A program made the position numbers and the translations under genes. The notes under the pieces were generated by a model. It was not told where the DNA came from, did not search any database, and saw only the letters and a list, made by a program, of their open reading frames with translations. Of a stretch of 55,391 nucleotides of DNA, positions 1 through 55,391 are shown in pieces. Source of the stretch: Chloroflexota bacterium (GTDB lineage: Bacteria; Chloroflexota; Anaerolineae; Aggregatilineales; Phototrophicaceae); NCBI GenBank assembly GCA_013388735.1, contig JACAES010000085.1, positions 1-55,391 of the forward strand. The letters are read 5' to 3'. Numbering within the stretch: the stretch's first letter is position 1; every line of letters starts with the position of its first letter.

Positions 1-648
1 AATTAACTCGGCCTGCAAACCGTCGTCCAGATCGTGCGCGTTGTAGGCCAGTTCATCGGCAGCATTGGCAATCTGCGCTTCAATGGTGCCTCGAAGCTGA
101 ACATCAAATCCGGCGATATTGCTCAAATCATATTCAGTTTCATGTTTGGCAATCCCTTCGAGAGTTTCAAATGTCAGGTTCAAACCCGGCCATTCCGGGT
201 ATCGCTGCTCCAGTTCTGTCACCACTAGGTAGGTCTGGTGATTGTGATTAAAACCGCCGCACCCTTCCGTCAGCCGGTTGAGAATGCCCTCTCCGGCGTG
301 GCCGAAAGGCGGATGCCCCAGGTCATGCGCCAGACAAATCGCCTCCACCAGGTCTTCGTTAGCCGCCAGCACGCGCGCCAGCGTGCGGCCAATCTGCTCA
401 ACCTCCAGCGTATGCGTCAGGCGCGTTCGATAATAATCACCCTCATCATTGACAAACACCTGGGTTTTGTACTCCAGCCGCCGGAACGCCTCCGAATGAA
501 CGATGCGGTCGCGGTCACGCTGGAAAGCCGTCCGATACTCCGGCTCGGCGTCCTGGTAGCGCCGCCCCCGGCTCGCCCGGCTCAACACGGCATACGGAGC
601 CAGCGTGTCCGCCTCAATCTGTTCCAGATGACTGCGTGTTACGAACAT
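1..648 (-). CDS. dgt: HD-domain dNTP triphosphohydrolase (dGTPase-like), C-terminus cut by window edge
   Basis: Reads open from an ATG at 646-648 to the left edge (216 codons). Seen: the dGTPase pattern of an early conserved His (about residue 79), the HDLGHPPFGHAGE block at 108-120, ETLEGIAKHE near 161 and DELAYNAHDLDDGL near 198. These His/Asp residues form the HD metal site of Dgt/SAMHD1-type enzymes, which cleave dNTPs to nucleoside plus triphosphate. The start overlaps the end of nagA by 10 nt, so the two are probably co-transcribed. Members are usually about 330-450 aa, so a substantial C-terminal part is missing. Exact nucleotide preference cannot be read from the sequence. Confidence 0.9.
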   Translation of the reverse strand, partial: MFVTRSHLEQIEADTLAPYAVLSRASRGRRYQDAEPEYRTAFQRDRDRIVHSEAFRRLEYKTQVFVNDEGDYYRTRLTHTLEVEQIGRTLARVLAANEDLVEAICLAHDLGHPPFGHAGEGILNRLTEGCGGFNHNHQTYLVVTELEQRYPEWPGLNLTFETLEGIAKHETEYDLSNIAGFDVQLRGTIEAQIANAADELAYNAHDLDDGLQAELI

Positions 649-1817
649 ACCAGCCTCTCGTGGTCGCAGTAAACCACGCGCCCTTCGGCCATCGTCAGGT
701 AAACGTGGACAGCCTCATCTACCAGAACCATATCCGCATCCTTCCCTACTTCCAGGCTTCCCTTGCGGTCGGCCAGATGAATCGCGCGCGCGGCATTCCA
801 ACTACACGCCCGCCATGCCCGTTCCAGTGGCTCCGCGGTCGCCTGCATATAATTTCGCAGCGCAGTATCCATCGTGAGGATGCTGCCCGCCAGCGTGCCA
901 TCCGGCAGCCGCACCGCGCCGTCCTTGACCATCACGCTGCGTTCATCAAGCGTACACTCGCCGACGGGCATCCCCGCGCAGCGCACGGCATCGGTGATAA
1001 GAACCACCCCGTCCATACCCTTTGCCCGTGCCAGAACCCACATCGCCGCCGGATGTACATGAACATTGTCCGCGATTAACTCACATCGAATTTGAGGCAG
1101 CGTCATCACCGCGCCGGCCACACCCGGTTCGCGGTGATTAAACCCGGTCATGGCATTAAACGTATGCGTGGCATGAGTCAGCCCCAACTGCGCCGCATCC
1201 ACGATCTGCTCGTAAGTCGCGCCGGTATGCGCTGCCGATACCGTCACCCCACGCCGGACGCATTCGGTGATGAGCCAGTGGTTTTCCGCGTATTCCGGCG
1301 CTAATGACAGCAGACGAATAATGTCCAGATCGAGCAGCGTCCGGGCTTCGCGGCTGTCTGCCCGGCGAATACATTCAACTTTCTGCGCGCCGCACTTGCC
1401 GGGGTTGAGGTACGGCCCTTCGAGATGCGCCCCCAGGATCGTCGCGCCGTCGGGCTGTTGGCCCTGGGCAACAGCGACGATTTTCAGCGCCGCCAGGATG
1501 CGCTCGTGTGTATCTGCCCAGGTCGTCGCCAGAAAGCCGGTGACACCGTGACGGGCATAAAACTGTGCCATACAGCGCAGGCCATCCGGCGACGCATCCA
1601 TCGTATCAAACCCGGCAGCGCCATGCACATGCACATCAATGAAGCCGGGCAGCAGAATCAACCCGCCCGCATCTAGCCGCGCCACGCCATCCAGTTCAGG
1701 CGCGGCGCCTACACCCATCCGCGTTATACGCCGCCCCTCGCAGTAAACCCAACCATCATCAGACACGTCGTCTGGTGTTACCATTCGTGTATTGTAGATC
1801 AGTACCGGATCAGCCAT
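639..1817 (-). CDS. nagA: N-acetylglucosamine-6-phosphate deacetylase
   Basis: 392 aa amidohydrolase that removes acetate from GlcNAc-6-P in cytosolic amino-sugar and peptidoglycan recycling. Seen: metal-binding HVH at 63-65, HLEGPYLNP with Glu133, SAAHTGAT with His197, THATHTF with His215 and His218, and the catalytic Asp of LITDAV at about 276. Length matches the family. The ATG at 1817 follows a G-rich Shine-Dalgarno-like stretch. It overlaps the downstream dGTPase gene by 10 nt and is divergent from the pyr operon. No nagB or amino-sugar transporter is adjacent, so its physiological partner genes lie elsewhere. Confidence 0.95.
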   Translation of the reverse strand: MADPVLIYNTRMVTPDDVSDDGWVYCEGRRITRMGVGAAPELDGVARLDAGGLILLPGFIDVHVHGAAGFDTMDASPDGLRCMAQFYARHGVTGFLATTWADTHERILAALKIVAVAQGQQPDGATILGAHLEGPYLNPGKCGAQKVECIRRADSREARTLLDLDIIRLLSLAPEYAENHWLITECVRRGVTVSAAHTGATYEQIVDAAQLGLTHATHTFNAMTGFNHREPGVAGAVMTLPQIRCELIADNVHVHPAAMWVLARAKGMDGVVLITDAVRCAGMPVGECTLDERSVMVKDGAVRLPDGTLAGSILTMDTALRNYMQATAEPLERAWRACSWNAARAIHLADRKGSLEVGKDADMVLVDEAVHVYLTMAEGRVVYCDHERLVCS

Positions 1818-1877
1818 CTGCCGCCCCCTGCTCTATAACCCTATTTTAACCGATGACTTCACGCCTGCACCTGCCTG

Positions 1878-1906
1878 TTGTCGGATGGCCGTGCCGATGT
1901 TATAAC
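1878..1906 (+). promoter_or_regulatory. Predicted promoter of the pyr operon
   Basis: TTGTCG at 1878-1883 and TATAAC at 1901-1906 are separated by 17 bp and lie about 45 nt before the pyrB ATG. This is a sigma-70-like match by eye. No terminator/antiterminator or PyrR-binding leader was recognised between it and pyrB. Confidence 0.5.
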
Positions 1907-1950
1907 GATACATAACGTAAGCCACATTCACCAAAAGGCCATATCCAACC

Positions 1951-3021
1951 ATGAATGGGGACACCGAGCCGAAAGGCACACCTACCAACCCCTACTTACA
2001 GCGTTATGTTCCGCCCAAAATCGAGGGCAACTTCACCGGTAAGCATATTATCACCGTAGATCAATTTGAACGCAAAGACCTGCAAATCCTGTTCGATGCG
2101 GCCATTTCGATCCGTAAACGCATCCACCATGCGGATCGAGGGCTGACGGAACTATGCGCCGGCAAGATCATGGCCTCGCTGTTTTTTGAAGCCAGTACCC
2201 GAACCGACATGTCATTTCAGGCCTCCATGCGGCGGCTCGGCGGCGAAGTCATCGCCGCCAGCAATGGCGTCCAGTTTTCCTCGGTTTATAAGGGCGAAAA
2301 TCTGGCAGACACGGTGCGCGCCGCCGGCTGTTACGCCGATGTGATCGTGCTGCGCCATCCCCAGCTTGGCTCGTCCTACGAAGCCGCCTATTACCTGGAT
2401 AAGCTCAACAAGCGCATCAAAAATCCATCGGTTATCATCAGCGGCGGCGACGGCATCGGCGAGCATCCGACCCAGGCGCTTCTGGATATGTTCACCATTT
2501 ACGATCTCAAAAACCGGAGTCTCGATAACCTGACTATCACGTTGGTGGGTGATCTGCGCAACGGGCGCACGGTTCACTCGCTGGCAAAGCTGCTGGCCCA
2601 CTACGGCCCGCAGAACGTTTCTCTGAGTTTTGTTTCGCCGTCTACGCTGCAAATGCCCCGCGCCATCATTCAGATGTTGAACGACAAAGGCATGACGATC
2701 TACGAAACTGCCGACCTGAACGAGGTGCTGCCGCACAGTGATGTGATTTACTGGACTCGCGTGCAGGAAGAACGTTTCGAGGATGCCGCGGCATACGAAG
2801 CTATCAAGGATGATTTCATCATGACTCCGCCCGTCCTGGCGCGCACAAAGTCAGACGCCATCCTCATGCACCCACTGCCGCGCAAAAATGAGATGGGTAC
2901 ACGCGACGACCATGATATCCTGGACGAAGACCCACGCGCGGTGTATTTCGAGCAGATGGAAAACGGCATGTTCATCCGCATGGCGCTGCTGGCGAAAGTG
3001 CTGCGCGGGGTTTACGTCTGA
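1951..3021 (+). CDS. pyrB: Aspartate carbamoyltransferase catalytic subunit
   Basis: 356 aa. Condenses carbamoyl phosphate with aspartate, the first committed step of pyrimidine synthesis. Seen: carbamoyl-phosphate loop STRT at 82-85, HPTQ at 172-175 and HPLPR at 307-311, all diagnostic of the family. It is longer than a typical bacterial PyrB (about 310 aa) because of a polar N-terminal extension of about 30 residues before the conserved fold. First gene of an operon with pyrC, pyrD, pyrE and pyrF; its stop overlaps the pyrC start by 1 nt. No regulatory subunit (pyrI) gene is next to it. The SD-like AAAAGG lies somewhat far (about 14 nt) upstream of the ATG. Confidence 0.95.
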   Translation: MNGDTEPKGTPTNPYLQRYVPPKIEGNFTGKHIITVDQFERKDLQILFDAAISIRKRIHHADRGLTELCAGKIMASLFFEASTRTDMSFQASMRRLGGEVIAASNGVQFSSVYKGENLADTVRAAGCYADVIVLRHPQLGSSYEAAYYLDKLNKRIKNPSVIISGGDGIGEHPTQALLDMFTIYDLKNRSLDNLTITLVGDLRNGRTVHSLAKLLAHYGPQNVSLSFVSPSTLQMPRAIIQMLNDKGMTIYETADLNEVLPHSDVIYWTRVQEERFEDAAAYEAIKDDFIMTPPVLARTKSDAILMHPLPRKNEMGTRDDHDILDEDPRAVYFEQMENGMFIRMALLAKVLRGVYV

Positions 3022-4094
3022 TGTTCATCCAGATACCTGGCATGATAGACCCCCATACGCATCTGCGTGACCTGGACTGGTCGCACAAGGCAACCTTCGC
3101 CAGCGAAACGGCGGCGGCTGTCGCCGGGGGCTACTGGGCCATTTTCGATATGCCGAACACGCCGCCGTCCACTACTTCGCGCCCGGCGCTGGATCGCAAG
3201 CTGGCCGCCTTGCGCAGTCAGGCGGTTTGCGATTGGGGCGTTTACTTCGGCGCATCCCAGGCCGACAACACCAACCAGTATGCCGACGCTGCCGGCGACG
3301 TATGCGGCCTGAAAATCTTCAACAACGCCACCACCGGTGACCTGCTCATCGAAGATCAGGCCGAACGCAAACGGCACTATGCGGCCTGGCCGTCCTCGAA
3401 AATCATCGCCGTCCATGCCGAAGAGGAAACCGTGCTGGACATTCTGGCGCTGGTTCGCCGGTTCCGACGGCGAACTCACTTCCTGCACATCAGCACTGCC
3501 AGAGAAATCGCTTATCTGCGGGCGGCGAAGGATGAGGGTCTGCCCATCACGATTGGCGTCTGCCCGCATCACCTCTATCTGACACAGGACGACGCGCACG
3601 CGCTTGGCTCGCTTGGACTGATGAAACCCGGCCTCAAAACCGCCGCCGACCGCGATGCCCTCTGGGAAGCCGTCGCGTCCGGGCTTGTGGACGTGATCGA
3701 GTCCGATCATGCGCCGCACACCCTGGCGGAAAAACAATCCGAGAAGCCACCTTATGGCGTGCCGGGTCTGGAAACGACCCTGCCGCTTTTGCTGCTGGCG
3801 GTGCGGGAAGGCCGACTATCGCTGGAGCGCGTCGTCCAACTGGTCGCCGAAAACCCGCGGCGCATCTGGAGTCTGCCCTGCCTGCCGGATACTTACACCC
3901 TGGTTGACCTGGACGCCGGGTTTACCATCGAACGCGGCCAGCTTCATACAGCCTGTGGCTGGTCGCCATTCGAGGGGATGCGGGTGTACGGCAAAGTGCG
4001 CGAAACCTGGATTCGCGGCAGCAAGGTTTTCGACGGTGAACAGGTGCTTGTCCCGCCAGGTTTTGGGCGAAACGTATTCGGCGAGGCCGCATGA
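3021..4094 (+). CDS. pyrC: Dihydroorotase
   Basis: 357 aa amidohydrolase that cyclises carbamoyl aspartate to dihydroorotate. Seen: DPHTHLRD with His12 and His14, a carboxylatable lysine candidate in CGLKIFNN (Lys98), His132 in VHAEEE, His156 in HFLHIST, CPHHLYLT near 181 and the catalytic Asp229 of SDHAPH. These give the full binuclear metal site, so it looks active rather than a PyrC-like pseudo-subunit. Somewhat shorter than class I enzymes (about 420-430 aa). Translationally coupled to pyrB (1-nt overlap) and pyrD (4-nt overlap). Confidence 0.93.
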   Translation: MFIQIPGMIDPHTHLRDLDWSHKATFASETAAAVAGGYWAIFDMPNTPPSTTSRPALDRKLAALRSQAVCDWGVYFGASQADNTNQYADAAGDVCGLKIFNNATTGDLLIEDQAERKRHYAAWPSSKIIAVHAEEETVLDILALVRRFRRRTHFLHISTAREIAYLRAAKDEGLPITIGVCPHHLYLTQDDAHALGSLGLMKPGLKTAADRDALWEAVASGLVDVIESDHAPHTLAEKQSEKPPYGVPGLETTLPLLLLAVREGRLSLERVVQLVAENPRRIWSLPCLPDTYTLVDLDAGFTIERGQLHTACGWSPFEGMRVYGKVRETWIRGSKVFDGEQVLVPPGFGRNVFGEAA

Positions 4095-5218
4095 GGGCGA
4101 TTTTTCTGGCCGTTTACGGTTTTGTTTATACCGGCATCATCCGGCGGCTGATTTTCCGTTCGTCCGCTCAGCAAGCCCACCGGCAGATGCTTCACCTGCT
4201 GGCCGCCCTCGACCGGTCGCCGCTGCTGTGCGGCCTGCTGGCTGCTATACGCCGGCTGGCTTTCGCCGAACAGCAACGATCGGTCGGCGGTGTCATGCTG
4301 GCAACTCCGCTGGTTCTGGCCGCCGGGTTGGTGAAAGGCGAAGGCTTTGACACTGAGGACGCGGCCTGCGCCGCCGTCGCGCGCGGCGAAAATATCATCC
4401 CTGGCTGGCGCACCATGCCCCGGTTGGTCGGGCCAGTGGAGTTCGGCTCGTTCACCCGACATCCACGCCTCGGCAATCCCGGCATCGTCGTCTGGCGGGA
4501 CGAAACCACCCACTCGACTCAGAACCGCGTCGGGCTGCGCAATCCCGGCGCGGTGGCCGCCGCCGCGTTCCTGGCGCGCCACCGCCCAAATCTGCCGGCC
4601 TGCTTTGGGATCAACATCGCCGTCAGCCCCGGCGTCACCGATCTCGACCGGCAGGTGGTGGAAGTAACCGAATCATTCCGGGTTTTTCTCGACCAGGGAA
4701 TACACCCATCCTGGTTTACGCTCAACCTGAGCTGCCCAAACACCGAGGATGACCCCGGCAGCCGCCACACCGAAGCGTTAACCCGCCACCTGTGCTGCGC
4801 CGCGCGGGATGCCATCGGCCCGGCGAACATCCCGTTGTGGGTGAAAGTCAGCCCGGAACTCGCGCCGGAGCAGTACCGCGTTCTGCTGCGAATTTTCCAC
4901 GAAACCGGCGTCCGGGCCGTCATCGCCACCAATACCCTGCCCGGCCCAGCCCCGAACGACCCTTCGCTCACGGCCGGGATAGGCGGCAGGCGATTGCGTG
5001 AATCCGCCCTGGAAGCCGTTCGTTTGCTGGCGCAGGAAAAAGCTCTGCGCTACTACGCGGTGGACATCATCGGCTGCGGGGGCATCCTGGATGGCCGCGC
5101 TTACCGGCAGTTCCGCGAAAGCGGTGCGGAGGCCGTGCAGTACTGGTCGGCGCTGATCTACCGGGGGCCGCTGGCGGCGGCGCTTATCGAAAGCGAATCA
5201 CAACATGGAAACACTTGA
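4091..5218 (+). CDS. pyrD: Dihydroorotate dehydrogenase, class 2-like layout with Cys at the catalytic-base position
   Basis: 375 aa FMN enzyme oxidising dihydroorotate to orotate. The N-terminal roughly 50 residues form a hydrophobic/amphipathic extension like the membrane- and quinone-associating helices of class 2 enzymes. The flavin-barrel motifs follow: GSFTRHPRLGNPG near 119, LNLSCPNT at 211-218, KVSPEL, ATNTLPGP and CGGI. Odd point: class 2 enzymes normally use Ser in the N-x-S-S-P-N-T motif. Here Cys215 fills that position, as in class 1 enzymes. Overlaps pyrC by 4 nt and pyrE by 14 nt. No pyrK is adjacent, which fits a quinone-linked rather than class 1B enzyme. Confidence 0.9.
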   Translation: MRAIFLAVYGFVYTGIIRRLIFRSSAQQAHRQMLHLLAALDRSPLLCGLLAAIRRLAFAEQQRSVGGVMLATPLVLAAGLVKGEGFDTEDAACAAVARGENIIPGWRTMPRLVGPVEFGSFTRHPRLGNPGIVVWRDETTHSTQNRVGLRNPGAVAAAAFLARHRPNLPACFGINIAVSPGVTDLDRQVVEVTESFRVFLDQGIHPSWFTLNLSCPNTEDDPGSRHTEALTRHLCCAARDAIGPANIPLWVKVSPELAPEQYRVLLRIFHETGVRAVIATNTLPGPAPNDPSLTAGIGGRRLRESALEAVRLLAQEKALRYYAVDIIGCGGILDGRAYRQFRESGAEAVQYWSALIYRGPLAAALIESESQHGNT

Positions 5219-5840
5219 TACTCGTATCGCCCGCATTCTTCTGGAAATCAATGCCGTCGGCTTCGCGCCGGACAGGCCGATCACGTTTAAATCCGGTATC
5301 GTCTCGCCGGTATATGTAGATAACCGCGGTCTGCCTTATCATCCAGCCCAATGGCGGATTGTAATCGAAGGTTTCCAATCACTCATCCATCAGGAACAGA
5401 TGCGTTTTGATGTGGTAGCCGGGGTCGCCGTCGGCGGCGTGCCGCACAGTGCGGCGCTGGCTTATACCCTGGAACGACCATCGGTGTTCATTCGTAAAGA
5501 GGCCAAAGGACACGGTAAGCAGAAACGGGTTGAGGGCGGAGATGTTCAGGGGCGGCGCGTCCTACTCATCGAAGACCTGGTGACAACCGGCGGCAGCAGC
5601 CTGGACGGCGTGGCTGCTCTGCGCGAGGAAGGCGCGCTGGTCGAGTTTACCCTGGCAATTGTCAGCTATGGTTTCCCGGAGTCACTGGCCGCATTTGAAT
5701 CGGCGGGCGTCCAACTGCACACCCTCACCAACTTCCGCGCTATTATGGAACAGGCCCAGCAGCTTGGAAAGCTGGATGCATCCCAGGTCGCCACAGTTTC
5801 GGAATGGCTCAAAGACCCGTATAACTGGAAACAGCCATGA
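5205..5840 (+). CDS. pyrE: Orotate phosphoribosyltransferase
   Basis: 211 aa. Transfers the phosphoribosyl group from PRPP to orotate to give OMP. Seen: the type I PRTase PRPP-binding motif RVLLIEDLVTTGGSS at about 118-132, an FKSGIVSPVYVDNR substrate loop near 28-41 and IRKEAKGHGKQK in the flexible loop near 96-107. Length is typical. The start lies 14 nt inside the end of pyrD and the stop overlaps pyrF by 4 nt, so expression is strongly coupled. Confidence 0.96.
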   Translation: METLDTRIARILLEINAVGFAPDRPITFKSGIVSPVYVDNRGLPYHPAQWRIVIEGFQSLIHQEQMRFDVVAGVAVGGVPHSAALAYTLERPSVFIRKEAKGHGKQKRVEGGDVQGRRVLLIEDLVTTGGSSLDGVAALREEGALVEFTLAIVSYGFPESLAAFESAGVQLHTLTNFRAIMEQAQQLGKLDASQVATVSEWLKDPYNWKQP

Positions 5841-6634
5841 GCATCATCACCAGATACAACACCCGCGCCGACGCTGTCAATTCGCTGCTGTGCGTCGGGC
5901 TGGATTCGCAGATCGAACGCCTTCCGAAATCCTTTCGCCAGGACGATCTGCCCCAGTTTTCCTTCAACCGCTGGATCATCGAACAAACCGCTGAGTATGC
6001 GGCAGCCTTCAAAGCCAATATCGCCTTTTACGAGGCGTGCGGCCAGCAGGGGCTTCATGAGCTTCACCTGACTATTGACTACCTCCGCCAGCATTACCCT
6101 GACATCTTCACCATCTGCGATGCCAAACGCGCCGACATCGGCAGCACCAATCAGGCTTATGCGCAGGCGATCTTCGACCAGATGGGCTTTGACGCCATCA
6201 CGCTCCATCCGTATCTTGGGCGCGAAGCACTTGAGCCATTTTTGTCGCGCGCGGATAAAGGGTGTATCGTGCTGTGCCGCACCTCAAACCCCGGCGCGCG
6301 CGAGTTTCAGGATTTGGAGACAGGCGGAAAACCGCTCTGGCTGGTCGTCGCGGAACAGGTCAGCCGGGAGTGGGACGTTAAACACAATTGTATGCTGGTG
6401 GTCGGCGCGACCTACCCGGAGGAAATGCGCCGGATCAGACAGGCCGTTGGTGAGATGACGTTTCTCGTGCCGGGAATCGGCGCGCAGGGCGGCGATATAG
6501 AAGCCACTATACACGCAGGGTTAAACGCAAGCGGCAAAGGATTGATCGTCAACGCATCCCGCAGCATCATCTTCGCCGGCAATCCGGCTGAAGCCGCCCG
6601 GTCGCTGCGTGACGACATTAACGCGCATCGTTAG
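5837..6634 (+). CDS. pyrF: Orotidine 5'-phosphate decarboxylase (type 2)
   Basis: 265 aa. Converts OMP to UMP, the last step of the operon pathway. Seen: the catalytic charged network in DAKRADIGST at 95-104 (Asp95, Lys97, Asp100), KANIAFYEACG near 59-69, and the phosphate-binding VPGIGAQGGD and NASRSIIF blocks near the C-terminus. The longer form (about 265-275 aa) and the DAKRxDIGST wording place it in the type 2 group rather than the E. coli-type group. Last gene of pyrBCDEF; a hairpin lies just after the stop. Confidence 0.96.
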   Translation: MSIITRYNTRADAVNSLLCVGLDSQIERLPKSFRQDDLPQFSFNRWIIEQTAEYAAAFKANIAFYEACGQQGLHELHLTIDYLRQHYPDIFTICDAKRADIGSTNQAYAQAIFDQMGFDAITLHPYLGREALEPFLSRADKGCIVLCRTSNPGAREFQDLETGGKPLWLVVAEQVSREWDVKHNCMLVVGATYPEEMRRIRQAVGEMTFLVPGIGAQGGDIEATIHAGLNASGKGLIVNASRSIIFAGNPAEAARSLRDDINAHR

Positions 6635-6641
6635 AAACGCA

Positions 6642-6665
6642 CGAGGGCGACATATGCCGCCCTCG
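6642..6665. terminator. Hairpin between convergent pyrF and SCO genes
   Basis: CGAGGGCG pairs with CGCCCTCG (8 bp, 8-nt loop) between the two convergent stop codons. There is no clean T-run on either side, so it may be a weak bidirectional terminator or an mRNA 3' stabiliser. Confidence 0.45.
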
Positions 6666-6674
6666 CCATTTCGC

Positions 6675-7328
6675 TTATCCTGCTTTGATCTGCCGACGGA
6701 TGCTCTCGGCCACAATTTCCGGTTCCGTCCCAAACGCAAAACTGACCCGCAGACGGCCTTCCGGGTCAACCAGATAGGATCGGGTCGTATGGTCTATCAG
6801 GTAATCCGCACCGGAGCCGGTATCGGTGCGGCGCTCATAGAACAGACTATATTCCGGCCCAATGCGCGCCAACGTTTCATCATCCCCGGACAGCCCGATG
6901 AAGGTCGGGTCGAACAGGGCCAGATATTTCGCCAGCGCCTCCGGTGTATCGCGCACACCATCCACGCTGATGAACACGATCTGCACCGCATCGGCGTCAT
7001 CACCCAAAAGCCGCCGCACCTGTTTGTACTCCGCCAGCGTCAGCGGGCAAAAATCCGGGCAGTGAGTGTAACCAAAAAACAATACCGCCCATCGTCCACG
7101 CAGGTCGCTTAAACTCAGCGGCTCGCCCGTGCTGCTGGGCAGCGTGAAGACGCTTAGTTCAACCGGTGGGTCGTACACCGTACCCGTGTATTCGGTATCC
7201 TCCGGCGCGGCTTCAGCTGGCCGGCGGGCCGCCTGGTACAGGACGAACGCAACCACCACGACACTCACCAGCAAAGCCGCCAGCAGAAAAAGCGTTGTCT
7301 TTTTGCTCTTATCCGTTTGGGAAGCCAT
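6675..7328 (-). CDS. SCO1/SenC family copper chaperone (thioredoxin fold)
   Basis: 217 aa membrane-anchored protein for copper delivery to cytochrome oxidase CuA, or for thiol redox around it. Seen: an N-terminal membrane anchor at about 12-31, a Pro/Ala/Glu linker, then the SCO fold. It carries the copper-binding pair Cys90-Pro-Asp-Phe-Cys94 (YTHCPDFCP) and the distal His180 in YLIDHTTR. All three metal ligands are present. It lies 6 nt after the stop of the PCu(A)C gene on the same strand, a common pairing for CuA assembly. No oxidase genes are in the window. Confidence 0.93.
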   Translation of the reverse strand: MASQTDKSKKTTLFLLAALLVSVVVVAFVLYQAARRPAEAAPEDTEYTGTVYDPPVELSVFTLPSSTGEPLSLSDLRGRWAVLFFGYTHCPDFCPLTLAEYKQVRRLLGDDADAVQIVFISVDGVRDTPEALAKYLALFDPTFIGLSGDDETLARIGPEYSLFYERRTDTGSGADYLIDHTTRSYLVDPEGRLRVSFAFGTEPEIVAESIRRQIKAG

Positions 7329-7334
7329 TACTCT

Positions 7335-8333
7335 TCAGTGACCCATGCTCATACCCATCATTTTGTCGTACACTGGCACAGCAACCGCCAGTTCCGCGCC
7401 TGACTCAAATACCAGCGTCAGCATAAACGCCTGCCCCGGAAGCAAGTCACGCGGCAGTTCCATCAGCATCACGTGATAGCCGCCCGGTTTCAATTCCACG
7501 CTGCCGCCCGCCGGAATTTCAATCCCGCCTTCCACCGGGCGCATCTTCATCACATCGTTTTCCATCAGCACTTCATGGATTTCCACCAGCCCGGCGGCAT
7601 CCGTCGCCCCCCCTACCAGCCGGTCGGCTTCCGCGCCCCGGTTCAGGATGAACATGTAAGCCGCGCTGACGCTGTCTGTCGCCATAGCGGCCTCCGGCGT
7701 GGACTCCATCATCATCTCCGGCGTCGCTTCCATCGCCATGTCCATCATCTGTGCCGTCGGGCGCGCCCAGGCATTAACGATCACCAGATCACCCATCGCA
7801 GGCGGCTCGCTCAGGATCGGCGCACCCAGCACCACTGATTGCGGTTCACCCCCATCCACCATCTCAAAGGTCAGCGTCAGACTGATTGCCGCGCCAACCA
7901 GGAGTTCGCGTTTGAGTTCCATCAACATCACGTGATAGCCGCCCGGCTTCAATTCCACGCTGCCGCCCGCCGGGATTTCAATCCCGCCTTCCACCGGGCG
8001 CATCTTCATCACGTCGTTTTCCATCAGCACTTCATGGATTTCCACCAGCCCGGCGGCGTCCGTCGCCCCCGCCACCAGCCGGATGGCGCTCTCCCCTCGG
8101 TTTTCGATCATCATATAGGCCGCGCTCACACCCTCCACGCTTCCCATATGTTCCATACCCATTTCCGGCGTCGCCTCCGGCATCATAGCAGCGGCAGTAG
8201 CCCGCGCCCACACGCCGCTTATCAGGATGTCGGGCATTCCCATATCCATACCCATCATATCCTGCCCCAACACAGCCGGCGGAGCCACCAGAAGAACGAC
8301 CAGCAGCAGACAGAAAAACACGTTTCGCTTCAT
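7335..8333 (-). CDS. Periplasmic copper chaperone with two PCu(A)C domains
   Basis: 332 aa from the ATG at 8331-8333, chosen because AAAGGG lies about 7 nt upstream and the protein then opens with a clean signal peptide (MKRN then a Leu/Val-rich core). An in-frame upstream extension is dismissed. Two DUF461/PCu(A)C domains follow (about residues 55-175 and 200-325). Each is preceded by a Met-rich stretch (MMGMDMGM; MMDMAMEATPEMMME), and the C-terminus is MMGMSMGH. PCu(A)C proteins bind Cu(I) through His/Met and pass it to SCO/CuA. The two domains share an identical core of about 49 residues, which implies recent duplication or gene conversion. Co-directional with SCO. Confidence 0.9.
   Translation of the reverse strand: MKRNVFFCLLLVVLLVAPPAVLGQDMMGMDMGMPDILISGVWARATAAAMMPEATPEMGMEHMGSVEGVSAAYMMIENRGESAIRLVAGATDAAGLVEIHEVLMENDVMKMRPVEGGIEIPAGGSVELKPGGYHVMLMELKRELLVGAAISLTLTFEMVDGGEPQSVVLGAPILSEPPAMGDLVIVNAWARPTAQMMDMAMEATPEMMMESTPEAAMATDSVSAAYMFILNRGAEADRLVGGATDAAGLVEIHEVLMENDVMKMRPVEGGIEIPAGGSVELKPGGYHVMLMELPRDLLPGQAFMLTLVFESGAELAVAVPVYDKMMGMSMGH
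7456..7623 (-). repeat. Intragenic direct repeat, copy 2 (second PCu(A)C domain)
   Basis: This roughly 168-nt stretch matches 7915-8082 with only a few mismatches at a 459-nt (153-codon) offset, starting around GAGTTCCAT/CAGTTCCAT. It encodes the identical DAAGLVEIHEVLMENDVMKM region. Amino-acid identity is essentially complete across the stretch. Confidence 0.9.
7915..8082 (-). repeat. Intragenic direct repeat, copy 1 (first PCu(A)C domain)
   Basis: Partner of 7456-7623. The flanking parts of the two domains have diverged much more than this core, which argues for localised homogenisation. Confidence 0.9.
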
Positions 8334-8383
8334 AAAACACCCTTTCTGTGTCCGGTAGAATCCATCCAAGACTTCACGCCCCG

Positions 8384-8412
8384 ATTTTACTGCCCAATAA
8401 GGCTTGGGACAA
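8384..8412 (-). promoter_or_regulatory. Predicted promoter of the PCu(A)C-SCO operon
   Basis: On the minus strand, TTGTCC (8412-8407), a 17-bp spacer and TAAAAT (8389-8384) lie about 50 nt before the ATG. The -35 region overlaps an inverted repeat, CCCAA-N6-TTGGG, at about 8393-8408 that could be an operator. The divergent gap 8334-8667 holds this promoter and the rightward one at 8542-8570. Nothing else was recognised there. Confidence 0.4.
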
Positions 8413-8541
8413 CCATCACAAAGGTCATGTTGAAAATCCCGATAAACTGCAATTTTTATTTGCCTCTCACAAATGAACAGGCTAAAATTGTCGCTCGACA
8501 GTGAATGTGTCAAATTTCACCCCTTTTCAATACGATTGGTA

Positions 8542-8570
8542 CTGAACGGAGAAAAGCCGCTGCCTATAAT
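8542..8570 (+). promoter_or_regulatory. Predicted promoter of the duplicated-SBP ABC operon
   Basis: A perfect TATAAT sits at 8565-8570 with a weak -35 (CTGAAC at 8542-8547, 17-bp spacer). A strong ribosome site, AGGAGG at 8654-8659, lies 8 nt before the ATG at 8668. The roughly 90-nt 5' UTR shows no clear riboswitch. Confidence 0.45.
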
Positions 8571-8667
8571 GAATAAGGGTTAGCAACCCCGTACCCTAAA
8601 TACAGGATTGTTTTTAGCGTGACCGGGTTTCTCGGTTGCGAAAGTATAGTTTTAGGAGGTCGCTTCT

Positions 8668-10641
8668 ATGAAGAAAGTACTGTTTTTTGTGACGCTGCTG
8701 GTACTGACCCTCGCGCCGGTCGCCAGCGTGGCTGTCGCCCAGGACACGCCAAAGGCGCTCGAAGATGGCAAACTCACCATTGCCTGGATTCCGAAGGCGC
8801 TCAATAATCCGGTTTTTGAACTGGGCCGCGATGGCTGTTTCGCCGCGGCAAAAGAACTGACCGAAATGGGTCCGTATGAGGTCGAATGCCTCTACCTCGG
8901 TTCGGTTGCCTCTGACATGGCGGAACAGGCCCGCGTGATGGCCGATGCCGTCGCCCAGGGCGTGGACGCGATTGGCGTTTCCTGCAACAGTGATGCCGGC
9001 TGCGTTGAGCCAATCAACTCGGCTATCGAAGCGGGCATCCCGGTTATGACCTGGGACTCGGACTCGCCCGAGTCGAATCGTTTCACCTATCTGGGTGTCA
9101 GCAACTACCTGGGTGGACGCGCCGCCGGTGACCTGTTGGTTCGCACGATGGGTACCGAAGGTAAAGTCGCGCTGCTGACCGGCGTTCCTGGCGCGCCCAA
9201 CCTCGAACAGCGTATCCAGGGCTTCAAGGATTTCGTCTCCAAATATCCTGGTATTGAAATCGTAACGACCGTCGCCGGCAACGATGACATCAACCTGAGC
9301 GTGCAGGTAGTCGAGGAAACCATGCAGACCAACCCTGATCTGGATGGCTGGTTCTTCGTCGGCCTGTGGCCCATCTTCGCTGGGCGCGGCGCGATGCCGC
9401 TGTTTGAAGAAGCTGCTCTGCGCGCCGAAGACGATCTGAAGGCCATCGCCTTCGATACCCTGCCGGTTGAACTGGAATGGCTCCAGGCAGACCTGCTCGA
9501 TGGTCTGGTCGGCCAGAAATACTGGGGCTGGGGCTACGACACCGTTCACATGATCTACGACAATATCGTGAACGGCAAACAGTTCGCTTCCTTCACCGAC
9601 TCCGGCATGGACATCGTGACCGACGCGAACGTCGAAGCGATGGCGGCCGCCTGGGCCAACAGTGATTTCACCCAACCGCTGCCCCCGGCTTTCCCGCCTG
9701 CCGATGGCAAATTCACCATCGCCTGGATTCCGAAAGCCCTTAACAACCCGGTCTTTGAACTGGGCCGCGAGGGCTGTTTCGTCGCCGCCGCAGAGCTGAC
9801 CGAAATGGGGCCGTATGAGGTCGAATGCCTGTACGTCGGTTCGGTTGCATCTGACATCGCCGAACAAGCCCGCGTGATGGCCGACGCCGTCGCCCAGGGT
9901 GTGGATGCTATTGGCGTCTCCTGCAACGAGCCAACTGGCTGCGTTGAACCGATCAACTCGGCAGTTGCAGCGGGCATTCCGGTCATGACCTGGGACTCCG
10001 ACGCTGCCGCCGAAGCACAGCGCCTCACTTACCTGGGCGTCAGCAACTATGACGGCGGTGTGGCTGCCGGCGAGCTGCTGGTTCGCGCGATGGGTGAAGA
10101 AGGCAAAGTCGCCCTGCTGACCGGCGTTCCCGGCGCGGCTAACCTCGAACAGCGCATTCAGGGCTTCAAGGACTACGTTGCCCAGTACCCCGGCATCGAA
10201 ATTGTGACGACCGTCGCCTGCAACGATGATATCAACCTCGGCGTGCAGGTAGTCGAAGAAACCATGCAGACCAACCCTGATCTGGATGGCTGGTTCTTCG
10301 TCGGCCTGTGGCCCATCTTCGCTGGGCGCGGCGCGATGCCGCTGTTTGAAGAAGCTGTTCTCAACGGCGACATGAAGGCCGTCGCTTTCGATACGCTGCC
10401 CGTTGAGCTGGAATGGCTGAAAGACGGGCTGCTGCATGGTCTGGTCGGCCAGAAATACTGGGGCTGGGGCTACGACACCATGCACATGCTTTACAACCAC
10501 GTAATCTACGGCACGCCGTATGAGGACTTTACCAACTCCGGTATGGACATCGTGACCATTAACAACGTAGACGCGATGGCGACCGCCTGGGAGACGCAGG
10601 ACTTCACCCAGCCGCTGCCGCCGGCCTTCCCCGGAGAGTAA
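8668..10641 (+). CDS. Tandem-duplicated periplasmic sugar-binding-type protein (two Peripla_BP_4 domains)
   Basis: 657 aa with a signal peptide (residues 1-25, ending AVAQD). Two complete type I periplasmic-binding domains follow, about residues 34-345 and 347-657. Each begins with GK(L/F)TIAWIPKALNNP and ends near DFTQPLPPAFP. The halves are in frame at a 313-codon offset and highly similar. Family members normally have one domain of about 320 aa. Both copies keep the same Cys pattern (DGCF/EGCF, EVECLY, VSCN, GC-VEP). That pattern suggests disulfides, although the first copy has AGND where the second has ACND. It should feed the downstream CUT2 transporter. The ligand cannot be read; the UroD-like neighbour may be a clue. 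Strong AGGAGG ribosome site. Confidence 0.9.
   Translation: MKKVLFFVTLLVLTLAPVASVAVAQDTPKALEDGKLTIAWIPKALNNPVFELGRDGCFAAAKELTEMGPYEVECLYLGSVASDMAEQARVMADAVAQGVDAIGVSCNSDAGCVEPINSAIEAGIPVMTWDSDSPESNRFTYLGVSNYLGGRAAGDLLVRTMGTEGKVALLTGVPGAPNLEQRIQGFKDFVSKYPGIEIVTTVAGNDDINLSVQVVEETMQTNPDLDGWFFVGLWPIFAGRGAMPLFEEAALRAEDDLKAIAFDTLPVELEWLQADLLDGLVGQKYWGWGYDTVHMIYDNIVNGKQFASFTDSGMDIVTDANVEAMAAAWANSDFTQPLPPAFPPADGKFTIAWIPKALNNPVFELGREGCFVAAAELTEMGPYEVECLYVGSVASDIAEQARVMADAVAQGVDAIGVSCNEPTGCVEPINSAVAAGIPVMTWDSDAAAEAQRLTYLGVSNYDGGVAAGELLVRAMGEEGKVALLTGVPGAANLEQRIQGFKDYVAQYPGIEIVTTVACNDDINLGVQVVEETMQTNPDLDGWFFVGLWPIFAGRGAMPLFEEAVLNGDMKAVAFDTLPVELEWLKDGLLHGLVGQKYWGWGYDTMHMLYNHVIYGTPYEDFTNSGMDIVTINNVDAMATAWETQDFTQPLPPAFPGE
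8764..9702 (+). repeat. First unit of the in-gene tandem duplication
   Basis: Direct repeat unit of about 939 nt matching 9703-10641. Nucleotide identity is patchy. Some blocks are almost identical, for example the roughly 110 nt from 9301 against about 10240, and the GGTCTGGTCGGCCAGAAATA block. Others have drifted. Confidence 0.88.
9703..10641 (+). repeat. Second unit of the in-gene tandem duplication
   Basis: Partner of 8764-9702. Small in-frame length differences (SPESNR versus AAAEAQR; LRAEDDLKA versus LNGDMKA) show that the copies have been evolving separately, which argues against an assembly artefact. Confidence 0.88.
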
Positions 10642-10651
10642 GTAAGACCCT

Positions 10652-10705
10652 CATCGGAAATTTCCCGATGAACTGAACTGCTGGCGGGATGAACAATCCC
10701 GCCAG
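10652..10705 (+). other. Two intercistronic hairpins between SBP and ATPase genes
   Basis: CATCGG/CCGATG (10652-10670) is followed by a strong CTGGCGGGAT/ATCCCGCCAG stem with a 5-nt loop (10681-10705). There is no T-tail, so it is more likely a 3' mRNA stabiliser that lets the binding-protein message outlast the rest than a terminator. Confidence 0.6.
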
Positions 10706-10731
10706 CGCGAATCTAGCGCCTGAGGTGTGTC

Positions 10732-12258
10732 TTGCAAAACCAACCCATCCTTCAAGTCAGGGGCATATCCAAAGCCTTCCCCGGTGTGCAGGCCTTAAGC
10801 GATGTGGATTTTGAGGTTTATCCGGGCGAGGTCGTTGCCTTGCTCGGCGAAAACGGTGCCGGCAAATCCACGCTTATGAAGATTCTGGCGGGCGCTTACC
10901 AGAAAGACTCCGGGCGAATTTATCTCAACAACCAGGAAATCGAATTCACCAGCCCACATCACGCGCAGACGATGGGCATTTCCATCATCTATCAGGAATT
11001 TAACCTCGTCCCCACTCAGACCGTCGCCGCCAATATCTTCACGGGCCGCGAACCCCTGCATCGCGGCGTAGGGCGGCTTTTGAAAATGGTTGATAAGCAG
11101 GAGATGGAACGCGCCGCCCAGGAAATGCTGAACGTTGTCGGCGCGCACGTCATCCCTACCGACATGATCCGCAGCCTGCCGGTTGCCGAACGCCAGTTGG
11201 TGGAGATCGCCAAAGCCCTGTCATTCGACTCGCGCGTGATTATCATGGACGAACCAACGTCTGCGCTCGGAGATGAGGAAACCCAGAACTTATTCAATAT
11301 TGTCCGTAGCCTGAAAAACCAGGGGCGCGCGGTTATTTTTATCACCCATCGTCTTAAGGAAGTGTTCGAAATTGCCGACCGAATCGTCGTCTTACGAGAC
11401 GGGCGTCTAGTCGGCAGCGTACCCGCCCATGAAACTTCGATTGACGGCCTGATTTCCATGATGGTCGGGCGATCACTTGACCAGATGTACCAGAAGGAAA
11501 CCTCCGACATCGGAGATGTCGTCATGCGTGTTCAGGGCTTAACCCGGCACGGCGTGGTTGAAGACGTATCTTTTGAACTGCGGCGCGGCGAAATTCTTGG
11601 TTTTGCCGGATTAGTTGGTGCAGGCCGCACCGAAACCGCGCGTCTGCTCTTTGGCGCAGATCCCAAAGACGGCGGAGAAATCTGGATTGACGGCAAAAAA
11701 CCCAGCATCCACTCGCCCGAAGACGCTATCCGCGCGGGTATCAGTTTCGTGCCGGAAGACCGGGGTAATCAAGGTCTGATTCTGCTCCTCAGCGTCCTCA
11801 AAAACGAAGTGCTGCCCACTATGTCGCATTTCACCCACTACGGCCTGCTGGATGGCGCCGCGCTCCAGCAGCGCGCCCAGGATTACGTGAACCGGCTCAA
11901 CGTGCGAACGCCGAGTCTGGAACAAAAAGTGATGTTCCTTTCCGGCGGCAACCAGCAAAAAGTCGTGCTTGCCAAATGGCTGATGTCTAATCCCAAAGTG
12001 CTTATCCTGGATGAACCCACGCGCGGGATTGATGTGGGCGCTAAATCCGAAATTTATGCGCTGATGAGCCAACTTGCCCGCAACGGCATCGGTATCATCA
12101 TGATTTCGTCCGAACTGCCCGAAATCCTCGCCATGAGCGACCGCGTCCTGGTGATGTGCGAGGGGCGTGTCACGGGCATTATAGACCGCCAGGAAGCAAC
12201 CCAGGAAGTCATCATGGCCTATGCCACCCGGCACGCTTCCGCACAAGGAACAGCATAA
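10732..12258 (+). CDS. CUT2-family sugar ABC transporter ATPase (fused double nucleotide-binding domain)
   Basis: 508 aa RbsA/MglA-type protein with two ABC domains. Seen: Walker [10 protein letters not shown] at 39-47, Walker B in MDEPTSAL near 172, then the characteristic degenerate second domain with [24 protein letters not shown] near 403 and [13 protein letters not shown] near 424. The start is a TTG at 10732, chosen because GAGGTG lies 6 nt upstream and the coding pattern begins directly. It sits 90 nt after the binding-protein gene and 1 nt before the permease ATG. Energises import at the inner face of the membrane. Confidence 0.94.
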
Positions 12259-12259
12259 A

Positions 12260-13342
12260 ATGAGTGATATAACAGCCCCCCCCCGCCCCGCCAACGCGCC
12301 TGCGCGCTTCCACTGGCGTCGCATCATTCGCGGCCAGGAAGTCGGTATCTTCCTGGTGCTGGTCGGCATGATTCTGTTTTTCAGTCTCTCGACCGACCGT
12401 TTTCTGACGTCGATCAACCTGACCAATATCATGCTTAACTTCTCGTGGACAGCTATAGCGGCCTTTGGCATGACGATGGTCATCATCTCGGCAGGCATTG
12501 ACCTGTCGGTCGGTTCGGTGATGGCACTGGCCGGGATAGCCACCGCCATGCTGCTCGCCCGCGACAATTCACCGTTCGCTGGCCCGGACGGCAGCGTCCC
12601 CGATGCAGTGATCCCGCTCGCCGTCCTTGCCGGCCTGGCTGTCGGTGCCCTCTGTGGTCTGGTAAACGGCCTGCTGATTACCCTTGCTCGCCTGCCGCCC
12701 TTCATCGCCACACTGGGTATGCTGCAAATTGCGCGCGGCATCGTCTATGGTTGGTCGCAGGGGTGGCCGGTTCAAAACCTGCCGGGGAATTTTATGGTGC
12801 TGGGCAGGCAGAACATACCGGTCGGCAGTTTTAACTTTCCGCTGCCAACCGTCATCATGCTGGTTGTCGGCATCATCGCCTGGATTTTTCTGACACGCAC
12901 GGCCTGGGGCTATCGCATCTTCGCCGTTGGCGGTAACGAACAAGCCGCGCGTCTGTCCGGTATCAGCGTTATGCGCACCAAATTGATGATTTATACCATA
13001 TCCGGCCTGCTGGGCGGGGCCGGCGGCGTGCTGCTGACGGCACGCCTCGGTGTGGCCGCCCCAACCGCTGCCCAGGGTTACGAACTGGATGTGATCGCAG
13101 CGGTCGTGGTCGGCGGCACCAGCCTCAGCGGCGGTGAAGGCAGCATCCTCGGTACGCTTATCGGCGCGGCCATCATGGGTGTCCTGCGCACCGGCCTCAA
13201 CCTGATCGGCGTCGAAGCCTACTGGCTGCCATCCGCCCAGGGTATCATCATCATCGGCGCGATTACACTTGATCAGTGGTTCCGCCGCCGTCAGGGTAAA
13301 TCAGCAGGCTTCGCGCGCCTGTTCAGCCGAGGCGGAAGATGA
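12260..13342 (+). CDS. CUT2-family sugar ABC transporter permease (RbsC-like)
   Basis: 360 aa from the ATG at 12260, preceded by AAGGA. An in-frame upstream extension overlapping the ATPase gene is less likely. Multi-helix membrane protein with the BPD_transp_2 signature GGIDLSVGSVMALAG-like near residues 88-100, SGISVMR and VVGGTSLSGGEGS near the C-terminal third. Its extra loop after the third helix (DNSPFAGPDGSVPDAV) is longer than in the two permeases further right. Last base pairs overlap the UroD-like gene by 4 nt. Confidence 0.93.
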   Translation: MSDITAPPRPANAPARFHWRRIIRGQEVGIFLVLVGMILFFSLSTDRFLTSINLTNIMLNFSWTAIAAFGMTMVIISAGIDLSVGSVMALAGIATAMLLARDNSPFAGPDGSVPDAVIPLAVLAGLAVGALCGLVNGLLITLARLPPFIATLGMLQIARGIVYGWSQGWPVQNLPGNFMVLGRQNIPVGSFNFPLPTVIMLVVGIIAWIFLTRTAWGYRIFAVGGNEQAARLSGISVMRTKLMIYTISGLLGGAGGVLLTARLGVAAPTAAQGYELDVIAAVVVGGTSLSGGEGSILGTLIGAAIMGVLRTGLNLIGVEAYWLPSAQGIIIIGAITLDQWFRRRQGKSAGFARLFSRGGR

Positions 13343-14349
13343 ACGCCTACGAACGAGTGATAAAACGACTGCGCGGCGAGCCGGTAGACCGGCCTCCCAA
13401 TTTCGATATTATGATGCAGTTCGCCGCACATTATATCGGCCAGCCGCTGTCAGCTTACTACCAAGACTACCGTGTCCTGTGCGATGCGAACTTTGCTGTC
13501 CAGCAGGATTTTTCGCTGGACATCCTTCAGGCTATCTCCGACCCTTACCGCGAAACCCATGACTGGGGCGCGGAAATCGGCTTCCCAGAAGATGGCCTGC
13601 CCATCTGCGAAAATCCACCGCTGGCCGAAGACTCGAACTTCCATCGGCTGCATCCGCCTGTACAACCAGGCCGGCGCATGACCGACCGCCTGGAGGCCAT
13701 CCGCCTGTTCCGCCAGCGCGCCGGCGGCGAAGTGCCGGTGATGGGTTGGGTAGAAGGCGCGCTGGCCGAAGCCGCCGATCTGCGCGGCGTCAGCAACCTG
13801 ATGCTCGATTTTTACGACCGACCCGACTGGCTGGAAGAACTGCTGGAAAAGTGTACCGAAGTCGAAATCGCCTTCGCCCGCGCTCAGATTGAAGCCGGGG
13901 CGGACATCATCGGACTGGGCGACGCCATCGCTTCTCAGATATCACCGGCGCTGTACGAGCAGTATGCGCTGCCTTATGAGCAGCGTATTTTCGCCGCCGT
14001 CCATGAAATGGGTGCACTCGCGCGCCTCCATATCTGCGGCAATACCACCAAAATCCTGCCGAAGATGGCCTTAAGCGGCGCAGACATCATTGATATTGAC
14101 TGGATGGTGGACATGGCCGCCGCTGCCACAACCTTTGGTAATACTGCCGTTTGCGGAAATTTCGACCCGCTGGCAGTGATGCTCCGAGGAACGCCCGAAC
14201 AGGTTCGGCAAGCCACCGCCCACTGTATGGAACTGGGCGGCGCGCGCAGTTTCAGCGCAGCAGGCTGCGAAATACCCGATGGAACACCTCACGAAAACCT
14301 GCTGGCACAGGCCGGAATGCTCAGAGAGATCAGCCTTCACCAGTCCTGA
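13339..14349 (+). CDS. UroD/MtaA-family protein, probably a cobalamin- or thiol-methyltransferase-like enzyme
   Basis: 336 aa of the uroporphyrinogen decarboxylase superfamily. Seen: a zinc-site pattern like that of MtaA/MtbA/CmuA-type methyltransferases, His231-x-Cys233 (LHICGN) and Cys310 (SAAGCEIPDGTP). The Arg-rich tetrapyrrole-binding signature of true HemE is missing. Such proteins move methyl groups between a corrinoid or substrate and a thiol. It is the last gene of the ABC operon (4-nt overlap with the permease), so it probably acts on the imported compound or a derivative. No corrinoid protein gene is nearby. Substrate unknown. Confidence 0.75.
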   Translation: MNAYERVIKRLRGEPVDRPPNFDIMMQFAAHYIGQPLSAYYQDYRVLCDANFAVQQDFSLDILQAISDPYRETHDWGAEIGFPEDGLPICENPPLAEDSNFHRLHPPVQPGRRMTDRLEAIRLFRQRAGGEVPVMGWVEGALAEAADLRGVSNLMLDFYDRPDWLEELLEKCTEVEIAFARAQIEAGADIIGLGDAIASQISPALYEQYALPYEQRIFAAVHEMGALARLHICGNTTKILPKMALSGADIIDIDWMVDMAAAATTFGNTAVCGNFDPLAVMLRGTPEQVRQATAHCMELGGARSFSAAGCEIPDGTPHENLLAQAGMLREISLHQS

Positions 14350-14373
14350 ACACCGCTTCCACACTTAATCGTC

Positions 14374-14410
14374 ACAAACGCCGTCGTCCAAAACGGCGTT
14401 TGTTCTTTTT
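14374..14410 (+). terminator. Rho-independent terminator of the duplicated-SBP operon
   Basis: An 11-bp stem ACAAACGCCGT/ACGGCGTTTGT is followed by TCTTTTT, 24 nt after the UroD-like stop codon. Confidence 0.85.
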
Positions 14411-14424
14411 CAGCAGAATCGAGT

Positions 14425-14453
14425 TTAGCAAAGGGTAAGAAATTCCCTATAAT
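14425..14453 (+). promoter_or_regulatory. Predicted promoter of crtI-crtB
   Basis: TTAGCA (14425-14430), a 17-bp spacer and a perfect TATAAT (14448-14453) start about 15 nt after the preceding terminator and about 80 nt before the crtI ATG. Confidence 0.55.
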
Positions 14454-14532
14454 CCGCTTAAAATAGTGGACAAAACCTGTACACATCGAATACATTAATC
14501 ATGCGTTTGACCGCAGAAATCGAGAAAGTGTC

Positions 14533-16014
14533 ATGAAATCAATTGTTATCATCGGTGCAGGTATGGGGGGGCTGGCCGCCGCCCTGCGTTTACGTCATCA
14601 GGGTTTTCAGGTCACGGTGCTGGAAAAACAATCCCGCCCCGGCGGGCGCAGCGGTGTGATCGAAGAGGCGGGTTTCCGCGTAGACCCCGGGCCGACGATC
14701 CTGGTGATGAAATCGGCATTTGACGAAACCTATCAGTCGCTCGGCCTCGACATCAACGCGCGCCTGAATTTCGTACAACTTGATCCAAATTACCGCGTAT
14801 ATTTTCATGACGGCACTTACGTTGATCTCTTCAGCGATATGCAGCGCCTCGCGTCGGAAGTCGAGAAAATTGAACCGGGCGCGGCTGCTGGTCTGCACCG
14901 TTTTATGGCTTCTGGCGAACGCAAATACGCCCTGGGTATGGATTTCGTGGATCGCAATTACGACCGTATCACCGATCTGATGAATCCGGTTGCAGGAGTG
15001 CGCCTGGTGCAAACCCGTTCGTATGAGCGTCTTTATAACCAGATTGGCAGGTTCTTCAAGACCGATAAGCTCCAGAAAGCGTTTTCCTTCCATTCGATGT
15101 TCCTGGGTCTGTCCCCCTTTGATGCGCTGGCAATGTACAGCCTCATCACTTACGCCGACCTGGCACTGGGCATGTGGTATCCCAAAGGCGGCATCTACAG
15201 CATCATCGAAGACATGCTGGACATCGCCGCCGATCTGGGTGTGGAGATTCGTACCAATGCGGCGGTGCGGCAGATCGCCATCGAAAATGGCCGCGTGACC
15301 GGCGTCCACCTGGAGTCGGGCGATTTCGTGCCTGCCGATCTGGTCGTTTCCAATGCCGATCTGCCCTATACCTATCGCTGCCTGGTAGATTCCGCCCATC
15401 GCAAGCACTACCCGGACAGCCGCCTAGACAACATGGAATATTCCTGCTCCGGGTATCTGCTCTACCTCGGCGTAGACAAAACCTATAGTCACATGCGGCA
15501 TCAGGCGCTCTATTTTTCTGAAGACTACCGCGCCAACCTGGATGCGATCTTCAGAACCAAAACCCTGCCGGAAGCGCCATCCTTCCACCTTAACATCCCG
15601 ACCATCACCGACCCCAGTCTGGCGCCGGCAGGCCACAGCTTGGTTTATGTGCTGGCACCCATGCCAAACCTCACCGCACCGATCAACTGGCAGCAGGCCG
15701 CGCCCATCGTGCGTGAGCAGCTTCTCACCGAAATCGAAAAGATCGTTGACCCGGACATCCGGCAGCATATCGTCTGGGAACGTCAGTACACGCCTGAAGA
15801 CTTCCACAGCGACATCAACGCCGTACATGGCACGGCCTTCGGCTCGCTGGCGCAGGGCTTTTTCCAGTCGGCCTACTTTCGCCCGCACAACAAAGCGCGG
15901 GATATTGAAGGGCTGTACTTCGTCGGCCAGGGTACGTATCCCGGCATCGGGATGCCGATGGTCTTGCTCTCGGCAAAACTCGTCACGGAAAGGATTGTGA
16001 AAGAGTGGCACTAG
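14533..16014 (+). CDS. crtI: Phytoene desaturase CrtI
   Basis: 493 aa FAD-dependent carotenoid desaturase that converts phytoene towards lycopene. Seen: N-terminal dinucleotide-binding motif IVIIGAGMGGLAAALRL at 4-20, PGGRSG near 37, RVDPGPTILVM near 49, GGIYSIIEDML near 219 and the C-terminal GQGTYPGIGMPMVLLSAK flavin motif near 465-482. Length is typical. Overlaps crtB by 10 nt, the classic crtI-crtB pair. The ribosome site is weak (GAGAAAG). Confidence 0.93.
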   Translation: MKSIVIIGAGMGGLAAALRLRHQGFQVTVLEKQSRPGGRSGVIEEAGFRVDPGPTILVMKSAFDETYQSLGLDINARLNFVQLDPNYRVYFHDGTYVDLFSDMQRLASEVEKIEPGAAAGLHRFMASGERKYALGMDFVDRNYDRITDLMNPVAGVRLVQTRSYERLYNQIGRFFKTDKLQKAFSFHSMFLGLSPFDALAMYSLITYADLALGMWYPKGGIYSIIEDMLDIAADLGVEIRTNAAVRQIAIENGRVTGVHLESGDFVPADLVVSNADLPYTYRCLVDSAHRKHYPDSRLDNMEYSCSGYLLYLGVDKTYSHMRHQALYFSEDYRANLDAIFRTKTLPEAPSFHLNIPTITDPSLAPAGHSLVYVLAPMPNLTAPINWQQAAPIVREQLLTEIEKIVDPDIRQHIVWERQYTPEDFHSDINAVHGTAFGSLAQGFFQSAYFRPHNKARDIEGLYFVGQGTYPGIGMPMVLLSAKLVTERIVKEWH

Positions 16015-16934
16015 AACATTCCGAAAGTTTGATCCACGCACAGCCGGAACACCATGTTTTCGCGCTGCGTCACATCCGTGATACGCTGGATGCCGACTAT
16101 GCCGCCTGCCGGGACATTATGCAGGCTGCCAGCAAAAACTACTCGTTTGCCGCGCGATTTTTGCCCGCCGACAAACGCCGGCACGTCGAAGCCCTCTATG
16201 CCCTGATGCGCGTCGGCGATGACATCGTGGACGTACATTATCAGGGCGACGCCGCCCGCGCGGCTATCGAGCAGTTTGAAGCACTTTACTGGCAGGCGTT
16301 CGAAGCCGGCACCAGCGCGCACCCGGTGCTGCGCGCTTACCTGCACACGGCACATCAATTCGGCATATCGCCGGAGCTGATGCGGCCATACTTCCGCGCT
16401 ATGATCGAAGACCTGACCATCACTCGCTTCTCCACCTTTGCCGACCTGCTGTACTACATGGAAGGCAGCGCCATGACGGTAGGCCGCGCGATGGCACACA
16501 TCCTGGGGACGAAAACCCAGGCTGTCGAGGATGTGTACGAAGCCGCCGACGCACTTTCTATCGCCATGCAGCTCAGCAACTTCTGGCGCGATGTCGCCCA
16601 GGACTGGTCACGCGGGCGCGTATACATCCCGCAGGAAGACCTGGAACGCTTCGGTTATACCGAGGATGACCTTGCTGCCGGGCGCAACAACCAGAACTGG
16701 ATTAACCTGATGGAATTTGAAATCGAGCGCACGGATGCTTACTACACCGCCGCGCGCCAGGGTGTCGCCGCGCTGCACTCCGGCCAGTGGGCGGTTATGA
16801 GCGCCCTAAAAATCTACCGCGCCATTCTGACCAACATTCGCAAAAACCGCTACGATGTTTTTTCAACCCGCGCAGGTGCCAACAAAGTGGAGAAAATCGG
16901 TTTGCTGCTGGCCGCTTGGCGGCAAACCCGCTGA
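16005..16934 (+). CDS. crtB: Phytoene synthase CrtB
   Basis: 309 aa. Joins two GGPP molecules to phytoene. Seen: first Asp-rich motif GDDIVD at 71-76, second FWRDVAQDWSRGRVYIP near 192-208, and the SFAARFLP opening typical of squalene/phytoene synthases. The start is a GTG at 16005 lying within the last codons of crtI; the next in-frame Met would remove conserved N-terminal sequence. Followed by a hairpin terminator and the convergent P450 gene. Confidence 0.94.
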   Translation: MALEHSESLIHAQPEHHVFALRHIRDTLDADYAACRDIMQAASKNYSFAARFLPADKRRHVEALYALMRVGDDIVDVHYQGDAARAAIEQFEALYWQAFEAGTSAHPVLRAYLHTAHQFGISPELMRPYFRAMIEDLTITRFSTFADLLYYMEGSAMTVGRAMAHILGTKTQAVEDVYEAADALSIAMQLSNFWRDVAQDWSRGRVYIPQEDLERFGYTEDDLAAGRNNQNWINLMEFEIERTDAYYTAARQGVAALHSGQWAVMSALKIYRAILTNIRKNRYDVFSTRAGANKVEKIGLLLAAWRQTR

Positions 16935-16965
16935 AGCGCATCTTTTAATCCGCCTTTGTTTTTGC

Positions 16966-16999
16966 GCCCCGGCTGTCTTTCGCCGGGGCATTTGTTTTC
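16966..16999 (+). terminator. Terminator after crtB
   Basis: An 8-bp GC stem GCCCCGGC/GCCGGGGC (16966-16989) is followed by ATTTGTTTT on the plus strand. It overlaps the last bases of the convergent P450 gene. No matching T-run exists for the minus direction. Confidence 0.65.
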
Positions 17000-18296
17000 A
17001 GTGGCGCCGCACGTTCATCATCACACCCGGTCGCGGCTCCAGCGTAGCGCCCATGTGGGCATGAACCGGCTGCTGTGCAAGCATCAGGCTGTACTGCTGA
17101 AGGATGCGCGCCAGGACGATTTTGCTTTCCACCTGTCCAAACAGCGCGCCGATGCAGTTGCGCGGCCCACCGCCGAACGGCAGATAGGTATAGGGGGCGC
17201 GCTGGCGGTTGTTTTCCGGCGTGAAGCGTTCCGGGTTAAAACGCGCCGGTTCATTCCAGTGCGCTTTCATGCGATGTGTGAGGTAAATCGAATACATCAC
17301 CCGTGTGCCTGCCGGGATGATATATCCCTGAAAATCCAGGTCTTGCGCGGCAATCCGCGCCCCAAGATGAATCGGCGGGTACATCCGCAGCGCTTCATGA
17401 ATGACCTGATCGAGATAATGCAGCCCGGTGATCTGCTCCAGACTCGGCGGCTCAGGGAATGGCAAGGCGCGCGCTTCTTCAACCGCGCGCTGCATCGCTT
17501 CGGGATGTTTTCCCAACAGATACAGCGACCAGCTTAACAGCGCCGTGCTGGTGTCATGGCCGGCGATCAGCATCGTCAGCAGTTGGTCGCGGATGAGATC
17601 ATCGTCCATGCCCGGCGTCATAATCAGCCCGCCCAACAGATCATCGGCTTCGCCAACAGCCGCGCGCCGCGCGCGAATGATCTGGAACAGGTAGTCGTCA
17701 AGCTGGCGCAGGACGCGGCCGTAACCCGGCCTGGGAACGCCCGGCCAGATCACCCACCAACCCGGCGAAATGTACTGGATAGCCTTTAAGATCGGCTGCC
17801 ACAGACGGTTAAGTTCCGGCGCGAAGTCCACCTTGAACAGTGTCTCGGTCAGAATCAGCAGCGCAATCCGCCGCATTTCCACCAGCATGTCACGCTGTTC
17901 GCCATCTACCCAGGTCTGCATCACCTGGTCAGTCGCACGCCACATCGTTTCCACATAACGGTTCATCATGTTTTTATGCAGCGAAGGAGTCATGGCGCGC
18001 CGCAGGGTATCGTGTTGCTCGCCATCCGTGACCAGCACGCCATGACGCAGCAGCGCCGTCACCGGGTCGCCTTCCGAACGCCAGCGCAGATCATCCCGCG
18101 ATGATACCAGCACGAAGCGGGCCGCCTCCGGCCCGGCCAGCATGACCGGCTTAAACCCCGGCAGCGTAATCTGAAAAATACTACCTAGCTGCTGCTGGAA
18201 CACTTCCAGCGCGCCCAGCACGGAACGATCTCGAATCAGCGACCTGAGCGCCAGCAGCGAAACATCCTGATTGGTTGTTGGAATTGGTAAAGACAT
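16998..18296 (-). CDS. Cytochrome P450, candidate carotenoid ring hydroxylase
   Basis: 432 aa from the ATG at 18294-18296; a TTG-started extension upstream lacks support. Seen: I-helix oxygen motif AGHDTSTALL, K-helix ExxR in EALRMYPP, PERF, and the haem loop FGGGPRNCIG with thiolate Cys381. All catalytic features are intact. Next to crtI/crtB this recalls the CYP175A1-type beta-ring 3-hydroxylase of Thermus, so hydroxylation of a carotenoid is the favoured inference. No ferredoxin or reductase gene is adjacent. Convergent with crtB and divergent from the secreted SGNH gene. Confidence 0.9.
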   Translation of the reverse strand: MSLPIPTTNQDVSLLALRSLIRDRSVLGALEVFQQQLGSIFQITLPGFKPVMLAGPEAARFVLVSSRDDLRWRSEGDPVTALLRHGVLVTDGEQHDTLRRAMTPSLHKNMMNRYVETMWRATDQVMQTWVDGEQRDMLVEMRRIALLILTETLFKVDFAPELNRLWQPILKAIQYISPGWWVIWPGVPRPGYGRVLRQLDDYLFQIIRARRAAVGEADDLLGGLIMTPGMDDDLIRDQLLTMLIAGHDTSTALLSWSLYLLGKHPEAMQRAVEEARALPFPEPPSLEQITGLHYLDQVIHEALRMYPPIHLGARIAAQDLDFQGYIIPAGTRVMYSIYLTHRMKAHWNEPARFNPERFTPENNRQRAPYTYLPFGGGPRNCIGALFGQVESKIVLARILQQYSLMLAQQPVHAHMGATLEPRPGVMMNVRRH

Positions 18297-18333
18297 TCGA
18301 GGTGTTTTGGGTGTAGATAGGTACAACCTGCTA

Positions 18334-18362
18334 ACTATACTGCACTCAGCGCCGGCTCTCAA
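18334..18362 (-). promoter_or_regulatory. Predicted promoter of the P450 gene
   Basis: On the minus strand, TTGAGA (18362-18357), a 17-bp spacer and TATAGT (18339-18334) lie about 38 nt before the ATG. Good sigma-70 match. Confidence 0.6.
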
Positions 18363-18400
18363 GCCGCGCTGTCACTTTCGACGCGGCAAACAGAACGGAC

Positions 18401-18428
18401 TTGCCGCCCAATCAGAACCATATACAAT
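18401..18428 (+). promoter_or_regulatory. Predicted promoter of the secreted SGNH gene
   Basis: TTGCCG (18401-18406), a 16-bp spacer and TACAAT (18423-18428) lie about 40 nt before the ATG at 18469, back-to-back with the P450 promoter. Confidence 0.5.
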
Positions 18429-18468
18429 ACGATGAACCGCCAGCATAAACGGTATAACGGTACAGAAG

Positions 18469-19380
18469 ATGTCTCGGTTTACATTTACGCTCCTCATGTT
18501 TCTGATATTCCTCTCGGCGGCAAACGCCCAACCGCCCGCCCCTGCGCCGCTTTCGGCAGACCCCGAAATTCAGGCCATGATCGAACGGCTGTCTGCCACG
18601 CCGGTGCTTTACAACATGGACACACCCGCCAATCATGAGATATTCCGGCTTGGGCAACAGCTTGGCAATCGCGCCAATGTCTTTACAAAAGTCGGCGACA
18701 GCAACACCACCAACGGCGACTTCTTGCAGCCCATTGGCATGAAGGGCGACTTCTGCAACCTCGGCGCTTATGCCGACCTCCAGCAAACGATTGATTTCTT
18801 CTCGGTTTCCCCGCTGGCGAACGAGGCCAATTCATTCGTGCATTTCAGCCTCGCTGCCGTCGAGGGCCTCAGCAGTACGGGGGCGCTCGACCCCTTCTGG
18901 GCCGGCGATGTCTGTCAGCCAAACGAGTCGCCCCTGGCCTGCGAGTATCGCGTCGCCCGGCCCGGCGTGGCGATTATAATGCTTGGCCTGATGGACGTGC
19001 GTTACAAGACCGCCGGCGCTTTCCGCGATAACATCGAGAAGGTCATCCAGCTTTCGATGGAGCGCGGCGTCATCCCTGTTCTGACTACCATCGTCGTGCT
19101 GCCCGACCAGGAACGCCTCAGTTTTGACGACTCTATCCGCATCAACATTCACATGCTGGACATGGCCGAACAATATGACGTGCCGTTCATCAACCTGTGG
19201 GCGGCTGTCCAGTCCTTGCCGGACTTCGGCATCGGCCCGGATCGCACCCACCTCAAGCACAAAATCGGCGCGTTCTGTTCGTTCGACGGCGCAGAATTGT
19301 TGTACGGCGGCACGCTGCGAAACCTGCTCACCCTGCAAGCCCTTGACGAACTGCGCCGGAATGTTCTCAGCCCCGGCTAA
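18469..19380 (+). CDS. Secreted SGNH/GDSL-hydrolase-like protein
   Basis: 303 aa with a signal peptide (cleavage after about residue 20, SAANAQ) and a Pro-rich start to the mature protein. Seen: a GDS-type block (KVGDSNTTNGDF, Ser78) and a late Asp258-x-x-His261 (PDRTHL), the two ends of an SGNH catalytic triad. IIMLGLMDV may be the equivalent of the usual GxND block, with Met/Asp in place of Asn, so the oxyanion-hole Asn is not obvious. Probable extracytoplasmic esterase or a non-catalytic relative; substrate unknown. It sits inside the carotenoid region but has its own promoter, and its stop is 12 nt from that of the convergent CrtI-like gene. Confidence 0.6.
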   Translation: MSRFTFTLLMFLIFLSAANAQPPAPAPLSADPEIQAMIERLSATPVLYNMDTPANHEIFRLGQQLGNRANVFTKVGDSNTTNGDFLQPIGMKGDFCNLGAYADLQQTIDFFSVSPLANEANSFVHFSLAAVEGLSSTGALDPFWAGDVCQPNESPLACEYRVARPGVAIIMLGLMDVRYKTAGAFRDNIEKVIQLSMERGVIPVLTTIVVLPDQERLSFDDSIRINIHMLDMAEQYDVPFINLWAAVQSLPDFGIGPDRTHLKHKIGAFCSFDGAELLYGGTLRNLLTLQALDELRRNVLSPG

Positions 19381-19392
19381 AAGCGCTAATAT

Positions 19393-20874
19393 TTAACCCG
19401 TCGGAAAATCGTCCATCACCATTCCGGCGGCCACTCTGCCGGACAGCATCACCATCGGCACGCCGCCGCCGGGATGTGCCGTCCCCCCGGCGAAGTACAA
19501 CCCCCGCACGTCCGGCGCGCGATTATGCGGGCGACGGAAAGCCGCCAGCGGGCTGTTCGACGATGCGCCGTACAGCGCGCCGCGCCGCGCACCGGTCATC
19601 CGTTCCAAGTCAGCCGGCGTTATAATTCGCTCAACCCGGATGCGTCCACGCACATCAAATCCATAGCCGGCCAGCCTGCTCAGCACCAGATCGCGGTAAT
19701 CACCCGCCGATGACCAGTCATAAGCCGGCCCAGTCGGCGGCGCGTTCACCAGCACGAACCAGTTTTCGCCGTCTTCCGGCGCATCTCCCGGCGTAGTCTT
19801 AGATGTGACAGCCACATAAATCGTTGGCTCTGAAGGTGCAATACCCTTTTTGAAAATATCCTCGAACTCGCGCCGATAATCTGCCGAGAAGAAAATGTTG
19901 TGATGTGCCAGGCGCGGATGCCGGCCTTCGACACCAAGCAGGATGATAAACCCGGAACACGACGACTCAAGCCGCTTCAGGCGCTTCAGCCGCGCTTCAC
20001 GCTGCGGAGCATCCGGCAGCAGCTTTTCGTAAGTGGTTGTTACATCCACGTTGGCGATCACCGCATCAGCCTCGATCATGCCGCCATCACCCACGATCAC
20101 TCCGCGAACCGCGCCGTCGGCGACCCGTATCTGCTCCACGCCGCATCCGGCGCGAATCTCCACACCTAGTTCCGCTGCCAGCCTGCCCAGCGCCCGTGTG
20201 ATGGCGTAGATTCCACCTTCGGGATACCATACCCCGCCGTTCAATTCGACGTGCGCGATCACGTTCAGAGTCGCGGGAGCATGATACGGGCTTGCCCCTA
20301 CATAGGTCGCAAACCGTCCCAGAAGCCGCCGCATGTGCGGCGAATGCACAAACCCTCGGATGGCGCCGTTCATCGTTCGCCACGCATCCACGCTCAACAT
20401 ATCCAGAGGTGAAACACGCAGCACACTCCGCCAGGTAGGCGGCTGATCGTAAATGAACACCGGCCCGGTGACGCGGTGCAGCCGCGCCGCATACCGCAGG
20501 AACGCCAGATAACCTTCGACGTCGCGTTCGTCCAACCGGCTGATCTGCTCCAGTGTGCGCGGCAGATCGCGCGCCAGATCAAGCACTGTGCCATCGGGGT
20601 AAAAATAGCGCGTCAGCGGTTCGATAGGCAGCAGCTTCAGGTAATCGTCCAGGCGGCGTCCCGCGCTGGCGAACAATTCTTCCACCACATGCCGCATGGT
20701 AATAACCGACGGCCCGGTATCCCAGCGAAAACCGTCCGCCCGCACTTCGCCCATTTTGCCGCCGATGTCGGCGTTTTTCTCCATAACCACCACGCGCCGG
20801 CCCGAAGCCGCCAACCGCACAGCCGCGCTCAGGCCGCCCACGCCGGCACCGACTACTACCACCGGCTTAACCAT
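19393..20874 (-). CDS. Second CrtI-family carotenoid desaturase/oxidase (CrtD-like candidate)
   Basis: 493 aa from the ATG at 20872-20874, which has GAGG upstream and lies 8 nt inside the end of the GT2 gene. A longer in-frame start is less likely. Seen: FAD motif VVVVGAGVGGLSAAVRL at 4-20, GGKMGEV near 38, WDTGPSVITM, GGIYAITRALG, and the C-terminal GGTAHPGGGVPMVMLSGR motif. It is the last gene of the lycopene cyclase/CruF/GT2 operon. By analogy with CruF/CruG pathways it may be the 3',4'-desaturase (CrtD) acting on a hydroxylated acyclic end. A ketolase-like (CrtO) or aldehyde-forming role cannot be excluded. Confidence 0.8.
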   Translation of the reverse strand: MVKPVVVVGAGVGGLSAAVRLAASGRRVVVMEKNADIGGKMGEVRADGFRWDTGPSVITMRHVVEELFASAGRRLDDYLKLLPIEPLTRYFYPDGTVLDLARDLPRTLEQISRLDERDVEGYLAFLRYAARLHRVTGPVFIYDQPPTWRSVLRVSPLDMLSVDAWRTMNGAIRGFVHSPHMRRLLGRFATYVGASPYHAPATLNVIAHVELNGGVWYPEGGIYAITRALGRLAAELGVEIRAGCGVEQIRVADGAVRGVIVGDGGMIEADAVIANVDVTTTYEKLLPDAPQREARLKRLKRLESSCSGFIILLGVEGRHPRLAHHNIFFSADYRREFEDIFKKGIAPSEPTIYVAVTSKTTPGDAPEDGENWFVLVNAPPTGPAYDWSSAGDYRDLVLSRLAGYGFDVRGRIRVERIITPADLERMTGARRGALYGASSNSPLAAFRRPHNRAPDVRGLYFAGGTAHPGGGVPMVMLSGRVAAGMVMDDFPTG

Positions 20875-22015
20875 GCGCCGCGCCTCTGGCTTTCGTTGTG
20901 ATCGTGCGCCCTTTCCAGCGCGGCCCACCGAATCGCCCGCGCCACCATACCGCCTGCACTGCGATCAGCGTCATCAGCACGACCGAAGCGGGCATCCACA
21001 CAGCATCAACGATTCTCTGCCGCGTCACCGCCGCCGTCAGCGCCCGCGCCCCCACGCCCAGCGCCACCAGCAGCAGCGGCCAGCCCGGCCACCCCGCCGA
21101 ACCAAACCCGGCCAGCAGCCATATCCAGGGCAGGACGAACAGCGCCCAGTGAAAAACCGTCGAGGCCGCCAGCAGCAGCACGCTGTCTCCATAACCGGCC
21201 AGGATGTTTTTCCCAAAACCCGCCCGAACCTCCGGCCATCCCCGGTACATTCGGCATGAAATCAGCCCCGCGCCGTCGGCCATGCGCAGCCGCAGCCCGG
21301 CAGCCTTGATGCGTCTGGACAGCGCCACGTCTTCAACAATTGCGCCTTTCACCGCCGCATGTCCGCCCACCGCCCGATACGCGCCTCGCCGGAAGGCCAT
21401 ACATTGGCCGTTAGCCGCCGCAAAAGGTCTCCAGGGCGTATGATGTACCAGCGGCAGCGGCAGATACCCCACGACTGCCAGCGCCATCAGCGGCACAACC
21501 AGCCGCTCTCCTCGGCTTTCGGTGATCTGTGTCGGCCAAACTGTCAGCAGATCGGCGCGGGTACGCTGCATCATGGCGGACAGCGCGGCCAGACCATCCG
21601 GCGACCAGCGCACGTCCGCGTCGGTGAACACCAGCCACTCACCGGAGGCGGCCTGGGCTAACTGGTGACAAGCCCAGTTTTTGCCCATCCACCCCCGCGG
21701 AAGCGGTTGGCCGTGTATCACGCGCAGCCGCTCATCACCATCGCCCGCCGCCCGCGCTGCCTCAGCCGTGCCGTCCTGCGAGTCATCGTCCAGCACGATC
21801 ACCTCGTAATTCGGATGCGTCTGCCGGAGCAGGCTGCTCACGGTCGCGCCGATGTTTTTTGCTTCATCGCGGGCCGGTATCAGAATCGAGATTCGCGGGC
21901 TGAACGCAGCCGGGCGCTGCGCCGCCAACCGGGGAAATACCAGCGCATTGAGGATGGCCGTCAGCGCGATGACCACCAGCGCCGCCGTTATGAAGAAAAT
22001 GAGCGCGAGTGCCAT
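20867..22015 (-). CDS. Family 2 glycosyltransferase, CruG/carotenoid-glycoside candidate
   Basis: 382 aa from the ATG at 22013-22015 with AAAGGGGG upstream. Layout: N-terminal membrane helix (residues 1-25), GT-A catalytic domain with LDDDSQDGT at 75-83 and FTDADV near 130, the acceptor-side GAIVEDVALSRR motif near 230, then three or four C-terminal membrane helices. This resembles CruG/CrtQ-type enzymes that glycosylate hydroxylated carotenoids. It overlaps the PlsY-like gene by 28 nt and the CrtI-like gene by 8 nt. The sugar donor is unknown. Confidence 0.8.
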   Translation of the reverse strand: MALALIFFITAALVVIALTAILNALVFPRLAAQRPAAFSPRISILIPARDEAKNIGATVSSLLRQTHPNYEVIVLDDDSQDGTAEAARAAGDGDERLRVIHGQPLPRGWMGKNWACHQLAQAASGEWLVFTDADVRWSPDGLAALSAMMQRTRADLLTVWPTQITESRGERLVVPLMALAVVGYLPLPLVHHTPWRPFAAANGQCMAFRRGAYRAVGGHAAVKGAIVEDVALSRRIKAAGLRLRMADGAGLISCRMYRGWPEVRAGFGKNILAGYGDSVLLLAASTVFHWALFVLPWIWLLAGFGSAGWPGWPLLLVALGVGARALTAAVTRQRIVDAVWMPASVVLMTLIAVQAVWWRGRFGGPRWKGRTITTKARGAAHG

Positions 22016-22596
22016 AACGCCCCCTTTCGCATTCGCAGACCCGGCCACTGCAACAGATCGGCGCGGTGTTTCCAGGCCAGAATTATTGTATTTCCCATCC
22101 ATGCGGCCAGCAGCGTCGAGTCAGGATGCGCCAGCAGCAGATAAAGCAGCAGGCTCAACAGCGCCAGCAGAACCGCCCAACCGCTGACGACCACGTTCTT
22201 GAACCAGAACCACAACATGATGCCCAGCACTGTCGGGGCTTCCCAGATCGTCAGGACGACCCACATGCCAAACGTGACGGCGACCGCCTTACCGCCGCGA
22301 CCGCGCAAAAACGGCGAAAAAGCGTGGCCGAGAATGGGCGCAGACGCTACCAGCGCCAGTTCCCAACCCGTCAGTCCCGCCGCAAAATTCGCCAGCCCAA
22401 CCGGGATCGTTCCTTTCAGAACATCCAGCAGCGCAGCTACCACACCCCAGGCTTTGCCCCCGGCGCGGAAAACGTTGGTCGCGCCGGGGTTTCCATCACC
22501 AAACCGGCGGATGTCCGTCTTCAGGGTGAAACGGCCAATCCAGTACGAGAACGGCAGCGCCCCGGCCAGAAATGCCGCCGCAAACCACCCAATCAT
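21988..22596 (-). CDS. PlsY-family acyltransferase (glycerol-3-phosphate acyltransferase-like)
   Basis: 202 aa from the ATG at 22594-22596 (4-nt overlap with the CruF stop), which puts the first membrane helix at the N-terminus as in PlsY. A GTG 12 nt upstream is possible. Seen: GALPFSYWIGR and RRFGDGNPGATNVFR (PlsY motif 1), then GHAFSPFLRGRGGKAVA, a version of HxFPxFLxFKGGKG. The third motif, normally RHxxN, is replaced by AWKHRADLLQW. PlsY moves acyl chains from acyl phosphate to glycerol-3-phosphate. The altered motifs and the carotenoid operon suggest a dedicated paralogue, possibly acylating a carotenoid glycoside; that is inference. It could also simply be the housekeeping PlsY. Confidence 0.82.
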   Translation of the reverse strand: MIGWFAAAFLAGALPFSYWIGRFTLKTDIRRFGDGNPGATNVFRAGGKAWGVVAALLDVLKGTIPVGLANFAAGLTGWELALVASAPILGHAFSPFLRGRGGKAVAVTFGMWVVLTIWEAPTVLGIMLWFWFKNVVVSGWAVLLALLSLLLYLLLAHPDSTLLAAWMGNTIILAWKHRADLLQWPGLRMRKGALWHSRSFSS

Positions 22597-23363
22597 GTCC
22601 TCGGCCACCGACTGCGATTAAGCCAGGCCGCCGCTGCCGCTGCGCCCATGCCCAGGAAACCGGTCAGCGCCGGGCCGGGCAGCCCCCAGAACAGCGCCAG
22701 ACCCATTGTCATGAATACCCAGGTCATCCCATAAATGAACAGCAGCGGTCGAACCGGCGGCTGCGCCGGGTGAACAATCGCCGTCACCACAAACGCGGAC
22801 GCCAGCCAACCCAGGAAATTTGTCCAGGGAATGCCAAAGTATCCGCCCGGCTCTGCCCACTGCCAGAAGCGCCACGAGACCATCTGCGGGTCAAGGAATA
22901 AATCCCAGGCCGTGAAAGCCAGCGCCGAAACCAGCGCGAACAGCCACCGCCGTCCCCCGACCACGCTCCAGGCCAGTGCCCAGGCGCTTGGCAGCATCAT
23001 CAACCACGCCAATGGAATGATGACCGGCACGCCCGCGACCTGCGGCTGAAGCCGTCCGGTATAGTGATAACTGCCGAACGGAAACCCTGTGGATGACCCC
23101 AGGAATTCTACACCCCAGGTGAGCATGGCTACCAAGCCCGCTACCACCAGAACACGGCGCGCGCCCCACCGAAGCGCCAGGATGAGCAGCGTAACCGCGA
23201 CCTGCACCACAACCGTCAGGCTCACCCCCCACGCCAGCGCCGCCTCGCCCCAGACCCAGCCAATAATCGGCAGGCTAATCATGGAAAGCGTCCAGACTGC
23301 CAGCAAAGGAAAATAAGGCGTATCGAGATTACGCAGTCGAAGATAAATACCGGTTACTGTCAT
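22593..23363 (-). CDS. cruF: CruF-like carotenoid 1',2'-hydratase (DUF422 membrane protein)
   Basis: 256 aa from the ATG at 23361-23363, preceded by AGGGGA; longer in-frame starts lack a ribosome site. About seven membrane helices. Seen: the family's GVEFLGSSTGFPFGSYHYTG block near residue 85, PVIIPLAWLMM, and the AWDLFLDPQMV motif near 155, which holds the acidic residues conserved in DUF422. CruF/bisanhydrobacterioruberin hydratases add water to the psi-end of an acyclic carotenoid, giving the 1'-hydroxyl that CruG-type enzymes and CrtD follow. Overlaps the PlsY-like gene by 4 nt. Confidence 0.85.
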   Translation of the reverse strand: MTVTGIYLRLRNLDTPYFPLLAVWTLSMISLPIIGWVWGEAALAWGVSLTVVVQVAVTLLILALRWGARRVLVVAGLVAMLTWGVEFLGSSTGFPFGSYHYTGRLQPQVAGVPVIIPLAWLMMLPSAWALAWSVVGGRRWLFALVSALAFTAWDLFLDPQMVSWRFWQWAEPGGYFGIPWTNFLGWLASAFVVTAIVHPAQPPVRPLLFIYGMTWVFMTMGLALFWGLPGPALTGFLGMGAAAAAAWLNRSRWPRT

Positions 23364-23406
23364 AGTGCAAAACGTCCCCTGACGACTATGCAGCCATCGC
23401 GCCGGG

Positions 23407-24222
23407 CTAAAGCGACATGGCAAACTCATGAACTGCCCGTTCAACTTCTGCCCAGGCGGGTTTGTCGGGCAGCAGCAGATCGTGTCCGCCCGACACTTCG
23501 ACATAACGCGGGCGAACGCTGAAACGATCCAGCAGGCGTCGGGTCAACGCCGGGCGCACCAGTTCATCAGCATCGCCCTGAATGATGAGCGTGGGCGAAG
23601 TGATCGAACGCGCCGCGCGGCTACCCTGCCCGCCTGCGCGTTTAATCTGGTCGAACAGCGCCAGCGGCAGCCGAAAGTCGCGGATCACCGCCTGCACCTG
23701 TGGATCATCAAGATCGGCATCCGGCCAGAAATTCTGTATCCCGGCGCGCACTTCAGGATTGCCCAAGTCCAGCTTCAGCATCTTAAACGGGCGCACGCCG
23801 CGAAAAATCGGCTTCAACACCGGCAGCAGCGCCCACAGTACATGCTCCACTTTCCAGAACGGTGACAGCACCACCAACCCTGTCGGAGAATATCGTGCGG
23901 CAGCCTGCAGCGCCAGCGCCCCACCGAGTGAATAGCCGACCACCAACACCGGCGCATGTTCGCGCTGAAGCTGCGCCAGCGCACTCGTCACAGCAGACAA
24001 CCAATCCTCGTTCGTGCGCTCCAGAAGCGTTTCGATCTGATTACCAAAACCCGGCAGAAGGATACCCTGCGCCGTCCACCCGGCCCGGTGCAGCGACTCG
24101 GCCAGTGGGCGCATTTCGGCTGGCGTCCCTGGAAAACCGTGAACAAACAGCACAGCGGCTTTGCCACCCGGCCAGAAAAAAGGCTGATGTTCCTCACCCT
24201 GGAAGCCGTTATTGGGCAGCAT
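23407..24222 (-). CDS. Alpha/beta hydrolase (carboxylesterase/monoacylglycerol lipase type)
   Basis: 271 aa cytoplasmic hydrolase. Seen: oxyanion HGFPGTP near 28-34, nucleophile elbow GYSLGG with Ser98, acidic residue in QGDADELV (Asp217 or Asp219) and His247 in SGGHDLLL, so a full catalytic triad. Resembles Est30-type carboxylesterases. It lies in the carotenoid operon with a 3-nt gap to the membrane-protein gene upstream. Hydrolysis of an acyl ester, for instance on an acylated carotenoid, is possible but unproven. Confidence 0.85.
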   Translation of the reverse strand: MLPNNGFQGEEHQPFFWPGGKAAVLFVHGFPGTPAEMRPLAESLHRAGWTAQGILLPGFGNQIETLLERTNEDWLSAVTSALAQLQREHAPVLVVGYSLGGALALQAAARYSPTGLVVLSPFWKVEHVLWALLPVLKPIFRGVRPFKMLKLDLGNPEVRAGIQNFWPDADLDDPQVQAVIRDFRLPLALFDQIKRAGGQGSRAARSITSPTLIIQGDADELVRPALTRRLLDRFSVRPRYVEVSGGHDLLLPDKPAWAEVERAVHEFAMSL

Positions 24223-24225
24223 ACG

Positions 24226-24657
24226 TCACGAACCAGCGCGCAGCATCCGCGCATGAACCAGATCGAAAACAAACAGCAGCCCGCCCTGTACGACTATGCC
24301 CCAGCCGTTACCCCGGCGCAGGCCATCATCCGGGCGCGCGCCTCTGGCAAACAGCCATCCGCCCAACATATACAGGATATCCAGCCCGGCATTAATCAGC
24401 AGCAGGCGGCGCAGGCCGCGTGTTTCGCGTTCCAGCGTCGCGGCTTCGTTCGCGTCCGGGGCGGTTGAACGTCGTTTCGCGGCGCGGCTGCCGACCACGC
24501 CGATAACAATATTGACCAGCCCCCACCCGGCAGCCTGCATTCCCAGTCCGCGCCAGAATGGCTTACCGGTCATCATCAATACACCGGAAAGTATGTTGCC
24601 AATATTGATGAACAGCAGCCGGCGAGTCAGTTGTTCCTGAAAGTCCCAGATGACCAT
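24226..24657 (-). CDS. Small membrane protein with internally repeated two-helix unit, function unknown
   Basis: 143 aa, not assigned to a characterised family. Seen: two similar halves. Each starts RRLL(F/L)IN(I/A)G, has one hydrophobic helix, a charged turn (KPFWRG; RPDDGLRRG) and a G-W-G-x-V helix, joined by a hydrophilic linker of about 25 residues rich in Ala, Arg and Glu. Four membrane helices in all, so it may have arisen by duplication of a hairpin. It lies 3 nt after the lycopene cyclase stop and 3 nt before the hydrolase start. A role in carotenoid handling is suggested only by position. Confidence 0.7.
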   Translation of the reverse strand: MVIWDFQEQLTRRLLFINIGNILSGVLMMTGKPFWRGLGMQAAGWGLVNIVIGVVGSRAAKRRSTAPDANEAATLERETRGLRRLLLINAGLDILYMLGGWLFARGARPDDGLRRGNGWGIVVQGGLLFVFDLVHARMLRAGS

Positions 24658-24660
24658 CTT

Positions 24661-25506
24661 TTAATTCCCGGCCAGTTTCTCCGAAGGCACCGCTGCTGAC
24701 TGGACACCGCGCCGCTTCAGGACACGACCCGCCGCCTGCGCCCAGCGCCGCGCGCGTGCCTGGCTCTCGGCAGCGGTGAACAACGTCACGCCCAGCGTAA
24801 TCAGGGTATTGGTCATAAAGAAGAATAAAAACTCTTCCAGCGGCAGCCGTCCTAACAGGAAGATGTTGAGCGACTGTTCCGGGTTGATCGTCCACGTACC
24901 GGACGTGATCGCCAGCTTATCCGCCGCCGACAGATACAGTGTCATCGGCACGATGCTCAGAAACACCAGGCGGCGGTGTCGCCACAAAATATCCGCGCCG
25001 AACGCCAGTTGCAGCATCACCGGCGGCAGCGCCCAAACCAGCAGCAGTCCCAGGTAAGTACCCGGCTGCCAACCGGCTGACAGCATCACCGCCGCGCCAA
25101 GCCACAGCGCACCGATCACCAGCGTCGCCACCCGGCGCACCCGCACGCCCCGCCTTATGTTGTGGTCATTGATCGGCAGATGCCGCGCCAGAAACATCAG
25201 CCACAAACCGGTCAGGATGGGCTGAAGCACAAAAAACGTGTATTCCTCAATCGGCACGTAGCCGATCAGAACACCCGTCACCAGCTCCGGCTGATACCAC
25301 CACACGCGGGTAGCGACCAGATAATTATCCCAGGGAGTCGTGTAAATCAGCGCGATCATCGCGTGCGCCAGTATAATAACCCAGATCGGCCAGGAACGCA
25401 GCGTCTCCGGCAAAAGCCTGCCGCGCCGGGCATCTGCCGCCGCCACGATGATGAGCAGGATGATGGGTGTTATCAGAAAAACGCCCAGAAAACCGAAATA
25501 TGTCAT
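24661..25506 (-). CDS. crtYcd: Lycopene beta-cyclase, fused CrtYc-CrtYd type
   Basis: 281 aa membrane protein of about seven helices. Seen: two copies of the family's Pro-x-Glu-Glu signature, GYVPIEEYTFF (PIEE at 85-88) and GRLPLEEFLFFF (PLEE at 222-225), plus TPWDNYL at 57-63. The two halves correspond to the heterodimeric CrtYc and CrtYd of actinobacteria, joined as in archaeal and fungal enzymes. It forms beta-ionone rings on lycopene. First gene of the leftward carotenoid operon; GAGG precedes the ATG by 4 nt. Confidence 0.9.
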   Translation of the reverse strand: MTYFGFLGVFLITPIILLIIVAAADARRGRLLPETLRSWPIWVIILAHAMIALIYTTPWDNYLVATRVWWYQPELVTGVLIGYVPIEEYTFFVLQPILTGLWLMFLARHLPINDHNIRRGVRVRRVATLVIGALWLGAAVMLSAGWQPGTYLGLLLVWALPPVMLQLAFGADILWRHRRLVFLSIVPMTLYLSAADKLAITSGTWTINPEQSLNIFLLGRLPLEEFLFFFMTNTLITLGVTLFTAAESQARARRWAQAAGRVLKRRGVQSAAVPSEKLAGN

Positions 25507-25538
25507 CGAACCTCATGTAGATGCAGCTTGACTGTACT

Positions 25539-25544
25539 ATTATA
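25539..25544 (-). promoter_or_regulatory. Predicted -10 element of the leftward carotenoid operon
   Basis: A perfect minus-strand TATAAT lies about 35 nt before the lycopene cyclase ATG in an AT-rich stretch. The -35 is poor (TTCATC-like at a 17-bp spacing), which hints at activator dependence. Confidence 0.5.
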
Positions 25545-25620
25545 AAAATAGATGGTTAAGTGATGAAAGAGCGGTATATGAGGAAAACCTTAGATTATTT
25601 CAGGAACAGGTCAAAATATG

Positions 25621-25654
25621 AACAAAAACCCGCAGCCGGGCAAACTGCGGGTTT
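25621..25654 (-). terminator. Terminator at the end of the pentose operon
   Basis: A 10-bp stem AAACCCGCAG/CTGCGGGTTT is followed on the minus strand by a TTTTTGTT run (the stem's last Ts extend into it), 25 nt after the kinase stop codon. Confidence 0.8.
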
Positions 25655-25678
25655 CACATCAGTGACCTGCTTCGCCGC

Positions 25679-27199
25679 TCAGCGGTTTAACCTGCTCAGC
25701 GAGTCCCAGGGTTTCTGCATCACGTCCAGAAGCTGCTGATAGGCCTCGTAGCGCACCAGGTAATGCGGTGTATTTTCGGCGATGGGTTCCTGCCGCCGAA
25801 CAATACGCACCGCTTTCGCCACCGCGTCGGCGTGATCGCGGTAAGCGCCAACGCCAATCCCCGCACTCATCGCCGCACCTTTGGCGCTGACTTCCTCGCC
25901 GTCTGCCACTTCCATCACCATATTCAGCGCGTCAGCAAAAATCTGTGTCCACACCACACTGCGCGACCCACCGCCTGTCATCCGCGCGATTTGAAGCGGG
26001 CCGAGGGTGCGAAGTTTGTTCACATGGCTCAGATGCCCGTACACCACACCTTCGTACAAAGCCCGCAGCAGATGCGCTTTGGTATGCCATCCGGCAATGC
26101 CGTAAAAACCCGCCCGCGCAGAAGCCTGCACGTTCGAACCGAACAGGAACGGATGGAAGATCACGTCGGTACTATCCGGCGACAGGCTGTCCACCATCTC
26201 GCTGCATATCTCATAAACGGATACACCACGTTCTCGCGCCTCTCGCTTTTCTTCGCCACACAGCGTATTGACGAACCATTCCAGATTTGCCATCGAAGTG
26301 GCGCTGGCTTCCAGCACCATCCAGTGTCCCGGTATCATGGCGACATGCACCATCGCCAGCGCCCGGTTGACGACCGGTTCTTCGATCAGCACTTCGTTGA
26401 TGCTCCATGTCCCGGCGATGATACACAGCGTCCCCGGCGCGATCACCCCGGAACCCAGTGCCCCGGCATCCACATCATACAGACCGCCAACTACCGGCGT
26501 TCCTTCCGCCAGTCCGGTCGCTTCCGCCGCCGTCCGCGTCACCTTGCCGATCACCTGAGATGATTCGGCCAGTGCCGGCAGCGCGTCGTACAGTTCAGGG
26601 ATGTCATACCATTCCAGCAGTTCCCGCGTATAACGTCGGTTCGCATTATCAAGCAGGCACGTCCCGCTAATGTCCGTGTAATCGGTCGTGATTTCGCCGG
26701 TCAAAAGGTATTTGACATAATCTTTGCACAATAAAATGTGGCCGATGCGTGCGTAAGACTCCGGTTCATTATATTTTAGCCAGGGCAGAAGCGCGTTCGG
26801 CTGTCCCGGCCAGAACTCCTGCAAAATGTAGGGGAAAGCCTGATCGAGGATGCCGCGTTTGACCCGCTCATCCAGAATGTCTGCCGCGCGGATGTCTAAT
26901 GATTGAATACCGTTCCGCACCGGCTGACCGTTTTTGTCCAGCAGATACAGGCCGTTTCCATGTCCGGTATTGCCGATTCCTACAATTTCGTGCGGTTTGA
27001 CGCCCGCCTTCTGGATAACCTCGCGGATGGCCTCGGCAGTACTCGACCACAGCGATTCCATGCTGCGCTCTGTCCAGCCGGGGCGCGGGTAGAACGTATC
27101 CGCCCCGGCGCTGGCGACCGCGATTTCGTTGCCGTCCAGATCAAACAGTGCTGCTTTGGATACCGTATTGCCGTTATCAATGCCCAGTAGGTAGTCCAT
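25679..27199 (-). CDS. lyxK: FGGY-family carbohydrate kinase, L-xylulose kinase (LyxK) type
   Basis: 506 aa. Phosphorylates a ketopentose with ATP. Seen: FGGY phosphate-1 loop GIDNGNTVSKAALFD at 6-20, GHGNGLYLLDKNG, GTPVVGGLYDVDAGALGSG, SATSMANLEWFV, FLFGSNVQ, LYEGVVYGHLSHVNKLR and ARMTGGGSRS. From memory these blocks match E. coli LyxK better than XylB or AraB, so L-xylulose is the favoured substrate. UlaE- and AraD-type partners in the same operon support this. A GGAG ribosome site precedes the ATG. A strong hairpin terminator separates it from the upstream gene, so it may be expressed at reduced level. Confidence 0.85.
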   Translation of the reverse strand: MDYLLGIDNGNTVSKAALFDLDGNEIAVASAGADTFYPRPGWTERSMESLWSSTAEAIREVIQKAGVKPHEIVGIGNTGHGNGLYLLDKNGQPVRNGIQSLDIRAADILDERVKRGILDQAFPYILQEFWPGQPNALLPWLKYNEPESYARIGHILLCKDYVKYLLTGEITTDYTDISGTCLLDNANRRYTRELLEWYDIPELYDALPALAESSQVIGKVTRTAAEATGLAEGTPVVGGLYDVDAGALGSGVIAPGTLCIIAGTWSINEVLIEEPVVNRALAMVHVAMIPGHWMVLEASATSMANLEWFVNTLCGEEKREARERGVSVYEICSEMVDSLSPDSTDVIFHPFLFGSNVQASARAGFYGIAGWHTKAHLLRALYEGVVYGHLSHVNKLRTLGPLQIARMTGGGSRSVVWTQIFADALNMVMEVADGEEVSAKGAAMSAGIGVGAYRDHADAVAKAVRIVRRQEPIAENTPHYLVRYEAYQQLLDVMQKPWDSLSRLNR

Positions 27200-27221
27200 T
27201 TCGCTCGCTCCAGGATAAACG

Positions 27222-27265
27222 AATAAAAACGGGGCGGCTTTCCCGCCGCCGGGAGAAACCGCCCC
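27222..27265 (-). terminator. Intra-operon terminator before the kinase gene
   Basis: GGGGCGG (27231-27237) pairs with CCGCCCC (27259-27265), with an inner CCCG/CGGG stem. The minus-strand tail is GTTTTTATT. It lies between the cupin gene stop and the kinase start, so it should attenuate kinase transcription. Confidence 0.7.
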
Positions 27266-27285
27266 TTTAAAGATCGCGCTTTAAA

Positions 27286-28515
27286 CTAGCCCTGATGCAG
27301 ACGCGGCATATCCGGGTTGCCAGGATTGAAATGCTTCAGGATCACCAGCGGCTCGGTGCTGCTCAGGTTAGCAATCTCCACACCCTCGGCAGCCGCCTTC
27401 ATCGTGACAAAAAATTCGTCTTCCGTCATCTGGCCGTAGCGGATAAGCGACGGCGAAGAAATCGGGAATTTCCCGAAGCGACCATACCCCTGCACACAAA
27501 TCAGACCATATGCGCCCTTATCTTTGATCTTCACCGTGCGGCCAGGGTTCACGGTCAGTTCTTTGGCGCTAAAATAGTCGCTTCCATAGACGACCCAGTT
27601 TTCATGGTATCCCTGATCGGCCATTGCAGCCGGGTCGCCGGCGGGACGAGGTGCCAGGAAGTGGTTGTCCTTGAAGTTCGGGTCAACATTGGCTTCCCAA
27701 TCCAGCATACTAAGCAGGTAGTCGTAATCGTGATGGTGTTCCGGCGGCACATCTTTCACCACCAGCGACCAATCCACGACCTGATAGTCCGCGATCAATG
27801 ACTGCCACATCGAGAACACATCGCTGGCGCGCTGCGGCTCGTAGGTGCAGAACGTACCCGGCGCGTGCAGGATGCCCGGCGGCACATCCCAACCGGTGCC
27901 AACCTGCAAGCGATATGACTTGGACAGCGACAGGATTTGGTTGTCACCATCATTCCAGCGTTTCAGACAGTCTTTGACCTGCTCCCGCGTCGTGCCTGGC
28001 TCAAGGCCGAAAAATGTATAGGGGAAAGTATCGTTGGCGAAATTATACTGCGGCGGGAAATAATACGCTTCCGGCTTACCTACGCGCCCAACCTTGGCGG
28101 CAATTTCATCGCTCTGATGCAGGTGGTGCGGCAGCGGGTACATATTGTCGAAAAACTTGCTGTACATCACCCACCCACCATACTTATCAACGGCTTCCTG
28201 CCCCAGGAACTCGACAGGCATTTCGGCCATCGCGTCGGCCAGCGTCACTTTCTGCTGAGCACCCACGTAAATATAGCTCAGTCCTTCGTCATGCGGCGTG
28301 CCGGGGCCGTTGTCGGCTTTCGTGGTGGACGAAAACCAGCGTTCGTCAATGCCCCCCCGGTGAGCGCCCAGCGCATACAGATCGTTCGGATGCAGGCGCA
28401 GCCGCCGCCCCGGTACGCAAAACGAACGCGGCACCCAGGTCGGCGTCAGCCGTACAATTCCCTCCCCTTGCTGCAGGGCCTGTTCAGTCAGATGTTTAAC
28501 TTCCTGTTCGTTCAT
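27286..28515 (-). CDS. Cupin-type sugar isomerase candidate (mannose-6-phosphate-isomerase-like), substrate unknown
   Basis: 409 aa, cytosolic. Seen: a metal-binding cupin pattern His131-x-His133-x3-Glu137 (PHHLHQSDE) and a second His217 in DVPPGILHAPGT, which resembles the PAGTLHA element of type I phosphomannose isomerases. A second cupin-like half (about residues 300-409) has lost these ligands. In this operon the missing step is aldose or other precursor to L-xylulose, so an isomerase such as L-lyxose or L-xylose isomerase would fit. This is inference; an epimerase acting on a phosphorylated sugar is an alternative. AGAGG precedes the ATG. Confidence 0.65.
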   Translation of the reverse strand: MNEQEVKHLTEQALQQGEGIVRLTPTWVPRSFCVPGRRLRLHPNDLYALGAHRGGIDERWFSSTTKADNGPGTPHDEGLSYIYVGAQQKVTLADAMAEMPVEFLGQEAVDKYGGWVMYSKFFDNMYPLPHHLHQSDEIAAKVGRVGKPEAYYFPPQYNFANDTFPYTFFGLEPGTTREQVKDCLKRWNDGDNQILSLSKSYRLQVGTGWDVPPGILHAPGTFCTYEPQRASDVFSMWQSLIADYQVVDWSLVVKDVPPEHHHDYDYLLSMLDWEANVDPNFKDNHFLAPRPAGDPAAMADQGYHENWVVYGSDYFSAKELTVNPGRTVKIKDKGAYGLICVQGYGRFGKFPISSPSLIRYGQMTEDEFFVTMKAAAEGVEIANLSSTEPLVILKHFNPGNPDMPRLHQG

Positions 28516-28590
28516 GATGAAATGCCTCTCAAGAATGCTTCTCAGTATGAAGAGGGTCAGAGGCGAACCGGCAGCCCGCCCCCGGCCAAT

Positions 28591-29241
28591 TTACTGTCCG
28601 TATACATGGGTATATCGGTGATGCAGACTGGCGATGTCCTCAGCGGAAATCGGCAGCAGCGCGCCCAGTTGCAGTGCCGCCCACACAATCGCTGCGTTAT
28701 CTTCGGTCATCACTGCCGCTTTGACCGCTTCTTCGGCATTTTTGCCGATGGTGAATACCCCATGATTTTGAAGCAGCGCGGCCAGGCTCTTTGAACCGGC
28801 CAGCGTTTCAATCACGACCTGCCCGATTTCCTCTCCGCCGATCAGCGCGAAGCCTCCGCAGGGAATATCGCCGCCAAATTCGTCGGCCATCGCCGTCAGC
28901 ACGCATGGAATGGAACGTCCCGTCGCCGCAAAAGCCGTCGCATAACGCGAATGGGTATGCGCCACGCCGAACACGTCAGGGCGGTGGCGATAGATGTAGC
29001 AGTGGGAGGCAGTGTCCGACGACGGTTTGTGGGTCGCCTCGACCACTTTTCCATCCAGATCAACCACCACCATATTTTCCGGCGTCAGATCGCGGAATTT
29101 GACGCCGCTTGGTTTAATTACCACTAACCCCGTCTCCGGGTCGCGGGCGCTTACGTTGCCGGAAGTCCACGCTACCAGATTGTTGGCAGGTAGTTCATTA
29201 TTTAATGCGCACACTTCGGCGCGCAGTTCAGGCAGTAACAT
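28591..29241 (-). CDS. araD: L-ribulose-5-phosphate 4-epimerase (AraD/SgbE/UlaF class II aldolase family)
   Basis: 216 aa zinc enzyme converting L-ribulose-5-P to D-xylulose-5-P. Seen: SGNVSAR near 27, KPSGVKF near 43, KPSSDTASH with Asp76, HTH with His95 and His97, the third His160 in LLQNHG, and Asp120 in AMADEF. Asp76, His95, His97 and Asp120 sit at the same numbers as the E. coli AraD site, from memory. L-fuculose-phosphate aldolase is the main alternative, but KPSSDT favours AraD. AAGGAG lies upstream of the ATG. It follows the second permease gene in the operon. Confidence 0.88.
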   Translation of the reverse strand: MLLPELRAEVCALNNELPANNLVAWTSGNVSARDPETGLVVIKPSGVKFRDLTPENMVVVDLDGKVVEATHKPSSDTASHCYIYRHRPDVFGVAHTHSRYATAFAATGRSIPCVLTAMADEFGGDIPCGGFALIGGEEIGQVVIETLAGSKSLAALLQNHGVFTIGKNAEEAVKAAVMTEDNAAIVWAALQLGALLPISAEDIASLHHRYTHVYGQ

Positions 29242-29279
29242 TGGTTGAATACTCCTTGACTGAAAGACAATAGCCGATC

Positions 29280-30266
29280 TTAAACCCCCTGGCGGTTACG
29301 GCGCAGGCGATCCAGGTAAACCGCCAGCACGATGATCGCGCCCGTCGCCACATTCTGCCAGAAGGCGGAAATGCCCAGGATGTTCAGGCCGTTGCGGATA
29401 GTGGCGATAATCAGCGCCCCGACCAGGCTGGCAAGGATGCTGCCTTCGCCACCAAATAAGCTGGTGCCACCGATCACCACCGCGCCAATCGCGTCCAGTT
29501 CGTAACCAACGCCGCTCGCCGGCTGAAAGCTGTTCAGACGAGAAGACTCAATCAGACTGGCAAGCGCCGTCAGCGCGCCGCACAGCACGTAAATACCGAT
29601 CAGATTGCGCGAAATCCGCACGCCGGAAAGGCGCGCGGCCTCGCTGTTGCTGCCGATGGCATAGGTAAACCGGCCAAAAGGTGTATAACGCAGAATGAAC
29701 CAGCAGACTAAATACACGATCAGCACGATAATCGTCGGCACCGGCAGGATGCCGCCAATCCGCTCCTGTCCCAGAAACTTAAAACCTTCGATGAGGCCGA
29801 AGATCGGCACGCCGTTATTCAGGAGCAGCGCCAGCCCGCGCGCCACGCTCATCATACCCAGCGTCACGATAAAGGCCGGCAGCCCCAACCGCGCCACGCC
29901 GAAACCATTGACGAGACCCAGCAGCGCCCCCGCACCCAGGCCAACAGCGATAGCCCCGCCCAACCCGAAGCCGTCGCGCGTGGCAACCCCTGTCACCATC
30001 GCGCTGAAAGCGAAGATAGACCCAACCGAGAGGTCAATCCCGCCGGAAATAATCACGAATGTTTCCCCGGCAGCGATCAGCGCCATCACCGCCGCTTGCA
30101 GCGTGATTTGCAGAACGTTGTTGACGGTGAAAAAATAGGGCGAAAGTAACCCCAGCACCAGCCACATCAGGATCAGGATCAAAAACAGTGAAAAGGCTTG
30201 GTTAGAAAGCAGCCCCCTGATCCGGCTGTCTCGCCGCAATATAGGCAGTTTGGCGCTTTGTTCCAT
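29280..30266 (-). CDS. CUT2-family sugar ABC permease (second set)
   Basis: 328 aa with about nine to ten membrane helices. Seen: SGGIDLSVGSIFAFSAMV near 74, GVRISRN cytoplasmic loop and VVIGGTSLFGGEGS near 265, all RbsC signatures. Located 5 nt after the stop of its ATPase and before AraD. AAAGGG precedes the ATG. It pairs with the ATPase at 30272-31789. This is one of two complete CUT2 sets in the same operon. Confidence 0.93.
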   Translation of the reverse strand: MEQSAKLPILRRDSRIRGLLSNQAFSLFLILILMWLVLGLLSPYFFTVNNVLQITLQAAVMALIAAGETFVIISGGIDLSVGSIFAFSAMVTGVATRDGFGLGGAIAVGLGAGALLGLVNGFGVARLGLPAFIVTLGMMSVARGLALLLNNGVPIFGLIEGFKFLGQERIGGILPVPTIIVLIVYLVCWFILRYTPFGRFTYAIGSNSEAARLSGVRISRNLIGIYVLCGALTALASLIESSRLNSFQPASGVGYELDAIGAVVIGGTSLFGGEGSILASLVGALIIATIRNGLNILGISAFWQNVATGAIIVLAVYLDRLRRNRQGV

Positions 30267-30271
30267 TGTAA

Positions 30272-31789
30272 TTACCCTTTCGCCACCTGAAACGCATGGT
30301 TCATGATGCGTTCTTCTGTTGCTTCCTCTCGTGTCAGTTCGCCGACCAGGCGTCCCTGCGCCATCACCAGTACCCTGTCGCTCAACTTGAGTACCTCTGG
30401 CATGTCGGACGAAATCACCAGCACGGTCCCACCCTCATCACGGGCGAACGCGACCAGCAGTCTGTGGACTTCCTCTTTTGCCCCGATGTCTATACCGAGC
30501 GTTGGTTCGTCCACAATCAAAATCGTGGACTGCGCAATCAGCCACTTGGCAAGCACAACCTTCTGCTGGTTGCCACCGCTCAAAAACTTCACCTGCGTCC
30601 CCAGGCTTCGGGCGCGCACGTTCAGGCTGCGCGCATATGTGTCGGTCAGCCGCCGCTCAACCGGCAGGTCAAGCAGCATCCCATATCGGTAGCTGCGTCC
30701 GCCCGCCCAGAAAGGCAGGGTCATATTCTCCCGGATATTCATCGTTAGCCCCAGGCCGCTGGCGACCCGGTCTTCGGTCAAAAAGCCGATGCCCAACCGC
30801 AGCGCATCGCCGGGACGCCGGATGCGCGCCAGCTTGCCACGAACGAAAATCGCGCCGGAACTGGCCGGTCGGTAGCCGAAAATCGCCTGAGCGACCTCGG
30901 TTCTGCCGGAACCCATCAGCCCGGTCAGGCTGACGATTTCGCCTTTTCGTACCGAAAAACTGATGTTCTCGAATTTATCTTTCCGCGACAGGTTTTCGAC
31001 CCGCAGAACTTCCGGCGTATCCGGCGGCAGCGTACCGATCTCAATCTGCTGCAAATCCCGCCCGATCATCAGCCGAACCAGCATATCTACCGAGGCATCC
31101 TTGATCGGATAAGTGCCGACATTATGGCCGTCCCGCAGCACTGTAACCCTATCGCCGATGTCGCGCAGTTCCTCCAGCCGGTGCGAAATATAAATGATGC
31201 CCACACCTTGCGCCTTCAGATTGCGAATCAACTCGAATAGCCGCTCCACTTCACGTTCGGTCAGCGCCGCCGTCGGCTCGTCCATAATCAGAATGCGCGC
31301 CTTGCGGCTGAGCGCCGACGCGATCTCCACCAACTGCCGGTCGCCAATGCTCAGTTTATTCACCACAGTCAGCGGATTTAAATCCCCACCAACAGCCTCC
31401 AGCACCTGGCGGGAATCTTCAACCATCTGACGCCAGTCTATCAGACCGGCGCGCGTGCGCGGCATATTGCCCAGGAAAATATTCTCCGCCACCGTCAGGT
31501 GAACGGCCTGGCTGAAATGCTGGTAGATTGTGTTGATGCCGGCGGCACGCGCTTCGGCGGGGTGTTTGAAGTGTACTTCCCGGTCATCAATAAAGATGTG
31601 GCCGCTGTCAGCTTTGTAGGCCGCACTCAGGATTTTCATCAGCGTGGATTTACCCGCGCCGTTTTCGCCTAGCAGAACATGGACTTCGCCGGGGGCAAGT
31701 TCAAAATGCATGTTAAAAAGCACCTGCACCCCAAAAAAAGACTTGTTGATGTCGCGCATCTCCAAAAGATGCGCTCGTGCTTCGGCCAC
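30272..31789 (-). CDS. CUT2-family sugar ABC ATPase (second set)
   Basis: 505 aa double-ABC protein. Seen: Walker [10 protein letters not shown] at 41-49, MDEPTAAL, and a second domain with [24 protein letters not shown] and VDEPTLGIDIGAK. The start is a GTG at 31787-31789 with GAGG 5 nt upstream. It follows the fused binding-protein gene after a gap of about 95 nt that holds a strong hairpin. It differs enough from the ATPase at 34864-36414 to be an old paralogue rather than a recent copy. Confidence 0.94.
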   Translation of the reverse strand: MAEARAHLLEMRDINKSFFGVQVLFNMHFELAPGEVHVLLGENGAGKSTLMKILSAAYKADSGHIFIDDREVHFKHPAEARAAGINTIYQHFSQAVHLTVAENIFLGNMPRTRAGLIDWRQMVEDSRQVLEAVGGDLNPLTVVNKLSIGDRQLVEIASALSRKARILIMDEPTAALTEREVERLFELIRNLKAQGVGIIYISHRLEELRDIGDRVTVLRDGHNVGTYPIKDASVDMLVRLMIGRDLQQIEIGTLPPDTPEVLRVENLSRKDKFENISFSVRKGEIVSLTGLMGSGRTEVAQAIFGYRPASSGAIFVRGKLARIRRPGDALRLGIGFLTEDRVASGLGLTMNIRENMTLPFWAGGRSYRYGMLLDLPVERRLTDTYARSLNVRARSLGTQVKFLSGGNQQKVVLAKWLIAQSTILIVDEPTLGIDIGAKEEVHRLLVAFARDEGGTVLVISSDMPEVLKLSDRVLVMAQGRLVGELTREEATEERIMNHAFQVAKG

Positions 31790-31840
31790 AGTGACCTCGT
31801 ATTTCTATTCCGGCAGCATTTTTGGCGTTTATTTTTATAA

Positions 31841-31871
31841 GGTGAGGGCGAGGTTTTGCCCCGCCCTCACC
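31841..31871 (-). other. Intercistronic hairpin after the fused SBP gene
   Basis: A 10-bp stem GGTGAGGGCG/CGCCCTCACC with an 11-nt loop lies just after the binding-protein stop. The minus-strand tail is TTATAAAAATAAA, not a T-run, so it more likely stabilises the upstream message and allows read-through to the ATPase. Confidence 0.6.
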
Positions 31872-31884
31872 GCCGGTAAACGAT

Positions 31885-33741
31885 TTATGATTCAGGCGGC
31901 GTAACCAGCGCCTGAATCTCCGGCGTATCGTAGTTCTCCGGCGTGATGATGACGACCGGGATGGCAACGTTCTTCTGACGAATCGCGTAGCCCTTCACCA
32001 GTGCATCAATCGCGTCCACGCCCTGCAGGCCCATCGCAAACGGATTCTGCGCGATCATCGCGCTGATGGTGCCATCCTCGAACAGCGGGGTGACTTCGGG
32101 GTTCGGGTCGAAGGTGACGATTTTAACCTTACCTTCGAGACCGAGCGCCTTCACCGCCTGCGCGATGCCCAGGCCGTTCGGGCCGCACGCACTGTAGAAA
32201 CCCACGATGTCTGGGTTAGCTGTCAGCAGATCGGTCGCGGCGTTCAGCGCCTTAGACGGATCGCAGCCCGTGAACTGGGTCGGCAGCACTTCGATATTCG
32301 GGTACTTGGCGATTTCATCCAGGAAGCCCTGGTCACGTTCGGAGCCGGTCTGCGAACCTGCCAGAATACCCAGGTTGCCGACCTTGCCCGTTTCGCCGAT
32401 CAATTGCGCCAGGACGCGCGCGCCTTCCGCCGCAGCGCCCAGGTTGTCCGTCGTGATCGTGGCATACGGCGCATCAGAGTTCACGCCAGAGTCCACCATC
32501 ACCACCGGCACGCCCGCAGCAATTGCTTCCTCAACCGGGGCGACCAGCGCCTCGGCATCCGTCGCGGCCATCACGATACCGGCGGGTTTGGCCGCCGCCA
32601 CATTGCGAACCAGATCGCCCTGCTGCGCGATGTCAATCTCACGCGGCACGCCCTGGTAGTCGGTCGAATAACCCAGCAGAGCAGCGCGCTCTTCCACACC
32701 CGCCTTCACCCACAGCCAGTAGCTCACGTCGGTGGATTTGGGGATGAACACGATGCGGCCCTTCGAGCCAGCTTCAATCGGCGGCACTTCGCTCAGGCGT
32801 TCCGCCTCATCGAAGTTATCGCGGGTAATCATTTTCGGGATCAGGAAGTTATCGTGCTGCGCCGGCGCGGTGCCGTTCAGCAGATATTCAACCATCAGGT
32901 TGAGCGCGGTACGTGACTGGCCGCCGGGGAACTGTTCCACCGAGCCGGTCAGCGCGCCATCACGAACCGCGTCCAGCGCCTCCGGCAGCGCGTCGAAGCC
33001 GAAAACGACCACCTGGCCGACCAGGTTGCGCGCCTTTAGCGCCTCAACCGCGCCCAGCGCCATGTCGTCGTTAGCCGCCACGATTACGTCCGGCGGAACA
33101 TCCTGCGCCGCCAGGCCGTTCTCGGTGACATTCAGGCCGTCCGCGCGATTGAAGTTCGCGGTCTGTTCGAAGATGATCTGGTATTTGTCCGCCACCGGGT
33201 CGATGACGTTGTGCAGACCCTGGTTACGGTCAATCGCCGGGGACGCGCCGGGCGTGCCTTGCAGATTGAAAATGCGCGCGCCGTTGGGGAACATCTTCAG
33301 CAGCAGTTCACCCTGAGCTTCGCCGCCCTTCACGTTGTCCGCGCCCACATGCGCCAGCGTGTTCATAGCCGTGTCGCCGGCAACGTTGCGGTCAATCGTC
33401 ACGACCGGGATGCCCGCGTCAATCACTTCCTGCACCGCCGGAGCCAGACCGTCCGAGGTGCGCGGCGAAATAATCACGCCGTCCACCTGCTCGGCAATCA
33501 TCTGCTCCAGGTCGGCAATCTGTTTTTCGGTCTTATCCTGACCATCCAGCACGATCAGTTCAATACCACCGAGTTTCGCGGCTTCGTCCTGAATCTGTTT
33601 TTCCATATGGACGAAAAACGGGAAGCTGAGGCCCGGCACCGAAAACGCAATACGCAGCGTTTCACCCTGCCCCATCACAGGCGCGACGGTCAATACCGCC
33701 AGCATCAGAATAACCAGAACCAGAGAGGCTTTCTTGAACAT
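31885..33741 (-). CDS. Fused double sugar-binding protein: two different Peripla_BP_4 domains in one chain
   Basis: 618 aa from the second ATG (33739-33741), which has AGGAG 9 nt upstream; a first ATG at 33747 leaves only 3 nt. Signal peptide about 1-25 (Leu/Val-rich, VAPVMGQ). Domain 1 (about 30-320) is RbsB-like: IAFSVPGLSFPFFVHMEK, ISPRTSDGL, TIDRNV, FGFDALPEALDA. Domain 2 (about 325-610) is clearly divergent: IVFIPKSTDVSYWLW, MAATDAEAL, MVDSGVN, TFDPNPEVTPLFEDG. The duplicate is therefore ancient or a fusion of unlike proteins, in contrast to the near-identical halves at 8668-10641. It sits exactly between two permease/ATPase sets. Confidence 0.9.
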   Translation of the reverse strand: MFKKASLVLVILMLAVLTVAPVMGQGETLRIAFSVPGLSFPFFVHMEKQIQDEAAKLGGIELIVLDGQDKTEKQIADLEQMIAEQVDGVIISPRTSDGLAPAVQEVIDAGIPVVTIDRNVAGDTAMNTLAHVGADNVKGGEAQGELLLKMFPNGARIFNLQGTPGASPAIDRNQGLHNVIDPVADKYQIIFEQTANFNRADGLNVTENGLAAQDVPPDVIVAANDDMALGAVEALKARNLVGQVVVFGFDALPEALDAVRDGALTGSVEQFPGGQSRTALNLMVEYLLNGTAPAQHDNFLIPKMITRDNFDEAERLSEVPPIEAGSKGRIVFIPKSTDVSYWLWVKAGVEERAALLGYSTDYQGVPREIDIAQQGDLVRNVAAAKPAGIVMAATDAEALVAPVEEAIAAGVPVVMVDSGVNSDAPYATITTDNLGAAAEGARVLAQLIGETGKVGNLGILAGSQTGSERDQGFLDEIAKYPNIEVLPTQFTGCDPSKALNAATDLLTANPDIVGFYSACGPNGLGIAQAVKALGLEGKVKIVTFDPNPEVTPLFEDGTISAMIAQNPFAMGLQGVDAIDALVKGYAIRQKNVAIPVVIITPENYDTPEIQALVTPPES

Positions 33742-33782
33742 AGACATAAACTCCTAATTTGCAAAACAGTCGGTCGGACTAA

Positions 33783-33840
33783 GAAGCTGGAACATCATCT
33801 CGCAGGTGTTCCCTCTGGTTTCACCTCCTTCCCTAGCTTC
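33783..33840 (-). other. Folded spacer between first permease and fused SBP gene
   Basis: GAAGCT (33783-33788) can pair with AGCTTC (33835-33840). GGAACA (33789-33794) can pair with TGTTCC (33807-33812). The structure spans the permease stop and precedes the SBP ribosome site. There is no T-tail; possible processing or stabilising element. Confidence 0.4.
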
Positions 33841-34867
33841 GCCGCGCTTTTGTAAAGCGGTCAAAGAATACGGCGAAGATAATCACCAGGCCGATGATAA
33901 TCTGTTGAACATAGGAAATGACGTTCAACTGCGTCAGCCCGGCAGTCAGCACATTCACCAGCAGCGACCCGATCACCGTCCCGAACACGCCGCCTTCGCC
34001 ACCGAACAGGCTGGTGCCACCGATCACCACCGAAGCGATGACCGTCAGTTCCAGCCCGACCCCGGCGATTGCTTCCGCCGAGTTCAGCCGCGACGCCAGC
34101 ATATAACCACCAAAGCCAGACATCAGGCCAACGATCATGTAAACGCTCAGGATGATTAAACCGGTGTTCAGGCCGGAAAGGCGCGCGGCCTCCGGGTTGC
34201 CGCCAACCGCGTATACATATCGCCCATACTGAGTGTAGCGCAGTATCACATGGGCAATCAGCGCCGCGCCCAGGAAAATAATCACCGGAATGGGAACCAG
34301 TTCGCCGATGCGCCCCTGTCCCAGGAACTTGTAGTTATCATCAAAGGCGCTGATCGGCCCGCCGTTGCCCACCAGCAGAGTCAGCCCTCGAAAAGCCGAC
34401 AGACCGCCCAGGGTTACAATGAATGGCGGAATTTTAAGTTTAGTGATAGTTAAGCCCTGCGCGAATCCACCGGCCAGACCCACTAGGCAGGCGATCAGAA
34501 TCGCGCCGCCTACGCCCACGCCAGACGTTTCACCAGCAGTGGTGTCCAGCAGTCCGGTTCCACCTTTATAGACCGCCGCCGCCACGATACCGGACAAGGC
34601 CAGCAGCGACCCAACCGACAGGTCAATGCCGCCCGTCAGGATCACGAACGTCATGCCGATAGCAACGAGGCCGGAAATCGAAGCCTGCCGCGCGATGTTG
34701 AAAAGATTGAGCGGCGTGGGAAACGAATTTGGCTTGAGGATGGAGAAAAACACCACCAGCGCCACCAGAAAGATGAATGCACCAAACCGCCCCATGAATG
34801 CTCGCGCACTGAACCGATTTTGCTTTGCCGCTGTTTCCGCCGGGGCGGCGCTGCCTGCTCCCGTCAT
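33833..34867 (-). CDS. CUT2-family sugar ABC permease (first set)
   Basis: 344 aa membrane protein with the RbsC hallmarks TGGIDLSVGSLLALSG, a cytoplasmic SGLNTG loop and VVIGGTSLFGGEGG. Its start overlaps the stop of the ATPase gene by 4 nt, so this pair is translationally coupled. Its N-terminal roughly 30 residues are Ala/Glu-rich and cytosolic. It lies immediately upstream of the fused binding-protein gene. Confidence 0.93.
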   Translation of the reverse strand: MTGAGSAAPAETAAKQNRFSARAFMGRFGAFIFLVALVVFFSILKPNSFPTPLNLFNIARQASISGLVAIGMTFVILTGGIDLSVGSLLALSGIVAAAVYKGGTGLLDTTAGETSGVGVGGAILIACLVGLAGGFAQGLTITKLKIPPFIVTLGGLSAFRGLTLLVGNGGPISAFDDNYKFLGQGRIGELVPIPVIIFLGAALIAHVILRYTQYGRYVYAVGGNPEAARLSGLNTGLIILSVYMIVGLMSGFGGYMLASRLNSAEAIAGVGLELTVIASVVIGGTSLFGGEGGVFGTVIGSLLVNVLTAGLTQLNVISYVQQIIIGLVIIFAVFFDRFTKARRS

Positions 34868-36414
34868 GATGCCTCCTCGTAACCTTCCACCGACAGGCTG
34901 CTTTCCTCGCCCGTCATCATCGCGCCCACGCGCTCCGGCGTCGCCTCTTCGCGCGTCAGTTCGCCCACCATATCGCCCTCATGCATAACCAGGATTCGGT
35001 CGCTCATCGCCAGCACTTCCGGCAGTTCCGACGAAATCATCAGGATGGCGACCCCCTCTTGCGCCAGTTGGCGCATCAGGGCGTGGACTTCGGCCTTCGC
35101 CCCCACATCAATGCCGCGCGTGGGTTCATCCATGATGAGAATCTGCGGCTTCAGCGCCAGCCAGCGCGAAATAACCAGCTTTTGCTGGTTGCCGCCGCTT
35201 AAATCCAGAGCAGGCTGGTCAAGATTCGCCAGCCGGATATTCAGCTTTTCGACATAACCGCCGACCATCTGCCGTTCACGCCCACCATTGATAAGACCGA
35301 ACTGCGCCACGTCGCCCAGCGACGCTATACTGGTATTCGCCTGCACCGACATTGCCAGAAAAAGCGCCTGGGTTTTTCGATCTTCCGGCACCATGCCCAT
35401 GCCGGCCCGGATGGCATCACGCGGGGTTTGGATTGTCGTCAGACTGCCATTCACGTAAATCTCGCCGCTGTCGCGCGGATCCACCCCGAAGATGCAGCGC
35501 GCCAGATCAGTGCGTCCCGACCCCACCAGCCCCGCCAGCCCGACGATCTCGCCCCGGCGCAGGCGAAAACTGATCTGAGACAGGACACGCTTTTCGGGAT
35601 CATCGGATGTGCCGGTTTTGCTGAGGTTCTTCACCTCCAGCACCACGTCGCCCGGATGACTCTCGCCCTGCCCGAACAATTCCGTCACCGGGCGGCCTAC
35701 CATCATACGGATCACCTCATCAGGGTTCGACTCAGCGGCGTTCACCGTGCCGACAAATTCGCCATCGCGCAGCACCGTAATCCGGTCGCAGATTTCAAAA
35801 ACCTCATCCATGCGATGCGAGATGAAAATCACACCCAAGCCCTGCGCTTTGAGTTCCCGCATGATGTCGAATAAATGCTCGACTTCATTTTCGGTCAGCG
35901 CTGAGGTCGGCTCGTCCATGATGATGATCTGTGATTTGACCGACAGCGCCCGCGCGATTTCCACCATCTGCCGTTCGGCTACACTCAGGTTGCGAACCAG
36001 CGCCGTTGGCAGCAGCCGGATGCCCAGCCGGTCGGTTAATTCGCGCGTCTGCGCGTGCAGCTTGCGCCACTGGACGAATGAAAAACGGTTGGGTTCGCGC
36101 CCGATGAACACATTTTCGGCAACCGTCAGGTTCGGCATCAGATTCAATTCCTGATGGATAATCGTAATGCCAAGCGTCTGCGCGTGATGCGGGTTGTTCA
36201 CCTCGATTTCTTTATCGCGCAATAGAACCCGACCGGTGTCCCTCCGATAAACGCCCGACAGGATTTTCATCAGCGTGGATTTACCGGCCCCGTTTTCCCC
36301 CAGCAGGCCGTGAATCTCGCCCGGCAGCACTTCCAGATGCACATTATGGAGCGCCTGCACACCGGGAAACCACTTGCTGATGCCATCCATCTTCAAAATG
36401 GGCTGAACGTTCAT
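34864..36414 (-). CDS. CUT2-family sugar ABC ATPase (first set)
   Basis: 516 aa from the ATG at 36412-36414, which has GGAA upstream; an in-frame GTG at 36429 is possible but lacks a ribosome site. Double ABC domain. Seen: GENGAGKST at 39-47, [17 protein letters not shown], then [24 protein letters not shown] and [13 protein letters not shown]. Closest within the window to the ATPase at 10732 by eye. Located 24 nt after the mutarotase stop codon. Confidence 0.93.
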   Translation of the reverse strand: MNVQPILKMDGISKWFPGVQALHNVHLEVLPGEIHGLLGENGAGKSTLMKILSGVYRRDTGRVLLRDKEIEVNNPHHAQTLGITIIHQELNLMPNLTVAENVFIGREPNRFSFVQWRKLHAQTRELTDRLGIRLLPTALVRNLSVAERQMVEIARALSVKSQIIIMDEPTSALTENEVEHLFDIMRELKAQGLGVIFISHRMDEVFEICDRITVLRDGEFVGTVNAAESNPDEVIRMMVGRPVTELFGQGESHPGDVVLEVKNLSKTGTSDDPEKRVLSQISFRLRRGEIVGLAGLVGSGRTDLARCIFGVDPRDSGEIYVNGSLTTIQTPRDAIRAGMGMVPEDRKTQALFLAMSVQANTSIASLGDVAQFGLINGGRERQMVGGYVEKLNIRLANLDQPALDLSGGNQQKLVISRWLALKPQILIMDEPTRGIDVGAKAEVHALMRQLAQEGVAILMISSELPEVLAMSDRILVMHEGDMVGELTREEATPERVGAMMTGEESSLSVEGYEEAS

Positions 36415-36438
36415 GGTGCGCTGTTCCACAACTAGCCG

Positions 36439-36858
36439 TTAAGCCGGCGGCACGATGCCGATAGTCAGGACGATATTCGCGTACAACCGCTGATCGCCAG
36501 AAGCGACTACCAACGAGACATCCCGCCCTCGACACATGTCATAGAAGGCGAATCGCTCCACCGGCTGAAGCGGAAGATTCGGGATCAGGCGGCGGAAATC
36601 GCTGAAGATGGGCGGCTCATTGCCATCTGCCGGCTGCATCACATGAACGGCTTCAACTGGAACAGCCGTCAGAATGCCGCTCAGAATATCGGTCACGCTC
36701 ACAATGCCGGGGCTTAAATTGAGGAATACATACTCGGCGTCAGGATTCGCCCCCGTGATGAACGGATAGTTGCCATCGGCGATCAGCACCTTGCTGCCGT
36801 GTCCAGACATGCCAAGCGCATTGAGGATGACAGGATGAAGAAGCTGTGTTTTAAGCAT
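36439..36858 (-). CDS. RbsD/FucU-family sugar mutarotase
   Basis: 139 aa decameric-type enzyme that interconverts sugar anomers (pyranose/furanose) after uptake. Seen: LNALGMSGHGS with the catalytic His20, IADGNYP with Asp28, and the C-terminal YANIVLTIGI strand that follows the family's catalytic Tyr position. Odd: the usual GHGD motif is GHGS here (Ser22). It sits between the UlaE-type epimerase and the first ABC ATPase gene, a normal place for a mutarotase in a pentose operon. Confidence 0.82.
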   Translation of the reverse strand: MLKTQLLHPVILNALGMSGHGSKVLIADGNYPFITGANPDAEYVFLNLSPGIVSVTDILSGILTAVPVEAVHVMQPADGNEPPIFSDFRRLIPNLPLQPVERFAFYDMCRGRDVSLVVASGDQRLYANIVLTIGIVPPA

Positions 36859-36926
36859 GTTGTTTTATCCTCCTTATCGAACTTATCGAAGTCTAAGTAT
36901 AGCTTCAAATTCTCATTTTCGAGCGC

Positions 36927-37787
36927 CTACACTTCCGGTTGAAAACCTGCCTCCATCAGTCGGTTTTCCACCCAAGAGCGCGCCGCCGCGCAAAGCGCTG
37001 CCGATTCGGCACGGTCATCGTTCCACATTTCAATCATTACCGGCCCGCAGAACTTTATCGCGGCAAGCTGACGGAAGGCCGCTGAAAACGGCACCTCACC
37101 TTCGCCGAACGGCACACGTCGGGGGACGTCGGGGCGCGCATCCTTCACATGAATGCCGACCAGGTGCCCGCGCGCCGCAGCAATTTCGTGCAGCACATCG
37201 CGCCGGTTCACCACCAGATTGCCGATGTCCATATACAGTCGCAGATAAGGCGAATTAATCTTCTCAATAACGCCGACTGCCGTCACCGCCGAGTCGATGT
37301 AACCGGCTTCCTGGTTTTCCAGCCCCAGCAGAACGCCGCGCGCACTGGCCCATAATACGCCCTGCCACACCGCATCCTCGTACCGCTCACGGCTGTATTC
37401 ATCGGGAGTTTCATCCGGCAGCGTATCATAACCGGCTACCTGGACGATGCGGATTCCTATATCAACGGCCAGATCAATCGTCTGCCGCAGAATCGCCAGA
37501 CCGCGCTGACGGACAGTCGCATTAGCGCAGCCCAATGGATAGTTTCGGTGGGCACTTAGACACAGAGTTCGGATCGGGATTCCGGTATCTTCGACGGCGC
37601 GGCGCAGCTCGTGGCGCTGCGCGGATGACCAATCCAGCCGCCCAAGCCGCTCCGGGGTAGGATCGAGTGACATCTCGATGAAGTCGAAGCCCGCCTCGAC
37701 AGCCTGCGCCAGACGCTCTGCCCAGGTAATATTCGAGGGCAGCGCCTTCTCATAAATACCGATAGATAAACCTGAGAAACGACTCAT
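36927..37787 (-). CDS. ulaE: L-ribulose-5-phosphate 3-epimerase (UlaE/SgbU family)
   Basis: 286 aa TIM-barrel metal enzyme interconverting L-xylulose-5-P and L-ribulose-5-P. Seen: GIYEKALP at 10-17, FDFIEMSLD, RLDWS, CLSAHRNYPLG, AGYD, and all four metal ligands: Glu157 (GLENQ), Asp187 (MDIGNL), His213 (GIHVKD) and Glu253 (MIEMWND). The phosphate-binding VPFGEGEV block is also present. The match to E. coli UlaE, from memory, runs over the whole length. It follows the LacI gene by 37 nt. Confidence 0.92.
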   Translation of the reverse strand: MSRFSGLSIGIYEKALPSNITWAERLAQAVEAGFDFIEMSLDPTPERLGRLDWSSAQRHELRRAVEDTGIPIRTLCLSAHRNYPLGCANATVRQRGLAILRQTIDLAVDIGIRIVQVAGYDTLPDETPDEYSRERYEDAVWQGVLWASARGVLLGLENQEAGYIDSAVTAVGVIEKINSPYLRLYMDIGNLVVNRRDVLHEIAAARGHLVGIHVKDARPDVPRRVPFGEGEVPFSAAFRQLAAIKFCGPVMIEMWNDDRAESAALCAAARSWVENRLMEAGFQPEV

Positions 37788-37824
37788 AACAATTCTGTTC
37801 CCGAAAAAATTGTTTATCCGTCCG

Positions 37825-38832
37825 CTAACTCAGCGACCGGCAACTTTCGCGCTCGATAAGCTCAACCGGCAGCATCACCCGGCGGGGAGCAAATTCGGCC
37901 TCGCGTCGTTTGATGCGCTCCAGCAGCATTTCGATGCTGACCCGCCCCATCTCGGCAGTCGGCTGCGCGACGGTGGTGAGCGACGGACACATGGCGCTCG
38001 CCAGAGGAATATTGTCGTATCCAATAATCGAAATATCTTCAGGCACGTTCAGCCCGGCGCGCCTCAAAACGCTGATCGCGCCGACCGCCATCTGATCGTT
38101 ACCGGCAAAAACTGCCGTCAGGTTCAAATTCCGCCGCAGCAGTTCTTCCATGCCTTTTGCTCCGCCCCCATACTGGAAGTCACCCTGCACGTAAGCATCT
38201 TCCGGCAGGGATGTCCCGGCCTCTTCCAGCGCGCGGCGAAAACCCGTTAACCGGTGCGCGCTCAGGCTCAACCGGTTCGGCCCGGCAATATACCCGATGC
38301 GGCGATGCCCCAGACCAACCAGATACTTCCCGGCAATATACCCACCCTGCTCGTTATTGATAAGCACCTGGTCAACCGCCAGATCGCCCAGTTCGCGGTC
38401 TACGGCCACACAGGGTACACGCGCCTTCAGAATGGATTGCAGCGGCGTAAAGCTGTTTCCCGATGAGATCAGAATGATACCGTCAATCTGCTTGGAAAGC
38501 AGTGTATCCACATAGGCAGCTTCTTTCGCCTCCGACCCATCCGAGTTGCACAGGATGACGCTGTAACCTTCGTTAAAACCAACATCCTCGATGGAGCGGG
38601 CGATCTCCGCAAAAAATGGGTTGGAATTGTCCGGGACAAGCATTCCGATGATACCGGTTTCGTTGCGCCGCAGACCGCGCGCCAGCGAATTCGGACGGTA
38701 TCCCAGCGCGTCAATCGCAGTTCGCACCCGGTCTACGGTCTGCGGGTCTACAAACCGCGTGCCGTTGATGACGTGGGATACTGTCGCAACCGATACTTTG
38801 GCATAAGCAGCTACATCGCGCATCGTTGCCAT
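37825..38832 (-). CDS. LacI-family transcriptional regulator of the pentose operon
   Basis: 335 aa. Seen: N-terminal helix-turn-helix and hinge at 1-58 (RDVAAYAKVSVATVSHVING, then ALGYRPNSLARGL), then a periplasmic-binding-type sensor domain with IIGMLVPDNSNPFF and IIGYDNIPLA. It is the first gene of the leftward operon and probably represses its own promoter, since two operator-like palindromes lie 32-55 nt before its start codon. The effector is likely a pentose or pentose phosphate of the pathway, by context. Confidence 0.93.
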   Translation of the reverse strand: MATMRDVAAYAKVSVATVSHVINGTRFVDPQTVDRVRTAIDALGYRPNSLARGLRRNETGIIGMLVPDNSNPFFAEIARSIEDVGFNEGYSVILCNSDGSEAKEAAYVDTLLSKQIDGIILISSGNSFTPLQSILKARVPCVAVDRELGDLAVDQVLINNEQGGYIAGKYLVGLGHRRIGYIAGPNRLSLSAHRLTGFRRALEEAGTSLPEDAYVQGDFQYGGGAKGMEELLRRNLNLTAVFAGNDQMAVGAISVLRRAGLNVPEDISIIGYDNIPLASAMCPSLTTVAQPTAEMGRVSIEMLLERIKRREAEFAPRRVMLPVELIERESCRSLS

Positions 38833-38863
38833 AAAACTGCATCCGGCGGCATAACCGCCCGCG

Positions 38864-38887
38864 CAAACGTTTACCGTAAACGTTTAC
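38864..38887 (-). promoter_or_regulatory. Pair of LacI-type operators
   Basis: A perfect 12-bp palindrome GTAAACGTTTAC (38876-38887) and a second, slightly imperfect copy around AAACGTTT (38865-38872, in GCAAACGTTTAC) have centres 13 bp apart. The CG-centred AACGTT core is typical of LacI/GalR regulators. They lie at and just after the expected transcription start, an ideal repression position. Confidence 0.75.
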
Positions 38888-38891
38888 TTAC

Positions 38892-38919
38892 ACTATACCC
38901 CGGATTATCGCCCTGTCAA
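38892..38919 (-). promoter_or_regulatory. Strong promoter of the lacI-lyxK operon
   Basis: The minus strand reads a perfect TTGACA (38919-38914), a 16-bp spacer and TATAGT (38897-38892). It is the best sigma-70 match seen in the window and is followed at once by the two operators. Confidence 0.75.
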
Positions 38920-38940
38920 GCCGCCCGGATTGGTGATATT

Positions 38941-40527
38941 TCACAAATCCGCCAGCGCGACAATAACGCCCTCGTGCGGGCGCAGTTTCAGCTTGCCGAC
39001 GATTGGTTCCGTGCGGTCGAGTTGAGTCGAGAGGATAACACGACCGGAATTTTTCAGGTCGAGTTCGCGCTCGTTCGCGGCAAAATTCAGCGCCACGCAA
39101 ACACGTTCTCCCCCATAAATCCGCAGATACACATAACAATCCGGCGGTATCCCCTCCCCCGTTACCGAGCGATAATCACCCAGCCGCAGCGCCGCGTTCT
39201 CGCGCCGCAAGGCGATCAACCGCAGGTACAGCGCCAGCATCGAACGGGGATCATCGCGCTGTACCTGCACGTTCACGGTTTGGTAGTCCGCCGCCACCGG
39301 CAGCCAGGTCTGGCCGCCCGTGCTGAAGCCCGCGTTTGGACGGTTGTCCCACTGCATCGGCGTGCGTTCGGGGTCACGGGTCATGCCCGGCACGTTGATG
39401 CCATACGGGTCCTGCACGGCTTCCTGCGGGACAGGCACGTTTTCCATGCCGATTTCCTCGCCATAGTAAATGAAGGGTGTACCGCGCAGCGTCAGCAGCA
39501 GCATAGCCGCCGTCCGCGCCTCGCTGCGCCCAACCCGGCTGGCAAGGCGCGCCTGGTCATGGTTGCCCAGCACGTAATTCGGCCAGCCGTGTTCGGGAAG
39601 GCCGGCTTCATAAGCTTCAACAGCTTCTCGCATATCGGCAGCGAACCAGGGCGTCAGAATCAGCCGGAAGTTGAACGGCAGGTCAAGCATATCGCTGCCG
39701 GTTTCCGTCTTGCTGCCGTAAAGCCCAGCCAGGTACGCCGGCGTGCCGAAGTAGTTCACCTCCCCCACCATCACCCGATCCGGGTATTCGTCGAACACTT
39801 GGCGAAACCGGCGAATGATGTCATGCACTTCCAGGCGAAAGGCGCTGTAAACACGGATATACGGGTCAGCTTCGTCCCGAAACTCCGAGTCTTTCATCAT
39901 CCAGTCAATCACATCCACGCGGAAACCGTCCACGCCCCTGTCGAGCCAGAAACGAATCACATCCTGCATGGCGGCGATCACTTCCGGGTTGCGATAATTC
40001 AGGTCAGGTTGTTCTTTCAAAAAGCTGTGCAGGTAATACTGACCGGTGACCGCGTCCCATTCCCAGGCCGAACCCCCGAAGGCGCTCACCCAGTTGTTCG
40101 GTGGGCCGCCGTCCGGTTTGGCGTCCCGCCAGATGTACCAGTCGCGTCGGGAGTTATCCCGTGACGACCGCGCCTCCAAAAACCAGCGGTGTTCGTTAGA
40201 AGTGTGGTTCGGCACGAGATCGAGCAGGAGCTTAATACCCCGCGCATGGGCTTCGGCCAGCAGGGTATCGAAATCGGCCAGCGTGCCGAACAGCGGGTGG
40301 ATATCGCAGTAGTCGGCCACATCATAACCAAAATCGGCCATCGGTGATGGGAAGATCGGCGACAGCCAGATGGCGTCAATACCCAACCATTGCAGATAAT
40401 CCAAGCGGGAAGTGATGCCCGGCAGGTCGCCAACGCCATCCTGGTTGCTGTCCTGAAAACTGCGCGGGTAAATCTGGTAGATAATGCCCTGCTTCCACCA
40501 GGGGGTCTTGCCGTTCTGCGTTGTCAT
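38941..40527 (-). CDS. GH13 alpha-glucosidase (oligo-1,6-glucosidase/trehalose-6-P hydrolase type)
   Basis: 528 aa cytosolic (no signal peptide) alpha-amylase-family enzyme releasing glucose from short alpha-glucosides. Seen: IYQIYPRSFQDSNQDGVGDLPGI at the start, DLVPNHTS near 103, nucleophile Asp205 in GFRVDVID, acid/base Glu256 in VGEVNYF, and His323-Asp324 in GNHDQAR. The PFIYYGEEIGM and TPMQWD blocks match oligo-1,6-glucosidases. All three catalytic acids are intact. GAGG precedes the ATG. It ends about 20 nt upstream of the lacI promoter, so it is probably a separate unit with the thioesterase gene. Confidence 0.92.
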   Translation of the reverse strand: MTTQNGKTPWWKQGIIYQIYPRSFQDSNQDGVGDLPGITSRLDYLQWLGIDAIWLSPIFPSPMADFGYDVADYCDIHPLFGTLADFDTLLAEAHARGIKLLLDLVPNHTSNEHRWFLEARSSRDNSRRDWYIWRDAKPDGGPPNNWVSAFGGSAWEWDAVTGQYYLHSFLKEQPDLNYRNPEVIAAMQDVIRFWLDRGVDGFRVDVIDWMMKDSEFRDEADPYIRVYSAFRLEVHDIIRRFRQVFDEYPDRVMVGEVNYFGTPAYLAGLYGSKTETGSDMLDLPFNFRLILTPWFAADMREAVEAYEAGLPEHGWPNYVLGNHDQARLASRVGRSEARTAAMLLLTLRGTPFIYYGEEIGMENVPVPQEAVQDPYGINVPGMTRDPERTPMQWDNRPNAGFSTGGQTWLPVAADYQTVNVQVQRDDPRSMLALYLRLIALRRENAALRLGDYRSVTGEGIPPDCYVYLRIYGGERVCVALNFAANERELDLKNSGRVILSTQLDRTEPIVGKLKLRPHEGVIVALADL

Positions 40528-40557
40528 GATTGCCTCGTTTGCTGAATCACCAAAACT

Positions 40558-40953
40558 TTATGCCCGGCCTTTGGACGCTACCCGCTGCGTGAAGCGCGCC
40601 ACATCAATCACAAAGCGTGTATGCGTCCCATCGCCGATTAATTCCTGTTCATCCCACGCCTGCACCCTGAACACCACCTGTCGCCCTTCGACGCGCGTCA
40701 CTTCCGCCCGCGCCCGCACCTGCTGGCCGAGCGGAGTCGCTGCCAGATGCCGCACGTCCAGCGCCGTCCCTACGCTGGCCTGGCCTTCCGGCAGCAGGTG
40801 GTCAATGGCCGCGACCGCCGCCGCCTCCATCAGTGCGATCATAGCCGGCGTCGCGTAGACCGGCAGGCCGCCACTGCCCAGGTGTGTCGCCGTCAGGTCA
40901 TCGCTGACGATAGCTGTGCGCTCACCGGCCTGGCCGGGTTCAATCTGCCCCAT
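40558..40953 (-). CDS. Hotdog-fold thioesterase, fluoroacetyl-CoA thioesterase (FlK)-like
   Basis: 131 aa. Seen: Thr35 (YATPAM), Glu43 (LMEAA) and His69 (DVRHLAATP). Their spacing (8 and 26 residues) equals that of the FlK catalytic triad Thr42/Glu50/His76. GTALDVRH and GDGTHTRFVID are further family blocks. Cleaves an acyl-CoA thioester. Many genomes carry such proteins without fluoroacetate metabolism, so the real substrate is unknown. AGAGG precedes the ATG. Divergent from the lysine operon leader. Confidence 0.85.
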   Translation of the reverse strand: MGQIEPGQAGERTAIVSDDLTATHLGSGGLPVYATPAMIALMEAAAVAAIDHLLPEGQASVGTALDVRHLAATPLGQQVRARAEVTRVEGRQVVFRVQAWDEQELIGDGTHTRFVIDVARFTQRVASKGRA

Positions 40954-41004
40954 TTTTCGCCTCTCTCATGAACATTATCCAATGAAGCTCATGCAAGTTG
41001 CACG

Positions 41005-41034
41005 TTGCTATAAAACACATTTCCAGACGATAAT
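41005..41034 (+). promoter_or_regulatory. Predicted promoter of the lysine operon
   Basis: TTGCTA (41005-41010), an 18-bp spacer and GATAAT (41029-41034) would start RNA near 41041. Just upstream lies a short perfect inverted repeat TGCAAgTTGCA (40992-41002), a possible operator. The 428-nt gap 40954-41381 between the thioesterase and lysW genes holds this promoter and two attenuators. Confidence 0.5.
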
Positions 41035-41065
41035 GGACAACAGTATAACCAGGAAAAAACAAACC

Positions 41066-41107
41066 GTGTATAACCTTGTGTGCGAGAAGAAAGCGAAGAA
41101 GACCTGA
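41066..41107 (+). CDS. Lysine leader peptide 1 (attenuator control peptide)
   Basis: Short ORF ending VCEKKAKKT-stop. Four of its last six codons are lysine (AAG AAA GCG AAG AAG, 41087-41101). The start is proposed as the GTG at 41066 (13 aa), preceded by AGGA at 41051-41054 and downstream of the predicted transcription start. An in-frame ATG at 41033 (24 aa) and another at 40982 are alternatives if transcription starts earlier. The peptide probably has no function of its own. Its translation senses charged tRNA-Lys, as TrpL senses tRNA-Trp. Confidence 0.6.
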   Translation: MYNLVCEKKAKKT

Positions 41108-41180
41108 CCCGACCAATTGTCCGGGCTTTTTCGCTTACCAGATGCGAACGACCAGAACCCGCCCGGATGGCGGGTTTTTT
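41087..41180 (+). promoter_or_regulatory. Lysine attenuator 1 (protector, antiterminator and terminator)
   Basis: Protector: the Lys-codon stretch AAGCGAAGAAG (41091-41101) pairs over 11 bp (one G-U) with CTTTTTCGCTT (41126-41136), with CCCG/CGGG (41108-41111, 41122-41125) stacked inside. Antiterminator: TCCGGGC (41120-41126) is perfectly complementary to GCCCGGA (41161-41167). Terminator: CCCGCC/GGCGGG (41158-41163, 41169-41174) followed by six Ts. A ribosome stalled on the lysine codons blocks the protector. That frees the antiterminator, which takes the 5' arm of the terminator. Confidence 0.65.
41156..41180 (+). terminator. Terminator of attenuator 1
   Basis: A 6-bp pure GC stem CCCGCC/GGCGGG with a 5-nt loop is followed directly by TTTTTT, 50 nt after leader peptide 1 and 202 nt before lysW. 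Confidence 0.8.
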
Positions 41181-41207
41181 CGTGTATTTCGTGTAAAGGG
41201 ATAAACC

Positions 41208-41282
41208 ATGTTATCGGCAGCCGTCCTTCAAGCGTTCGACAGCAAGAAGCAGAGCAAGAAACCAGACCCCCGATCTGGATAG
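41208..41282 (+). CDS. Lysine leader peptide 2 (attenuator control peptide)
   Basis: 24-aa ORF with a good ribosome site (AAAGGGA ending 7 nt before the ATG). It contains FDSKKQSKKPD: four lysine codons in a six-codon window (AAG AAG CAG AGC AAG AAA, 41244-41261). The stop TAG is at 41280-41282. It starts 28 nt after the first terminator and ends 27 nt before the second terminator stem. No similarity to a functional protein; its placement and codons fit a tRNA-Lys-sensing leader. Confidence 0.72.
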   Translation: MLSAAVLQAFDSKKQSKKPDPRSG

Positions 41283-41350
41283 CTGCGCTGCGCCCAAACT
41301 GTGAGCCGACCGCCGTCCAGATCAACTCCTGGGCGGCGGTTTTTATTTTC
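41262..41350 (+). promoter_or_regulatory. Lysine attenuator 2 (trp-type 1:2, 2:3, 3:4 structure)
   Basis: Segment 1:2: CCAGA (41262-41266, right after the last Lys codon) pairs with TCTGG (41274-41278). Segment 2:3 antiterminator: GATCTGGA (41272-41279) is perfectly complementary to TCCAGATC (41316-41323), 8 bp plus a possible G-U. Segment 3:4 terminator: ACCGCCG..CCAG (41309-41320) pairs with CTGG.CGGCGGT (41329-41340), then TTTTATTTT. A ribosome stalled on lysine codons covers segment 1 and favours 2:3 (read-through). One that reaches the TAG covers segments 1 and 2 and favours the terminator. Confidence 0.72.
41309..41350 (+). terminator. Terminator of attenuator 2
   Basis: An 11-bp interrupted GC-rich stem with an 8-nt loop and a T-rich tail sits 32 nt before the lysW ATG. 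Being immediately upstream of the operon's first gene, it must be read through for lys expression from the upstream promoter. Confidence 0.82.
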
Positions 41351-41381
41351 GACCGGATAGAATAAGAAAGGAAGTCTATCA

Positions 41382-41552
41382 ATGTCCCAGCCGATATGTC
41401 CTGAATGTGGCGGTACGGTCAACGTGCCGGCCGACGCGCTGCAAAACGAACTGCTCCCCTGCCCTGACTGCGGCACAGAACTGGAAATCATCAGTCTCAA
41501 CCCGCTGACGCTGGAGCGCGCCCCGGAAGTTGAAGAGGATTGGGGTGAATAA
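41382..41552 (+). CDS. lysW: LysW amino-group carrier protein
   Basis: 56 aa, missed by length filters. Carries lysine intermediates attached to its C-terminal glutamate in the AAA pathway. Seen: zinc ribbon Cys6-Pro-Glu-Cys9 and Cys27-Pro-Asp-Cys30, an acidic tail and the hallmark C-terminus EDWGE (52-56), whose last Glu gamma-carboxyl receives alpha-aminoadipate. AGGAAG lies 8 nt before the ATG. First protein gene of the operon, 1 nt before lysX. Confidence 0.97.
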
Positions 41553-41553
41553 A

Positions 41554-42432
41554 ATGCGCGTCGCTTTGCTCGTCACCCATCTGCGCGCCGAAGAAAAACT
41601 GCTGATCGAGGCGTTCCAGGCGCGTGGCTTCCAACCGGACATTCTGCTCGACCGGCAGATCACGTTTGATCTCACCGCTGGGTCGGAACAGCGCACGCCG
41701 TCCGGTGCGGCCTGGCGCGACTATGACGTTATTCTGGAACGCTGCGTCAGCACCTCGCGGGGACTCTACCTGCTGGCCGTCCTCAACGCCTGGGGAATCC
41801 GCACCATCAATTCTCACGCAGCAGCGGCTACCTGCGCCGACAAACTGCTGACCACGCTGGCGCTGGCCTCGGCGGGTGTTCCTCAGCCGTCGGCGCGGGT
41901 GGCCTTCGACGACGAAAGCGCCCTAGACATCATCGGGCAGATCGGCTACCCCGCCGTACTCAAACCCGTCACCGGCTCGTGGGGGCGGCTGTTGGCACGC
42001 ATCAATGATCGGGACAGCGCCGAAGCGATCATCGAACACCGGCAGACGTTGGGCGGCTACCAGCACCATGTTTACTATGCACAGCCTTACGTTAACAAAC
42101 CGGGGCGCGACATCCGCGCATTTGTGGTCGGCGACGAAACCATCTGCGCCATCTACCGCACCTCGCCGCACTGGATCACCAATACCGCGCGCGGCGGCCA
42201 GGCCGCAAACTGCCCCGTCACGCCGGAACTGGACGCGCTCTGCCTTCGGGCAGCGGCAGCGGTCGGCGGCGGTGTGCTGGCGCTTGACCTGTTTGAAGAC
42301 CCCGAACGCGGCCTGCTGGTCAACGAAATCAACCATACGATGGAATTCCGCAACAGCAGCGCCCCTACCGGCGTGAACATCGCCGCCCGCGTCGCCGATT
42401 ATGCGCTGCGGCAGGCCGAGGTGGTCGTATGA
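41554..42432 (+). CDS. lysX: Alpha-aminoadipate--LysW ligase
   Basis: 292 aa ATP-grasp enzyme joining alpha-aminoadipate to the LysW C-terminus. The ATG at 41554 is chosen, 1 nt after the lysW stop with GGGGTGA ahead of it; an upstream in-frame ATG lies inside lysW. Seen: ATP-grasp features including [43 protein letters not shown] and the metal-site [11 protein letters not shown] near the C-terminus. The NHTMEF wording is that of LysX rather than the glutamate-specific ArgX, from memory. Confidence 0.95.
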
Positions 42433-43466
42433 TCCGGGCGGGAGTCGTCGGCGCATCCGGTTATGCCGGGGGCGAACTGCTCCGGCTGCTGCTCGGCCAC
42501 CCTCGTGTCGAGGTTATTCAGGCCACCTCGCAGAGCAGTATGGGCAAATTTCTGCACCAGGTTCATCCGCACCTGCGTGGGCGCACGACCTTGCGTTTCA
42601 TCAGCCCGGATGCGCTCCAGCCCTGCGACGTGCTGTTCCTGGCGCTGCCACACGGCGAAGCGCAGACCCACATCGAACAGTACACTGCTCTCGCCGGCAC
42701 GATCATTGACCTGAGCGCGGATTTCCGCCTGCGCGACCCGGCAGCCTACGCAGCCGCTTACGGCAACCATGCCGCGCCGGACTGGCTGCCGCGTTTCGCC
42801 TACGGTCTGCCGGAGATCAACCGTCCTGCCCTGCGCGAAACCCGCTTCGCCAGCGGCGTGGGCTGCAACGCCGCCGCGACAATCCTGGCGCTGCGGGCAG
42901 TACGTGACGCCGGGTGGCTGGATGTTAGCCAGCCCATCATCGCCGATGTAAAAGTCGGCAGCAGCGAGGCCGGCAGCAACCCCGGCGAGTCCAGCCATCA
43001 TCCCGCCCGCGCCGGCGTCGTGCGCCCCTTCCAGCTTACCGGCCACCGCCATGAGGCGGAAATCCGCCAGGCATTCGCCAGCAGCGGCCCACTGGACGTG
43101 CGGTTGTCTGTCACCAGCGTCGAGATGGTGCGCGGCGTTTCGGCGGCGGTACACGTCACCCTGCCGCCAGGCCTGGCCGAACGCGACCTATGGAATGCCT
43201 ATCGCGCCACCTGGAACGGCGAGCCGTTCGTCCGCATCGTCCACGAAAAAACCGGCATTCACCGCCACCCGGAGCCGCGTTTGCTGGCCGGGACGAATTA
43301 CGCCGACGTGGGCTGGGAATACGACCCCGCCAGCGGGCGCGCCGTCCTGTTGTGCGCCCTGGACAACCTCGGCAAAGGCGCGGCAGGCACAGCCGTCCAG
43401 TGCATGAATCTGATGTATGGCTTTGAAGAAACATCTGGTCTGAGTTTTGGAGGTTTTTACCCATGA
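42429..43466 (+). CDS. lysY: [LysW]-aminoadipyl-6-phosphate reductase (ArgC family)
   Basis: 345 aa. NADPH-dependent reduction of the LysW-bound aminoadipyl phosphate to the semialdehyde. Seen: nucleotide loop [17 protein letters not shown] at 5-21, LALPHGEAQ near 71, catalytic Cys146 in GVGCNAAAT, and the YADVGWEYD-like C-terminal block. It belongs to the ArgC fold; the neighbouring lysW/lysX genes assign it to lysine. Overlaps lysX by 4 nt and lysZ by 4 nt. Confidence 0.94.
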
Positions 43467-44281
43467 TCTCGGTACTGAAACTTGGCGGCGGCGCAGGCAA
43501 CGATCACACGATGGCGCTGCACAATTTCGCCGACCGAATCCGCACAGGCGAGCAGTGGGTGCTGGTACACGGCGCCAGCGCGGCGGCGGACGCCCTGGCC
43601 GAACAGGTCGGTTATCCGACGCGCACGCTTGTCACGCCCGGCGGTCATACCAGCCGCTACACCGACGCGCGAACGCTGGACATCTTCTGCATGGCAGCGG
43701 CTTCCGTCAACCAGCAGATGGTCGCCGCGCTCGACGTGCTGGGCATTCGCGCCGCCGGGTTAGCCGGGCCGAACGTCATCCGTGCTGCTCGTAAAACAAC
43801 CATTCGCGCTGTGCGCGACGGGCGGCAGGTACTCATCCGTGACGATTATTCCGGCTCCATTACCGGCGTGGATGCACACCTGCTGTCGGCGCTGCTCGAT
43901 GCCGGCATCACGCCGGTGGTCGCGCCGATCGCATTGGGAACGGATGGCGAACGCCTGAACGTGGACGGCGACCTGGCCGCCGGCGCCATCGCCCGCGCGC
44001 TGGAAGCTGAAACGCTGCTCATCCTCAGCAACGTCCCCGGCCTGCTCCGCGATGTTCATGATCCATCCTCGCTGGTGCGGTCTTTTGATCTGTCCGAACT
44101 GCCGCAGCACGAAACCCTGGCGCTTGGCCGCATGAAGAAAAAACTGCTGGCCGCCGAACGCGCGGGTGTGGGACGTTTTATCCTGTCCGATTCGCGCCTC
44201 AGCCAGCCGGTGGACTCGGCGCTGAACGGGGCCGGCACGCATATTCAGGCGAGGGTTCTCAATGGTCACTTCAATGCCTGA
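43463..44281 (+). CDS. lysZ: [LysW]-aminoadipate kinase (ArgB family)
   Basis: 272 aa amino-acid kinase that phosphorylates the delta-carboxyl of LysW-aminoadipate. Seen: VLKLGGGAGND at the N-terminus, VLVHGASA near 33, GLAGPNVIRAARKT, VVAPIALGTDGERLNVDGDLAAGAIA near 150 and LILSNVPGLLRD. These are all N-acetylglutamate-kinase-fold motifs, and PGGHTSRYTD resembles the acceptor region of LysZ. GGAGG lies upstream of the ATG. Overlaps lysJ by 20 nt. Confidence 0.94.
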   Translation: MISVLKLGGGAGNDHTMALHNFADRIRTGEQWVLVHGASAAADALAEQVGYPTRTLVTPGGHTSRYTDARTLDIFCMAAASVNQQMVAALDVLGIRAAGLAGPNVIRAARKTTIRAVRDGRQVLIRDDYSGSITGVDAHLLSALLDAGITPVVAPIALGTDGERLNVDGDLAAGAIARALEAETLLILSNVPGLLRDVHDPSSLVRSFDLSELPQHETLALGRMKKKLLAAERAGVGRFILSDSRLSQPVDSALNGAGTHIQARVLNGHFNA

Positions 44282-45434
44282 TCTGATGGAATTAGAGCAG
44301 GCGCGTTCCAGCGGTGTTTACCTCAAACGTGACCTGCAAATTGTGCGCGGCGACGGCGCGGCGCTGTACGACGCGGCAGGTCGCCGGTACATTGACTGCG
44401 TGGGCGGCCAGGGCGCGGCCAATCTTGGTCACGGCCACCCGGCGCTGATCGCCGCCATCCAGCGGCAGTTAAGCGACCTGATGGCCTGCCCAGAATTATT
44501 CCATAACCCCGTCCGGGCGCGGTATCAGGACGAGTTGTGCCGCACTGCCAACATGCCCAGGGTGTTTCTGTGCAGCAGCGGCGCGGAAGCCGTCGAGGCT
44601 GCGCTCAAATTCGCCCGGCTGACCACTCGCCGCCCCAACTTCATCGCCGCCATGCGCGGTTTTCATGGCCGCACGATGGGCGCGCTCAGCATCACCTGGG
44701 AAAAAACCTACCGCGAACCGTTTGAGCCGCTGCTGCCGGGAGTGCGACACGTCCCCTATAACAATCTGGAGCGGCTGGCCGAAGCCCTGGATGATACCGT
44801 CGCGGCGGTCATCCTTGAACCCATCCAGGGCGAGGGCGGCGTGCATCCGGCCCAGCCGGGTTATCTGGCCGAAGTGCAGCGGTTGTGCCACGAACGCGGC
44901 GCGCTGCTTGTCCTGGACGAAGTGCAGACCGGCTTCGGGCGCACCGGCCACCTGTTCGCTTACCGGCACGATGGCATCCAGCCGGATTTAGTATGCCTCG
45001 CCAAAAGCATCGCCGGTGGGCTGCCGATGGGCGCGGTTTTGATCGGCGAGCGGGTCGGAAAGATACCGCCTGCGACGCATGGCAGCACCTTCGGCGGCGG
45101 CCCGGTCGCCTGCGCGGCGGCGCTGGCCGTGCTGGACGTGCTGCAAACGACTAATCTCATCGAGCGAGCGTCCAGGCTGGGCGCGGCGGTGCTGGATCAT
45201 CTGCACACTAACCGTCCCGCCGGCGTCCGCGAAGTGCGCGGGCGCGGCCTGATGATCGGCCTCGAACTGCGCGGCAAAGTCGCCCCGGTGCTGCGGGCGC
45301 TGCAAACACGCGGCGTGCTGGCGCTGCCCGCCGGCTCAACCGTGCTGCGGCTGCTGCCCCCGCTGGTAATCTCGGAAGACGATCTGTGGCAGGCGATACA
45401 GACCATCGAGGAGGTGGTTAACGATGCCCTTTGA
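44262..45434 (+). CDS. lysJ: [LysW]-aminoadipate semialdehyde aminotransferase
   Basis: 390 aa class III PLP aminotransferase that turns the LysW-bound semialdehyde into LysW-lysine. Seen: CSSGAEAVEAALKFAR near 104-119, FHGRTMGALSITW near 134, LDEVQTGFGRTG near 218, the PLP lysine Lys248 in CLAKSIAGGLPMG, and HGSTFGGGPVACAAALA. GAGGG lies before the ATG at 44262; a second Met four codons on is possible. Overlaps lysZ by 20 nt and hcs by 11 nt. Confidence 0.94.
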   Translation: MVTSMPDLMELEQARSSGVYLKRDLQIVRGDGAALYDAAGRRYIDCVGGQGAANLGHGHPALIAAIQRQLSDLMACPELFHNPVRARYQDELCRTANMPRVFLCSSGAEAVEAALKFARLTTRRPNFIAAMRGFHGRTMGALSITWEKTYREPFEPLLPGVRHVPYNNLERLAEALDDTVAAVILEPIQGEGGVHPAQPGYLAEVQRLCHERGALLVLDEVQTGFGRTGHLFAYRHDGIQPDLVCLAKSIAGGLPMGAVLIGERVGKIPPATHGSTFGGGPVACAAALAVLDVLQTTNLIERASRLGAAVLDHLHTNRPAGVREVRGRGLMIGLELRGKVAPVLRALQTRGVLALPAGSTVLRLLPPLVISEDDLWQAIQTIEEVVNDAL

Positions 45435-46563
45435 AAATTACAGCATCATCGAAAGCACCCTGCGGGAAGGCGAGCAGTTCAGCACCGCCGCTTTCACCAC
45501 CGCCCAGAAACAGGCAATCGCCGAGCGACTCGATGCCTTTGGTATCGAAATGATCGAAATGACCTCTCCATGCGCCTCGCCCCAGAGCGCCGCCGACGTT
45601 CGCGCGGTGGTCGGTATGGGGCTGCGCGCCCGCATCCTCACGCATATCCGCTGCAACCACGATGATGCCCGCCGCGCGCTCGATACCGGTGTGCAGGGTA
45701 TAGACATCGTGATCGGCACGTCGCCGCAGTTAATCCGGCACAGTCACGGTAAAAATATCAACCAGATCATTGACCTGGCGGCGGACGTGCTTTCGTTCAT
45801 CCGTCAGCAGGCGCCGGACATGATCTTACGCTTCAGCACCGAGGACAGCTTTCGCAGCCGCGAAGCCGACCTGCTGCGGGTTTACCTAGCGATTGCCGAC
45901 CTCGGCCTCGTCCAGCGGCTTGGCGTGGCCGATACCGTCGGCGTCGCCCTGCCCGGCCAGGTCTCCGCGCTGGTGCATCAGTTGGTGCGGCTGACCGGGT
46001 TGGATGTCGAGTTTCACGGCCACAACGACAGCGGCTGCGCCATCGCCAACGCCTGCGCCGCCCTGGAAGCCGGGGCGACACACATAGACACCACCATTCT
46101 GGGCATCGGCGAACGCAACGGTATCACGCCGCTGGGCGGCCTGATCGCCCGCCTCTATACCCTAAACCGGCGATACGTGGCAAAATACGACCTCAAACTA
46201 CTGCCGCAGCTTGATCTGCTCATCGCCGACTACTGCGACATCCCGATTCCGTTCAGCAACTATATCACCGGCTCAAGCGCCTTCATCCATAAGGCCGGCA
46301 TCCATGCCAAAGCCGTCCTGGCCGACCCGCAGACTTACGAAATTCTCCAGCCGGAAGACTTTGGCCTCACGCGGGAAATTGCTGTTGGTCACCGGCTGAC
46401 CGGCTGGAACGCTATTCGCAATCGCGCGCTGGCGCTTGGCCTCAGCCTCGACGAAGCGACGCTGAAATCCATCACGCAGACGATTAAACAGCGCGCCGAC
46501 CGCCAGCCGCTTTCGCTGCCGGAAGTGGATGCCCTGCTGATGGAGGCAGCTTTACAATTATGA
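45424..46563 (+). CDS. hcs: Homocitrate synthase
   Basis: 379 aa. Condenses 2-oxoglutarate with acetyl-CoA, the entry step of the AAA pathway. Seen: [13 protein letters not shown] at 8-20 (catalytic Arg14/Glu15), [31 protein letters not shown] and the [13 protein letters not shown] metal site near 196. It lacks a C-terminal LeuA regulatory domain of the isopropylmalate synthase type, as LYS20-type enzymes do. [11 protein letters not shown], the C-terminal motif, is present. GAGGAGG ribosome site inside the end of lysJ. Confidence 0.93.
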
Positions 46564-47825
46564 GCGGCTATACCTTTGCCGAAAAAGCGCTCGCCCGCGC
46601 CGCCGGTCTGACCACCGCCCGCGCCGGGGACATTCTGGACATTCAACCGGATTTAATCTTCAGCCACGATAATTCGGCGGCTATCCGGCGTATCTTTGAG
46701 CAGACCGGTGCGCCCGCGGTCGTCCGCCCAGAGCGTATCGCCATCACCCTCGACCATGCCGTTCCTGCCCCCACTACTCAGCACGCGCAGAACCACGCCG
46801 AGATTCGCCGCTGGGTACAGGAACAGGGCATCCGGCACTTCTTTGAAGTCGGGCGTGGCATCTGCCACCAGGTCATCAGCGAAGAGGCGCTTGTGCTGCC
46901 CGGCGAAACCATCCTGGGCGCAGACAGCCACAGCACCCACTATGGATGGCTCGGCGCATTCGGCATGGGCATCGGGCGCACCGAGATGGCCGCCCTATGG
47001 GCGACCGGTGAATTGTGGCTGCGCGTGCCGGAATCCATGAAAATTACACTTAACGGCAAATTACAGCGCAGCGTCACCATCAAAGACGCGAGTCTGCGTA
47101 TCCTGGGCGACCTGGGCGTGGCCGGCGGCCAGTACCGCGCAGTCGAATTTGCGGGCGATGCGCTCTCAACCCTCACTCTGGATGAGCGCCCAGTCCTGCC
47201 TAACATGATGGCGGAATTCGGCGCGATGAGCGCCTACTTGCCCCCCGATCAGGCCGTTTTCGACTATCTCGAACCGCGCCGGACGCGCGCCTACACCCCG
47301 CTTTATCCTGACCATGATGCGATATACGCCGCAGAATACACCCTGGACGTATCCAACCTCGAACCACAGATCGCCCTGCCCCACCAGCCCGATAATGTCG
47401 TCCCTTTGTCAGAGGTGATCGGCCAGCCCATCCAGCAGGCATTCCTGGGAACCTGTACCAACGGGCGCTTCGAGGACTTACAGGCCGCCGCCGAAGTGCT
47501 GCGCGGCCACCGGGTGCGCTGTCGTCTGGTGGTCATCCCGGCCAGCTCGCAGGTTTATCTCCGGGCCGCGCAATCCGGCGTCCTGGCCGCCCTGGTCGAA
47601 GCTGGCGCGGCGGTTGGCACGCCCGGCTGCGGCCCATGTATGGGCAATCACATGGGCATCCCGGCTCCCGACGAAGCAACGATCAGTAGCGCCAACCGCA
47701 ACTTTCGCGGACGCATGGGGACGCCGGAAGCCCCGGTGTATCTGGCAAGCCCCTATGTCGTCGCGGCCAGCGCCATCTGCGGGCATCTGGCCGATCCGCG
47801 TGAATTTTTATCTGACCGGTTTTAA
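46560..47825 (+). CDS. hacA: Homoaconitase large subunit
   Basis: 421 aa Fe-S hydro-lyase subunit isomerising homocitrate to homoisocitrate. Seen: HDNSAAI near 39, [17 protein letters not shown], and the 4Fe-4S cysteines in FLGTCTNGR (about 300) and TPGCGPCMG (about 355-359). [12 protein letters not shown] and YLASP are further LeuC/HacA motifs. Sequence alone cannot separate it from LeuC; the AAA operon assigns it. Starts at an ATGA overlap with hcs. Confidence 0.92.
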
Positions 47826-47834
47826 GGAGCATTT

Positions 47835-48332
47835 ATGGCTTTACATCGTGTCTGGGTTTACGGCGACAATGTGAATACCGATGTGATTTTCCCCGGCAAA
47901 TATACCTACACCCTCAAAACGCCGGAAGAAATTGCCGTCCATGCTCTCGAAGACCTCGACCCGGCTTTCGCAGGCGGCGTCCGTCCGGGCGATGTCATCG
48001 TCGCGGGGCGCAACTGGGGCAGCGGCAGCAGCCGGGAGCAGGCCGTTACCGCGCTCAAATACGCCGGCGTCCCGGTAATCATTGCGGCGTCTTTCGGTGG
48101 TCTGTACTTCCGCAACTGCATTAATCAGGGCATCTGGCCGGTCGTCTGCCCGGAGCTGCGCCAATGGGTGCAAACCGGCGAAACCATCGAAATAGATCGC
48201 CAGACCAATCAAATTCTCGCCGCCGGGCGCGCGTTCGCCATCCCCTCACTTTCGCCATCAGTGCAGGCTATTCTGGACGGCGGCGGCCTGCTGCCCATGC
48301 TACAGCGCCGCTTCGGAAAGGTCACTGTATGA
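47835..48332 (+). CDS. hacB: Homoaconitase small subunit
   Basis: 165 aa swivel-domain partner of HacA. Seen: DNVNTDVIFPGKYTYT near 11-26, AGRNWGSGSSREQAV near 57-71 (substrate-anchoring Ser/Arg) and FFRNCINQG-like LYFRNCINQGIWPV. The VIFPGKYTYT loop is the region that sets chain-length specificity between LeuD and HacB. AAGGAG lies 7 nt before the ATG. Stop overlaps the next start by 4 nt. Confidence 0.93.
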   Translation: MALHRVWVYGDNVNTDVIFPGKYTYTLKTPEEIAVHALEDLDPAFAGGVRPGDVIVAGRNWGSGSSREQAVTALKYAGVPVIIAASFGGLYFRNCINQGIWPVVCPELRQWVQTGETIEIDRQTNQILAAGRAFAIPSLSPSVQAILDGGGLLPMLQRRFGKVTV

Positions 48333-49306
48333 GCAAGCACATCATCACGGTCATCTCGGGCGACGGCATCGGCCAGGAAGTGATCCCGGCGGCGGTGCAT
48401 GTCCTGGAAACGCTCGGCCTGCCGCTGATTTTTCGGCAGGCCGAAGCCGGCTTCGGCACGTTTGAACGCGCCGGAAACGCGCTGCCAACCGAAACTTTAC
48501 GACTATGTGAAGACAGCGCGGCGATTTTGTTCGGCGCGACTCAATCGCCCATGTCGAAGATTCAGGGTTATCAGAGTCCCATCCTGACGCTGCGCCACCA
48601 TTTTGATCTGTTCGCCAACCTGCGGCCTGTCAGCAGCGAAAATATTGATCTGTTGATCGTGCGTGAAAACACCGAAGGGCTTTACAGCCGCCGCGAGCGG
48701 GTTGAGGATGGCGGGCAAACGGCCATTGCCGAGCGGGTCATCACAGCCAGCGCCTCGGCGCGCATCGTGCGGCTGGCCTGCGAGATAGCGCTCCGGCGGC
48801 GCGGCAAACTGACTATTGTCCACAAAGCTAATGTGCTGAAGGAAACCTGCGGTCTGTTCCGTCGCACCGCCTTCGAGATCGCTGCCGAATTCCCCACTCT
48901 TATCGTCGAAGAGGTGTTGGTGGACACTGCCGCTATGCTGCTGGCTCAGAACCCATCCCGCTTTGATGTCATCGTGACCACCAACCTGTTTGGCGACATC
49001 CTCAGCGACCTGGCGGCAGGGCTGACCGGCGGCCTGGGCATCGCGCCGTCGGCCAATATCGGCAGCCAGCGCCCTGCCCTCTTCGAGCCGGTTCATGGCA
49101 GCGCCCCGGACATCGCCGGTCGAGGCATAGCCGACCCACGTGCTGCCATCCTCTCTGCTGCTATGATGCTGGACTGGCTCGGTTATGCTCAGGCTGCCGC
49201 CTCGATAACGCGCGTCGCCTGTCAGACGCCGCACGCGGGCCGCACCGCCGACACTACCGAACGTATCATCCAGCGCCTCGCGGAGGAATCGTCCCATGCC
49301 TGCTGA
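48329..49306 (+). CDS. hicdh: Homoisocitrate dehydrogenase
   Basis: 325 aa from the ATG at 48329 (4-nt overlap with hacB); a much longer in-frame upstream extension inside hacB is rejected. Beta-decarboxylating NAD-type dehydrogenase that makes 2-oxoadipate. Seen: [12 protein letters not shown] near 10, [10 protein letters not shown], an [14 protein letters not shown] active-site block, the metal Asp-rich [21 protein letters not shown] and [12 protein letters not shown]. The shorter length than isocitrate dehydrogenase and the operon favour homoisocitrate. Confidence 0.92.
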
Positions 49307-50366
49307 ACTGCTGGCAGAACTGGTAAGCCGCTACAGCCCTTCGACCCAGGAAGCCGAAGCCGCTGCCTATCTGGTCGGCTGGATGCGCGACAGCGGGTTT
49401 CACGCCTACCGCGACGCAGCAGGTAATGCCTGCGGGATTTGCGGCCCCCTGGATGCGCCGAATACCCTCATGCTGCTCGGCCACATAGATACCGTCCCTG
49501 GTTTGATCCCGGTGCGGGTCGAAAATGGCTGCCTGTATGGGCGCGGCAGCGTGGACGCTAAAGGCTCATTGGCCGCATTTGCCGAGGCCGCCGCCAGCGC
49601 CCACCTGCCCGACGGCTGGCGTGTGGTGGTGGTCGGTGCGGTTGAGGAAGAAATCGCCACCAGCCGGGGCGCGGTTTTCGTGCGCGATCACTTCAGCCCA
49701 ACCGCCTGCATCATCGGCGAACCTAGCGGCGCAGAACGAATCACACTGGGTTACAAAGGGCGGCTGCTGGTGGATTACCGGCTCACCCGTCCGGTAGCAC
49801 ACACCGCGCAGCCCATACCCAGCGTCGGTGAATTGGGCTTTACCTTCTGGCAGAAAATCACCGATTGGGCGAACAGCCGGAATGCAGGCATCGCCGGTTC
49901 GTTCGACCGTGTAATGCCGCATTTGCGCTGCATCAACACCGTCACCGATCACTTTGCGGATACGCTGACAATGACGGTCGGCTTTCGCCTGCCGCCGGGG
50001 CTGCCGCCTGAAGAGGCTTTCGCCGTTTTACAGACGTTTGCCGAACCAGATGCTGAACTGCATCCGTATGGCATGGAACACGCCTACCGGGGCGATCGGG
50101 CGAACGGCCTCGTGCGCGGGATGCTGGCCGCGATTCGCGCCGGCGGCGGCCAGCCCGGTTTTGTCCTCAAGACCGGCACCAGTGATATGAACGTCGTCGC
50201 GCACCGCTGGAACTGCCCGATCATCGCCTACGGGCCGGGCGACAGCGGCCTCGATCACACACCGGACGAACACCTTCCACTGGCAGAATACCAGTGCGCC
50301 GTCGAAGTGCTGCGTCGGTTCCTGGAAAACCTTTCCGGTCTCTGTAACTATACGAATTCTTTGTAG
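49296..50366 (+). CDS. lysK: [LysW]-lysine hydrolase
   Basis: 356 aa M20-family zinc amidohydrolase releasing lysine from LysW, the last step of the pathway. Seen: LGHIDTVPG with His63 and Asp65, GRGSVDAKG with Asp87, catalytic Glu117 and metal Glu118 in AVEEEIATS, and [23 protein letters not shown] near the C-terminus completes the site. Overlaps hicdh by 11 nt. The 3' end runs 19 nt into the convergent helicase gene, so no free intergenic terminator exists here. Confidence 0.93.
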
Positions 50367-53200
50367 CGACGGCTGTAATAACAGGTGTCGCAAACGCCAT
50401 ATGGATGATATTCCGGCAGGCGGCGCCCACAGCGCGAGCAGCGCCGCGCCGCCTCAATGCGCCGCAGCAGCGCGGCGTCAATCGCCGCCGACCACTCGGC
50501 GCGCGCCGCCCGCACCCGGCTTTCATCAGGGGCGCACAGGCTGAATTCAGGACGGCGCGCCAGCCACAGGTAAATATCCGCGCACGAAATGCTGGTTTCG
50601 GTATCTTCCAGGTGAACTTGATCGTAAATTTCGCGCGGCGGCGGGGGTGGCGGCGGCATCGGTCGCCCGGCCAGGATGCCGGTCGCGCACCATCGCCAGT
50701 AGCCGCGCGTGTTCTGGCGCGTCGGCGCATTGATGAGCTTGAGCGCCCGCTCCAGACCTAACTGCTGCACTTCGTCCTCTTGCAGCATTCCGGCCAGTTC
50801 AATCGGCTCGGTCAGGTTGGCCGTTTTCAGGGTGCTGCGCAGGTGGTCAGGTATGGACTCCAGCAGCGCCCACTGCCGCAGCCGTTCGGCCAGCGTCCCC
50901 GGCAGCAGCTCCAGTGCCTCGACTGTCGGCATCACGCGCGCGTGGGTCAACGTTATGGGATTTAACGGAAATAACTTGCGCACCAGATCGTGGTCTCTCG
51001 GCTCAATCGCCCCGACTTCCCCCGCCTGTGACAGCCCGAAACGTCCGGCGCGCCCACCGATCTGCTGAATTTCGGCAGCCGTCAGCGGTCGAACAACCTG
51101 GCCGTCATATTTTTCGACCTCAAAAAAGCAGACGTAATCCGCCGGCAGATTCAGCCCCATGCCAACCGCATCCGTCGCCACGCAGATTTCGGTCTCGCCG
51201 TCGGCGAAACGCTGCGCCTGCTTGCGCCGCACTTCTGGCGGCAGATTGCCGTAAATGACCGATACGCTCCGGTCAAGTTTTTCCAGTCGTGTTTTGAGTT
51301 CCAGCACCGTCGCCCGCGAAAATGCCACCAGAATCGTGCGCGGCGGCAGCGTGAGCAGGCGGAACGGCCAATCGGCCACCCGGATGTCGGCCAACCGGTG
51401 GTGTTCCATCACCTCGACCGGCAGCGTTACACTCTTTGCCAGTCGCTCAATCAGCGGGCGCGCTGCATATGGCCCGATCACGTGAATTTCCGGTGACTGC
51501 GCCTCCATCAAAGCGCGCGTCCAGGCCCACCCGCGCTCCGCGTCGGCCAGCATTTGCGCCTCGTCAATCACCACACACTGCCCGCTGCGCTGGGGGTTAA
51601 ACATTTCAATCGTGGAAGCAGTGAACCGCGCGCCGTCCACCGGAATAAACTCCTCGCCAGTCAGCAGATTGCACCGCGCACCACGTTCGTTCAGCCGGTC
51701 GAACACTTCAAACGCCAACAGCCGCAGCGGCGCGAGATACCACCCACTGCCCGCCGCAATCAGGCTGTCCAACGCCTCGTGTGTCTTTCCGCTGTTCGGC
51801 GGGCCGATGTGCAAAATAACCTGCTGCGCCTCGCGCCCATCATATTCCCAAGTGGGGAACACCGGCAGCAGCAAAGCCCGCAGTTCCGCCCGGCGGCGGC
51901 GTTCTTCTTCCTGCTGCTGGCGATAGCGTTCTTCCAGCTTGCGCTGCTCTTCCAGGTAGGCAGCGTGCCGCTCGACGCGCCATTCTACGCGCCTGACTTT
52001 CAGCGTTTCGCGGAATTCGTAAAGCTGCTGCGGCAGCCCCCATCTGCCCTGCACCTGTTCCCAGCGGGGCGCAGTGCGGCTGATTTTCGCCTTACCCAGC
52101 CGGTAGCGCACCGCCGAATAACTTAAGCCGGAAACAAGTGCAATCTCGCGGACTTTCAACGTCTCCATCCCGGTGAAGCGCAAAGCGTAGTCAGCATCGG
52201 TATAGGCCTTTTCAATCTCGCTGGCCGGAAAACGCACGCTTCCCTGCGGGTCGGTGAACGCGCTAACGCGCCCATCGCGCAAAGCTTTTTCCAGTGTTAC
52301 CGGCTTGGCGCCCAGACGTTTCGCCGCCTGGCTCAGCACATACGTCCGCGCCAGCACGCGCGCCCGATACGTCCCCCCATCGCGCACACCCAGGCGCAGC
52401 CCATCGCCCGCCGCTTCCAGCAGCGGCTTCCACTCCTCGTCCTTGATGCGGCTCTGCGCGGCGGCAGCGTGCCGGGCCGCTTCTTCGTCGGCGTCCTTCA
52501 GCATCACCCACTGTCTCGTCTGGTTTTTTTGCCGGTACATCACCGCGAACTGAACCAGCCACCCCATCGCCACCAGATCATCCAGAATGGCCTGGTCAAA
52601 CTGCGCGTCCAGCTTCTCCCGCAGCGCCATTTTACCCTTCTGTTTTTGCAGGAACGCCGTCACCGCCTCATAGGTCGGGCGCAGCCGCCGCGTGTGCAGC
52701 ACCTTTTGAAGTGTCGCTTCCCCCAACCGCAGCGGGTCGTATATCAGGTCTTCAATCGGTATCAACAAACCCCACCCGACCAGAGTTTGCAGCGTTTGCC
52801 GGTCGCCCACTGTTGCTTCCAGCGAGCTGCGCTCCATGTAGCCGGGTTCAGCCAGACGATCAATCAGGTGCAGTTCTTCGCCCACAAGCTGTGTTCGGCG
52901 CTGCGCCAAACGTTCAACAATCGGCGCATCCAGGAAAATCAGGTCATCAGACATTGCCGGCAGCTGTGGATCGCACCAGGTTTGCAGCGCCCGCACCATA
53001 TCCGGTTTTAGCCGCGTCGCGTCATAATAGAGACTGCCGTCCCGGCCAACCCGCCCCTCCGCCGCCGCCAGACTAAGCCGCTTCGCCGCTTTACTGTTGA
53101 TACGAAACCGCTCCGCCAGCGCCGAGCGGGCAATAAAACCTTCCGGTATACGGGTAACGATTTCCAGGAGAATTTGTGCTGACAGTTTAGGTTGTGGCAT
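50348..53200 (-). CDS. Suv3-like ATP-dependent RNA helicase with extra N-terminal region and C-terminal zinc motif
   Basis: 950 aa, unusually long. The N-terminal roughly 420 residues hold winged-helix-like repeats (YxAT-type DNA-reading segments such as [20 protein letters not shown]) and end in a charged coiled coil ([21 protein letters not shown]). The helicase core follows: Walker [12 protein letters not shown] near 461-471, VIDEAQ near 543, [26 protein letters not shown] and [10 protein letters not shown] near 711. The C-terminus carries CSRCGRRLP and [10 protein letters not shown], a four-Cys zinc ribbon. The core resembles the mitochondrial degradosome helicase SUV3 more than bacterial DEAD-box enzymes. 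Role in RNA turnover is inferred. Confidence 0.85.
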
Positions 53201-53369
53201 CTGGCGTGTTTTTACACAAATTTCACGGATATTGCAAATTTTTATACCGCGAATTCAAGAAAATACCCCCATAATTATAGCAGACGGCGGAATAATCAAA
53301 ACCACAAACAGTTACCGTCGTTCAGCCTTGCAATCATACCGGTCTACTGCGCCGATGGAGAGATACATT

Positions 53370-55391
53370 ATGCCAAAATCGCGTTTACACATTGCCATCA
53401 TCTTATGTTTATTCGCCCTGTTCGCGGCGCAGGTCTTCGCGCAGGATACCCCTCCGGGCGATGCCCCCGAAGCGACCGCCGATGCAGAACCAACCTTTAC
53501 CCTTATACCGACCGCCATTCCGACCGAAGCCCCCACCGAAGCCCCGACGAGCATCCCGACCGACGTGCTAACAGATGTCCCCACCAGCACGCCGGTTATC
53601 GAAGCGACCGTCGAAGTCACCGCCGAGATGACGGTTGAACCGCCGGCGCCGGAAACGCCCCTGCCCCCAACGCCTACCCTGGTCGAACCGGCGCTGCCCG
53701 CCGAGCCGGTGCTGGCGCTGCTGGCGCGCGAGATGTTCGACAGCGGCGATCTGTCCGCCTGGGTGCTGGGCGGCGGCTGGTCGCTGACCGCCAACGCATC
53801 CGGCCTCGGTTTGCAGCTCATCGGCGCGCCGGACGTGCTTCAGTTCCAGCGTGGCCCGTTCTACAACGCCGCTGCCCAGGCCGACTTCCTGCTTTCCGGC
53901 GGCAGCGTTCACCTCAGCCTGCGCCAGAGCGCCGTCGGCAGCTACACCGCCGCCCTGGACGCCGCCGGTCTGGTGACACTCTATCGCGCCGGCGTGCCGG
54001 TGCTGTCCGCCCCGGTTCTCGTCCCGCCCGATCAGTGGTCAACGCTGCGGCTGTCGGTCATGGACGGCATCCTGCGCGTGACGGTGAACGACGTGGAACT
54101 GCTGGCCTGGCCGGACACCGCGCCGCTGCCGCCCTGTTTTGCCGGGATAGCGGCCTTCCCGGCTGCCGACGGCGCGCCTTTCATGGCGCAGGTGGATAAC
54201 TTCTTCCTGTGGGTGCCGGAAACCGACCTGGCGCTCTATCCGCCGCCGACGCCCGTGCCGCCCACCATCGAACCCGTTCAGCCCACTCAACCGCCGGTTA
54301 TCGTCACCGACGAACCCGCGCCGGAAGTGACGGTCGAAGCGCCGCCGACGCTTGAGCCGACGTTCGAACCCACTGCCACCATCCCGCCAACTGAAGCGCC
54401 CGTCGGGCCGACCGGCAAGTCGCTGGTGGCACAGCCGTATGCGCCGCCGCCCGGCGTCGCGCCCGCCGCCGCCAACCCGCCCGGCGACGCTACCATCATC
54501 AACACCATCCCGTACACGGACACGGACACCACCACCGGCGCAGACGCAGCCGGCGAACCCGCGCCAAGCTGCGCCTTCAACGTGCTGGCGACCGTCTGGT
54601 ATCGGTTCACACCGCCCGCCGCCGGGAAGTACACCTTCTTCACCGCCGGCAGCAGCTTCGATACTGTGCTGGCCGCCTACACCAGCTACAGCCCGGCAGC
54701 CGAACTGGCGTGCAGCGATGACGTTAGCACCAAAGACCTGTCCTCGCGGCTGACTCTCACCTTCACCGACCAGGACGTGCTAGCCGGAAAGACAATCTGG
54801 ATACAGTTGGGCGGGTACAATGCCGCGCATGGCAGCTACACCTTCAACGCCCAACTGGCAACTGTGCCGGCGCCGCGCCCCCCGGCGCTGACCGCCCCGG
54901 CCAACCGGCTGCTGACCAACATCCCGGCGCAGATATTCACCTGGACTGCGCCCACCGGCGGCGAGCCACCTTTCCGCTACCAGATTCAGATTGACGATGA
55001 TTCAAAATTCGGCAGCCCGCTGCACGACGAATACATAAACGGCCTGTCCTATAATGCTACCCTGCTGGATGGCACGTATTACTGGCGCGTGCGCTCGCTG
55101 AACGTCAACAACGTGGGCAGCGCCTGGACATCGGCCCGTTCGCTGACGGTTGACACGCTTCCGCCCGACGCGCCGACGCTGACCACGCCCGCCAACGGCA
55201 GCCCGGTCAACACCCCGCGTCCCAAGCTGGTCTGGAAAGCCCCGCCCGGCGGCAAGACCTACACCCTCGAAGTCAGGGATGACACCGACACCGTCATCCT
55301 CTCCACATCCACCACCGCCACCAGCCTGTCGCTCGCGGCTTCCCTGCTGCCCGCTCCGCTCCAGCATGGCCGCCAGTACACCTGGCGCGTG
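53370..55391 (+). CDS. Secreted multidomain protein with Pro/Thr linkers and PPC- and FN3-like domains, cut by window edge
   Basis: 674 codons open to the right edge from the ATG at 53370, with GGAG about 10 nt upstream. Layout: signal peptide 1-25 (ends VFAQD), a linker of repeated PTEAPTE/PTxxPT units to about 105, a beta-rich concanavalin-like domain with MFDSGDLSAWVLGGGW (about 120-295), and a second Pro/Thr linker to about 370. A PPC-like domain (VWYRFTPPAAGKYTFFTAG, about 385-500) and at least two FN3-like repeats (YYWRVRSLN, YTWRV) follow. Likely cell-surface or exported; no enzyme domain is visible in the part present. Confidence 0.8.
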   Translation, partial: MPKSRLHIAIILCLFALFAAQVFAQDTPPGDAPEATADAEPTFTLIPTAIPTEAPTEAPTSIPTDVLTDVPTSTPVIEATVEVTAEMTVEPPAPETPLPPTPTLVEPALPAEPVLALLAREMFDSGDLSAWVLGGGWSLTANASGLGLQLIGAPDVLQFQRGPFYNAAAQADFLLSGGSVHLSLRQSAVGSYTAALDAAGLVTLYRAGVPVLSAPVLVPPDQWSTLRLSVMDGILRVTVNDVELLAWPDTAPLPPCFAGIAAFPAADGAPFMAQVDNFFLWVPETDLALYPPPTPVPPTIEPVQPTQPPVIVTDEPAPEVTVEAPPTLEPTFEPTATIPPTEAPVGPTGKSLVAQPYAPPPGVAPAAANPPGDATIINTIPYTDTDTTTGADAAGEPAPSCAFNVLATVWYRFTPPAAGKYTFFTAGSSFDTVLAAYTSYSPAAELACSDDVSTKDLSSRLTLTFTDQDVLAGKTIWIQLGGYNAAHGSYTFNAQLATVPAPRPPALTAPANRLLTNIPAQIFTWTAPTGGEPPFRYQIQIDDDSKFGSPLHDEYINGLSYNATLLDGTYYWRVRSLNVNNVGSAWTSARSLTVDTLPPDAPTLTTPANGSPVNTPRPKLVWKAPPGGKTYTLEVRDDTDTVILSTSTTATSLSLAASLLPAPLQHGRQYTWRV

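Follow-up and report, generated by a model that had tools for sequence, protein, structure and literature searches.

Ribosome-mediated attenuation is a classical mode of gene control. The description nearest in pathway is that of the Thermus thermophilus lysine cluster, where Tsubouchi et al. (J Biol Chem, 2005) reportedly found a Lys-coding leader peptide and transcriptional attenuation; by that description the pathway is the same as at the locus reported here, with a single attenuator there and two here. To our knowledge, little is known about how lysine synthesis through LysW is regulated. Two termination decisions per leader are also made by tandem T-boxes, which bind tRNA directly and have no sensing leader ORF.

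The E. coli trp leader, described in part in PMC3641672, has in common with our locus a leader ORF coding for the operon's own amino acid, an intrinsic terminator and an antiterminator exclusive with it; it also has a protector pairing, of which our locus has a weakly supported counterpart. The present locus differs in having Lys rather than Trp codons, two full units in series, a host from the Chloroflexota, and an antiterminator strand (strand 2) that in its second unit lies inside the ORF. Tandem attenuators that sense ATP and proline were described for the Salmonella mgtCBR leader (PMC3641672), which likewise has two leader ORFs, one of them rich in proline codons, and two attenuators; its signals differ from each other and its stem-loops are, in that source, unlike intrinsic terminators, whereas here both units have intrinsic terminators and Lys codons and would thus read one signal rather than two different ones. 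The two attenuators of msrD were termed a "double-lock system" and proposed to prevent basal expression without inducer (PMC10314930), in a context of macrolide resistance, unlike a lysine leader. The rimP-leader was reported to have a second terminator in tandem with a potential antiterminator (PMC2965389), and thus two terminators as here, and no amino-acid codon leader is apparent in the available part of that source. Lastly, the tandem riboswitches of B. clausii metE likewise take two termination decisions, through ligand binding and with no sensing ORF (PMC3641672). Two leader attenuators for the same amino acid in series were not found among the literature matches listed, in which subscription journals were thinly covered, and the same matches held no amino-acid leader from Chloroflexota and no attenuator family from Anaerolineae, which is no proof of absence.

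The two units of the lysW leader

The window, by which we mean the whole 55,391-nt stretch of DNA that was analysed, corresponds to contig C54 of a draft genome (4.27 Mb, 190 contigs); among named genomes, its closest relatives are MAGs that carry the labels Anaerolineae, Chloroflexi or Aggregatilineales. In it, lysW is followed by lysX, lysY/argC, lysZ, lysJ, homocitrate synthase (hcs), and the large and small subunits of homoaconitase (Table 1). The leader (41005–41381) is bounded upstream by a minus-strand gene (40558–40953) with a weak thioesterase-like match below the family cut-off, and consists of a promoter-like site, ORF A with its antiterminator and terminator, ORF B with its antiterminator and terminator, and then lysW. 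Judged from the sequence, these parts very probably constitute two Lys-responsive ribosome-mediated attenuators in series on one transcript. A preliminary description of this DNA had proposed two tandem Lys-codon attenuators before a LysW operon; the proposal held at every coordinate and came out stronger than it had first been put.

Table 1. Features of the lysW leader and the genes downstream of it (window positions)
Feature	Position	Strand	Basis or remark
Promoter-like site, TTGCTA-18-GATAAT	41005..41034	+	Promoter scan; transcription start expected near 41041
Leader ORF A, VYNLVCEKKAKKT-stop	41066..41107	+	GTG start from promoter-like site and relatives
Four unit A Lys codons, AAG AAA GCG AAG AAG (Lys at 41087-41092 and 41096-41101)	41087..41101	+	KKxKK positions, AAA/AAG variation
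Unit A protector hairpin P1, Lys-codon arm 41091-41101 pairing with 41126-41136	41091..41136	+	Predicted fold
Unit A antiterminator strand 2, TCCGGGC	41120..41126	+	Exact pairing, shuffles, covariation
Terminator A, stem CCCGCC/GGCGGG and T tract	41158..41180	+	Sequence, covariation
Unit A strand 3, GCCCGGA (5' arm and loop of terminator A)	41161..41167	+	Pairing, shuffles, covariation
Leader ORF B, MLSAAVLQAFDSKKQSKKPDPRSG-stop, ATG start	41208..41282	+	AAGGGA upstream
Four unit B Lys codons, AAG AAG CAG AGC AAG AAA (Lys at 41244-41249 and 41256-41261)	41244..41261	+	KKP codons in relatives
Unit B protector hairpin, 41249-41252/41288-41291, 41254-41256/41284-41286, 41262-41266/41274-41278	41249..41291	+	Predicted fold
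Unit B antiterminator strand 2, GATCTGGA, inside ORF B	41272..41279	+	Pairing, shuffles, covariation
Putative RNA polymerase pause block, TGGATAGCTGCG	41276..41287	+	Fit to G-10 Y-1 G+1 signature (hypothesis)
Terminator B, stem CCGCCGTCCAG/CTGGGCGGCGG and T tract	41310..41349	+	Sequence, covariation
Unit B strand 3, TCCAGATC (5' arm and loop of terminator B)	41316..41323	+	Pairing, shuffles, covariation
lysW, amino-group carrier protein	41382..41552	+	TIGR01206 above cut-off
Presumed controlled operon	41554..48332	+	Gene ends overlapping or nearly abutting

ORF A ends in ...EKKAKKT and has an alternative in-frame ATG at 41033. Its start is probably the GTG at 41066, since the ATG falls in the -10 box of the promoter-like site and the GTG matches the position of the ATG in relatives (VYNLVCEKKAKK vs MFVLVGDKKAKK). 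For ORF B the preliminary description was right about the clustered Lys codons and gave the peptide as far as KKPD, which is not its end; the frame continues as ...KKPDPRSG-stop (tail ...SKKQSKKPDPRSG), and strand 2 of unit B therefore lies inside the ORF.

The antiterminators, described as 7 and 8 bp long and perfectly complementary, are exact (7/7 and 8/8 paired), and strand 3 is placed in both units such that the antiterminator invades the 5' arm or loop of the terminator, again as described. Against dinucleotide shuffles both reached the lowest possible empirical p (1/101), with z of -4.6 for unit A and -4.7 for unit B. The predicted fold of the leader segment gave z -3.3 in unit A, where the P1 arms alone fold at -16.4 kcal/mol (z -1.7), and z -2.7 in unit B.

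Occurrence and covariation among relatives

Upstream regions of lysW were gathered from relatives, named genomes and the class, 215 loci in all, and the 176 regions that were distinct and 250 nt or longer were scanned for units, defined as at least three Lys codons within six and a terminator starting 25–140 nt further on. Of these 176 regions, 100 had a Lys unit by this detector, and 43 of them had two, compared with at most 39/176 with a unit (Arg) and at most 2 with two units for the other 19 amino acids used as controls; we attribute part of the Arg count to AAG-AAG read in a shifted frame. On the reverse strand no Lys unit was detected in any of the 176 regions. Tandem loci occur in no fewer than five families of the class (f1, f3, f8, f22 and f42), and relatives with a single unit exist (e.g. 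L022–L025). The 76 regions without a unit include cases where lysW lies inside an operon and the leader is at hcs. Conservation of the Lys codons, a check suggested by the preliminary description, was confirmed, the codons being kept across relatives with synonymous exchange (519 AAG and 92 AAA in the leader ORFs).

In 21 of the 43 tandem loci, compared with 2 in shuffles, the 75 nt preceding ORF A contained a sigma-70-like site, called at a score of at least 9 of 12, and at the same score no such site was found between the units in any of the 43, where the gap from terminator A to ORF B had a median of 30 nt. With a promoter signal upstream of A and none between the units, the sequence evidence therefore points to a single transcript that carries both units one after the other. 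In MAGs with the labels Planctomycetota and Phycisphaeraceae (L055, L094), lysW was also preceded by Lys-rich ORFs that resemble leaders and have terminators, and two B-type Lys leaders stand in tandem near a contig end with no gene visible (L241, G428:C360).

Two covariance models were used to search further, R1 for unit A and R2, built from Lys leaders, for unit B. In the window's genome each had one match at E≤0.01, both in the lysW leader. Across 396 genomes of the class, at E≤0.001 and with stricter filters, R2 hit 111 and R1 42, a number of the hits lying in front of operons whose first gene is hcs, not lysW. Two genomes (G023, G024) have a separate operon for homocitrate synthase, lysT and lysU, and directly before it R1 and R2 match again and two leader ORFs are readable, so that the leader is tandem there too.

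The antiterminator duplex (2:3 pairing) surpassed dinucleotide shuffles at p≤0.05 in 97/143 units. Covariation was assessed on hand-picked sets of alignable units (39 A and 27 B). In unit A, 93.4% of cells in the 2:3 pairing were paired and 37 cells had changed on both sides; none of 500 shuffles reached the pairing level or the covariation score, and slid controls remained at or below 43%. The terminator (3:4 pairing) of unit A was 90.5% paired. For unit B the corresponding values were 93.5% for 2:3 and 89.8% for 3:4, with 7 of 11 pairs of the latter changed on both sides. Fuller alignments gave 82% paired vs 75% in shuffles for 2:3 of A (66 rows) and 90% vs 83% for 2:3 of B (41 rows), with 0/500 shuffles as good in either. 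Automatic consensus folding of mixed alignments returned no structure, and the named structures were scored instead. Covariation of 2:3 and 3:4, which the preliminary description had asked for, is thus present for both mutually exclusive pairings in both units. The arrangement is that of a trp-type attenuator: an ORF with Lys codons, an intrinsic terminator indicated by sequence and covariation, and an antiterminator exclusive with the terminator.

The protector hairpin behaved differently. No covariation was seen in the inner helix of the A protector (405/500 shuffles equally good), and its Lys:U helix was paired at 76% vs 74% in shuffles (1/500 as good; 41/500 across all 66 rows). The inner and outer helices of the B protector were matched by 76/500 and 195/500 shuffles, respectively. 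As the alignments gave weak or negative results, P1 was tested unit by unit, and reached p≤0.05 in 42/139 units, comprising 22/43 first, 7/42 second and 13/54 single units; in some A units (L005, L010, L050) the protector is long and clear, and its 5' arm holds the Lys codons. The protector pairing, originally assigned to both units alike, is therefore fairly supported in first units and statistically weak in second units.

Modelled ribosome positions and a proposed mechanism

A ribosome, its leading edge placed 11 nt downstream of the first A-site nucleotide, was modelled on 105 of the 143 units, preselected for a good antiterminator. In these, the median distance from the last Lys codon to the start of strand 2 is 15 nt for first units and 11 nt for second units; the corresponding position relative to the stop codon is at its end (first) or 12 nt before it (second). 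With the ribosome on the last Lys codon, the probability of the 2:3 pairing exceeded 0.5 in 101/105 units (median 0.99), a figure that is partly circular because of the preselection. At the stop codon it exceeded 0.5 in 7/105 units (median 0.0), a figure free of that circularity. Leading edges of 9 and 13 nt changed these counts to 102 and 9, and to 100 and 7, respectively. Without a ribosome the antiterminator was favoured in 55/105 units (median 0.56); therefore the untranslated state is not clearly "off", and the protector is often insufficient alone. Unit B of the window follows the general pattern, with 0.99 on the last Lys codon, 0.0 at the stop and 0.54 without a ribosome. Unit A of the window is among the seven exceptions, with 0.99 at the stop and 0.0 without a ribosome, strand 2 then being held away. 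Its stop codon lies too far upstream to mask strand 2, so that unit A would rely on the protector hairpin.

Taken together, these positions suggest the following mechanism. RNA polymerase would start upstream of ORF A, with a ribosome trailing it through the mini-ORF. When charged tRNA-Lys is scarce, the ribosome would stall on the Lys codons and leave strand 2, some 10–15 nt past the last of them, free to pair with strand 3, which would block the terminator. When tRNA-Lys is charged, the ribosome would reach the stop codon and mask strand 2, as predicted for unit B and nearly all modelled units, or, at unit A of the window, would be released, upon which the arm holding the Lys codons would re-pair with strand 2. 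In either case the 3:4 pairing would form and transcription would terminate. Since the charge test would be repeated at unit B, the LysW operon would be fully transcribed only if both were passed, and the two termination steps might be expected to multiply.

The behaviour of unit A in the model, where strand 2 is left unmasked at the stop codon, together with the several single-unit relatives mentioned above, could indicate that only one unit works as a lysine attenuator and that the other is a leftover, a plain terminator or a pause element. We regard this as unlikely, since each unit is complete in its parts, Lys codons and covarying exclusive pairings included, and since the pair is kept across families and recurs before hcs. 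Two attenuators in series is the reading that we retain.

Codon-swapped leaders and the chassis

Forty R2 matches, mostly away from lysW, were inspected singly. Around a common B-type chassis the codons of the leader ORF were found to be swapped: leaders were Arg-rich before argC and argG, carried Lys before hcs or lysW, had five Ala directly upstream of alaS (three loci: L291, L295, L296), and were Pro-rich before proS (two loci). Because R2 was built from Lys leaders, it should work against finding such swaps. Seven R2 matches (L313, L321, L326–L330) were set aside as likely chance hits on coding ends or plain terminators.

The association was quantified by rule-based extraction from 70 loci around R2 matches, which resulted in 40 distinct leaders before a gene of known cognate amino acid (26 Lys, 9 Arg, 3 Ala and 2 Pro). 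Cognate residues numbered 159, compared with 101±10 under shuffled labels (0/20000 as high), and this count supersedes an earlier hand-made one on 45 leaders (156 vs 90±8). The cognate residue was the commonest of Lys, Arg, Ala and Pro in 36/40 leaders. The preliminary description had held that homologous leaders with the hairpins kept and the Lys codons lost would speak against it; where Lys is replaced, the new codons mostly follow the downstream gene, and leaders with no clear match also exist. The B-like leaders with no obvious cognate link are L300 (before a LysE-type gene), L302, L304, L306, L308 and L315 (a KK/RR leader upstream of a carA-like gene). Among them, Pro-rich leaders occur in three genomes of family f17, before a metallophosphoesterase (L306), beside a MazG-like gene (L302) and at L308, which was likened to L306 by eye only; they possibly have a proline-linked target. 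The genome that contains the window also has a second argC, preceded by a single leader with Arg codons, MLSRREQPYSPRRRSRRPLTREVEPGFLR-stop, and a terminator (L332, G000:C94); no leader was evident there directly before hisG, which closely follows another reading frame, or before alaS or proS.

These swaps bear on the proposal that the Lys-rich leader acts through its basic nascent chain, as a peptide that arrests or slows the ribosome, rather than as a sensor of tRNA charge. Positively charged residues have been reported to slow ribosomes (PMC3595205), and the tail PDxRSG-stop looks conserved as a peptide. However, in L293/L294 and in the Ala leaders another frame runs through the TCTGGA block, which is therefore kept as nucleic acid; the Ala and Pro leaders on the same chassis are not basic, and the residues track the amino acid of the downstream gene, which is not what marks an arrest peptide. 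This proposal is thus very unlikely. More improbable still is that the mini-ORFs act on lysW by translational coupling or reinitiation and not by transcription termination: reinitiation has been proposed as a way for leader genes to raise translation of the gene that follows (PMC4833913), but covarying intrinsic terminators with T tracts follow each ORF here, and terminator B lies in the 100 nt that separate the end of ORF B from lysW. A lysine riboswitch (L-box) or T-box with incidental ORFs, to which the position and the terminators would be suited in general, has next to no probability, as the window contains no Rfam family at gathering score, in keeping with the preliminary description, as 20 related loci have nothing above gathering except one tRNA gene (L158), and as leader matches at E≤5 are weak and at chance level. 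Likewise, the attenuator family itself has no match in Rfam 15 at gathering thresholds in the window and the 20 related loci.

A further element of the B chassis is a possible pause signal. The TGGNTAGNTGYG block at 41276–41287 has 67 related sequences, found across leaders for different amino acids. The block fits G-10 Y-1 G+1, which we take to be the RNA polymerase pause signature. Among the 67 distinct B-type sequences, which were picked by the motif C[T/C]GG with the GG as part of the search pattern, a pyrimidine-G step is kept ten positions after the first G of GG (pyrimidine in 33/41 and 23/26, G in 33/41 and 23/26) and the preceding bases vary. In the 27-unit B alignment, in which GG was not preselected, the first G and the later G are both invariant. 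We hypothesize that the block is a polymerase pause signal.

On balance, we lean towards the view that the Anaerolineae possess one homologous, modular attenuator chassis in which the sensor is swapped through the codons of the mini-ORF, often in tandem at lysine genes. The chassis may consist of the TCTGGATAGNTGYG antiterminator, the putative pause block and a terminator with TCCAGA, and the sensor codons may be Lys for lysW and hcs, Arg for argC and argG, Ala for alaS and Pro for proS. If this is true, the chassis would be the ribosome-based equivalent of the T-box regulon, and stacking in tandem at lysine genes would give a steeper, less leaky response.

These findings extend leader-peptide attenuation to a large class that is known here almost only from draft MAGs. 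With two attenuators for the same signal in one leader, the reason for duplicating a switch becomes directly testable. Furthermore, the codon-swapped homologues amount to an experiment done by nature, and they indicate that the signal is set by the codons. Runs of codons in leaders could also be used to read regulons, with proline and alanine runs pointing to targets in uncultured genomes.
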